From NCBI GenBank assembly GCA_031267295.1, contig JAIRZI010000091.1, forward strand, positions 1 to 42,123: 42,123 bases of DNA. The letters are read 5' to 3'. Position 1 is the first letter of the stretch. Every line of letters starts with the position of its first letter. The translations under genes were made by a program, and so were the position numbers. Of the stretch, positions 1-42,123 are shown in pieces. The stretch is from Propionibacteriaceae bacterium (GTDB taxonomy: Bacteria > Actinomycetota > Actinomycetes > Propionibacteriales > Propionibacteriaceae). The notes under the pieces are model-generated. The model saw nothing but the letters and a program-made list of their open reading frames with translations. It had not been told where the DNA came from and ran no database searches.

Positions 1-13
1 TTATACATCATGC

Positions 14-88
14 GGTTACTTATCGTCCGTCACCACGCGACTACTTACCACCCGCCACCACACGACTACTTATCGTCCGTCATTGCGA
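14..88. repeat. Three degenerate 25-bp tandem units
   Basis: Three consecutive 25-bp units (14-38, 39-63, 64-88) share the pattern GACTACTTAtcgtCCGtCA. The outer two are closest to each other and the middle one has diverged. The third runs straight into the left end of the palindromic element at 78-231. No coding potential is evident. These may be debris generated by repeated insertion. Confidence 0.5.
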
Positions 89-231
89 GTGCCCGCAAGG
101 GCGCGAAGCAATCCAGTCACAAAACGCCACCTATACGAAACTTTCCAATCCAGATTCACTGAACAAATTCCTCTTTTACTCAGTAGTTACTTTTCTGGAT
201 TGCTTCGTCGCTTACGCTCCTCGCAATGACG
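78..231. repeat. Dispersed MITE-like palindromic element, copy 1
   Basis: The ends form an inverted repeat, CGTCATTGCGAG at 78-89 and CTCGCAATGACG at 220-231, followed inward by GCGAAGCAATCCAG and its complement CTGGATTGCTTCG. The interior has no ORF. Related copies lie at 28869-29041 and 29173-29345, and one end only at 242-278. Short palindromes built on this CATTGCGAG...GAAGCAATCC core occur in many unrelated bacterial genomes. Here the size and terminal repeats suggest a non-autonomous transposable element. Confidence 0.75.
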
Positions 232-239
232 AGGGTCGG

Positions 240-512
240 CTAGGTGTTTTCGTCGCTTACGCTCCTCACAATGACGGGGATTGGTTCATAACCCTGCACT
301 TCGGCATCTGGAAAAGCGCTTTGCATACTTTCTATGCGGAAATCTACGGCAGCGGCTGCGATACCGCGCAAGCAGAGATTCTTCTGCAATTCGTTCAGTA
401 CTCCCGCCGACCATAACGGTCGGTATGTGCTACGTTCGGCTAAAGTAAGCAGCAAATCCGCTAAACCCTGACCGAAGATGGCACAAGTATCCAGAAATAC
501 CGGAAAACTCAC
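240..512 (-). pseudogene. PIN-domain (VapC-like) toxin, 3'-truncated by repeat
   Basis: The N-terminal half of a PIN-domain ribonuclease toxin is clear: the first acidic site is in FLDTCAIF and the second in VLNELQKNL, followed by AFPDAEVQGYEP. Homologues continue to about 170-190 residues with a DPDDRHVLAAA-type block carrying the remaining metal-binding acids. Here the protein ends after about 90 residues, and its last 11 residues are read from the dispersed repeat at 242-278. The catalytic site is therefore incomplete and the toxin is probably inactive. GTG at 512 is preferred because GAGGAG lies 6 bases upstream; a TTG at 515 is also in frame. It follows the antitoxin gene directly. Confidence 0.8.
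242..278. repeat. Isolated end of the palindromic repeat element
   Basis: This is a single terminal arm of the dispersed element (core CGTCGCTTACGCTCC, then TCACAATGACGGGG) without its partner arm. It forms the last codons and the stop of the truncated PIN gene read on the minus strand. Confidence 0.7.
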
Positions 513-515
513 CAA

Positions 516-995
516 TCACTCCTCACTCATGGCGGTAAGTTCAAGCATCCCCGCCTCTTGACCTTTACGCGCCGCTTGAGCTAGTACAGCACGCCGTCTA
601 GCCTGCTCCTGCTCTTGATAGGTAAACAGATCATCCAGAATAATGCGACGATGGCGACCAACCTTGGTGAATGGGATTGCACCAGTCTCCAATAGTTTCA
701 CCAAAGTGGGACGCGATATTCCCAGAAAATCAGCAGCTTCTTGAGTGGTAAGTTGTTTCGCGCGCGGTATCACCGAAACACCACGACCTTGAGCGAGATT
801 CTCTCCGACGAAAAGCAGCACATCGAATAGCTGCGACGGTAGTTCATATGTCTGACGAGTTCGTGGCGATGTCAGTAAAGTCTTCCCAGAGTTCATCAAG
901 TCTGACTCCAGCAACTCAAAAAGCTCTTTTGCGTCTTCGGTTTCTTGCTGATTCGGGATGAATGTTTTGGAGGGTCTTGGGAGCGTAGTTACCAT
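516..995 (-). CDS. HTH (excisionase-type) antitoxin partner of PIN toxin
   Basis: A 159-residue protein with a MerR/excisionase-like helix-turn-helix in its second half (LTTQEAADFLGISRPTLVK, then an IPFTKVGRHRRI wing). A basic helix rich in Arg and Ala follows (QEQEQARRRAVLAQAARK). This domain order is typical of antitoxins encoded just upstream of PIN toxins in Actinobacteria. It would bind DNA, repress its own operon and neutralise the toxin. ATG at 995 is chosen because AAGGAG sits 8 bases upstream; a longer in-frame start at 1055 has no such site. It may persist as a solitary regulator because the downstream toxin is truncated. Confidence 0.8.
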   Translation of the reverse strand: MVTTLPRPSKTFIPNQQETEDAKELFELLESDLMNSGKTLLTSPRTRQTYELPSQLFDVLLFVGENLAQGRGVSVIPRAKQLTTQEAADFLGISRPTLVKLLETGAIPFTKVGRHRRIILDDLFTYQEQEQARRRAVLAQAARKGQEAGMLELTAMSEE

Positions 996-1097
996 GTTGA
1001 GACTCCTTACAACGTCAAGATTATTCAAAATATTCGAAAAATACAATATGCGCAACTACATCCTAGCCGTCAACTGACAGCATCGCACGCGCTTGTT

Positions 1098-1115
1098 GCC
1101 ATCACCGGCGATGGC
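1098..1115 (-). terminator. Hairpin after pntB
   Basis: GCCATC and GATGGC form a six-base stem around a six-base loop, about 25 bases beyond the pntB stop. The flanks (GTGCGCG / CGCGTGC) may extend it. There is no clear U-tract, so this is a candidate terminator or mRNA-stabilising hairpin at the end of the long minus-strand block. Confidence 0.35.
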
Positions 1116-1138
1116 TTCGCGCACCGGCCACCCGCCAC

Positions 1139-2530
1139 CTACACCCCCGGAAGCGCAGCATTGATCGCTTGAATTGTCTGGGCGGCATCTCCGAAACACA
1201 TAGCGGTGTTATCGGCGTAAAACAGTGGATTCGGCACTCCAGCGTAACCTGCTCCGCGTCCCCGCTTGAAAACGATAACCTGCTTTGCCTCCCACACTCG
1301 CAGCACCGGCATACCGGAGATCGGAGTTCCGGGTGTCGCCGCCGCTGGGTTCACAGTATCGTTAGCACCGATCACCAGCACCACATCGGCTGTTGCGAAA
1401 TCATCGTTGATCTCGTCCATCTCAAATACCAGATCGTAAGGCACCTGCGCTTCAGCAAGCAGCACATTCATATGCCCTGGCATACGTCCAGCTACCGGGT
1501 GAACAGCGAAGCGCACCTCGCTGCCAAATCCGCGTAAAAGACGAGTTAACTGAGCTACCGGGTGCTGGGCTTGCGCCACAGCCATACCGTATCCGGGGGT
1601 GATGATGACATTCTCTGCATTAACTAGCAGTTCAGCAACCTTAGCTGGAACGATCTCCGTAACCACACCATCCACACCATCAATAGCCACGGTGGTTGTT
1701 AGCTGCCCGAACCCGCCGAGAATCACCGACAAGAAAGACCGGTTCATACCCCGGCACATCAGATAGGACAGAATCAAACCAGACGAACCCACCAAGGTAC
1801 CAGTGACGATCAATACATCCGAATTCAACATGAAGCCGGCGAACGTCGCCGCTAAACCGGAGTATGCGTTAAGGATAGATACCACAACCGGCATATCCGC
1901 ACCCCCGATGGCAAGCACCAAATGTATCCCGAAAACTGCCATCAACACGCTCATGGTTAACAGTGGTAGTAGCGCGCCGTCAGCGCTATTCACAAACCAA
2001 TAACCCAACCCGCTCGATGCCAGTAGCAATCCCAGATTTATCCAATTGCGCCCTGGTAACAACACTTGTCGCGCCCAAGATTTCTCTGACAATTTAGCCC
2101 AAGCGACGATAGAACCAGTGAATGTCACCACACCGATCATGGTTCCGAGAAAAACTTCCGTCAGATGAGCTGCCCCGGAATCGGAGTGCTCCAGATACGA
2201 ATTGAATCCCACCAAGGCGGAAGCCAACCCGCCAAAACTGTTAAAAAGCGCCACCAATCCTGGCATTCCGGTCATTTTTACCGTGAACGCGTATATCGCC
2301 CCGATGACGGTTCCCGCCAGTACCGCCCCAGCAAGCAACAGATAGGTTGCGCGGCTGGGTTCGCCTGCAGTGAGTTCAATCATGGCGGCAGCCATCGCCA
2401 TGGCCATACCAACGACACCTAGCGCGGTACCTCGTTTGGCGGTTTCAGGTCTATTAAGCCCCGCGATACTGAAAATGAAAAGCAGCCCGGAAACGATACA
2501 CGTTGCGGCGACAAGTTGTTGCGGATTCAT
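1139..2530 (-). CDS. pntB: NAD(P) transhydrogenase subunit beta
   Basis: PntB couples hydride transfer between NADH and NADP+ to proton flow across the membrane and supplies NADPH. The 463 residues match the usual length. The first two thirds hold a series of hydrophobic helices (domain II). The C-terminal domain III binds NADP(H), with GYGMAVAQAQHPV, a G-x-D-A-x-x block around VIGANDTVNPAA, and KRGRGAGYAGVPNPLF near the end. The start overlaps the pntA stop as ATGA, so the two subunits are translationally coupled. This is the last gene of the long minus-strand block, followed by a hairpin. All expected motifs appear intact. Confidence 0.97.
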   Translation of the reverse strand: MNPQQLVAATCIVSGLLFIFSIAGLNRPETAKRGTALGVVGMAMAMAAAMIELTAGEPSRATYLLLAGAVLAGTVIGAIYAFTVKMTGMPGLVALFNSFGGLASALVGFNSYLEHSDSGAAHLTEVFLGTMIGVVTFTGSIVAWAKLSEKSWARQVLLPGRNWINLGLLLASSGLGYWFVNSADGALLPLLTMSVLMAVFGIHLVLAIGGADMPVVVSILNAYSGLAATFAGFMLNSDVLIVTGTLVGSSGLILSYLMCRGMNRSFLSVILGGFGQLTTTVAIDGVDGVVTEIVPAKVAELLVNAENVIITPGYGMAVAQAQHPVAQLTRLLRGFGSEVRFAVHPVAGRMPGHMNVLLAEAQVPYDLVFEMDEINDDFATADVVLVIGANDTVNPAAATPGTPISGMPVLRVWEAKQVIVFKRGRGAGYAGVPNPLFYADNTAMCFGDAAQTIQAINAALPGV

Positions 2531-4077
2531 CGCGCCTCCTTACGGAACATAGCAACCATGCGGCTGGTGATAACGAACCCGCCAACAATATTGATAACGG
2601 CAACCACAATGGCGAGCGCTGCAATGAGACGAACCAACCCCGAATCGCTACTGAGTTGCCACATCGCACCCACCACGATGATGCCGCTTATCGCGTTGGA
2701 AAGGCTCATCAGCGGAGTGTGTAACGCTGACGTGACACCCCACACCACGTAGTAACCCGCAACGGTTGCCAGTGTGAAAACCGCCAGCGAAGATAAAAAC
2801 GCAGTTGGAGCTAATGACAACAATAAGCTTGCCGCCACTGCCGCCACTGTGATCGCCGCTACCTGTATCGGCCACGGCAACGGCGATTTCGGAGGCGGAG
2901 CCGGTGACTGCTCACTCAGCACGTTAGCTGCCACCGGAGCGGAAACTTGCACTGCCGGCGGGGGAAAAGTCACCGTACCGTTCAGTGTGATAGTGGCAGT
3001 GCGCACAATCTCGTCGTCAAAGTTCACAACTGGTACGCCGTTCGGTTCTGGCGTTAGCAACCCCACCAGATTAGCGACGTTCCTGGCGTACAGCTGACTC
3101 GACTGTCCCGCCAACCGAGACACCATATCGGTGTAACCGATGATCGTCACCCCATTGTCAGTGACGTAAGATAGGCCGGGTTTGGTAAGTTCGCAGTTAC
3201 CGCCGCCCGGTGCCGCCAGATCGACGATCACCGATCCGGGAGTCATGGCGGCCACCATCTGAGCAGTTATCAACCTAGGAGATGCCTTGCCGGGAACCGC
3301 AGCAGTCGCAATCACAATGTCTGCCTGTTTCACTTGTTCCGCATACATAATGGCAGCGCGCTGATTGTAATCGTCACTAGTTTCTTTGGCGTAACCGTCG
3401 GCGCTAACTTCTTGAGCAACTTGAGCAGCGTTCACCTGCACAAAGGTTGCTCCCATTGACTCCACCTGCTCCGCAGTTTCGGGACGAACATCCGTAGCGC
3501 GTACTACCGCCCCCATGCTGTTGGCAACTCCAATGGCCGCCAAGCCTGCAACCCCCGTGCCGATGATGAACACGTTCGCTGGTAGTACTTTTCCAGCTGC
3601 CGTAACTTGACCACCCAAAAATCTTCCGAAAGCATGAGCCGCCTCGACGACAGCCCGGTAGCCGGAGATATTCGCCATCGACGACAAGGCATCCATTGAT
3701 TGCGCGCGCGAGATGCGCGGAATCATGTCCATACTGAGCGCAGTGATACCAGCAGCAGCGCACTTGTCCACCATCGTTTGATCGAAGCGGGGTTCCAAGA
3801 ACGCAATAAGCGTTGCTCCGGGGTGCAGCAACGCCAACTCGGCATCGCTCGGAGCAACCACTCGGAGCACAATGTCGGCACCCCAAGTAGCAGTTTTATC
3901 CATTAACACAGCGCCCGCAGCTTGGAAAGCGGCATCTGGCAACCCGGCTTTCAGCCCGGCTCCCTGCTCCACCATCACGTCATAACCAAGCTTGCGCAAC
4001 TGAACAACCGTTTTAGGAGTAAGCGCCACGCGGTTCTCGTTGACAGCAGTCTCACTCGGAACGCCAATAACCATCAT
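2527..4077 (-). CDS. pntA: NAD(P) transhydrogenase subunit alpha (fused PntA)
   Basis: A 516-residue alpha subunit in a single chain, as in E. coli. Residues 1-135 are the alanine dehydrogenase/PNT N-terminal domain. Residues about 145-310 form the NAD(H)-binding fold (VFIIGTGVAGLAAIGVANS, then the acid in RATDVRPE). A proline-rich hinge (PAPPPKSPLP) leads to four membrane helices at about 410-510. Some actinobacteria split this subunit into two genes, so the fused form is worth recording. GGAAGA precedes two adjacent ATG codons at 4077 and 4074, and either could be used. It lies 130 bases after the polyprenyl synthase gene, on the same strand. Confidence 0.96.
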   Translation of the reverse strand: MMVIGVPSETAVNENRVALTPKTVVQLRKLGYDVMVEQGAGLKAGLPDAAFQAAGAVLMDKTATWGADIVLRVVAPSDAELALLHPGATLIAFLEPRFDQTMVDKCAAAGITALSMDMIPRISRAQSMDALSSMANISGYRAVVEAAHAFGRFLGGQVTAAGKVLPANVFIIGTGVAGLAAIGVANSMGAVVRATDVRPETAEQVESMGATFVQVNAAQVAQEVSADGYAKETSDDYNQRAAIMYAEQVKQADIVIATAAVPGKASPRLITAQMVAAMTPGSVIVDLAAPGGGNCELTKPGLSYVTDNGVTIIGYTDMVSRLAGQSSQLYARNVANLVGLLTPEPNGVPVVNFDDEIVRTATITLNGTVTFPPPAVQVSAPVAANVLSEQSPAPPPKSPLPWPIQVAAITVAAVAASLLLSLAPTAFLSSLAVFTLATVAGYYVVWGVTSALHTPLMSLSNAISGIIVVGAMWQLSSDSGLVRLIAALAIVVAVINIVGGFVITSRMVAMFRKEAR

Positions 4078-4207
4078 TACATTCTTCCATGCTCACGCAA
4101 CAATGCCCATTTCTTGCCCGACAACTCAACTAATCCAGTCCCACCGAAATCGCCCGTGCTTGGAGTGTCGCGCTCATCTACTACCGCCACCCCCCTTGAT
4201 GATTAGG

Positions 4208-5245
4208 CTAATGCATTCGGTTGACGGCCTCGTCACAAAGCCGGCAGAGTTGATCGCGGGCGGCGCACTGCGCTAAGTTATGCAGTTCAGCACGGGCGCT
4301 TTCAGCCAGTTCTACTATCTGAGCGCGAGCTTGCGCAATCACTGGGTGAGTTCGCAACGCTGCAACCACGGACTCAGTCTCGTCAAGGCTGAGTCCTTGC
4401 AACACTTTGGCATACAACGCATGATCAGCGGGGTTGTCGCTCTCTCGTAGTAGCAACACCGGCAGAGTGGCTAGTCCTACCCGCAGATCAAGCCCGGAAT
4501 CTTTACCCGCCACGTCGGAAGTGATGTCTATCAAATCATCGGCTAGCTGGAACGCCGTTCCGATTTTTTCCCCGAATCTTTCCAAAGCTGCCAACTGTGG
4601 CTCTGGAAGCCCGGCAATCATGCCCCCAAATAGTATAGAAGTACGTATCAGTGAGGCGGTCTTGTTCGCCACCACCTGTCGATAATGTAGCAACGGGTCT
4701 TCACCTAACGTCGGCCCGCGAGTCTCAGCAATTTGTCCTTGCACTAGCTGTGCGAAAGTGGCGGCCTGTAACGCCACGAACTCAGAACCTAAGTCAGCCC
4801 CGATGATAGAAGCTTGCGCAAATAGAAAATCTCCTACCAGAATCGCCGCCGTGTTGCCATAATGCAAGTTAGCGCTCATCACCCCGCGCCGTAACGTAGC
4901 TTCATCCATCACATCATCGTGGTACAAGCTAGCAACATGGGTTAACTCCACTACAGCACTAGCAGCCACCACTCGCTTCCGCACATCGGCAGTCAGCAAC
5001 CCTGTCCCACACATTCCAATTTCCGGGGTCGGCAAAACAGTTAAGACATCGGTTCGTCGCTCATCTGCTCCAGCTAACAACGCTGCTAGTATCACCAACA
5101 ACGGACGAAACCGTTTGCCGCCCGCCAGCGTCACATGACGCGCAGCATCAGCAAGGAACGGAGACGGTGCCTGAGTAGCCTCAGCTAACCGGCACTCCAC
5201 CTCTCCTAGCAGTTCAGCAACCACTGTCTCCACGTTATTATTCAT
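4208..5245 (-). CDS. Polyprenyl diphosphate synthase (menaquinone tail)
   Basis: A trans-isoprenyl diphosphate synthase that adds isopentenyl units to an allylic diphosphate. Both aspartate-rich Mg-diphosphate motifs are present: the first in LYHDDVMDEATLRRG and the second in QLADDLIDITSD. GGKRFRP near residue 45 is the substrate-binding motif. At 345 residues it fits long-chain synthases of the GrcC1/HepT type. It overlaps the nuoN stop by ATGA. Its position at the end of nuo, with a menJ-like reductase at the other end, suggests that it makes the menaquinone side chain. The product length cannot be read from the sequence. Confidence 0.92.
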   Translation of the reverse strand: MNNNVETVVAELLGEVECRLAEATQAPSPFLADAARHVTLAGGKRFRPLLVILAALLAGADERRTDVLTVLPTPEIGMCGTGLLTADVRKRVVAASAVVELTHVASLYHDDVMDEATLRRGVMSANLHYGNTAAILVGDFLFAQASIIGADLGSEFVALQAATFAQLVQGQIAETRGPTLGEDPLLHYRQVVANKTASLIRTSILFGGMIAGLPEPQLAALERFGEKIGTAFQLADDLIDITSDVAGKDSGLDLRVGLATLPVLLLRESDNPADHALYAKVLQGLSLDETESVVAALRTHPVIAQARAQIVELAESARAELHNLAQCAARDQLCRLCDEAVNRMH

Positions 5246-6801
5246 CGCAATAGCCCTATCATGTTGCTGAAAATATCAGCAACTTGTGAAGGGAATAGCC
5301 CGCAGCAGAGCAGTAGCACCGCACAAATACTCACCAACACGCTAACCCCTTTGGATGGCTGCGTGGCACAAGTGAGATCGGCTGGCGGCTCTAAAAACAT
5401 AAGACGAATAATCCGCAGATAACACCCTGCAACGACGAATGAGAACGCCAAAGCTCCCAACGCCAACCAAGCGAACCCGCTACGCCATACCAATGTCAGC
5501 AGTAAAAGTTTGGATGCGAACCCCCCAGTACCAGGTATACCGATGAAAGACAGCATAAATATTCCCATCATCGCCGCCAGCAACGGGTTACGACGCGCCA
5601 ACCCGCGCCAAGCATCAAAATTAGAGTTGGAACCGCTCGCACCACCCACCCATAACGTCAACGCAAAAACACCTAACGTCATCAACGCATACACCGTAAG
5701 GTGAAACAGCAACGCGCTAACTGATACAAAATCGGATACCAATGTTCCCGTCTGCACCGTGCTGGCGGCGACGATAGGCAGCAGCATAAACCCGACGTTC
5801 ATAATCGCTGAGTAAGCAAGCACTCGTTTCATGTTGCGCGGCGTGAGCGCTCCGATAGCACCGAATGCGATAGTTAGTAACGCTATTAGCGCCAACGGAG
5901 TTTGCCATGTCCAACGCAACGCACCAAGTGGCACGAATAGCAGTCTGAGCAGCGCGAATACCGCTGCAATCTTGGCGCAAGTGGCAAGAAAAGTGGTGAT
6001 GGCGGTGGGGGCACCGGTATATATGTCCGGTACCCAGGCGTGAAATGGGAAAGCTCCGAGTTTGAACAATAGCCCCGCTGTGCTAAGCCCTAACCCGGCG
6101 TACATCAACAGGTTATCGGAGCGCATTTTAGAAATGGTAGCCGCGATGTCCGCATAATCGAACGATCCAGCGGCACCAAACAACAACGCTATGCCATAAA
6201 GAAAAACTGCCGAAGCGGTAGCCCCCAACAGAAAATATTTAAGTGCCGCCTCTTGACTAAGCGTTCGGTTGCGGCGCGCCAGCCCTACCAACAGATACAG
6301 CGGTAACGACATCACTTCACAACCAACGAACGCACTCAGCAGAGTAGATGCGGCGCTCAGCAGCAGCATTCCGCTGAGCGAGAAGAGAAATAACGAGAAT
6401 ATTTCAGTGTGCTCAGCACGTGTAGTTTCTGCGACGTTCTCCTCCGTCGATCCGGGCGGAGCTGACGCTTGTGATGTGAAAGCGGATAGGCCATTGTTGC
6501 TAGCTCGTTCTACCAACAAGACAAGCACGGCTAAAGCGCTCAACAGCAACAGTACCCAAACAGCCATAGCCGGGCCATCGATAGCGAGCGCCCCCAGCGC
6601 CGCGATGGTGCGCGCATCCGCTGATGTCCAGTTACGCACAGTGAACGCTAACGCCGTTATGATCGCCGTAGTGCTCAGCACTAGTTGCACCGGGAACCGC
6701 AAGCGACGCACCACTACTGCTTCCACTAGGATACTTAAACTCGCCGCGCCAAACGTCACGATACATGGGGCGAGTAACAGATATTCAATAACCGGCACCA
6801 T
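5242..6801 (-). CDS. nuoN: NADH-quinone oxidoreductase subunit N
   Basis: One of the three antiporter-like proton-pumping subunits of the complex I membrane arm. The 519 residues form many hydrophobic helices with the characteristic block KYFLLGATASAVFLYG and the later AYSAIMNVGFMLLP. ATG at 6801 follows the nuoM stop by one base. An upstream in-frame GTG at 6813 lies inside nuoM and has no separate ribosome site. The stop overlaps the start of the polyprenyl synthase gene. An Ala/Glu/Thr-rich stretch near residues 110-135 may be a loop between helices. Confidence 0.95.
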   Translation of the reverse strand: MVPVIEYLLLAPCIVTFGAASLSILVEAVVVRRLRFPVQLVLSTTAIITALAFTVRNWTSADARTIAALGALAIDGPAMAVWVLLLLSALAVLVLLVERASNNGLSAFTSQASAPPGSTEENVAETTRAEHTEIFSLFLFSLSGMLLLSAASTLLSAFVGCEVMSLPLYLLVGLARRNRTLSQEAALKYFLLGATASAVFLYGIALLFGAAGSFDYADIAATISKMRSDNLLMYAGLGLSTAGLLFKLGAFPFHAWVPDIYTGAPTAITTFLATCAKIAAVFALLRLLFVPLGALRWTWQTPLALIALLTIAFGAIGALTPRNMKRVLAYSAIMNVGFMLLPIVAASTVQTGTLVSDFVSVSALLFHLTVYALMTLGVFALTLWVGGASGSNSNFDAWRGLARRNPLLAAMMGIFMLSFIGIPGTGGFASKLLLLTLVWRSGFAWLALGALAFSFVVAGCYLRIIRLMFLEPPADLTCATQPSKGVSVLVSICAVLLLCCGLFPSQVADIFSNMIGLLR

Positions 6802-6802
6802 A

Positions 6803-8323
6803 TCACTCGCCACCCTCAGCTATGTTTGTGATAGCCACCGCAGTAGTTCCAGGTTCGGCGCTAGCGATGTAGTTTCGCAACATCTGCGGCGCGCAACCAA
6901 ACGCCAACAACAGCAGCAACAACACTGCGATGACGCTACGTTCTATGGTGGTGGCATCACGAACCGTTGGAACTGCATCCGTTGGAGACATATCTAGCTT
7001 GTGGGTTCCAGTGAATAATCGCTGATAAGACCAAGTGACATATACCGTCGCAAACAGCGTACCGATCACCGCAAACAGTGCGAATATCGGATGACGTTCC
7101 CCAGCGCCCACTAGCACTTGAAGTTCGGCAGCAAATCCTAAGAATCCTGGCAAAGGTAGAGTCGCCAGCCCAACCAGTAAAAATAAGGCAGCGGTAGCTG
7201 GCGCTCGTTGCCGTAAACCTCGCCGATCACCGAAGTGTGCCACGCCACTAGATTGTTGCAGCACGCCACACACCAGCACTAGCGCGCCGACACTCAATAA
7301 GTGGGCTACTAGATACATTGCCGCACCATTGATCGCTGTGGGTGTGAGAGTAAAAATCCCAAAGACGATGAACCCGAAGTGCGAGATAGAGGTGTAACTC
7401 GCCATAGAGACTAGATGCCGCTCCCCCACTGCGGCGAACCCGCCATACCAGATACTGATGAGCGCTATTACTAACACTCCGGGCGCAGCCCAGAGCGCCG
7501 CGTTAGGGAACAATCCGAGCGTAAAGCGAATCATGGCGTAGCCACCCAAAGCATCAACCGCTCCGATCAGCAAAGCGCTCACCGCCGGATTGGCTTCCTT
7601 GACGACAGCGGTTAACCAAGAATGCAACGGCACTAAAGGCCCTTTGAGTGCGAACGCCATAAAGAACAGTACAAAAAGTAGCCGCTCCATTCCTGGAGTG
7701 AACTCAACGTTTGCTAACGCACTGAGTAGGGTGCTGGAGCGTCCGACAGTGCTGACGGTCGTCACCACGCCAACGATACCGCCGAACAACAAGAAGCCGC
7801 TTGCTAGGGAGAACATTAGGAAACGCGAAGCTGCCATCGCGCGACATGCTCCGCCCCAATATCCAATAAGTAAGTAGACCGGCAGTAGCGATACTTCAAA
7901 AAATAAAAAGAACAACACCAAATCAGCGGCTAGGAAAGCCCCGATGACAAGCGCTTCTGTTAACAACACTAAAGATGTGAACACTTCGGGACGCATGGTA
8001 GGCGCAGAAGTTGCGTCCGTTGCTGTATCCAACTCAAGCCCGATAGCTAACACCGCACTGCTGAGCACGGCGGTGGCGATCACCAAAGAAGCGGACAATC
8101 CGTCGAACTGGAGTGCATACCAAGCGCCAAATCGACGCAACCACAACACCTGCTCCGCAAGATTATGGGACTGCGATAACAGCAACGCCGTAAGCGCCAT
8201 CGCTAAAGTTAGCCCGCTGATAATTAAACCCGCCAGTCGATTACGAGCACCCCGCAACGGCAGCACAATAGCGGCACCAAATAACGGCACCACAAATATC
8301 AACGTCAACCAGGGAACAATCAT
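6803..8323 (-). CDS. nuoM: NADH-quinone oxidoreductase subunit M
   Basis: Antiporter-like membrane subunit of complex I, 506 residues from ATG 8323. Recognisable blocks are FFEVSLLPVYLLIGYWGG, the KGPLVPLHSWLTAVVKEA helix with its conserved lysine and histidine, and ASYTSISHFGFIVFGIF. The ORF is open further upstream into nuoL, but ATG 8323 is preferred because GAGGTGG lies just upstream and the nuoL stop is at 8334. It is followed after one base by nuoN. Confidence 0.95.
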   Translation of the reverse strand: MIVPWLTLIFVVPLFGAAIVLPLRGARNRLAGLIISGLTLAMALTALLLSQSHNLAEQVLWLRRFGAWYALQFDGLSASLVIATAVLSSAVLAIGLELDTATDATSAPTMRPEVFTSLVLLTEALVIGAFLAADLVLFFLFFEVSLLPVYLLIGYWGGACRAMAASRFLMFSLASGFLLFGGIVGVVTTVSTVGRSSTLLSALANVEFTPGMERLLFVLFFMAFALKGPLVPLHSWLTAVVKEANPAVSALLIGAVDALGGYAMIRFTLGLFPNAALWAAPGVLVIALISIWYGGFAAVGERHLVSMASYTSISHFGFIVFGIFTLTPTAINGAAMYLVAHLLSVGALVLVCGVLQQSSGVAHFGDRRGLRQRAPATAALFLLVGLATLPLPGFLGFAAELQVLVGAGERHPIFALFAVIGTLFATVYVTWSYQRLFTGTHKLDMSPTDAVPTVRDATTIERSVIAVLLLLLLAFGCAPQMLRNYIASAEPGTTAVAITNIAEGGE

Positions 8324-8333
8324 CACAGCCACC

Positions 8334-10283
8334 TCACACCCAAGCCCAAAGCAACATTGCCGACACCAAAACAGCAGTTCCAGCAACAAACAGCAGAACA
8401 TATGTGCGTACATTGCCGCTTTGTAAGCGTCGCATCAGTATGGAAGTTCGACCGATAACCCGCCATAAATGTCTTGCACCATTTTCGAGCACCTCGGACT
8501 CTGTCCAAGAAACTCTGGCGCTCACCGTCGACAGCGGAGCAACAACACCGCGCTGCAACGCATCATCTGCATAAAGCTCAGCAGCTCCGATCCTAACTAA
8601 AGCCACCTCATCGGCAGTTGAAGCCGCCTTAAACCAAATTGGCGTCACCTTGCGGTAATAAATCACAGTGCCGACCACCACAACGAATAGCAACCCCAAA
8701 GTGACATAGTTCAACCAATCGAAGTACAACAATCCAGTGCGGGATACCTCTGCTGCAAACACCGGTTGCAACCAACCCGGCAACCATCCATTGAGTGCCA
8801 AACCGCCACCCAACGCCAGCAACGACAACACCGTTAGCGAAAATCTCATGCTCACCGAACCACGCAACGGCTGCCGATTCTCGGCTCCAGTCTCGGTTGA
8901 CGTTTCCGCACCTATCGGAGCTTCCTGCCAGCGGGCAGTACCGGTGAAAGTCAGCAGTAATAACCGCGTCATATAAAACGCACCCAACCCAACACCAACG
9001 ACGGCTAGCGCACCGAACGCCGGAATCGTCTCCCAAGCTGTAGCGATAATATGGCCTTTGGCGTAAAACCCGGAGAGGAACGGTACCCCGATGGTGGCAA
9101 GATAGCCACAGGCAAACGCAACGAATGTGTACGGTAACACTTTCACTAAACCGCCCAACCCTTGCAGATCACTTCGCCCGACGCGGCGCGTCAGCGTTCC
9201 AACCGCTAAGAAAAGGCCAGCCTTGATTACGCCATGAGTTAGCAACTGAAAGACGGCGAACACCGCACCCACCGGCCCAAGACCAGCAGCCAACATCAGA
9301 TACCCCAGTTGGCTTGTGGTGGAACAGGCCAGCACCCGTTTGATGTCACGCCCGGTTGCAGCCATCCAGGCACCACCGAACAACGTCAACACACCAATCA
9401 ACAGCACAGCCAGTCGCGCAGTAGGTGCCAACATATATATCGGCAAAGAGCGCAGTATCAGATACCCACCGGCTGCCACCATGGTGGCAGAGTGAATGAG
9501 TGCTGATGCTGGAGTGGGACTCTCCATGGCATCCAATAACCAGGACTGTAACGGCACTTGAGCTGACTTAGCGCACGCCGCCAATAGTAACGCAAACCCC
9601 ACGACACCCGCCCAAGAGCCACCAACTGCACCCAACTGCTCGGCAACAGCGGTGAAGCGCACCGTACCGATTTGAGTAAGTAGCACCGCGATAGCGCTCA
9701 ACAACCCCAGATCGGCTACCCGATTCATCACGAACGCTTTCTTGGCGGCGTTGGCTGCTACTTCCTTTTCTTGCCAGAATCCAATGAGGAGATATGAAAC
9801 TAGCCCCACAGCTTCCCAGCCGACGAACAACAACACATAGTTGTCGGCCAACACCAGCAGTAGCATCGCTGCAATGAACAGATTCAGCAATCCGAAGAAG
9901 CGCCGTCTTTCGGGTTCATCAGATAAGTACCCCACCGAATAAATCGCAACTAAAGTACCGATACCAGCTACCAACAACGCAAACAGTATGGAAAGTTGAT
10001 CGATGAGCAGTGACACCGTCACTTCCGCATCGCCGATACTCAACCAAGTGTATAGCTGCACGGTGATTGGTTCCGGCTCGCCAAGCATCATAATGAACAG
10101 CACTACGGCGTAGCCAAACGACACCCCAACACCGCCCACCCCAACGCTGTACAACCAACTATCGCTCATCCGCACCAGCAACAAAAGCGCAGCAACCAAC
10201 AACGGAAACGCAATCAACACCCAGCAGTTTCCCGCCAAAAGGGTAAAACTCCCTGACTCCATTAACAACATGGACGTATACAT
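8334..10283 (-). CDS. nuoL: NADH-quinone oxidoreductase subunit L
   Basis: The distal antiporter-like subunit of complex I, 649 residues. It carries the conserved segments FVGWEAVGLVSYLLIGFW, AKSAQVPLQSWLLDAMESP and ACSTTSQLGYLMLAAGLG. The C-terminal part, from about residue 520, contains the region corresponding to the long lateral helix and final membrane helix. The start codon overlaps the nuoK stop (TGATG). GGAGG is 11 bases upstream, a slightly long spacing. Confidence 0.95.
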   Translation of the reverse strand: MYTSMLLMESGSFTLLAGNCWVLIAFPLLVAALLLLVRMSDSWLYSVGVGGVGVSFGYAVVLFIMMLGEPEPITVQLYTWLSIGDAEVTVSLLIDQLSILFALLVAGIGTLVAIYSVGYLSDEPERRRFFGLLNLFIAAMLLLVLADNYVLLFVGWEAVGLVSYLLIGFWQEKEVAANAAKKAFVMNRVADLGLLSAIAVLLTQIGTVRFTAVAEQLGAVGGSWAGVVGFALLLAACAKSAQVPLQSWLLDAMESPTPASALIHSATMVAAGGYLILRSLPIYMLAPTARLAVLLIGVLTLFGGAWMAATGRDIKRVLACSTTSQLGYLMLAAGLGPVGAVFAVFQLLTHGVIKAGLFLAVGTLTRRVGRSDLQGLGGLVKVLPYTFVAFACGYLATIGVPFLSGFYAKGHIIATAWETIPAFGALAVVGVGLGAFYMTRLLLLTFTGTARWQEAPIGAETSTETGAENRQPLRGSVSMRFSLTVLSLLALGGGLALNGWLPGWLQPVFAAEVSRTGLLYFDWLNYVTLGLLFVVVVGTVIYYRKVTPIWFKAASTADEVALVRIGAAELYADDALQRGVVAPLSTVSARVSWTESEVLENGARHLWRVIGRTSILMRRLQSGNVRTYVLLFVAGTAVLVSAMLLWAWV

Positions 10284-10582
10284 CAGTGACGTAACCTCCG
10301 AGCATCATCAACATTCAAGCTGGCTTTGGAACGGAAGATAGTTATGATGATCGCCAACCCCACCACCACTTCGGTAGCCGCCACCACCATAGTAAAAACT
10401 GCTGCCACTTGGCCATCTAACTCCGCGTGCGCTTCTGAAAATGTCACCAACGCCAAATTGGCGGCGTTGAGCATCAATTCAATACCCATAAACATCACCA
10501 AGGCGTTACGCCGAAGTAGCACCCCGGCCAAACCAATACAGAACAGTACTGCGGAAACGATGAGGTAAGCACTCAAACTCAT
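10283..10582 (-). CDS. nuoK: NADH-quinone oxidoreductase subunit K
   Basis: A 99-residue, three-helix membrane subunit of complex I, at the usual length. The conserved glutamates in [12 protein letters not shown] and in [13 protein letters not shown] are present and are part of the proton path. It overlaps nuoJ by one base (TAATG) and nuoL by one base (TGATG). Confidence 0.96.
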
Positions 10583-11370
10583 TAGGCACCTCCCGCAATG
10601 GGTAACGTGCCATTGATCTCTGCGGCTGTTTCTGCTACCAGTATAGGTAATAGTTCAACATCAGACGGCACAACCCCTCGCTCCGATAGTACGGCCGACA
10701 CGGAGTTGTCGGCTACTGAACCATCTGGCAATAACGCTGGATGGGCAATAGAGTTCGTTCGCGCATACACTCCCGACCCAGGTGCAGCAGCAGGGTTGGC
10801 ACCAGTAGCCGCGTACTGCTGCAATTTTTCTGCTGCCAACCCGCGCTGACTACGCTGTGCGCGCACCTGATCGCTGTGCGCTAACACCATCGCCGCCAGC
10901 GCTGCGGTAAACACCAGCGCCGCCAGCGCTTCAAAAATAAACGCATACTTAGTGAACAGTAACACTGCTAACCCTTGCGCATTGCCGCCATGGCGCTCAT
11001 TAACCTCATCAAGGTTTCCAAAACCTCCGCTCACCGCTCCGGCTACTGTGAACACCAATAACGCCAGCAACGCACCAATAGCAATCCCACTGACCACTCG
11101 CTGCCCTCGAATGATCTCGGTGAGCGATTCTCGCCGGTCGATACCAATAAGCATCATGGTGAACAGGAACAGCATCATTATTGACCCGGTATATACCAAT
11201 ATCTGTGCCACGAACAGGAACGGTGCTTCTAGCGTGGTGTACAGCAAGCCAAGCGTAACCATAGCGCCGCACAGGCAAATAGCGGAATGTACTACCTTGC
11301 GAGCCACTATGGTACCCACCGCCATAGCTATGGTCAGCGGAGCGGCCACCCAAAAAACGAATATCGTCAT
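10582..11370 (-). CDS. nuoJ: NADH-quinone oxidoreductase subunit J
   Basis: Membrane subunit J of complex I, 262 residues. Five hydrophobic helices fill residues 1-170, including [21 protein letters not shown] hydrophilic tail of about 90 residues follows, rich in Ala, Gly and Ser. Such tails are common in actinobacterial NuoJ and absent from shorter proteobacterial forms. The start overlaps the nuoI stop (TGATG) and the stop overlaps the nuoK start. Confidence 0.95.
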
Positions 11371-11939
11371 CAGCTATCTCCCCACGGTGGTTCAGGTGCG
11401 CGCCGCCCGTCTAAACTGGGGATACGTTTATCAGGTTCACCGGTTGGCGGTAACCCTGCGAAGTATTCTTGCTCATCGAAGCCAAGCAGCCGCACATGCG
11501 GCGGTGCCACCATCCCAACGGTCAACTCCGCTAACAGATCGCTCTTATGATAGATCAATGACTCCCGGGAATCAGCAGCCAATTTGAACTCATTTGTCAT
11601 CGTTAACGCCCTAGTTGGGCAAGCTTCGATACATAGCCCGCAGAAAATACAACGCGCATAATTGATCTGATAGACGCGCGCATATCGTTCCCCCGGCCCG
11701 TAGCGATTGATGTCGTCATTGGCCGCGCTCTCGACATAGATAGCATCGGCTGGACACACCCATGCGCACAGTTCACACCCGACACACTTCTCTAACCCGT
11801 CTGGCCAGCGGTTTAGCTGATGTTGCCCATGATAACGCGCAGCAGTGACAAGCTCCTTGCCTTGCTGGGGGTACCGTTGTGTGAATGAGCGCCGGAAGAT
11901 GGTACGCAACGTAATCCAGAAGCCACTAAATATACTCAT
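11370..11939 (-). CDS. nuoI: NADH-quinone oxidoreductase subunit I
   Basis: An 8Fe-ferredoxin-like subunit carrying two 4Fe-4S clusters (N6a/N6b) in the peripheral arm of complex I. Two complete C-x2-C-x2-C-x3-C-P motifs are visible ([12 protein letters not shown] and [12 protein letters not shown]). Length is 189 residues. The N-terminal amphipathic segment would dock on NuoH. The start overlaps the nuoH stop (ATGA). Confidence 0.97.
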
Positions 11940-13285
11940 TCGGTGCCGCCTTTTGGTGGCTTCCGATTGTCTCGCAACACCGCCACCGTGAGAGTGGCGG
12001 GCACAAATCCTGCTAGCTCAGGCAACTGCTCTCCGGGCTGTGGCGGCACTGGGTAACCGCCAGCGAAAGCATCAAAGCGTTGAGACGCAACAGCCGAGCG
12101 CCCCGCATCCACTGCCGCCGTTCGTTCCGCCAACCAATTTTGCAACATCATCACCGCTATCGCTATCAGGATCGCCAACGCAACTACTGTGGCCATGATT
12201 ATCAACGGCAACGAGAACTCCAGACGCAACCCGTTGATCACCGCTAGGATGAACAACCATGCCAAATTTGCTGGAATCAACACTTTCCACCCTAACGACA
12301 TGAATTGATCGTAACGAAGCCGGGGTAGTGAGGCTCGCACCCACACAAATAGAAAGATAAGTGCTTGTACTTTCAGAAAGAACCACAGCAACCCCCACCA
12401 ACCCTGATCTAACGCTCCGCCAGCGAACGGCGGCGGCGCATGATAACCACCAAGAAATAAGGTGGTAGCCACCGCAGACACCATAGCCATATTGATATAT
12501 TCGGCAAGAAAAAATAGTGCGAACCGGAAACCTGAATAATCAGTCAAAACTCCACTGACCAGCTCTGATTCACATTTTGATAGGTCGAACGGCGCCCGGT
12601 TGGTCTGCCCAAACATCGAAATCAGATAGGTGATAAAACTTGGCAGTAGCAATATCGCATACCACCCCGATAACGGAAGTTCAATTGAGGCGACACTTAT
12701 AGGAGCCTGTTGTGCATTCACTATTTCGCCCGCCGACATCGACCCAGCGCACATAAAAACCGCCACCACTGATAACCCCATCGCCACCTGATAGCTGATC
12801 ATCTGCGCGATGGCTCGCATAGAACCAAATAGCGAATAGGTGCCGTTTGACGCCCAGCCGCCCAACACCACGCCGTAAACACCCACCGCCCCGATAGCCA
12901 ACACAAACAAGATTGATACTGAAAAGTCGGTGATCTGTAGTAACGTCTCTTCGCCAAACATGCTCACTTTGCCGCCAAGCGGCAACACCGACCACGTAGC
13001 GAAAGCGGCCACTCCTACCAAAAATGGAGCCAGATTGAACACCAATCGGTCGGTTCTAGCGGGACGAATATCTTCTTTGAATAACAGTTTGAGACCATCA
13101 GCCAACCCCTGTAGCAACCCAAACGGCCCAGTCATATTGGGTCCTTTACGGTTCTGCATTCGTGCCAACATTCGGCGCTCAAACCAGATATTACCCAGCG
13201 ACCACACCAGCAAAAACACCAGTAGGAAAACCGCCTTGACTACTGTAAGCCCCAATGAATCGTCGCTAAGCACCTCGGGTATCAT
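11936..13285 (-). CDS. nuoH: NADH-quinone oxidoreductase subunit H
   Basis: Complex I membrane subunit at the quinone-chamber interface, 449 residues with about eight to nine helices. Conserved loops are present: [15 protein letters not shown] near the N-terminus, the acidic quinone-channel loop around [17 protein letters not shown], and the late [20 protein letters not shown]. The C-terminal tail of about 70 residues is hydrophilic and proline-rich. It overlaps nuoG upstream and nuoI downstream by four bases each. Confidence 0.96.
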
Positions 13286-15654
13286 CGCATATCACCTTCC
13301 GCCAGAATTACCCGTTCGCCAGGAAGGGCGCTCAAGTGGCCATGCGTAGTTACTTCGGATAACGCAGGAACCCAAACTACGCCATCGACCATATCGGGAA
13401 CTATTTGCACAACGCCACGCCACCGAGCGCCACCGGCACCGAGTTGCGCGATAGCACCGTCTGAAAATCCGTGGGTCGCCGCAGTGACAGGACTCATCTT
13501 TGCTGTTAGCGGTGCGGCAGTGGCACGTAGCGCAGCAGCGCCATCCAGCAACCGGGCATCGTCTAGTAACTGCCGCCAAGTGGCAAAGATAACGTTACCG
13601 GGCACTTGGGAAATCGTGGGCACAACCTCAATGGCAGGCAACGTCGCCGGGTCGTAACGCCAATAACCTAAGCTATCGTACGATTCCAGCGCCGCAGCGG
13701 TGGTCTGGAACCCCAAGTCTGCGCCTAACGCTTCTGCGAGCGCAGCCAATACTCGCACATCTGGCATTACGTCATTACGCTGAACTGCTGCAACCACCGG
13801 ACGACGGGCATATGTCCAATCGATGAAATTACCGGACTGTTCTTCAATGGCGGCCACGGGGAACACCACATCGGCATACTCGGTAACTGCAGAGCGCCGC
13901 ACTTCCAAACTCACTACGAACGTTGCGTCCAACGCACTGTTTACCAGTTCGGAGTTCGGCAGGTCGCGCGGATCAAGCGCCCCGGTGATAATGGCCCGCA
14001 TCTCACCGGTAGCGGCAGCAACAGCTATATCGTTTAAGCTATACCCCGGCTGGGTCGGCAAAGAGGTAGCATCCCAAGCAGTTAACAGATTGGTTCTGGC
14101 GGCCGTATCAGCTACCAACCGCCCCCCGGGAAGCAACGACGGGAGACATCCGGCAGCTAACGCAGCTAACTCCCCTGGACGGCGCGGTAGCCACGCCACT
14201 TTGGCACCCGTCGCCGCTACCGTATCAGCTAGCCATTTATAAGTACCTGCTGCGCTAGCAGCGCGTTCGCCCACCAACACCACGGTATCTTTTCCGATCA
14301 TCCCGCTGAGCATTGCGAGCATCTGCGCTTCATTTCCAGGGGAACAAGCCAGCAACTGCGCAGCGAGTTTTCGGTTTCCGGCACTCAAAAATGGCGCTAC
14401 GGCAACCACCTGTAGCCCATGATGGCGCACCGCACGACGTAGCCGGAGGAACACCATCGGAGATTCTTCCTCCGGCTCGAAGCACAGCAACACCACTTTG
14501 CGCGCCTGTTCGAGATCACCGTATCCGACTGGTTGCGCCGTTACTTTGCGCATCAAGAAGCGTGCCTCTTCATCTGAGCTAGCCCGGGTACGGTAATCGA
14601 TGTTATTGGTTTGCAACACCATGCGCGCAAACCGCGAATACGCATAGGCGTTTTCTAATGTGAGTCGCCCTCCTGGAATCACCGCCACTTGAGAGCCGGC
14701 AAGTCCTCGCAACCCCTTAGCAGCCGCATCTAACGCCGTTGGCCAACTCACCGCCACCAATTCACCATTTTGTCGCAGTAGCGGAGTGCGCAGCCGATCA
14801 GCACCTTGCGCGGAATGGAACCCATATCTACCGCGATCACAGAGCCACCCGGCGTTATGCGTCGAATCGTTGCCCGCTAACCTGCGAAGTAAGGTGCCAT
14901 TTTTAACATCGTTGCGAATTTGGCAACCAGCAGCGCACCCATCGCAAGTGGATTCCGTGCTGACTAGTTCGAAAGTTCTGGCATGAAAACGATAATCGGT
15001 GCTAGTCAATGCGCCAACCGGGCAAAGTTGCACTGTGTTACCAGTAAAGTAACCACCGCCAGCAGCCGGGTTGGCGATGAGATGCGTCCGCGCACCGCGC
15101 CCGGAAAACGCAAACAGCGTATCGCCGGATATTTCGGCAGCGAATCGGGTACAACGTTCACATAAAATGCAGCGTTCCCTATCTAACAGAATCGTCGGAG
15201 TGACAGAAATGGGCTTCTCAAAAGTGCGTTTCACACCAGCAAACCGACTCTGCTGTCCGCGTGATAACTGCATTGCCTGGTTCTGCAACGGGCACTCGCC
15301 ACCCTTATCGCACTCCGGACAATCTAGCGGATGGTTCACCAATAACAGTTCCAACACTGCGGCTTGCGCGGCAGCAACGCGCTGCGAAGTGATCTGGGTA
15401 GCCACTCGCATCCCTTCGGCCACCTGCAAAGTGCAAGAAGGTTGTAGCTGCAATGGTTTAGTGTCGGTGCCATCAGACACTTCTACCATGCATTGCCGAC
15501 AAACTCCCACCGGCTCCAACAACGGATGGTCGCAGAATCTGGGAATAAACACTCCCGCCTGTTCGGCTGCCCGAATGACGGTGGTACCTGGTGGCACAGT
15601 TACGCTGTTGCCGTCAATAGTGAGGGTGACTGGAGCAGTTGACGCAGCACTCAT
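13282..15654 (-). CDS. nuoG: NADH-quinone oxidoreductase subunit G
   Basis: The large iron-sulphur subunit of the peripheral arm, 790 residues. An N-terminal 2Fe-2S ferredoxin domain has cysteines near 41, 52, 55 and 74. It is followed by the His/Cys cluster site HPLDCPECDKGGECPLQ, the 4Fe-4S motif CILCERCTRF, and the distal motif CDGCAAGC. The remainder is a molybdopterin-oxidoreductase-like fold that is a scaffold in this family. Cluster ligands appear complete, so electron transfer through this subunit should be possible. It overlaps nuoF and nuoH by ATGA. Confidence 0.95.
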   Translation of the reverse strand: MSAASTAPVTLTIDGNSVTVPPGTTVIRAAEQAGVFIPRFCDHPLLEPVGVCRQCMVEVSDGTDTKPLQLQPSCTLQVAEGMRVATQITSQRVAAAQAAVLELLLVNHPLDCPECDKGGECPLQNQAMQLSRGQQSRFAGVKRTFEKPISVTPTILLDRERCILCERCTRFAAEISGDTLFAFSGRGARTHLIANPAAGGGYFTGNTVQLCPVGALTSTDYRFHARTFELVSTESTCDGCAAGCQIRNDVKNGTLLRRLAGNDSTHNAGWLCDRGRYGFHSAQGADRLRTPLLRQNGELVAVSWPTALDAAAKGLRGLAGSQVAVIPGGRLTLENAYAYSRFARMVLQTNNIDYRTRASSDEEARFLMRKVTAQPVGYGDLEQARKVVLLCFEPEEESPMVFLRLRRAVRHHGLQVVAVAPFLSAGNRKLAAQLLACSPGNEAQMLAMLSGMIGKDTVVLVGERAASAAGTYKWLADTVAATGAKVAWLPRRPGELAALAAGCLPSLLPGGRLVADTAARTNLLTAWDATSLPTQPGYSLNDIAVAAATGEMRAIITGALDPRDLPNSELVNSALDATFVVSLEVRRSAVTEYADVVFPVAAIEEQSGNFIDWTYARRPVVAAVQRNDVMPDVRVLAALAEALGADLGFQTTAAALESYDSLGYWRYDPATLPAIEVVPTISQVPGNVIFATWRQLLDDARLLDGAAALRATAAPLTAKMSPVTAATHGFSDGAIAQLGAGGARWRGVVQIVPDMVDGVVWVPALSEVTTHGHLSALPGERVILAEGDMR

Positions 15655-16997
15655 CTAAACCCTCCATTCCCAGATTTTGCTGTTGGAACTGATTCATTCC
15701 ACGCAAACACGGCACTCTGTTCTTCGGGGAAAAGCTCGTTGGCGGCGCGTCGGTAACCGACCTCAAACTCCGAACGGAACTGCCGGATAGCGCCGGTCAC
15801 GCAGCCAACAAACCCATCGGCTAACGGACAAAAAGCCCGCCCTGAGATTCCGTCACAGATGTCAAGGATACGCTCCACGTCACCCTCTTGACCGCGCCCT
15901 TCCGCTAGCCCGGAGAGTAGCTGCGACAACCACCACGACCCTTCGCGACACGGGCTACATTTACCGCACGACTCGGCGGCATAGCACTCCATCCAGCGTC
16001 GCGTGACGCGCAACACTGATGTAGTTTCGTCGAAAAATTGTAAAGCGTTGCCACCCGGTACTGCTTTGGCGGTGGTGGCGCTTCCATAGGGGAGCGGCAT
16101 GTCTAATTGTTCCTCAGTAAACAGCGGTGTGGACAGCCCCCCCGCCGTGAAAAACTTCAACTTGTGTCCCTCGCGGATACCGCCAGCAAACTCCAACAAT
16201 GCTCGGACGGTGGTGCCACACGGTGCCTCGAACTGTCCGGGGAACTGCACATGCCCCGACACTGAATAGACGGTAGTGCCTCGACTATTAGCAGTACCGA
16301 ACTGGGCGTACCACTCACCTCCTTGAGACACAATGGCTGGCAGTGCGGCTATGGTTTCGCAGTTGCTCACCACGGTAGGTTCTCCGTACAGCCCGGACGA
16401 CACTGGATACGGTGGTTGGGAGCTAGGACGACCGGCACGTCCTAGCAACGAATTAAGTAATGCAGTCTCTTCACCACGGATGTAGGAACCAGCGCCAGCA
16501 TGTACGGTGATGTCGATACGGTAATTAACGCCTAACGCCCGTTCTCCCAAATATCCGGCGCGGTATGCCTCAGCGACGCCCTGTTGCACTCGACGCACCG
16601 CATGTAGCGCTTCGCCGCGAATGCAGATGAATACCTGATGCGCGCCAATGGCATAGGCGGCGATTATGGCACCTTCAATCACCAGATGCGGGCTGGCTAG
16701 CAACAACGGTACGTCCTTGCAAGCATTAGGCTCAGATTCGGCACAGTCGATCACCAAATATTTAACTCCGGTGCCGGAGTCGAGCGCGGCACTCCACTTA
16801 TCACTAGTGAGGAACCGGGCACCATCCCGATCACGCAGCCCGCTAGTTTGCACCACGCCTATTAGCTGATCTGGGGTTAGTTGCAGCGCGCGCAGCACAC
16901 CGGTGTAACCACCAAAACCGCGATACGTCTCCAATCGCCAAGAGTATGGAGCGCCCCACGATGCGCTAAGAATTGGGGTGAGTGGCGTAGCGTTCAT
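15651..16997 (-). CDS. nuoF: NADH-quinone oxidoreductase subunit F, altered FMN/NADH loop
   Basis: The subunit that normally binds FMN and NADH and holds cluster N3; 448 residues from ATG 16997, which overlaps the nuoE stop. The C-terminal 4Fe-4S motif ESCGKCSPCREG is intact, as are GEETALLNSLLGR and GLYGEPTVV. The usual glycine-rich loop GLRGRGGAGFPTGxKWS instead reads GLRDRDGARFLTSDKWS at about residues 53-69. The NADE(G/S)EP block reads DCAESEP at about 84-90. Loss of several loop glycines and one acidic residue could weaken FMN or NADH binding. The frame is open throughout and the rest of the protein is conserved, so it does not look like a pseudogene. Confidence 0.92.
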   Translation of the reverse strand: MNATPLTPILSASWGAPYSWRLETYRGFGGYTGVLRALQLTPDQLIGVVQTSGLRDRDGARFLTSDKWSAALDSGTGVKYLVIDCAESEPNACKDVPLLLASPHLVIEGAIIAAYAIGAHQVFICIRGEALHAVRRVQQGVAEAYRAGYLGERALGVNYRIDITVHAGAGSYIRGEETALLNSLLGRAGRPSSQPPYPVSSGLYGEPTVVSNCETIAALPAIVSQGGEWYAQFGTANSRGTTVYSVSGHVQFPGQFEAPCGTTVRALLEFAGGIREGHKLKFFTAGGLSTPLFTEEQLDMPLPYGSATTAKAVPGGNALQFFDETTSVLRVTRRWMECYAAESCGKCSPCREGSWWLSQLLSGLAEGRGQEGDVERILDICDGISGRAFCPLADGFVGCVTGAIRQFRSEFEVGYRRAANELFPEEQSAVFAWNESVPTAKSGNGGFR

Positions 16998-17734
16998 CTG
17001 AGCACACCTAGCTGTTGACTGCCCACCGATGGCTGAAGCGGCGCAGCGGAAGTAGTCCAACCGTTGATAGCAGCAGTACGCACACCACGCATACTCGCTT
17101 CACCAGCACTAGCCCCAGCGTCGGCGAACTCATCCGGAAAACCGGCCAGCACCCGATGCGCAGCCCGAAAACCGGTCAGCATTGCCCCTCTAGTGGGGTA
17201 CACCTGCTGGCCGGCATCCAACATATCGAGCAACATGGTGACTTGTTGCACGCTCATGTTGTCCATGAACTCCCAATCCACACTCACCACTGGCGCGAAG
17301 TCGCAAGCCGCCGCACACTGCATCCCTTCCAACGAAAACATGCCGTTCGGGGTGGTTTCGCCGTCCGCGATAGCTAATTTTTTTTGTATTTCATCCCAGA
17401 TGATGTCGCCGCCCAACACCGCACATAAAGCACTGCGGCAAACAGCGATGTGATGTTTCCCCGCTGGGCGACGTTTGAACATAGTGTAGAAAGTGGCAAC
17501 TTCTAACACTTCTGCTGACGTTATGCCGAGCAGTTCGGCGCACACTTGCACCCCCGTATCACTCACATACCCGTCAACGGAGTGCACTAGATGCAACATT
17601 GGAATCAACGCTGAGCGCGCCTCAGGATAGCGACTCATCAACTCGCGCAGCTCAGCGATGCTGTGTTCGTCGATTTGGCTTGCCGCTATGGGCGGCATCG
17701 CAGCCCCACCACGCGCCGTATCAGAGATAGTCAT
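16994..17734 (-). CDS. nuoE: NADH-quinone oxidoreductase subunit E
   Basis: A thioredoxin-fold 2Fe-2S (N1a) subunit of complex I, 246 residues. The ligand pattern C-x4-C (CRSALC) and C-x3-C (CAAAC) is complete. The helical N-terminal part contains LHLVHSVDGYVSDTGVQVCAE, cut here to its recognisable core VHSVDGYVSD. The C-terminal tail of about 60 residues past the core is variable and Ala-rich, as in other actinobacteria. The start overlaps the nuoCD stop and the stop overlaps the nuoF start. Confidence 0.95.
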   Translation of the reverse strand: MTISDTARGGAAMPPIAASQIDEHSIAELRELMSRYPEARSALIPMLHLVHSVDGYVSDTGVQVCAELLGITSAEVLEVATFYTMFKRRPAGKHHIAVCRSALCAVLGGDIIWDEIQKKLAIADGETTPNGMFSLEGMQCAAACDFAPVVSVDWEFMDNMSVQQVTMLLDMLDAGQQVYPTRGAMLTGFRAAHRVLAGFPDEFADAGASAGEASMRGVRTAAINGWTTSAAPLQPSVGSQQLGVLR

Positions 17735-19941
17735 CTGTCAACACCTCCCATCACGGGATCAAGTGATGAGAGCGCCATCATAATGTCAGAGAGCATACCG
17801 CCCTCCGTCATTATCGGTAACGCCTGCACATGATTGAACCCCGGGTCGCGTAGGTGTACCCGGTAGGGACGTGCGCCACCGTCAGACACCACATAGCATC
17901 CCAGTTCGCCACCGGGTGCTTCAATCGCTTGATACACCTGACCCGCTGGTACTTGGAAGCCCGAAGTGGCTCTCTTAAAGTGATGAATCATAGTTTCCAT
18001 TGACGACCATAGTTTGCGCACCTGATCGGAACTCTGTCCTTGCCCGTCAGCACCCACAGCCAACTGGGAAAACGCTCCCACTTCGGGGTAGTCGATGGAG
18101 TACTGTTCCCCCCTAGTTTCCTCTAAGCGGGCGACGCACTGCTGCAGAATACGTACGCTCTCATCCATCTCGCTCAACCGGATTGCCCAGCGGCCATACG
18201 CATCCGCCGTATCGGCGGTACATACCCCAAACTCGAAACTCTCGTACCCGCAGTATGGTTGAGTTTTGCGTAAATCCCAAGGGTAGCTAGTGGAACGCAG
18301 CGTTGGCCCGCTTACCCCCAACGCCATACAACCAGTAAGGTCAAGGTATGCCACTTCTTGGGTGCGCTGTTTGAAGATCAAGTTGTCCAGCGTAAAACCG
18401 GCGATCTCCGGCAAGTTGCGCCGCAACTGTTTTGTCAACTCTCGCAACCGATCTAGCCCGTCAACCGGCAGGTCAATAGCCACCCCGCCGACTCTGATGT
18501 AAGCGTTATTCATTCGCAGTCCAGAAACCGCCTCCATGAACTCCAGGCAACGTTCCCGCTCCCGTAGACACACTTCCATAATGCTGGCTGCGCCGATCTC
18601 TAGCCCACTAGAACCAAGCGCCAATAGGTGGGACGCGATACGGTTAACCTCCATCATCATCACCCGTAGCACATTGGCACGCTCGGGGATGTCGGCAGTG
18701 ATACCAAGCAGCTTATCCACTGCCAGCGAGTAGGCTGCCTCGTTGAAAATGCCCGCCACATACTGCGCACGAGTAGCTAGCACTGAGCCTTGTTCCCAAG
18801 AGCGGTACTCAAACGTCTTCTCGATGCCAGAGTGCAGATACCCAATGACCGGGCGCAGGCTCCGCACATTCTCACCATCCAACTCCAGCACCAGCCGTAG
18901 CAACCCGTGGGTAGCCGGATGCACCGGTCCCATATTTACCACAACTAACTCATCGTTACGGGAACGTTGTTCGCTAACAACCTGATGCCAATCGCCACCC
19001 GCTACCAAATATTGCTGGGATTCTGGTTCCGTCACCGCAGCGAACAATGTTTGCAAGTCAAGTTCAATGGTTGACTCGTCGTCATGTTGGTCGTCTGAAT
19101 TGATGGGGAATCCGCTTGATACGGAGAATCCACTGGTATCAGCGATGCCCGCAGAAAACGCGCTTTTACTAGCAGGTTCGCTCGGGGCGGCTGGTTTTGA
19201 ATCATGCCCAGTGAACCCATTCGAGACGGCGGTGTTAAATGAGGTTTCTATTACTCGACGACTTCCGCGTTGATCTGGGGGTGCCACCGTAGCTCCGTCG
19301 AACTGTATCGGCACGCCACCCAGCGGATAATCCTTGCGTAGTGGGTGCCCTATCCAATCGTCTGGCAACAGGATGCGCGTCAACCCAGGATGATCGTTAA
19401 ATAGCACTCCGAACATGTCGTATGTTTCGCGCTCATGGAAGTTCGCCATTGGATAGATAGCGCTGACGCTTGGTACCTGCGGCGCATCCTGCGGCACCGC
19501 CACTTCCACCCGCAGGCGGCGGTTGCGTGTAATGGAGAGCAGTTCATAGCTCACATGTAGTTCCGATCCGTGCTGCTTAGGATAATGCACTCCGCAGACA
19601 GAGCAGCACACCTCAAATCTTAAGAATGCGTCGTCTCGCAAAACTTGCATCAGTTCAATCAACCGCTCCACAGTAGTAAATAACGTCAATTCACCACGCT
19701 GTACGAACACCCGCGACACCACCGCACCGGCTTCACTACTGATTTCGGCGAGCGCTTCGTCAAACCAGGAACCGTACGGTGGTTGCGCCTGCTGCGTCGG
19801 CTGCACTACCCGCTGCGGTTGCGGGAACCCGGACGCAGCCGCAATATCCTCCCAAATATCTTGAGTAAAGGTAGTTGACTGAGCAGCGCTCGCGGTAGCG
19901 GTACCGGATTTTGGGTTGGTCGGCGGCGGTTTAATATTCAC
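17731..19941 (-). CDS. nuoCD: Fused NADH-quinone oxidoreductase subunit C/D
   Basis: A single 736-residue ORF joins NuoC and NuoD. The NuoC core spans about residues 55-215, with its signature [11 protein letters not shown] at about 169. The NuoD core starts near residue 308 ([11 protein letters not shown]) and includes [24 protein letters not shown] and the C-terminal [13 protein letters not shown]. Between them, about 226-306 is a Ser/Ala/Gly/Asp-rich linker without predicted fold. In characterised actinobacteria such as Mycobacterium nuoC and nuoD are separate, and the fusion is best known from gammaproteobacteria. The start is GTG, overlapping the nuoB stop as GTGA. A low-complexity tail of about 50 residues precedes NuoC. 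Confidence 0.93.
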
Positions 19942-20405
19942 TGCGACACCTGCTTACCAGCGGCGATGCGTTCACGCAGCTTGAACACAGCATCGATGAG
20001 TTGATCGGGACGCGGTGGGCAACCCGGAACGTAAATATCCACCGGTACCACATGATCGCAGCCCTGCACTAAAGCGTAGTTGTTAAAAATCCCACCGGAG
20101 CTAGCGCAGGCTCCCAGGGCAATCACCCATTTAGGTTCTGGCATTTGGTCGTACAACCGCCGCACAATCGGAGCCATCTTCTGACTCAACCGGCCGGATA
20201 CGATCATCAAATCAGCCTGCCGGGGGCTTGCCCGGAGTATCTCTTGCCCCCATCTGGCAGCATCAACTCGCGGGCCGCCATAACTGAGCATCTCAATTGA
20301 GCAGCAGGCCAGCCCCATAGTAAGTGGCCACAAACTAGTTTTACGTAACCAGTTCGCAAGCTGGTCAACATTGCTCAACCAGAGACTGGGAGATTCGGCA
20401 ACCAT
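19938..20405 (-). CDS. nuoB: NADH-quinone oxidoreductase subunit B
   Basis: The subunit holding cluster N2, which passes electrons to quinone. The paired cysteines in LACCSIEML and the later ligands in GACASSGG and VPGCPPRP are all present. Length is 155 residues from ATG 20405. This start is preferred over GTG 20411 because GAGAGG lies 5 bases upstream of the ATG and overlaps the GTG. It begins 9 bases after the nuoA stop and overlaps nuoCD. Confidence 0.95.
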
Positions 20406-20414
20406 ACGCACCTC

Positions 20415-20774
20415 TCAACTCCAATTCAGAGCGCCGCGGCGGTACACATATAAATAGACGACAAACATGGCAACCATGAACAGCGCCATCTCAATAGCAG
20501 CAAAAGCCCCCAGTTTGCCGAGCGCAACAGCCCAGGGATACAAAAAGACGATCTCAATATCAAACACGATAAAAAGCATCGCAACTACGTAGTATTTCAC
20601 CGGAAAACGACCGCCGCCAACCGGAGGTTGCGTCGGTTGCACCCCACACTCGAACGAATCCATTTTGGCACGATTGTAACGACGTGGCCCCAGATGCAAG
20701 CTAATAAAGATAGTTGCAGCAACGAAAACTCCCGCCAGCGCAACCATCACAAAGAGCGGCACATAAGCATCCAT
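20415..20774 (-). CDS. nuoA: NADH-quinone oxidoreductase subunit A
   Basis: A three-helix membrane subunit of complex I, 119 residues from ATG 20774, which has GGGGAG seven bases upstream; the longer start at 20795 has no ribosome site. The conserved FECGVQPTQ loop and the acidic FIVFDIEIVFLYPWA helix are intact. It is the first nuo gene. The 190 bases separating it from the menJ-like gene are A+T-rich and may carry a promoter, though I see no convincing -35/-10 pair there. The whole nuo set is A, B, CD, E-N in standard order. Confidence 0.95.
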   Translation of the reverse strand: MDAYVPLFVMVALAGVFVAATIFISLHLGPRRYNRAKMDSFECGVQPTQPPVGGGRFPVKYYVVAMLFIVFDIEIVFLYPWAVALGKLGAFAAIEMALFMVAMFVVYLYVYRRGALNWS

Positions 20775-20964
20775 ATCATCTCCCCTGTCGTTCATTCGAT
20801 TTAGCTAAACTGATCAATCAGGTGTCGCTAACCCGAACTACGCAAATGATCCTCTCTTGATTCGCACTCGCCCAAACCAAAAGCACAATATTACTTAACA
20901 TTTCCTTAATCGAGCATAGCCGCTACCGTCTCATACATATACCCTCGCACTCAATCCGTCCCGT

Positions 20965-22206
20965 TCACGCACTCGGTACTACGCGTTCCAACCAAGCGAT
21001 AAGTTGGTCAGCAAACGAACCGCCATGACGGTCATATAACCCGCCCAACATCTTGTTGACTAGGCACATCACAACATGATTCGGCAAACCAAATTGAATA
21101 CAAACCCGTAGCACAGCCGGGTTGGCGATCAAGTGTGAAAACATCATTCCTAAGCGTTGCCCACCGCCGAACTCGGCGCGCAATCGCAACACATAATTAA
21201 ATAACGCCTGCTCCGCCGCTTGAGTTCCAAATCCCAGTTTGTGCGCGCGTACCACAGCGGTAGCAGCTAGTATCCCAGATTCCAACGCCGCCCCCACACC
21301 CTCACCATTGAACGGGCTGACTAACCCGGCGGCATCGCCAGTTAACAGTAAACCCTGCCGATACGTCACCGGACGATGCAGCGCCATTGGCAGCAGCGCA
21401 CCTCGCAACGACGATACTTGATGGACGGCATCCAACGTCCAGGCGGCCGGCAGTCGACTCGTCCACTCGGTGAATAGTTTGGAGTAATCGGTATTTCGGA
21501 AAGCGGTAGCCGTAGAGAGCATCCCCACTCCAACATTCACTTGTGAATCACCCAATGGGAACACCCAACCGTACCCCGGTAGTGGTTTTCCAGCAGTTCC
21601 GCCCAGTGCGACATGCAGTTCTAAGTAGTTGTCGGTGGCGCATGGGCTATCGAAATATGCCCGGTGCGCCACGCCTACTACCCGGCCAGGACGGCGATGC
21701 AGTCCGGCAGCGTTTGCCAACCGCGAAGCCGCACCATCGGCGGCTATCACCACTGGAGCGCTTAACTGGACTCCGTCGGTGGTAATTACACCAGTAATTC
21801 GGCCAGCTTTTACCAGTGGTTCCGCCACCGTCACCTCGGTGAGCAGTTCGGCACCGGCTGCGGCCGCATGTTGCAACAACAGTGCATCTAGCTCACGCCG
21901 CCGACAGGTGAAGCCGCGACACGGCAGTTCGTGCAGTTTTGGCCATGGGAACAGGTAGGCGTGGCCTTGATCGTCTCGGATGCGTAGCCCGTTAACGGCG
22001 TGCATACCGTTAGTTGGTACTGCAAGACGTTCCAAAGCTCGTACTGCGTGCGGCGTTAACCCATCGCCACAGGTTTTATCGCGTGGGAATAGCGCTTTAT
22101 CAATTAGCACGGTCTCCAATCCGGCACGAGCGGCAGTAACTGCTGCCGCCGCACCCGCAGGTCCGGCACCGACCACCACCAGATCGGCTTGGCTGGACCG
22201 TGTCAA
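20965..22206 (-). CDS. menJ: Geranylgeranyl reductase family FAD oxidoreductase (MenJ-like)
   Basis: A 413-residue flavoprotein with an N-terminal dinucleotide fold (VVVGAGPAGAAAAVTAAR), then KTCGDGLTPHAV and the second FAD motif GLLLTGDAAGLVSPFNGEG. In mycobacteria MenJ saturates one isoprene unit of menaquinone. Location directly before nuo, with a polyprenyl synthase after nuo, supports that role. Family members also act on archaeal-type lipids or chlorophyll precursors, which do not fit here. The start is TTG at 22206 with GGAG eight bases upstream, overlapping the alaA stop as TTGA. Confidence 0.85.
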   Translation of the reverse strand: MTRSSQADLVVVGAGPAGAAAAVTAARAGLETVLIDKALFPRDKTCGDGLTPHAVRALERLAVPTNGMHAVNGLRIRDDQGHAYLFPWPKLHELPCRGFTCRRRELDALLLQHAAAAGAELLTEVTVAEPLVKAGRITGVITTDGVQLSAPVVIAADGAASRLANAAGLHRRPGRVVGVAHRAYFDSPCATDNYLELHVALGGTAGKPLPGYGWVFPLGDSQVNVGVGMLSTATAFRNTDYSKLFTEWTSRLPAAWTLDAVHQVSSLRGALLPMALHRPVTYRQGLLLTGDAAGLVSPFNGEGVGAALESGILAATAVVRAHKLGFGTQAAEQALFNYVLRLRAEFGGGQRLGMMFSHLIANPAVLRVCIQFGLPNHVVMCLVNKMLGGLYDRHGGSFADQLIAWLERVVPSA

Positions 22207-23411
22207 CGTAATGTCTCCAGATGAGCCGCTAACCGACGAATCCCTTCACGTAACAGTTCCTCCTCCGGCAACGCCACCAGACGGAAGTGATCCGGGTGCG
22301 GCCAGTTAAAACCGGTGCCATGCCCTACCAGCAGTTTCTGCTTGCGCAACAGATCCAACGCCCACGCCTCGTCATCTGCAATTTCGTACACCGCATGATC
22401 GAGACGGGGGAAAAGATACAGCGCGGCTTTGGCAGGTACACAACTGATGCCCGGAATCTCGTTCAATAGTTCGGCAGCCAGTTGAAGTTGATCGTAAAGC
22501 CGCCCGCCGGGCTTCACTAGATCGTCAATTGATTGGTAACCACCAAGTGCCGTCTGGATGGCGTGTTGTGCGGGCACATTCGGGCACATCCGCATATTGG
22601 CTAGCAGTGTGAGACCTTCTAAAAACGACTCTGCTTTATGAAGCGGTCCGGTGACAACCACCCAACCGGCACGCCAACCGCAAGCCCGATACGCCTTTGA
22701 AAGCCCGGAAAATGTCAGGGTAAGCACGTCGGTTCCTGCCAAGGTGGCGGTATGCGTATGCGCACCGTGGTAGATGATTTTCTCATAAATCTCATCCGAA
22801 AATAGCACTAGATTATGTTCCCGAGCCATATCTATGATCGCCTGTAGATGCCCTGCGGGATATACCGCACCGGTGGGATTATTGGGGTTGATAATGACAA
22901 TGGCGCGGGTGCGTTCCGTAATTTTGGAGCGCATGTCGGCTAAATCTGGAACCCAACCTGCTGTCTCGTCGCTGAGGTAATGCACCGCTACTCCGCCGGA
23001 AAGTGTGGTTTGTGCCGTCCACAACGGATAATCGGGGGCAGGTATCAGGATTTCGTCACCGGGGTTTATCATCGACTGCAACACCATTGAGATCAACTCT
23101 GAAACGCCGTTGCCGAGCCACACCTGATCTACATCCACAGCTAATCCGTGGCTCTGATAGTAGTTCATAACAGCGGTACGCGCCGAGAAGATGCCCCGCG
23201 AATCAGAGTACCCTTCGGCAGTAACCAAGTTCTCTACCAAAGAGCGCAGCATGGATTCTGGAGCTTGAAATCCGAAAGGTGCTAGGTTTCCGATGTTGAG
23301 CTTTAGAATGCGTTCCCCACGCGCCTCCATAGCCTGTGCTTCTACCATATTGGGGCCACGCACGTCGTAGCGCACTCCGCGTAACCGTTCCGCCTGGTCG
23401 TAGGTCGCCAT
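22203..23411 (-). CDS. alaA: PLP-dependent aminotransferase, AlaA type
   Basis: A fold-type I aminotransferase of 402 residues, closely resembling E. coli AlaA (YfbQ), which makes alanine from pyruvate and glutamate. Landmarks are YDVRGP at the N-terminus, NIGNLAPFGF, the cofactor contacts in NPNNPTGAVYP, the Schiff-base lysine in SGLSKAYRACGWRAGW, and the substrate arginine in DHFRLVALP. AAGGAG lies six bases before ATG 23411. It heads the minus-strand block and overlaps menJ by four bases. Alanine from here could feed alr at 32309, but that link is only inference. Confidence 0.9.
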   Translation of the reverse strand: MATYDQAERLRGVRYDVRGPNMVEAQAMEARGERILKLNIGNLAPFGFQAPESMLRSLVENLVTAEGYSDSRGIFSARTAVMNYYQSHGLAVDVDQVWLGNGVSELISMVLQSMINPGDEILIPAPDYPLWTAQTTLSGGVAVHYLSDETAGWVPDLADMRSKITERTRAIVIINPNNPTGAVYPAGHLQAIIDMAREHNLVLFSDEIYEKIIYHGAHTHTATLAGTDVLTLTFSGLSKAYRACGWRAGWVVVTGPLHKAESFLEGLTLLANMRMCPNVPAQHAIQTALGGYQSIDDLVKPGGRLYDQLQLAAELLNEIPGISCVPAKAALYLFPRLDHAVYEIADDEAWALDLLRKQKLLVGHGTGFNWPHPDHFRLVALPEEELLREGIRRLAAHLETLR

Positions 23412-23703
23412 ATTTGTCTCCTTTTAGCCCAACTACATGAACTGTAATCCTACAAAACTTCGCGCGCCGCATTAGTCGCTCACCTAGTGGCAACCTCACA
23501 TGCAATGCTTAAGTTGCATCGTTTTTGTTCCGGTACTTTCCGTAAAAACTATTCACACTTGAAATGTATCGAACGGGTAGCGAACGAACACTGCTTAGCG
23601 TAACTAGTCCAAACTAGCGCTCAAGAGATGTTAGGAACGGGTAACATGGCTGTGGATATCACACGGCGAAGGGGTGCATGGTGGTTGCCGAGAGGAGGCG
23701 GCC
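23412..23703. other. Divergent intergenic region
   Basis: This 292-base gap separates alaA (minus) from the nuclease gene (plus) and must hold promoters for both. A short inverted repeat, CTAGT-ccaa-ACTAG, lies near 23605-23618. I see no RNA gene or further ORF. Confidence 0.4.
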
Positions 23704-25512
23704 TTGGACACACCTTTTACATTGGGTCCTTACGCCGCTCGGAACTGCCCAGTTCGGGTACAAAATCGCTTCGACCCAACGATAACCCCGGTGGATGAAC
23801 CACCCAGTGTCAGTTCTGCTGCCACAACAGCTCATCGAGCCGCAGTGTTGGACGATCTGGTGGCTCGCGCCACTGACAAGGGTTTTCAGATCGTCGATCT
23901 GCGTAAACTCAACTTTAGTGAGCGACTGACGGCCACTATCGCTGCGGTGAATGCCGACACGGACATCATCATCGCCCCAGAACTCCCACCAGATTGGGAG
24001 GGACACCGGGAAGGTAGTCCGGATATACTTAGCAGGCACGATGCCACAAGCGGCGGTACTGCCGGGTATCTGCCAGTACAAATCAAGCAACACCCGGTGC
24101 TTACCCAACGGCGGATACTGCAACCGATACAGCGAGTGAGTTACCTCTGTAGCCCGGTGTATGGCAAGTCGGTGCCCCTCGGCAGAACACATCAAGCTGA
24201 ACAGATCGCCGCCGACCTCATCCAACTTGCCCACTATCACCAACAGTTAAAGGCGATAGGTTGGGCTACCAGTCGTCTCAGCATCGGCGGGCTTATCGGT
24301 AACGATCCGGTGCCAGCTAACTCTAACTCCGCTTGTGCGTTGCGTCATATTGCCTGGATTGATTTAGCGGCGCGCGCTATCCCCACACCTTCCAAAACTC
24401 ACCCGGGCAAAAACTTGCTGCGTAGTCCGCTCACTCGCTACGACCATGAATTCGCATTCCGGGTGAAAGTAGCTCAAGCTGCGGCGCGCCGCACTGATAG
24501 CGATATGCCGCCAACTGTGCGTCCAATCCACACCGCCGAATGTTCTCACTGCCCATGGTGGCATGTCTGTTCGTTACAACTTGACCCCAGCGATTTGTCA
24601 TTGGCGATAGACAAATCCCCGCTGGACATTAAAGAGATTCGGGCTTTGCGTTCACTCAATGTACTTTCAGTAACCGACTTAGCTACCAGCGATATGAATA
24701 CCCTGTTGAGCGATTATCTGCCCCAAGTGTCACATCGACATGATGCCAATCAGCGGTTACTACTAGCGCGTCATCGCGCCGAAATGCTCACCTCTGGAGT
24801 CGTGTTGCTTCGTACCACCACCGACCCATTGTCATTACCCCGCGCTGCGTTGGAGATTGATTTCGATATTGAAACTAACCGTCGTGACCAGGTATATCTG
24901 TGGGGCTTCCTACTCAGCACACCCGGTAGCGACAAGCCGTCTGAGTATCATTCATTCGCGCGCTTCACTCCTATGAACGCGACAATGGAAAATGATCTGG
25001 CAACCGAAGCGCTGGAGTGGTTGCTGCAACTGCTACAAGCGCATCCGGAAGCCGTCGTCTATCACTACGGTGATTATGAGCTTCGGCAAATCAGTCATTT
25101 TGACTATCTAGTGGCCGCTAAACAATTGATTTCAATGCGCAACCAATTTTATGATCTTTTTCATCTAGTACGGCAGCATTACTTCGGAGTGCATGGCATC
25201 GGTCTTAAACAGGTGGCGCGCCATGGTGCCGGTTTTCAATGGCGTGACGACTCACCTAGCGGCTTGGCATCACAAGCTTGGTTTGAAGATGCTGTTGGAA
25301 GCGCTGACGCGCAGGTACGCGCCGCGATGCGACGACGATTGCTTGCTTACAATGAAGATGACACTCAAGCCACTAAAGCGCTTCGAGAGTGGTTGTCCGC
25401 TGGTGGGGTAGTACCAGCGCGCCTCGCAGATACGGTGTCTGGGGGTCGTACCTGCGAGGCGGCTAGTACCACTATAGCAAAAAATACGCGAAAGCAACTA
25501 TTTATGAAATAA
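23704..25512 (+). CDS. TM0106 family RecB-like putative nuclease
   Basis: A 602-residue protein of the TM0106/RecB-like nuclease family. The C-terminal half carries an RNase H-like domain with the first acids in LEIDFDIETN, then VVYHYGDYE and YNEDDTQAT near the end. The middle has CSHCPWWHVC, resembling the cysteine cluster found in RecB/Cas4-type nucleases. A helix-hairpin-helix-like segment around IRALRSLNVLSVTDLA follows. The first candidate start is GTG 23674, but TTG at 23704 has GAGGAGG five bases upstream and begins close to where the family homology begins. Its substrate is unknown; family context suggests DNA repair. It stands alone. Confidence 0.82.
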   Translation: MDTPFTLGPYAARNCPVRVQNRFDPTITPVDEPPSVSSAATTAHRAAVLDDLVARATDKGFQIVDLRKLNFSERLTATIAAVNADTDIIIAPELPPDWEGHREGSPDILSRHDATSGGTAGYLPVQIKQHPVLTQRRILQPIQRVSYLCSPVYGKSVPLGRTHQAEQIAADLIQLAHYHQQLKAIGWATSRLSIGGLIGNDPVPANSNSACALRHIAWIDLAARAIPTPSKTHPGKNLLRSPLTRYDHEFAFRVKVAQAAARRTDSDMPPTVRPIHTAECSHCPWWHVCSLQLDPSDLSLAIDKSPLDIKEIRALRSLNVLSVTDLATSDMNTLLSDYLPQVSHRHDANQRLLLARHRAEMLTSGVVLLRTTTDPLSLPRAALEIDFDIETNRRDQVYLWGFLLSTPGSDKPSEYHSFARFTPMNATMENDLATEALEWLLQLLQAHPEAVVYHYGDYELRQISHFDYLVAAKQLISMRNQFYDLFHLVRQHYFGVHGIGLKQVARHGAGFQWRDDSPSGLASQAWFEDAVGSADAQVRAAMRRRLLAYNEDDTQATKALREWLSAGGVVPARLADTVSGGRTCEAASTTIAKNTRKQLFMK

Positions 25513-25927
25513 ACAAAATAATAACTAAATGATTGTTTGTTTTGAAGCAGCAGTTCGACGACAACTTCGCTAATCACATAGGTTGATATTTGCTCTTCGT
25601 ACTCCTACGAGAGCAGTACTGTTGACGGTTGGAGCGCGGTTTTGATGCTTTTGTCCAGGCAACAATCGCGCACAGACACTTTACTTTTGGTCAATGCTGC
25701 AGCTACTCCTTAACGAAGTGCTAGCATTCCGTACATGCGTTTCTCAGGTTCAGTAGCACCAGCTATTACGGTGCATTGCTTGGGGTGTTGTTGTCGCTAA
25801 AGTGCGTGTGAGCTTCGGGGAAACTTCTGCTTGATCGCTAACGATCCGCAGTTCTTAACCGGTGCAGCACATGCGATAGGTCAAAACAATTCAATGTTCC
25901 GCCTGCGATAACCTAAGGATTTTTCTA
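25513..25927. other. Gene-free stretch before MFS gene
   Basis: About 415 bases without a supported gene. The only structure I see is the inverted repeat GATCG-ctaa-CGATC at 25833-25846, about 85 bases before the MFS start, a possible operator. No promoter hexamers are convincing. Confidence 0.35.
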
Positions 25928-27448
25928 ATGAACACCACCCCACCGCTTACCACCAACACCGATACCAATACCAACACCACCACCCCGCTTACCACCACCT
26001 CACCGGATACCGCACCCACAGCAAACCGGAGCAACACATTCGCACTAGTGCTCACCATCGTCGTCATTGAGTTTGTCTCTGGGTTCACACAAGGGTTCTA
26101 TGAACCGCTGATTCCAAAGTTCGGCGAAACATTAGGCGTGGACGCTTCCGGGCTCACGCTGTTTAACATCATCCCTACCGCAGTGGCTGCGCTATTCGTG
26201 CCGGTACTAACCCGATTGGGAGATATAAAAGGTTATCGCGTCGTGTTGCGTGCAGTGATCAGTATGGTTTTCGTTGCCACGCTCATCATCTGGGCAGGTG
26301 TGGCGGCCGGATCGTGGTCTTTGGTGTTGCTAGGACGACTGCTAAATGGCCCTATTGCGGTGTGGCTGCCGCTACATATCGCATTGGTACACGCCAAAAC
26401 TAACGGTAAGCAGGCAACCTCGGCGGTATCTGCCATTATCGCCACGCTCACAGTGGGCACAGTTGCCGGCACCGCGTCGTCGGGATTCATCTTCCGAGCG
26501 TTCGGCGCGCTGGCACAGACTGTGCCAGTGGTGCCCGCCTTGATTGCGGTGGCTGTACTGCTGGTGTTCATTGTGATGCCAGAGTTCGTTTCGGGTGCCG
26601 ACCCCTACATCGATATAAAAGGATTTGCGTTACTCGGCTTGGTGATGTTCTTAACTATCATCGGGTTTGTTGAAGTGGTTGAGGGGGGCGTTAACTCCGG
26701 CATTGGAGCTGTGGCTCTCGTCGCCGCAGGGTTGGTGGCAGCGGTGTGGTATCGCTATGAGAAACACACCGAACACCCAGCCATTGACGTGCGAGTGTTG
26801 TTCTCCCGAGAACTCGGCCCTCTTTATCTGTCGGCTATCGCATACGGCGCGGTTTTCTACGGATTTCTAGCACCACTGGCCACTTTCCTCTCCAACGACG
26901 ACTACGGTTACGGATACCAACCGGAGGCGATCTCTATTGCCCAGACGCTTACGCTGGTCGCTACCGTAATCGCTGCGTTGTTACTGCCGGTGATGATTGG
27001 AAAATTGGGCGCTAAACTGGGGTTGATTAGCGGATTTGTGGCAGCAGTTATCGGTTTTGTGCTCTGGACTGAGTTGACCAACTCGATATTAAAACTGGGT
27101 TTATTTATCGTGCTAGTTGGTTTAGGGTTCGGGGTGATCGGCGCTGCCATACCAGTGATCATTCCGCAGCGCGCGCCAATCGGCACGCATGGCATAGCCA
27201 CCGGGCTTTTCAATTCGGCGCAAACCTTGGGTGGCGCACTCGGTGGCGGACTGTTCCTATCGCTATTACGGGTTGGGGCGACGGAATCCGGCGAGATCAC
27301 CGCTAAAGGATACGACGTTGTCTGGCTGACTAGCGCGGGCATCCTCGCTCTGGGTTTGCTTGTAGTGGTGCGATTACTGAGCCGGGAGCGCCGTTCAACC
27401 GAACAAAACGTGAAAAACAATGTGGATTCGGAAAGGATCGAATTATGA
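25928..27448 (+). CDS. MFS transporter
   Basis: A 506-residue major facilitator with about 14 hydrophobic helices, resembling drug/proton antiporters of the DHA2 type. The loop after helix 2 reads TRLGDIKGYRVVLR, a variant of the family motif A (G-x-x-x-D-R-x-G-R-R). The first 38 residues are unusually rich in Thr, Asn and Pro and lie before the first helix. AAGGA precedes ATG 25928. It overlaps the next gene as ATGA, so the two are probably co-expressed and may act on the same lipid-like or quinone-like compound. The substrate cannot be inferred. Confidence 0.85.
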   Translation: MNTTPPLTTNTDTNTNTTTPLTTTSPDTAPTANRSNTFALVLTIVVIEFVSGFTQGFYEPLIPKFGETLGVDASGLTLFNIIPTAVAALFVPVLTRLGDIKGYRVVLRAVISMVFVATLIIWAGVAAGSWSLVLLGRLLNGPIAVWLPLHIALVHAKTNGKQATSAVSAIIATLTVGTVAGTASSGFIFRAFGALAQTVPVVPALIAVAVLLVFIVMPEFVSGADPYIDIKGFALLGLVMFLTIIGFVEVVEGGVNSGIGAVALVAAGLVAAVWYRYEKHTEHPAIDVRVLFSRELGPLYLSAIAYGAVFYGFLAPLATFLSNDDYGYGYQPEAISIAQTLTLVATVIAALLLPVMIGKLGAKLGLISGFVAAVIGFVLWTELTNSILKLGLFIVLVGLGFGVIGAAIPVIIPQRAPIGTHGIATGLFNSAQTLGGALGGGLFLSLLRVGATESGEITAKGYDVVWLTSAGILALGLLVVVRLLSRERRSTEQNVKNNVDSERIEL

Positions 27449-28794
27449 GTAGTCATAAAGTAGCTGTAATCGGCGCCGGGTCAGCCGGAACATTAGCCGC
27501 AGTTCGACTCCGGCAACTGCTAAATGATGCCGTACAAATTACGGTGTATGAACGCGGTTCGCAGGCAGGTGGTAGAGCTTGGGACGTAGATTTTGCCGGC
27601 ACCACTATTGAAATTGGCGGCACAGTGCTGCACTCCACGGGTCGGCACACTATGGATTTGATGAAGCTAACCGGTGCCGAAGAAGGACATTACACTTCCG
27701 GTATCTCCGGTGATGACAAAACTTTTTGGTTCTGGACCGACAAGGGGTTCGTCGTGAAAACTGGCGACTCGTTACCGTCTATGGCGCTTGGGATTGTGAA
27801 ACATGTCGGGCCGTTCTCAGCGCTTCGGGTTACCATGTCGGTACAAAAAGTGGCGAAGAAGTGGACGGGAATCTACGCATTACAAGACGCTGGCCAAACT
27901 TTCGACACCCCGCAGCAGATGTTAAGTGCATTGGGGCTTAACGCCGAGACTGGCGTGTCTGTGCGCGATGAACTGCATAACCATCATGTGAATAGCCGCA
28001 TGATTGACGATGTAGTAGTGCCGATTGTCCATAACATGTACAACCAGGGTGGTGAACTAAACTCGCTAGCCGGACAAGTTGGTTTAGCGGGCGCAGGTTT
28101 AGCTGGTGGCTATCTATTCAGCGTCAAAGGCGGAAACAGAACATTGTTTAGCCAGGCGCTAGCCAAGATCGAAGCTGACGTGCAGTTGAACACCGCAGTG
28201 ACACGCATTGCCGGTGCCACTAACTCCGATGGTGGGCTGACTTGGACTCTAACCACATCGAGCGGTTCGTCCCAGTTTGATGCCGTGGTGCTAGCGGCTC
28301 CATTAGCGTTAGCCGATTTAGAGCTAACTCTTGACGGCACACCGTTAAGCGTTAGCGTTTATCCTTACCAGCAGGTGAATACGACGCTGGTAGTGGGGGA
28401 ACTTGCACCGGAATACTTCGGGCTACCCGCCGGGGCTAAACTACCTGGGAACTTTTTCGTTGCCGATTCCGCCAAACAACCGTTCAAATCTCTTGGCATC
28501 ACCGGATTTTCACCTGTCTATCAGCAGCGCATCTACAAAATATTCTCCGCTGAACGGAAGATGAGCGACGAACTACTTGCGCGCATTTTCTCTTCGGTGA
28601 GCGCGGTGCATCGCCATGTGTGGCGCGGAGCCTACCCAGTGTTGCCCGCAGGGATCGACCATGTGCCGTTTATATTAGCACCGGGCTTAACTTATGGCTG
28701 CGCCTTTGAAACTGCCGCCGGAGCAGTTGAAGTCGAAGCGGTAGGCGGGTATAACGCCGGTTCATTAGCTGCGAATGCCCTACGTCTTAAATGA
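27445..28794 (+). CDS. FAD oxidoreductase resembling prenylcysteine oxidase
   Basis: A 449-residue flavoprotein. VAVIGAGSAGTLAAVRL near the N-terminus is the FAD-binding fold, and YERGSQAGGRA holds the ribose-binding acid. Several later segments recall eukaryotic prenylcysteine oxidase (PCYOX1): IEIGGTVLHSTGRHTMDLM, FDAVVLAAPLAL, the YQQVNTTLVVGEL...YFGL region, and a C-terminal TYGCAFETAAGAVEVEAVGG. No signal peptide is seen, unlike the lysosomal enzymes. The reaction is unknown; oxidation of a prenylated thiol or another isoprenoid is possible. It follows the MFS gene with a four-base overlap. Related amine-oxidase or phytoene-desaturase-like families are the main alternative. Confidence 0.65.
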   Translation: MSSHKVAVIGAGSAGTLAAVRLRQLLNDAVQITVYERGSQAGGRAWDVDFAGTTIEIGGTVLHSTGRHTMDLMKLTGAEEGHYTSGISGDDKTFWFWTDKGFVVKTGDSLPSMALGIVKHVGPFSALRVTMSVQKVAKKWTGIYALQDAGQTFDTPQQMLSALGLNAETGVSVRDELHNHHVNSRMIDDVVVPIVHNMYNQGGELNSLAGQVGLAGAGLAGGYLFSVKGGNRTLFSQALAKIEADVQLNTAVTRIAGATNSDGGLTWTLTTSSGSSQFDAVVLAAPLALADLELTLDGTPLSVSVYPYQQVNTTLVVGELAPEYFGLPAGAKLPGNFFVADSAKQPFKSLGITGFSPVYQQRIYKIFSAERKMSDELLARIFSSVSAVHRHVWRGAYPVLPAGIDHVPFILAPGLTYGCAFETAAGAVEVEAVGGYNAGSLAANALRLK

Positions 28795-28827
28795 ACGCCG
28801 TAAAGTGGACGACGGAGATCGTGGCCC

Positions 28828-28866
28828 AGACCTAAAGAAGACGACGCTGGGGATATATCCGTCTCC
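28828..28866. repeat. 39-bp repeat, copy 1
   Basis: A 39-base sequence beginning AGACCTAAAGAAGACGACG and ending ATATCCGTCTCC recurs at 29444-29482 with one mismatch. The two copies, in direct orientation, bracket the pair of palindromic elements. No function is evident. Confidence 0.75.
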
Positions 28867-28868
28867 TA

Positions 28869-29041
28869 TTTCCCCGTCATTGCGAGGAGCGCAAGCGACG
28901 AAGCAATCCAGAAAAGGATAACAACCTGAACAAAAAGGTTTTCGTTCAACGGACATGGATTGAAAAGTTTCGTATAAATGACGCTCGACAACTAGATTGC
29001 TTCGCATCCTGCGGTCGCCCGCAATGACGAGCGATACGTAA
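28869..29041. repeat. Dispersed MITE-like palindromic element, copy 2
   Basis: A 173-base element with inverted terminal arms: CCCCGTCATTGCGAGGAGCG at the left and CCCGCAATGACGAGCG at the right. GAAGCAATCCAG and its partner TAGATTGCTTCGC lie further in. It is identical to the copy at 29173-29345 except for about one base (G/T near 28986). A minus-strand ORF across it is only an accident of the sequence. Confidence 0.85.
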
Positions 29042-29172
29042 CTGGGACTAGTGACGACATTGCATGTCTTATTTTGGATGTGTCACGATTAAATTACTCA
29101 CCCTACTTAGTTTTCTTCATCAACATAGGAGATGCGGTATTCGGATGCTACTGCTGTAGGTAACAATTCCAG

Positions 29173-29345
29173 TTTCCCCGTCATTGCGAGGAGCGCAAGC
29201 GACGAAGCAATCCAGAAAAGGATAACAACCTGAACAAAAAGGTTTTCGTTCAACGGACATGGATTGAAAAGTTTCGTATAAATGACGCTCTACAACTAGA
29301 TTGCTTCGCATCCTGCGGTCGCCCGCAATGACGAGCGATACGTAA
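29173..29345. repeat. Dispersed MITE-like palindromic element, copy 3
   Basis: A direct copy of 28869-29041, displaced by 304 bases and almost identical, so duplication or insertion was recent. The flanking sequences differ, which argues against simple tandem slippage. No coding potential is evident. Confidence 0.85.
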
Positions 29346-29443
29346 TCGCGTGATGTATAACATCACTTTGGATAACTCTGATTTGAGTTCGAGGTTTATA
29401 CCACTACAACCACTTCCGCACTAAAAAAGGAAGCTCGGATCCT

Positions 29444-29482
29444 AGACTTAAAGAAGACGACGCTGGGGATATATCCGTCTCC
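29444..29482. repeat. 39-bp repeat, copy 2
   Basis: The second copy of the sequence at 28828-28866, displaced by 616 bases with one mismatch (AGACT instead of AGACC at its start). Apart from the repeats, the stretch 28795-29593 shows no gene. Confidence 0.75.
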
Positions 29483-29593
29483 CACCAACTTGCAGCTGCA
29501 AAATGGCGTGAATTCTAAACGTCACTTTGGCACGAATTTTCTAGCTCAGGGCATCAGCTAGGCAGCAAAGCTTAGACACCGCTAGACTGTGTG

Positions 29594-29690
29594 GCAGGGC
29601 TGTCCGTGCGGCGTTACCCCGCCCAACTCCCCCAGGGTCGAAAGACAGCAAGGGTAAGTGGGCTATGTCGGGTGCGCGGGCAGCCCCTTT
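29594..29690 (+). ncRNA. ffs: Signal recognition particle RNA (4.5S type)
   Basis: A short bacterial SRP RNA. The conserved domain IV is obvious: CTCCCCCAGGGTCGAAAGAC followed by AGCAAGGGTAAGTGGGC, which forms the Ffh-binding internal loops and a GAAA-type tetraloop. The outer helix pairs GGGCTGTCCGTGC (from 29597) with GCGCGGGCAGCCC (ending 29686). The domain IV sequence is the form familiar from actinobacteria. With Ffh, it targets nascent membrane proteins to the translocon. The 3' end is followed by only a short T run. Confidence 0.93.
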
Positions 29691-29806
29691 ACGTTGTACT
29701 TATTGGGATGTGCCGGAAAAGCCGATAAAACCAGAGGGAATCTCGCACGAGCAGCGTAAGCCGTCTAGACTTCAAAATTGATAGCAAAACGAGAGAAGGT
29801 GCCAGC

Positions 29807-30649
29807 GTGGCAACCAAGTTGAAAGAACCGGAACTGGGCGAGCTTTGGCCAAAGGTGTTGGGACATGGGCCAAAATTGGCTTTTAATGACGGCCAAATCA
29901 GTATCCGACTGAGTTCACACGAAAACCACTACACCGTGGGTCAGGAGGAAGGTCAGGCGGCGCTTTTCGTCACCTACACCACCCAAATTACCGCCGATTC
30001 TCGCGATGCTCTCACCATGGCGGGACGACAAGTTATCGGTTGGATGCTACTGGATTCCACGGGGCAACTGCTAGCTCGACTGGCGAGCGATGACGAAGTG
30101 GTTTATGAACGCAGCAAGATTGAAGCTTTCGCCCAGTTGGCTGGCGTGAAGATCAAGGACTGGGGCGAAGTGCCGGTCAGCCGTATCGATAAACTGCTGG
30201 CTCCCACCGACGGTAAAGGTGTCACTCGGCAACGCATCAGTCGTCGGGAATGGATAATCGCGATCGCGGTCGCCGGAGGTATTCTGTTCTCTTGGCCGTT
30301 CGCCTCTCAAATCACTTTCGACAGTGAGCGACAACGGGCATTGGTGATATTCCTGCTCGGTGTCGGCGGTTTCCTCTTCGCCGGCATCGGGTTAGCACTA
30401 GGACGATTTGCGGCAAAGTTGTCACCTCTACCGCTATATGTGGTGTGCGGAGTGTCGGCTGCCGGATTCGCCGTCGCCTCATTCTACGTACAGCTAGCTA
30501 ACCTCACCGTCTGGAAATTGACACCCAATCAGACAGGCGCTTCACTGCTTGGCTTGGCTGCAGAACTCGTCGCTGTGGTGCTCTGGTCGCAGATTCAACG
30601 CGGAGGCATCGAAGCTGACAAACAACGTTCTCGACTCGACTTGCGCTAA
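29807..30649 (+). CDS. Unknown membrane protein, four C-terminal helices
   Basis: I do not recognise this 280-residue protein. Residues 1-145 are soluble and mixed in charge. They are followed by four hydrophobic helices at about 148-166 (IIAIAVAGGILFSWPFA), 178-200, 208-230 and 245-264, and a short basic tail. The start is GTG at 29807 with GAAGG seven bases upstream. It lies 117 bases after the SRP RNA on the same strand and 3' of it there is a degenerate repeat array. A membrane-anchored regulatory or sensor role is conceivable but unsupported. Confidence 0.75.
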   Translation: MATKLKEPELGELWPKVLGHGPKLAFNDGQISIRLSSHENHYTVGQEEGQAALFVTYTTQITADSRDALTMAGRQVIGWMLLDSTGQLLARLASDDEVVYERSKIEAFAQLAGVKIKDWGEVPVSRIDKLLAPTDGKGVTRQRISRREWIIAIAVAGGILFSWPFASQITFDSERQRALVIFLLGVGGFLFAGIGLALGRFAAKLSPLPLYVVCGVSAAGFAVASFYVQLANLTVWKLTPNQTGASLLGLAAELVAVVLWSQIQRGGIEADKQRSRLDLR

Positions 30650-30782
30650 CATCGCGCTAGTTCAGATGCGAGATGCACATTGCTGTACAGCACCACACAG
30701 CTAACCCTTACAACAAGCATCCGTGGTAAAGCTCTCCGTCAAACGACGGATTCGTAAAAGTAGGTTTGTGATGATTTTAAGG

Positions 30783-30933
30783 GTATGTAAGTTCGCTGCG
30801 CGGAGGTGATGCACTGCCGCTTCTCCCCGGGACACACTATCGCACAAACTCGCTACACGCGCGGGGGATGATCATGCTCCTCGCAGTGACGGGGAAACTT
30901 AATACGAAACTCGCTACACGCGCGGGGGATGAT
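30783..30933. CRISPR. Degenerate CRISPR-like repeat cluster, block 1
   Basis: Three repeats end at 30811, 30872 and 30933, spaced exactly 61 bases, which equals a 29-base repeat plus 32-base spacer as in type I-E arrays. The two better copies share AACTCGCTACACGCGCGGGG followed by GATGAT. The first is degraded (GTTCGCTGCGCGGAGGTGAT). The right half CGCGCGGGG-ATGATC matches actinobacterial type I-E repeats, while the left half has lost the complementary CCCCG arm. No leader or cas genes are seen nearby. The array is probably dead. Confidence 0.55.
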
Positions 30934-31163
30934 TTCGCGGTCAAAACCCGCCACCACCGGATCGCAACACTGCTATGGCACGCTGACACTGGTCTTGATG
31001 CATCAGTGGATTCCTATGTCAACCTTGCAGACAGGACGGCAAAGCGTCCCTACTGCTCACGCGGTTACCACCTAGCCGACACACTACCCGCGGGAGGGTT
31101 GACGCTACCCGGCGCATACGAAATGCTGAAAACGTTACCCGAGTTCGCAAGAGCAACAGAGTG
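30934..31163. other. Stretch between repeat block 1 and hicB
   Basis: No supported gene. A 99-codon plus-strand frame (30868-31167) starts inside the repeat block, has no ribosome site and no recognised motif, so I do not call it. No further repeat fits the 61-base period here. Confidence 0.4.
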
Positions 31164-31541
31164 CTAGACAGCGAGTTGTTGCGCGCGGGCGCGCGACACT
31201 CCGAGCACGGTAGCGGTATCGGCGAGCGACAGTCCCTTGTCGCGCAACTCTTTGACCGCTGCGCGCATACGTGCTGAGGCTTCTAGGACGGCTGTTTGGG
31301 CGGCGCTACTCGATGCTTTCGCATCGTATGCGCTAGCTAGGCTCGACCCCAACTCGGGTATCACGTCGATCACCCAATCGCTGTGTTCTATCTCGGGGTG
31401 TGTCGTGTCTAGATAATCGCGTACCTGCTGTACGGCTCCGGCGAGCGTGCGTGACTGGGTAGCAGCGTCGCAGTCACCGTCGTCAAAAGTGAGTTCCCAG
31501 CCGCCGCTCCACCTGGTAGCGCAAACTTTCAAAGTGGTCAT
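31164..31541 (-). CDS. hicB: HicB-like antitoxin
   Basis: A 125-residue HicB-type antitoxin. The N-terminal part is the partly degraded RNase H-like fold that binds HicA (WSGGWELTFDDGD, then TLAGAVQQVRDYL). The C-terminus carries a helix-turn-helix (LSLADTATVLGVSRARAQQL) that can bind the operon promoter. ATG overlaps the hicA stop (ATGA), giving the classical hicA-hicB order on the minus strand. The module lies between two blocks of CRISPR-like repeats. Confidence 0.85.
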   Translation of the reverse strand: MTTLKVCATRWSGGWELTFDDGDCDAATQSRTLAGAVQQVRDYLDTTHPEIEHSDWVIDVIPELGSSLASAYDAKASSSAAQTAVLEASARMRAAVKELRDKGLSLADTATVLGVSRARAQQLAV

Positions 31542-31738
31542 TTTGTCTCCTTGGCTTCTTTGAGTGCTCGTAGCGCCGCTTTAGTGACGGCGGCTGAGCA
31601 TTCGATTTTATGCGTGATCGTCACGCTGACACCGTTCCGATGCGCCCACACTTCATGATCGCCCCTGCCTTGGCGTAGCTCGAAGCCTGCCATTTTGAGC
31701 AAACGGGCTAGATTGCGGTATTTCATCGGCTTTGTCAC
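31538..31738 (-). CDS. hicA: HicA mRNA interferase toxin
   Basis: A 66-residue HicA toxin with a small dsRNA-binding-like fold. The conserved histidine occurs in QGRGDHEVWAH, after LLKMAGFEL. HicA cleaves mRNA independently of translation when HicB is lost. The ORF starts at GTG 31738. The predicted transcription start is only about 2-3 bases upstream, so a leaderless message is likely; ATG at 31726 is an alternative. The catalytic residue is intact, so the module may be active. Confidence 0.88.
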   Translation of the reverse strand: MTKPMKYRNLARLLKMAGFELRQGRGDHEVWAHRNGVSVTITHKIECSAAVTKAALRALKEAKETK

Positions 31739-31746
31739 ACCTTAAC

Positions 31747-31774
31747 TGTATACCCCACTATACGATAGTGTCAA
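31747..31774 (-). promoter_or_regulatory. hicAB promoter with palindromic operator
   Basis: Read on the minus strand, a perfect -35 TTGACA (31769-31774) is followed after 16 bases by TATACA (31747-31752). Between them lies the palindrome ACTAT-N3-ATAGT (31757-31769), well placed for repression by the HicB helix-turn-helix domain. Transcription would begin next to the GTG of hicA. Confidence 0.65.
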
Positions 31775-32134
31775 GTGGATATGCACAAAATGAAAAGAAA
31801 CAGAAATGTTAGAACCAACACCAGAACCCACGCCCGACCTCGCGCCAGAAGAAAAGGCATGAACGGCTTGGAAAGAGAAATAGAAAAATGAGCATCAAAT
31901 ATGCAACCGATGACAGTGTGCCCCTGGGCGAAGATACGCATCCCAGCGGCCTTAACGATTCCCTTACCCATAACGTCGGCAAGACCGCGTTCACGGTCGG
32001 CGGCACCAGCTACGGTACGCAATGCACCGCCGCCGTCTACGCGATAGAACGTGCCGGGTACGGCATCACCCAAAGATACCCGAATGCTAAAACTGACCCA
32101 TAAGCGCCGTCATTCACGCCTACTACAACCTAGT
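31775..32134. other. Stretch upstream of hicA, weak ORFs only
   Basis: Overlapping frames on both strands are open here: 71 codons at 31888-32103 on plus, and up to 100 codons on minus. Neither has a strong ribosome site or a recognisable domain, and the minus frame ends in a low-complexity hydrophobic run. I cannot support a gene. Confidence 0.3.
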
Positions 32135-32349
32135 ACCGAACGCTCAAACTACGCGCAGATGATTTTTGAATGACACGCAACCACCAGCAACGCACCTACT
32201 CAAGCTACGCGCGCGGGGATGATCTATCACAGCAGGGTTACTTTTGCGGGTAGCTCTAACTCAAGCTACGCGCGCGGGGATGATCTGGATGTCGCTTTTT
32301 CAGCAAAACTACCCTGTGACGTAAACTCGCTGCACGCGCGGGGTAATGA
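32135..32349. CRISPR. Degenerate CRISPR-like repeat cluster, block 2
   Basis: Four repeats with ends near 32163, 32223, 32284 and 32345-32349, spaced 60-61 bases. The central two are identical over CTCAAGCTACGCGCGCGGGG followed by ATGATC. The first is worn (CTCAAACTACGCGCAGATGAT). The last (AAACTCGCTGCACGCGCGGGG) is closest to block 1 and lies within the 3' end of alr. Spacers of about 32 bases differ from each other. Same interpretation as block 1: remnants of a type I-E-like array. Confidence 0.55.
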
Positions 32350-33448
32350 GGGAAGTTACCTCATAGGGAATAGTTCCCATTAACTCCGCCAATTCGGCGG
32401 CATCGATACTCTCATCACCAGAACATCCCAACCACACCACGTCATCGCCTACTGATACCGATGGTTTTTCTGAGCCAAGGTCAAGCATCGTCTGATCCAT
32501 GCAGACGCGCCCCACTACCGGATATGACCTACCGTTAATTAACATGCGGCCTCGGTTGGAGTTAAGCCGTGAGAATCCGTCGGCATACCCCACTGGAACG
32601 GTGGCGATCCAACTATCGTTGGGAGCTTCCCAGGTGCGACCATATCCCACTGTGTCGCCAGCACGCACCTGCTTTATAAACGACACTTTGCTGTAGAGCG
32701 TCATAACCGGCAGCAGATCAACGCTACGGGGAGTTAGCGGATCAGGATAGTAGCCGTAGGCCATGATTCCGGGACGCACTAAAGTAAGCCCCTCCAAGGA
32801 GTGCCCGAGCACTGCTGCCGAGTTGGAGGCGTGTACCAGTGCTAACGGCTCCAATCCGGCGGCGGCGCGCACTCGCTGAATCGAATCAACGGCATTGCGG
32901 AAAGTTCGCAGTTGGCAGATAGTGAAACTATCGCCATCGGGGTGATCACTGATCGGAAGATGCGTGAAAACGCCTTCAAAAAACAGGTTAGGGTCGTCTG
33001 AGAGACGTTGCGCTAGTTTGATGGCGTGTTCCGGGTAACAACCGATACGACGCATCCCAGTATCGACAGCGAGTTGTACTGTTGCGGCCAACTCCAGTTC
33101 GCCAGCAACCGCGCTAGCTTCGGTGATCGTTGTCTCGTCAGCTACTGTGAGCGAAATGTCATTGTTGATAGCATCAAGCAACTCATCGGGGAACGAGGGG
33201 GTGAACTTCAGAATGGGCAGCTTTACTCCGATAGCACGCAGTTCGATGCCTTCCGGTACTGTCGCCACTCCAAGCCAATCGGCGAGTTTTTCTTCCTCCA
33301 CGAAACGCGCCACTTCTTTAGCCCCATGCCCATAAGCATCAGCTTTGAGCGCGAGCATAATTTTGCGTTCGCCAACTCGCTCGCGGATTCCTGCGAGGTT
33401 ATGTTTCAAATTGCGCAAATTAATTCGCGCATATGTCTTGTACAGCAT
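32309..33448 (-). CDS. alr: Alanine racemase
   Basis: A fold-type III PLP enzyme that makes D-alanine for peptidoglycan. The cofactor lysine is in MLALKADAYGHGAKEVA, the second catalytic residue region is GYGRTWEAPNDS, and RVCMDQTMLDLG carries the substrate-site methionine block. Length is 379 residues from ATG 33448. This start matches the family N-terminus (YKTYARINLRNLKHNL) and lies just after a TATAAT box; the longer frame from 33472 would begin upstream of that box. The last codons, encoding PRVQRVY, coincide with a CRISPR-like repeat. The sequence still fits the usual RVPRVY end of the family. Confidence 0.95.
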   Translation of the reverse strand: MLYKTYARINLRNLKHNLAGIRERVGERKIMLALKADAYGHGAKEVARFVEEEKLADWLGVATVPEGIELRAIGVKLPILKFTPSFPDELLDAINNDISLTVADETTITEASAVAGELELAATVQLAVDTGMRRIGCYPEHAIKLAQRLSDDPNLFFEGVFTHLPISDHPDGDSFTICQLRTFRNAVDSIQRVRAAAGLEPLALVHASNSAAVLGHSLEGLTLVRPGIMAYGYYPDPLTPRSVDLLPVMTLYSKVSFIKQVRAGDTVGYGRTWEAPNDSWIATVPVGYADGFSRLNSNRGRMLINGRSYPVVGRVCMDQTMLDLGSEKPSVSVGDDVVWLGCSGDESIDAAELAELMGTIPYEVTSLITPRVQRVYVTG

Positions 33449-33458
33449 GAGCCAACCA

Positions 33459-33464
33459 ATTATA
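33459..33464 (-). promoter_or_regulatory. Candidate alr -10 box
   Basis: A perfect TATAAT on the minus strand ends 10 bases before ATG 33448, so the transcript would be nearly leaderless. The -35 region is poor. An inverted repeat TGATTC-N6-GAATCA lies just upstream at 33484-33501 and could be an operator. Confidence 0.5.
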
Positions 33465-33670
33465 ACCCGCATAACTTATAGGTTGATTCGATAATGAATC
33501 ACGAACTAAATGTCGTGCGTCTTAGATTTATTTCTAACCGGTTGAAGTCACGCTGACAAGGCACAAAGATAGCGCCGACGCAGAATCGTCAACCTACCTA
33601 CAACACAAGAACAACGAATCCCAAACCTTTCTCTTAAGCTGAATACAACCCGACGGAAGAGACAAGAGAA

Positions 33671-35014
33671 CTAACACCGCACCCAAGGACTACCCTTATC
33701 AAACACGACGCAACACTGAGCACTAGCGCGAGCAAACCAGAGCGCCCCCAGCAACAACCAGAACGCTACTGCCAAATACGCCAGCAAGTTCAACCCGGCG
33801 GGGGGGGCAACTGTAGCAACCGCCAGCGCGCCGAGTACCAAAGCGACATTATTGATGATGTCATACAGCATGAATATTCGTCCACGATAGGTATCGGAGA
33901 TATGCGCTTGGGTGAGCGTGTCGGTGTAAACCTTGACGCACTGCACACAGACACCATTAGCAAAAGCTGCGGCGACTAGCGCTGGACGCAACAGTATGGA
34001 ACCTGGAACCAACTGGACAATAGCGCTAAGCGCCAACATCGCCAGCATGGAGTTACGCACTTTAAGTTTGGCGGCCACCACCGGTGCTACTACGCCACTG
34101 AGAGCGAACCCCACGCCAGAGGCGATGAACCATGTTCCCATGTCGGCGATCGCGTTCCCTATATCGGCGACCTGATGGAAAGTGTTGCGGTATGCCAAAA
34201 TGGTGAGCGTCATCAGCGCCCCATACCCGGTGCGTTCGATAGCAACGGCGATAAGCCCCTGAACCACGACGCGGCGCGTTTTCAAGTAGCTCAGCGCATC
34301 GACTATGTTCGACCAAACGCCTTTCAAAGTGGACGGCGTGGCTGGCGATGTGTTTGTAATAGGAACGCGCACCGGCCCTAGTTCGTCTCGCTCGATTCGC
34401 GTCAGCAATATCACAGATACTGCGAAAGTTAGCGCAGCCAAGCCGGAAATGATTGCGTCACTGGCATGTAACGGCAGTAGATCGTCAAAAAATATTCGAA
34501 TGGCTCCAGCGATGCTGCCAGCGATCACTAAAGTGCTGGGGCCGATCATTGGCATAAGCGCGCAGGCGTGCAGGTATTCGTCTTCATCAACTGTAGCGGC
34601 CAACCCGGCCGCTAATCCGGCAAGTACGAATCGGTTGAGACTCATCACGAGTAACAACAGAATATAGACAATAATTGGCTCAGCTGCTGGATCGGAGCTG
34701 TTGAGTAGTTGCCAAGTGACAGCAGCACACAAGATCGTGCGGATTACATCAGTGATGATTGCACAGCGTTGACGCGACCAATGATCAAGCAATGGGGCTA
34801 CAAATGGTGCAATGAGTGAAAATGGCAGATAGTTGATCGCCAGTACTGCCACGATTGCCCAGCCATCCGGCTGATGCTGTGGGCTGAACAACGCATAGGA
34901 CAACATGGCGACTTGCATAAATCCATCGCCAAGCTGAGTGACGACGCGCACTCCGAGCAGACGACGAAACACTCGGTGGCGAAGTAACGCTCGCAGTATG
35001 CGCAATAATTCCAT
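33671..35014 (-). CDS. MFS transporter (MFS_3/EntS-like)
   Basis: A 447-residue major facilitator with about 12 helices, in the style of the EntS/MFS_3 group. An amphipathic N-terminal stretch (ELLRILRALLRHRVFRRLL) leads into the first helix, and the 2-3 loop has APLLDHWSRQRC, a divergent motif A. ATG 35014 is chosen because GGGAG lies upstream; the frame is open to 35041. The C-terminus is short and ends with several cysteines. The substrate is unknown. No partner genes are adjacent. It is divergent from the DLW-39 gene. Confidence 0.82.
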   Translation of the reverse strand: MELLRILRALLRHRVFRRLLGVRVVTQLGDGFMQVAMLSYALFSPQHQPDGWAIVAVLAINYLPFSLIAPFVAPLLDHWSRQRCAIITDVIRTILCAAVTWQLLNSSDPAAEPIIVYILLLLVMSLNRFVLAGLAAGLAATVDEDEYLHACALMPMIGPSTLVIAGSIAGAIRIFFDDLLPLHASDAIISGLAALTFAVSVILLTRIERDELGPVRVPITNTSPATPSTLKGVWSNIVDALSYLKTRRVVVQGLIAVAIERTGYGALMTLTILAYRNTFHQVADIGNAIADMGTWFIASGVGFALSGVVAPVVAAKLKVRNSMLAMLALSAIVQLVPGSILLRPALVAAAFANGVCVQCVKVYTDTLTQAHISDTYRGRIFMLYDIINNVALVLGALAVATVAPPAGLNLLAYLAVAFWLLLGALWFARASAQCCVVFDKGSPWVRC

Positions 35015-35112
35015 TAATATCTCCCGATGATTGGCTTTCACTCTAGCGCCACATTGTGGTCACCATTTTTGAACTATCACAACTTGGCACCTGAAATGAG
35101 TAGACTGAGGAC

Positions 35113-35241
35113 ATGAAGAAGATATTGCTCCTCGCCTTTGCACTCTTTGCACTGTTTATTGGTTTTGCAGCAGTGCGAGCCAAGCTAGATGCTGATGCTG
35201 AAGCCAAGTTGTGGGCTGAGGCAACTGATTCCGTAGTTTAG
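35113..35241 (+). CDS. DLW-39 family micro-protein
   Basis: A 42-residue protein: MKKILLLAFALFALFIGFAA forms one membrane helix, followed by a short tail containing AKLWAEATDSVV. The tail matches the (D)LWAEATD signature of the actinobacterial DLW-39 family, whose function is unknown. GAGG lies just before ATG 35113. The family is widespread but easily missed because of its size. In other genomes it often lies near gyrA and tRNA genes, which is not the case here. Confidence 0.75.
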   Translation: MKKILLLAFALFALFIGFAAVRAKLDADAEAKLWAEATDSVV

Positions 35242-35362
35242 TTACTTTCGTTTAGACTGCGCCGCCTGCGCTAAGTGCCATGTATTTGGTGCTTTTCGTG
35301 AGGTGGCGTTGTCGTTTTTAGGTAGCAGCAACATCGGTTACTAATGTGACGTTTACGTGTCT

Positions 35363-35460
35363 GTTTTCGGCACCATTACCGTTTTCGGACAACATTTACC
35401 CCGATTTGGACAACACATTTCTTAAATTAACAACACATTGTGCTGTTTAAACAACACTTT
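35363..35460. repeat. Five tandem ~20-bp units before the sigma-like gene
   Basis: Units start at about 35363 and 35381 (GTTTTCGGcacc / GTTTTCGGacaac). The ACAACA(C)(A)TTT core then repeats at 35389, 35410, 35430 and 35451, spacing 21, 20 and 21 bases, two helical turns each. Such phasing suggests cooperative binding by one protein. They could be operators for the downstream sigma-like gene, or the multi-site end of a lost transposon of the IS21 or Tn7/Mu type, whose ends carry similar TGTTGT-containing repeats. Confidence 0.6.
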
Positions 35461-36156
35461 CGGCCGCATTTAGAGTTCAATATGGAAGTTATGGAATATA
35501 AAGAAGAAACTTCAAACCAAACCAAACCATGCACTACCATTCAAAATTATGATGTGGTAGGCAATTACAGTTGTCTTGACGACAGCGAAATGGAATGCAT
35601 AATTGCGCAGCTAAAAGCAGGAGATGATGCTCTTGCGTTGAAGTTGCTAACGGCAGCGCAAGCTGGTGAACAAAAAGCCGGCGAGCTTGTACTGCAAGCT
35701 TTAATGCCGCGTCTCGCTTGGCAAAAGCGGCGTGACTACGCGCATACGCTTGCGGATTATCAATCGGCTGCTTGGATCCGGATTATGCAGCATCCAGTGC
35801 TGCACCGACGCAATCGAGTACTAGTGAATATCGCTCTTGATTCGCTAAAAATGTTGTCACGCGAGTTGGCACGAGCAGCGCGTGAAGTGCCGGTAGCAGA
35901 AGTTCCAGAGCCGCGTTACCAAAACCTAGACGGACAAGAGGAATCTTTAGCGAAACAGATCATTGATTTGGCAGCACGGAAACATCTGGTGCCTGCGGCT
36001 GCGATCCCTGCGCTACGCTACATATACATCATAGGACTTACGTCTACGGCTGCCGCCGAACTTCTTGACATGAGTCCCAGTATGGTGCGTTATTACTGTT
36101 CAGCCGCTATTAAACGTTTGCGAATTTATCGTCAAGAACTTCTGGGCTTTGAATAA
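35440..36156 (+). CDS. Sigma-70-like HTH protein
   Basis: A protein of up to 238 residues resembling an actinobacterial family of sigma-70-like factors. The middle (LADYQSAAWIRIMQHPVLHR, then NIALDSLKMLSREL) corresponds to a region-2-like helical domain. The C-terminus has a region-4-like helix-turn-helix (LTSTAAAELLDMSPSMVRYY, then CSAAIKRLRIYR). GTG 35440 opens the frame but overlaps the tandem units; ATG 35482 or ATG 35491 are more likely starts, neither with a clear ribosome site. Its target promoters are unknown. A hairpin follows the stop. Confidence 0.72.
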   Translation: MLFKQHFRPHLEFNMEVMEYKEETSNQTKPCTTIQNYDVVGNYSCLDDSEMECIIAQLKAGDDALALKLLTAAQAGEQKAGELVLQALMPRLAWQKRRDYAHTLADYQSAAWIRIMQHPVLHRRNRVLVNIALDSLKMLSRELARAAREVPVAEVPEPRYQNLDGQEESLAKQIIDLAARKHLVPAAAIPALRYIYIIGLTSTAAAELLDMSPSMVRYYCSAAIKRLRIYRQELLGFE

Positions 36157-36171
36157 CGTATTAAGCGCTAT

Positions 36172-36198
36172 TTGACGTAACAGTGTGGTTTACGTCAA
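36172..36198 (+). terminator. Hairpin terminator after sigma-like gene
   Basis: TTGACGTAA and TTACGTCAA form a perfect nine-base stem with a nine-base loop, starting 16 bases after the stop codon and followed by a short T-rich stretch (TTTG). It probably ends the sigma-like transcript. Confidence 0.6.
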
Positions 36199-36263
36199 TT
36201 TGTACGACTAAACGATGCCATGCATCCCTTGCATATCGCTGAGTTTTGCGTAGGCGACCCGAT

Positions 36264-37384
36264 TTCAATTTAGAAGCGCAACACCTATCCTGTGGTGTGT
36301 TATAGCATCACGGGAAGGGGTTGCGCTACGGGTCGATTGTATGTTCATTTGGGGTTGGATGAGCGGATCGAGCTTGAGAAAGGGTTGGAGTGTGGTGAAT
36401 CGTTGCGGCGGATTGCGGTTAGGTTGGATCGTTCGGCTTCTACGGTCTCCAGGAAAGTTCGGCTTGGCTTCCTATAAACGAGTCCGCAGCATATCGTTCG
36501 TATCGTTCATCAAGGTTCACTGAGTCGTGGCTGGATGCCTGTTATGCTGCCGAACCTTCTCAAAGACGAACCGATACCCGTACTGCCCGCTCGCATCAAC
36601 CACGGTTGTTCACCCAAAACCCGGTAGTGGCGTACGTCACTGATCGGTTACGTCAAGGCTGGTCACCAATGATGACCGCTGGACGGGGAACACGTGATGG
36701 TACCCGTATCTCGCATGAGTCGATCTACGAATGGATATATGCTCCCTCTCAGGTCACTCAGCAGCGTTGGCAGTATCTGGTCAGGGGACACAAGAAACGT
36801 CGCCACAAGCACGGACGGCATGTTCATGCTAGCCACATACCGTTTAGAGTGTCCATTCATGAGCGTCCTGCCGTGATTGATCAACGTAGCAAGTTCGGGC
36901 ATTGGAAAAGCGACACAGTACTCGGATCAAAAACGGAACACGACGGTATTCATACTGAAGTTGAGAGAACCAACAGATACCTGATAGTTCACAAAATCCC
37001 TGACCTCACGGCCACAACAACAGCCACCACCCAGTTAACCATGTTCGCTAGGTTACCCGCCCATGCTGTGCTTTCTGTCACACTCGACAACGGTGCAGAA
37101 AACCACAAACATCATCTACTCAACCAGTTAGCAATACCCGTGTTCTTCACTGACCCCTACAGTGCATGACAATGTGGCAGCAATGAACATCCCAACGGGA
37201 TACCACGCCGCCACCAACACATAAAGCACCAACCTCACAACATCAATCGACCAAGAACTCACCAACATCGTAGAAAAGATCAACGATCGCCCCCTCAAAT
37301 GCCTCAACTGGGCAACACCCACAGAAGCCCTCCACCAACAACTACAATCAACCCAACACACCAATGTTGCACTTCCGAATTGAA
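36264..37384 (+). mobile_element. Decayed IS30-family insertion sequence
   Basis: A 1121-base element bounded by imperfect inverted repeats. The left reads TTCAATTTAGAAGCGCAACA from 36264. The right end, read in reverse from 37384, is TTCAATTCGGAAGTGCAACA. It contains one broken IS30-type transposase. No target duplication is clear. It ends 82 bases before tRNA-Ser, outside the integrative element. Confidence 0.8.
36292..37382 (+). pseudogene. IS30-family transposase, disrupted
   Basis: The N-terminal helix-turn-helix is clear (ERIELEKGLECGESLRRIAV, then LDRSASTVSRKVR), then the frame is lost near 36470. The DDE domain resumes from about 36600, with GHWKSDTVLGSK (first acid), VTLDNGAENHKHH (second) and FFTDPYSA. 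A TGA at 37167 replaces the tryptophan codon expected in the SAWQRGSNEHPNG region; that region holds the catalytic glutamate. At least one more frameshift precedes the end (VEKINDRPLKCLNWATPTEA), which stops at 37382. Several lesions make it non-functional. Confidence 0.85.
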
Positions 37385-37466
37385 CACGGCCGGGGATGCT
37401 GATATCCGAATTGCATACTACGATGGATACTGTTCTTCGTATGAAGTAGCAATACGGCGGACACAT

Positions 37467-37551
37467 GGCGAGATCGCATAGTGGACTAGTGCAGCCGCCT
37501 TGAAAGCGGCCGAGGGTAAAACCTCCCAGGGTTCGAATCCCTGTCTCGCCG
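37467..37551 (+). tRNA. tRNA-Ser (UGA)
   Basis: An 85-base class II tRNA. Acceptor stem GGCGAGA pairs with TCTCGCC; the anticodon arm GCCGC-CTTGAAA-GCGGC gives anticodon UGA. The long variable arm (GAGGG...CCTC) is typical of serine tRNA, and the T arm is CAGGG-TTCGAAT-CCCTG. The 3' CCA is not encoded. An integrase gene starts about 150 bases downstream, so its 3' end is the likely attachment site. Confidence 0.97.
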
Positions 37552-37702
37552 CTTTTGTTATGCCCTTTTTACGCTCAAATAACCCCTAACCAGAGGGGCT
37601 ATAATGGTCTCAAATGGACTAGAATAATCAATCTAATAACAATCTAATAACAAGGATTTACCTTATTTTGTTATTAGAATCTGACGACATTAGGGGGCAA
37701 CC
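37552..37702 (+). promoter_or_regulatory. Left attachment region and integrase control region
   Basis: The region between tRNA-Ser and the integrase. CCCCT-N6-AGGGG at 37583-37598 is a small hairpin followed immediately by TATAAT (37600-37605), a good -10 box. TCTAATAACAA then occurs twice in direct repeat (37632-37642, 37643-37653) and once inverted (TTGTTATTAGA, 37668-37678). These look like arm-type binding sites for the integrase or excisionase. The crossover core should lie in the tRNA 3' half. Confidence 0.55.
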
Positions 37703-38869
37703 ATAAATAAAGGAAAAGGGAAGAGATCGGGGGCTTCAGAATGGGGGCAACTCAACGCACGTAATAACAAGTACTACCCGGCCTATTTTGTGAACGGTGT
37801 GAAGTACAGGTCTGTGACGAGTTTCTCAACTAAACAAGATGCGCAGGCTTGGCTAAGAAACGAAAAGAAATATCTAGACAGCATGGCGGCCGAGCATCGC
37901 ATGAGTGAATGGGGAAGCCCAGCCGAGCGGCACCAGAAAGACACCACCAGACGAAACCTCACACTAGCGATATACGCAGCGCGCTACATTGAGAACAAGG
38001 AACGCACGAAAGCCTGGAGGGCTTCTACTTATGTGGATAGTGTGAGGATAATCAGACGTAGGATAATGCCGGTTTTGGGGAAGTGGCCTATGGCCAGTAT
38101 CACCCGGGAACATGTGGCGAACTGGTGGCACGGATTGGACACCTCTACGGAACGCACTAACCACAAGGCCTATCAACTGTTACATAACATGTTTGAGGAA
38201 GCAATATATGAGGGGTTACTAGAGAAGAACCCTTGTCAATTAAAAGGGGCGAGTAAGCCATCTAACCACCGTGATATTAAGCCGTTGACACCGGAACAAG
38301 TGGCGGTGATAGCTGATGCCATGCCCGTCGGTTGGGGGTTGATAGTTAAGCTTGGTGCGTGGTGTGCGTTGCGGTCGGGTGAGATATTGGAATTGCGACG
38401 GAAAGACATCGATTTCGATGAGTGTATTATTCGTATCACGCGGCAAGTATTCGCAGCCCCGGACGGTAGCCGCGTGGTTGGTGCACCTAAAACTAACGCC
38501 GGTGTGCGTAGCGTGCACATACCGGAAACGCTCAAAGATTCAATTAAGGCCGGTTTGCGTACTGCGCAACTGGGAGCCGATGGGTTGCTGTTTTATCAGT
38601 TGAACGGGAAACAGTTAGCGCGACAGACTTTAAGTCGCGTTTTTCAACAGGCGTGCGCTAAGGCCGGTGTTAGCGGTTACCACTTCCACGACCTTAGACA
38701 CACGGGATTAACGTATCTCGCTGCTATGGGAGCCACTGTAAAAGAGTTACAGGCGGTAGCTGGTCATACTACTTCAAGTGTTGCTATGCGTTATCAACAT
38801 GTCGCGGGGGAACACCTGGCAGGAGTGTTAGCGAAGTTCGATACTGAGATTGTTGCGCGTGCGCAATAA
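37703..38869 (+). CDS. Tyrosine recombinase / integrase
   Basis: A phage-type tyrosine integrase. An AP2-like arm-binding segment (NNKYYPAYFVNGVKYRS, then FSTKQDAQAWL) is followed by a SAM-like core-binding domain. The catalytic domain has Arg in GAWCALRSGEILELR, His-x-x-Arg in FHDLRHTGLTYL, His in VAGHTTSSVAMRY, and the nucleophile Tyr in MRYQHV. The coding similarity begins before the first in-frame GTG (37790). In frame, GGGGG lies six bases before an ATA at 37703, which may be the start or a mutated ATG. It would insert the element at tRNA-Ser. Confidence 0.88.
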   Translation: MNKGKGKRSGASEWGQLNARNNKYYPAYFVNGVKYRSVTSFSTKQDAQAWLRNEKKYLDSMAAEHRMSEWGSPAERHQKDTTRRNLTLAIYAARYIENKERTKAWRASTYVDSVRIIRRRIMPVLGKWPMASITREHVANWWHGLDTSTERTNHKAYQLLHNMFEEAIYEGLLEKNPCQLKGASKPSNHRDIKPLTPEQVAVIADAMPVGWGLIVKLGAWCALRSGEILELRRKDIDFDECIIRITRQVFAAPDGSRVVGAPKTNAGVRSVHIPETLKDSIKAGLRTAQLGADGLLFYQLNGKQLARQTLSRVFQQACAKAGVSGYHFHDLRHTGLTYLAAMGATVKELQAVAGHTTSSVAMRYQHVAGEHLAGVLAKFDTEIVARAQ

Positions 38870-38891
38870 AAATAAAGGAGGAGGTCGAGTT

Positions 38892-39773
38892 ATGGCTGAG
38901 AACACAACTAAGGAAATACCGTCACCTAAAACGATAGCTAATCTGGTGAAAGATAGCGTAAATATAGCGGATGTAGGTAAAGCGGTGGACGCATTGTTAA
39001 GAAAAAAGGGTTTGGGGTTCACTGAGGGGCTACCGGGGTCAAGTCTAGAGTTTGTTGCCATGTTATGTATTGAGTTGACTACGCAGAAAGATAAAGCAAC
39101 CCGCGAAGCGAAGATAGCGGCCGAAGCGCAGGAAACAAAAGCAAAGGCCGTAAAAGACCTAGCAGAAAAAGAAGCCGAAATAGCTAAGTTGGAGTCTTTT
39201 AAGGTTGGATATGTTGAACTTGAAAAAAAAGTGAAGTTGTTGGAGGAGCAAATAAGGGAATTAAATAAAGTAGCAACATTAGAAGAGAATGTAGCCCAGC
39301 TATCGGCAGAAAATGAGCAACTGCGCACACAACTTCATGTACAAGATGAAGAGCCGGATGTGTCAGATTGGCCACCCAACGTAAAAAGAGAAATAGATGA
39401 ATTAGAAGAGAAAGTTAAAGTAAAAAAGCGCATAGAAGCAATTGATAAAAAAAATGAAGAACTACTAACAAGCGGATGCGTACTGTCAGAATCAAAATAT
39501 CGGGGCATCGTAGTGGAAAGATTCAAGCGCGTAATGCAAAGTGCTTTGTCGGCAGGTATAGACATTGATGACATTAAAAGTTATTTTATGGCGCAAGGAT
39601 GGGGGATAGACATGGGAAGTCACATACGTGAAATCCCCATAGAATGCGAAATGCTAGCACTCATTGAAAGTATAGAAAATCGCCAACCTGACGGGCTTTA
39701 TATTAGTATCCCCGACCAATATTGGTCACATTCAACTACCCATATACAGGGCAACCAAGGTGTTCCTATTTAA
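38892..39773 (+). CDS. Orphan coiled-coil protein of the integrative element
   Basis: A 293-residue protein that I do not recognise. Residues about 70-150 form a long heptad-rich coiled coil dominated by Lys, Glu and Ala (EKEAEIAKLESFKVGYVELE onward), with a second charged helix around 170-195. The C-terminal 100 residues are a compact mixed domain (GIVVERFKRVMQSALSAGID). ATG 38892 has a strong GGAGGAGG site. It lies 22 bases after the integrase. Codon use is A-rich compared with the chromosome, supporting horizontal origin. Roles in replication, partition or phage interference are all open. Confidence 0.75.
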   Translation: MAENTTKEIPSPKTIANLVKDSVNIADVGKAVDALLRKKGLGFTEGLPGSSLEFVAMLCIELTTQKDKATREAKIAAEAQETKAKAVKDLAEKEAEIAKLESFKVGYVELEKKVKLLEEQIRELNKVATLEENVAQLSAENEQLRTQLHVQDEEPDVSDWPPNVKREIDELEEKVKVKKRIEAIDKKNEELLTSGCVLSESKYRGIVVERFKRVMQSALSAGIDIDDIKSYFMAQGWGIDMGSHIREIPIECEMLALIESIENRQPDGLYISIPDQYWSHSTTHIQGNQGVPI

Positions 39774-39824
39774 TAAATCGACTAAATGATACTAAGTCTG
39801 GTATGGTCTGTAGTGTCAAGGGAT

Positions 39825-39967
39825 GGGCTACGGCTAACTTGATGAATCCTGGTTGATTCGCCAAAATGGCATCACGTAGCACCCTGCGAGTTGAGTTAGT
39901 GGCTACGCAAATCTAACTTGATGAATCCTGGTTGATTCGCCAAAATGGCGCGTTAGCGTAGTGCCCG
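39825..39967. repeat. Two tandem hairpin-rich units
   Basis: A 37-base core (TAACTTGATGAATCCTGG, then TTGATTCGCCAAAATGGC) occurs at 39834-39870 and 39913-39949. Inside each, GAATC pairs with GATTC and GCCA pairs with TGGC. Outside each, an enclosing stem forms from different sequence: GCTACG/CGTAGC around unit 1, and CTACGC plus TAAC with GTTA plus GCGTAG around unit 2. Each unit thus folds as a closed branched structure of about 60 bases. It could be a tandem structured RNA or a single-stranded DNA signal such as an origin. Reverse-oriented CTTGATGAAT recurs before the next gene (40054-40063). Confidence 0.55.
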
Positions 39968-40065
39968 GCATGTCTGTATGACTAATAGGCCGGGGGTTCC
40001 CTGGTGGAAGTTATCCAAATCTTTTAACGCACCCATTTTTTAGGGTTGCGCCTATTCATCAAGGG

Positions 40066-40308
40066 ATGAGACCTCTAATGAAAAAAATATCTATGCCGGT
40101 GGAAGCGGCAGCATCTTCACAAATATCGCCAGTTAATCAGGCTTTTCTTACTATTCAATCTGCAACAAAATACACTGACCTATCTGTAAAAACTCTTCGG
40201 CGAGCTATCGCTAACCGTGAACTTAAAGCACACACGGTTTGCCGTCGTCTACTACTCAAAGTGTCTGATATTGATGCTTGGGTAACTCGCGACACGATGG
40301 GGAACTAG
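40066..40308 (+). CDS. Excisionase-like HTH protein
   Basis: An 80-residue DNA-binding protein with a MerR/excisionase-type winged helix: FLTIQSATKYTDLSVKTLRR is the helix-turn-helix and RLLLKVSDIDAWV the wing and final helix. In integrative elements such proteins direct the integrase toward excision or regulate replication genes. ATG 40066 is the longest start; AAGGG abuts it, so ATG 40078 may be used instead. It precedes the primase gene by eight bases, suggesting one transcript. Confidence 0.8.
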   Translation: MRPLMKKISMPVEAAASSQISPVNQAFLTIQSATKYTDLSVKTLRRAIANRELKAHTVCRRLLLKVSDIDAWVTRDTMGN

Positions 40309-40316
40309 GTAACACT

Positions 40317-42123
40317 ATGAATAGCGAAACAAACCCGGCCAATATTTTAACAATTGGCCGGGCAAAAGATAGTACCACCAGTATAGTGTCTGAGAGTGCT
40401 TTTGAGCGAATCTTGAACGTTTTGTATGCCAATGGGTGCACAGTGAAACAAGGTGGGTCGGGTACTGAAACCGTGGCTACTTGTCCTGCGCATGATGATA
40501 AAAATCCGTCTTTGAGTGTTGGTTACAATAACGGTCGGGTTTTACTTTATTGTCATGCTGGTTGTCATATAGATGCAATATTGGGCGCATTGGGGTTAGC
40601 TTTTTCTGACCTTTTCGATGAGCCTAATGGTGCGCTCAATATCTTCTATGATTACCGCGATTCTAGCGGCGAGTATGTTAAAACGAAGATACGTAAACCC
40701 GGTAAAAAGTTCATACAAACAGGCGACACGAAACGAGCATTGCTTTACCGTCTGCCGGAAGTCATTACCGCTGTACAGGCCGAGCAGATGATTTTTCTGG
40801 TAGAGGGTGAAAAGGATGTTGAAACGTTACTCGCGTTGGGAGTGTGTGCCACTACGAGCGGTAGCGCTACCTCAATCCCAAAATGCGACCTATCACCTTT
40901 ACATGATGCGCAAGTCATAGCGGTAGTAGATAGAGACCCGGCGGGCGATAGTTGGGCGCAAGATGTGTATCGGGCGTTACATGGTAAGTCGCGCTCATTG
41001 GAGTTCAAGCAGGCGGTTAGTGGTAAAGATGTCTCTGACCATATCGCCGCCGGATACCTAATAGGGCAGTTAGCCGAGTATGAAAAAGTAGACGATTTAA
41101 TTTCTGATATTGGGCGTACTCGGTGGCAAAACATATCAGAGTCGCCCCCTCCTCAGTCTATTGATTGGTTGGCCGTTAACTGGCTACCTGCGTCTACTGT
41201 GAGTGTGCTTGTGGGTGAGGAGGGTATAGGTAAGTCGTTATGGTGGATATGGTTAGTGGCGGCACTCACGCGCGGCGCGGAGGTGAAACCGTTAGGGATA
41301 CCTGCCGGACGGTGTAGGACTGTGGCGGTGGTGCTTACAGAAGATGACCAGTTGCGCGTCGTTAAACCGCGTCTACTTGCTGCCGGTGCCGATATTAAAA
41401 AAATATTTTGGTTAACATCGGGCGAGAATGAGCCACCTATAGACGTTGACTTAGCGCCAACGATGCTTAAAGATTTAACACCTAAACCCGATTTAGTGAT
41501 AGTAGATGCTTGGCTGGACACGGTAGCGCCTGGGTTACGCTTACAGCAGCCACGCGATGCGCGGCTAGCGTTAGACCCGTGGAAGAGTGCATCTAGTTGT
41601 CTAGGGGCTGCTTCTTTGCTAGTTGCACATACTAATCGGCTCGGTTCTGATAACGCGCGTGATAACTATGGTGCGTCCGCTCAGTTACGAACCACAGCTA
41701 GAACAACGTTATATATGTTGCGGGAAGAATTAGGCGCAGTGGTTATAGGAGTCGATAAGTCGAATTATGGGATACAGCCAAACGCGCAACGGTACCGCAT
41801 TGAGTCAACTTGTATAGAAGAAATTGATCAACCGGTACCCCGCATGGTTTGGGTAGAGGATACAGGGAAAAAAATAAATGAACTAGTGCACGAGTACGCC
41901 CAACAAAATAGAGAGAAAGCTCGCGATGAGAACCCGATAGATATTTGGCTGCGTAGCTATTTAGAAACACATGGCACCGTTTTACGTAGCGAAGTAATGC
42001 TAAAAGGTAAAGATGAGGGCTACTCAGAAAGTGCTATTAAACGCGCTTTTATGCGGTTGGGCGCTAAATATGACTACGTGAAAGAGTCGGGTAAACCTCC
42101 CGTTACTATGTGGTCATTGCCAG
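40317..42123 (+). CDS. Primase/RepA-like helicase, 3' end beyond window
   Basis: At least 602 codons are open to the window end. Residues about 55-85 hold a CHC2-type zinc finger (CPAHDD...YCHAGC). Residues about 160-215 form a Toprim fold (FLVEGEKDVETL and AVVDRDPAGDSW). From about 290 there is a RecA/RepA-like ATPase with Walker A GEEGIGKS and Walker B LVIVDAW. This combination primes and unwinds DNA for autonomous replication of plasmids, phages and satellites. ATG 40317 opens the frame, but family similarity starts near AFERIL, so GTG 40387, past the hairpin, is a possible start. Confidence 0.9.
   Translation, partial: MNSETNPANILTIGRAKDSTTSIVSESAFERILNVLYANGCTVKQGGSGTETVATCPAHDDKNPSLSVGYNNGRVLLYCHAGCHIDAILGALGLAFSDLFDEPNGALNIFYDYRDSSGEYVKTKIRKPGKKFIQTGDTKRALLYRLPEVITAVQAEQMIFLVEGEKDVETLLALGVCATTSGSATSIPKCDLSPLHDAQVIAVVDRDPAGDSWAQDVYRALHGKSRSLEFKQAVSGKDVSDHIAAGYLIGQLAEYEKVDDLISDIGRTRWQNISESPPPQSIDWLAVNWLPASTVSVLVGEEGIGKSLWWIWLVAALTRGAEVKPLGIPAGRCRTVAVVLTEDDQLRVVKPRLLAAGADIKKIFWLTSGENEPPIDVDLAPTMLKDLTPKPDLVIVDAWLDTVAPGLRLQQPRDARLALDPWKSASSCLGAASLLVAHTNRLGSDNARDNYGASAQLRTTARTTLYMLREELGAVVIGVDKSNYGIQPNAQRYRIESTCIEEIDQPVPRMVWVEDTGKKINELVHEYAQQNREKARDENPIDIWLRSYLETHGTVLRSEVMLKGKDEGYSESAIKRAFMRLGAKYDYVKESGKPPVTMWSLP
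40334..40362 (+). promoter_or_regulatory. Perfect hairpin at the start of the primase gene
   Basis: CCCGGCCAAT and ATTGGCCGGG form a perfect ten-base stem around a nine-base A/T loop, 17 bases after ATG 40317. No U-tract follows. It may control translation of the primase, lie in the leader of a shorter gene, or be a DNA site recognised during replication. Confidence 0.6.

Follow-up and report, generated by a model that had tools for sequence, protein, structure and literature searches.

Within a 42,123-nt stretch of a Propionibacteriaceae genome, analyzed as a whole and called the window below, two short blocks of repeats lie on either side of a hicAB toxin-antitoxin pair. This arrangement raises the question of whether the blocks are what remains of a CRISPR array and whether the toxin-antitoxin pair has any part in its persistence. 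The reading that we favor, at a probability of about 0.72, sees in the locus an orphan type I-E array, decayed and without cas genes, that lies downstream of the alanine racemase gene alr; its spacer S2 would be self-derived and hicAB independent of it. Coordinates of all features are collected in Table 1.

Table 1. Features of the repeat locus and its neighborhood (window coordinates)
Feature	Position	Strand	Evidence
R1, decayed repeat copy	30783..30812	+	GCGCGGAGG-TGAT versus R2, p = 0.004; 61 nt upstream of R2
R2, 28-nt repeat AAACTCGCTACACGCGCGGGGGATGATC	30846..30873	+	Same as R3 over 27 nt; right part resembles I-E repeat with a 3-nt gap
S2, 33-nt spacer from own dispersed repeat family	30874..30906	+	Best genomic copy 31/33; match ends sharply on both sides
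R3, repeat	30907..30934	+	27 nt identical to R2
hicB, antitoxin gene	31164..31541	-	phrog_8245, 2.6e-10; 61% amino acid identity to G005 homologue, dN/dS ~0.2
hicA, toxin gene	31538..31738	-	PF07927 at cutoff; phrog_353, 1.4e-10; 56% amino acid identity to G005 homologue
Sigma-70-like hicAB promoter	31745..31774	-	TTGACA-18-TACAGT, 10/12; pattern match only
R4, decayed repeat copy	32138..32164	+	CTCAAACTACGCGC, 13/14 versus R5; 60 nt upstream
R5, 28-nt repeat ACTCAAGCTACGCGCGCGGGGATGATCT	32198..32225	+	Same as R6; right 18 nt 16/18 versus canonical I-E repeat, in register
S6, 33-nt spacer	32226..32258	+	Searches of own genome, phages and viral contigs gave nothing convincing
R6, repeat	32259..32286	+	Identical to R5
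alr, alanine racemase gene	32309..33472	-	Coding conserved in G005/G006; 3′ end (32323-32343) matches left part of R2 at 20/21 nt

The blocks are recognizable from two exact repeat pairs. Positions 30846 to 30872 recur at 30907 to 30933 (R2/R3, 27 nt) and positions 32198 to 32225 at 32259 to 32286 (R5/R6, 28 nt); the members of each pair are 61 nt apart and enclose a nonrepeated 33-nt spacer. Both pairs have the build of an array, with 28-nt repeats, unique 33-nt spacers, and a 61-nt period. Each is preceded by a decayed copy resembling the repeats of its own block: R1 ends at 30811, 61 nt upstream of R2, and R4 ends at 32163, 60 nt upstream of R5, with 0 of 500 shuffles equaling its 13/14-nt match to R5. 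The repeat variant differs between the blocks (R2, AAACTCGCTACACGCGCGGGGGATGATC, versus R5, ACTCAAGCTACGCGCGCGGGGATGATCT). The original prediction counted seven repeats at a 60- to 61-nt period, and six of these were confirmed, namely, R1 to R3 in the left block and R4 to R6 in the right. The seventh (32323 to 32349) proved to lie inside the alr coding sequence and out of register, its GGGG being 64 nt from that of R6. It spells ...LITPRVQRVYVTG, where the congeners G005 and G006 encode ...LIPPRVQRVYV; the conserved 3′ coding end of alr that it encodes (...LITPRVQRVY) is shared with both congeners.

A 19-nt repeat core with three mismatches is expected to match the window by chance 0.01 times. 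As the original prediction required, the repeats do not occur genome-wide at other spacings: a pattern search detected them nowhere else in the 1.69-Mb genome, and it is the spacer S2 that occurs genome-wide. Searched against GTDB contigs, the repeat-derived pattern gave a single match, in Comamonas, which we took as chance and rejected, so that this form of the repeat was found in no other species searched. An Rfam search returned nothing relevant. An apparent pair of GGGGATGAT motifs 63 nt apart in the congener G001 was likewise set aside, being unlike any repeat outside the motif; it looks like a chance match and is probably coding.

To what CRISPR type the repeats belong is indicated by other members of the family. 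Long type I-E arrays with a 61-nt period are present in five same-family genomes (G014, G019, G037, G056, and G059), with the repeat GTGCTCCCCGCGCGAGCGGGGATGATCC in G019 and G014. Against the canonical G019 28-mer, the right 18 nt of R5 agree in register at 16/18 positions, a score that no other position in the contig reaches (R6 aside, at most 14), and R2 aligns when a 3-nt gap is allowed (GCTACACGCGCG---GGGGATGATC to GCTCCCCGCGCGAGCGGGGATGATC). I-E repeat sequence makes up the last 10 to 12 nt of the repeats (CGGGGATGATC), and alr lacks it. One comparison also included the canonical Bifidobacterium and Escherichia coli repeats, for illustration only. The left halves matched no I-E repeat. 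They had been described as having lost their pairing arm, which is only partly correct: R2/R3 retain a possible 5-bp stem (CUCGC/GCGGG) at −6.4 kcal/mol, which is not significant (shuffles equal it one time in eight), whereas for R5/R6 no good stem was found. The canonical I-E repeat folds at −15.1 kcal/mol. Because neither pair has a significant palindromic stem for Cas6e, we class the locus as a decayed relict of an I-E array and not as a working array.

The original prediction noted no cas genes in the window, and searches of the genome for cas1, cas7e, and cas3 did not recover them either. In the 97-contig draft (95.65% complete), profiles for Cas1 and Cas7e had no match at all, and the Cas3 profile recovered generic helicases only, with no true cas3; a complete I-E system (cas1, cas7e, and cas3) was not found in this draft. 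In the congener G002, a contig (L119, G002:C234:1-3430) carries a full-length Cas3 match (201 bits) followed by the N terminus of Cse1/Cas8e, which indicates that type I-E is present in the genus. The comparison covers one strain of this species and congener genomes that are drafts too.

The clue to the history of the array comes from S2, the one spacer whose source was identified. Aligned with 53 copies of a dispersed repeat family of the host genome, S2 matched the majority base at 30 of its 33 positions (30874 to 30906), and at the bases adjoining it on both sides agreement dropped to 2% of the 53 copies, while the family copies stay alike one another beyond these boundaries. With so sharp a break on either side, S2 is an excerpt whose length is exactly that of a spacer. 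The same test bears on the idea that the 61-nt units are not CRISPR at all and derive from the dispersed family, in which a 33-nt core alternates with 20 to 30 nt between cores. The family is partly semitandem with a spacing of 53 to 63 nt, and S2 is one of its cores. The abrupt loss of agreement at both ends of S2 speaks against this origin, as do a profile including the S2 flanks, which found no other array unit, the R5/R6-S6 segment, which is unlike the family, and the match of the repeats to I-E. On the column test and the profile scan, we rejected a dispersed-element origin of the whole array and consider it extremely improbable.

Members of the dispersed family also lie at window positions 28780 to 29482 and 1 to 300 and on many contigs of the genome (L075 to L094), often near contig ends, and family cores are carried on a 178-nt duplication within the window (28864 to 29041 versus 29168 to 29345, 98% identical). 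The genome contains about 100 matches to the family (99), against none in G001 to G007 (six congeners and one other member of the bacterial family), so S2 was probably acquired within the lineage of this species. The copies matching S2 are flanked by CTT, GCT, TCT, or CCT, or, in reverse orientation, mostly by CAA or TAA; no AAG/AWG protospacer-adjacent motif (PAM) was seen beside them. No 22-mer of S2 matched viral contigs. For S1, S5, S6, and S7, exact 20-mers gave no convincing protospacer in viral contigs, nor was a convincing one found for S6 in phages. An open reading frame at 30868 to 31167, for which relatives show no homologue, traverses S2 and R3; neither it nor the one at 31888 to 32103, both of which adjoin hicAB, belongs to a family that we could find. 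Since R2 and R3 are identical, the repeat would already have been degenerate when S2 was inserted. The last adaptation thus appears to have been self-derived, lineage specific, and built on an already degenerate repeat.

The left part of R2/R3 also resembles a host gene. The array sits downstream of alr, and the left 21 nt of R2/R3 are identical to the 3′ end of this gene (32323 to 32343) at 20 of 21 positions, which simple decay of an I-E repeat does not account for. Elsewhere in the window, the array excluded, no match to these 21 nt exceeds 15/21, and the alr ends of the congeners likewise get no further than 15/21; chance is accordingly an unlikely origin of the sharing, which probably arose within this lineage. 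In this one strain, R2 looks like an alr/CRISPR hybrid, with the alr end on its left, the end of an I-E repeat on its right, and the junction at the common GCGCGGGG. Such a composition could be read as a natural neo-CRISPR, in which Cas1-Cas2 placed self-derived spacers beside the alr stop codon, at non-CRISPR sites resembling an I-E repeat (around the 3′ end of alr and a copy of this end). Two young mini-arrays would have resulted, in place of the decay of an old array, and in their new 28-nt repeats the 3′ end of alr would be joined to an I-E end. We regard this as unlikely, although it would fit several observations: each block is in essence a single spacer flanked by identical 28-nt copies of an unusual repeat, two in number, the difference between 20/21 in the strain's own alr and 15/21 in the congeners points to recent sharing, and noncanonical integration by E. 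coli Cas1-Cas2 is on record (Nivala 2018, as cited in PMC11788318). Against it, CGGGGATGATC is absent from alr, so that alr alone was not the acceptor, and R4, and probably R1, are further in-register copies. If true, it would mean that host genes can give rise to new arrays in nature.

The same 20/21 match would also be expected if recombination, or integration of an islet at alr, had duplicated short stretches of the 3′ end of this gene and the likeness of the repeats to CRISPR were a coincidence; in addition, the gene order next to alr differs from that in G005 and G006. This account does not explain why repeats and spacers measure 28 and 33 nt, why S2 is an exact 33-nt excerpt, or why R5 matches the I-E repeat in register, and we consider it very unlikely.

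Between the blocks, the original prediction placed hicA and hicB with a promoter, and all three were found: HicA toxin and HicB antitoxin are encoded by adjacent, intact genes, and the sigma-70-like promoter is a pattern match. Judging from the dN/dS of ~0.2 against the G005 homologues, the pair is under purifying selection. Together with its position between the blocks, this is what one would expect if hicAB had acted as an addiction module and guarded the CRISPR locus against deletion, in the manner of CreTA. That possibility, raised in the original prediction beside a chance insertion, was not supported, and we give it scarcely any weight. HicAB is a protein toxin/antitoxin pair; there is no Cascade left to guard or to repress with, the cas genes having been lost anyway; and comparison of the spacers with the hicAB promoter yielded a single 9-mer, in S1. 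Moreover, the G005 homologue (L058, G005:C216:8593-12180) occurs at a locus with no array. There tRNA-Val (tac) lies on one side of the pair, and on the other the 3′ end of the tRNA and its downstream sequence appear in duplicate, an anatomy suggestive of a small mobile integrated islet; the homology of the genome studied here to that islet extends little beyond hicA and hicB. Most likely, hicAB is an unrelated, independently mobile neighbor of the array, and no role for it in keeping the array is demonstrated.

Taken together, the match to the family I-E repeat, the 28 + 33 architecture, the cas3-cas8e genes of a congener, and the exact 33-nt excerpt support the prediction of a relict I-E array. 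Several observations weigh against this reading: the lack of an I-E match for the left halves of the repeats, a repeat form seen in no other species searched, the missing PAM beside the copies of S2, a source identified for one spacer only, the 20/21 match of R2/R3 to alr, the different repeat variants of the two blocks, and the draft state of the genome. For the decayed orphan array that we favor, the following order of events may be proposed. An ancestor of the genus would have had a type I-E CRISPR-Cas system, which one congener has kept. At this locus, the repeat would have decayed or undergone recombination with the end of alr. Cas1-Cas2, either the lineage's own and lost afterward or provided in trans, would still have inserted at least two spacers into the degenerate repeat, each insertion duplicating it exactly (R2 = R3 and R5 = R6), and one of the inserts, S2, would have been a 33-nt piece of the host's own dispersed family. 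Self-targeting is costly (Stern 2010, as cited in PMC8047081), and a spacer such as S2 would direct Cascade/Cas3 to dozens of places in the chromosome. Because this is incompatible with working interference, interference either would already have been dead when S2 was taken up or would have been lost as a result, S2 helping to select for cas loss. hicAB would have arrived independently, between two halves of one array or between two neighboring mini-arrays.

As the dispersed repeat occurs in this species but gave no match in six congeners, the adaptation machinery would have worked after the species split. The locus gives the impression of a CRISPR loss that is recent, can be dated, and is tied to autoimmunity, and it suggests that Cas1-Cas2 can go on extending repeats that have lost most of their hairpin. 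Given more strains, it would let one ask whether self-derived spacers drive the loss of cas genes.

Among known systems, the locus resembles the I-E arrays of the same family (G019 and G014), with which it has in common 28-nt repeats, 33-nt spacers, a 61-nt period, and the 3′ half; it differs from them in its few, partly decayed repeats of two variants, the replaced left half, the weak or missing hairpin, and the lack of detectable cas genes. CreTA, the known toxin-antitoxin guard of CRISPR, also combines degenerate repeats with a nearby toxin-antitoxin pair (PMC9458426). CreTA, however, is an RNA pair whose toxin is repressed by Cascade through a promoter match, whereas the pair here is of protein, no cas7e was found, and, the S1 9-mer aside, no spacer matched the toxin promoter beside a PAM. 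The engineered neo-CRISPR arrays obtained with overexpressed Cas1-Cas2 (Nivala 2018, as cited in PMC11788318) likewise show an unusual 28-nt sequence in two identical copies with one spacer in between; the present locus is natural, and the 3′ half of its repeat is truly the end of an I-E repeat. Finally, the self-targeting spacers described by Stern 2010, as reviewed in PMC6990116, resemble S2 in being taken from the host chromosome, but here it is a dispersed repeat, matched about 100 times, that would be targeted, and the array that carries the spacer is cas-less.
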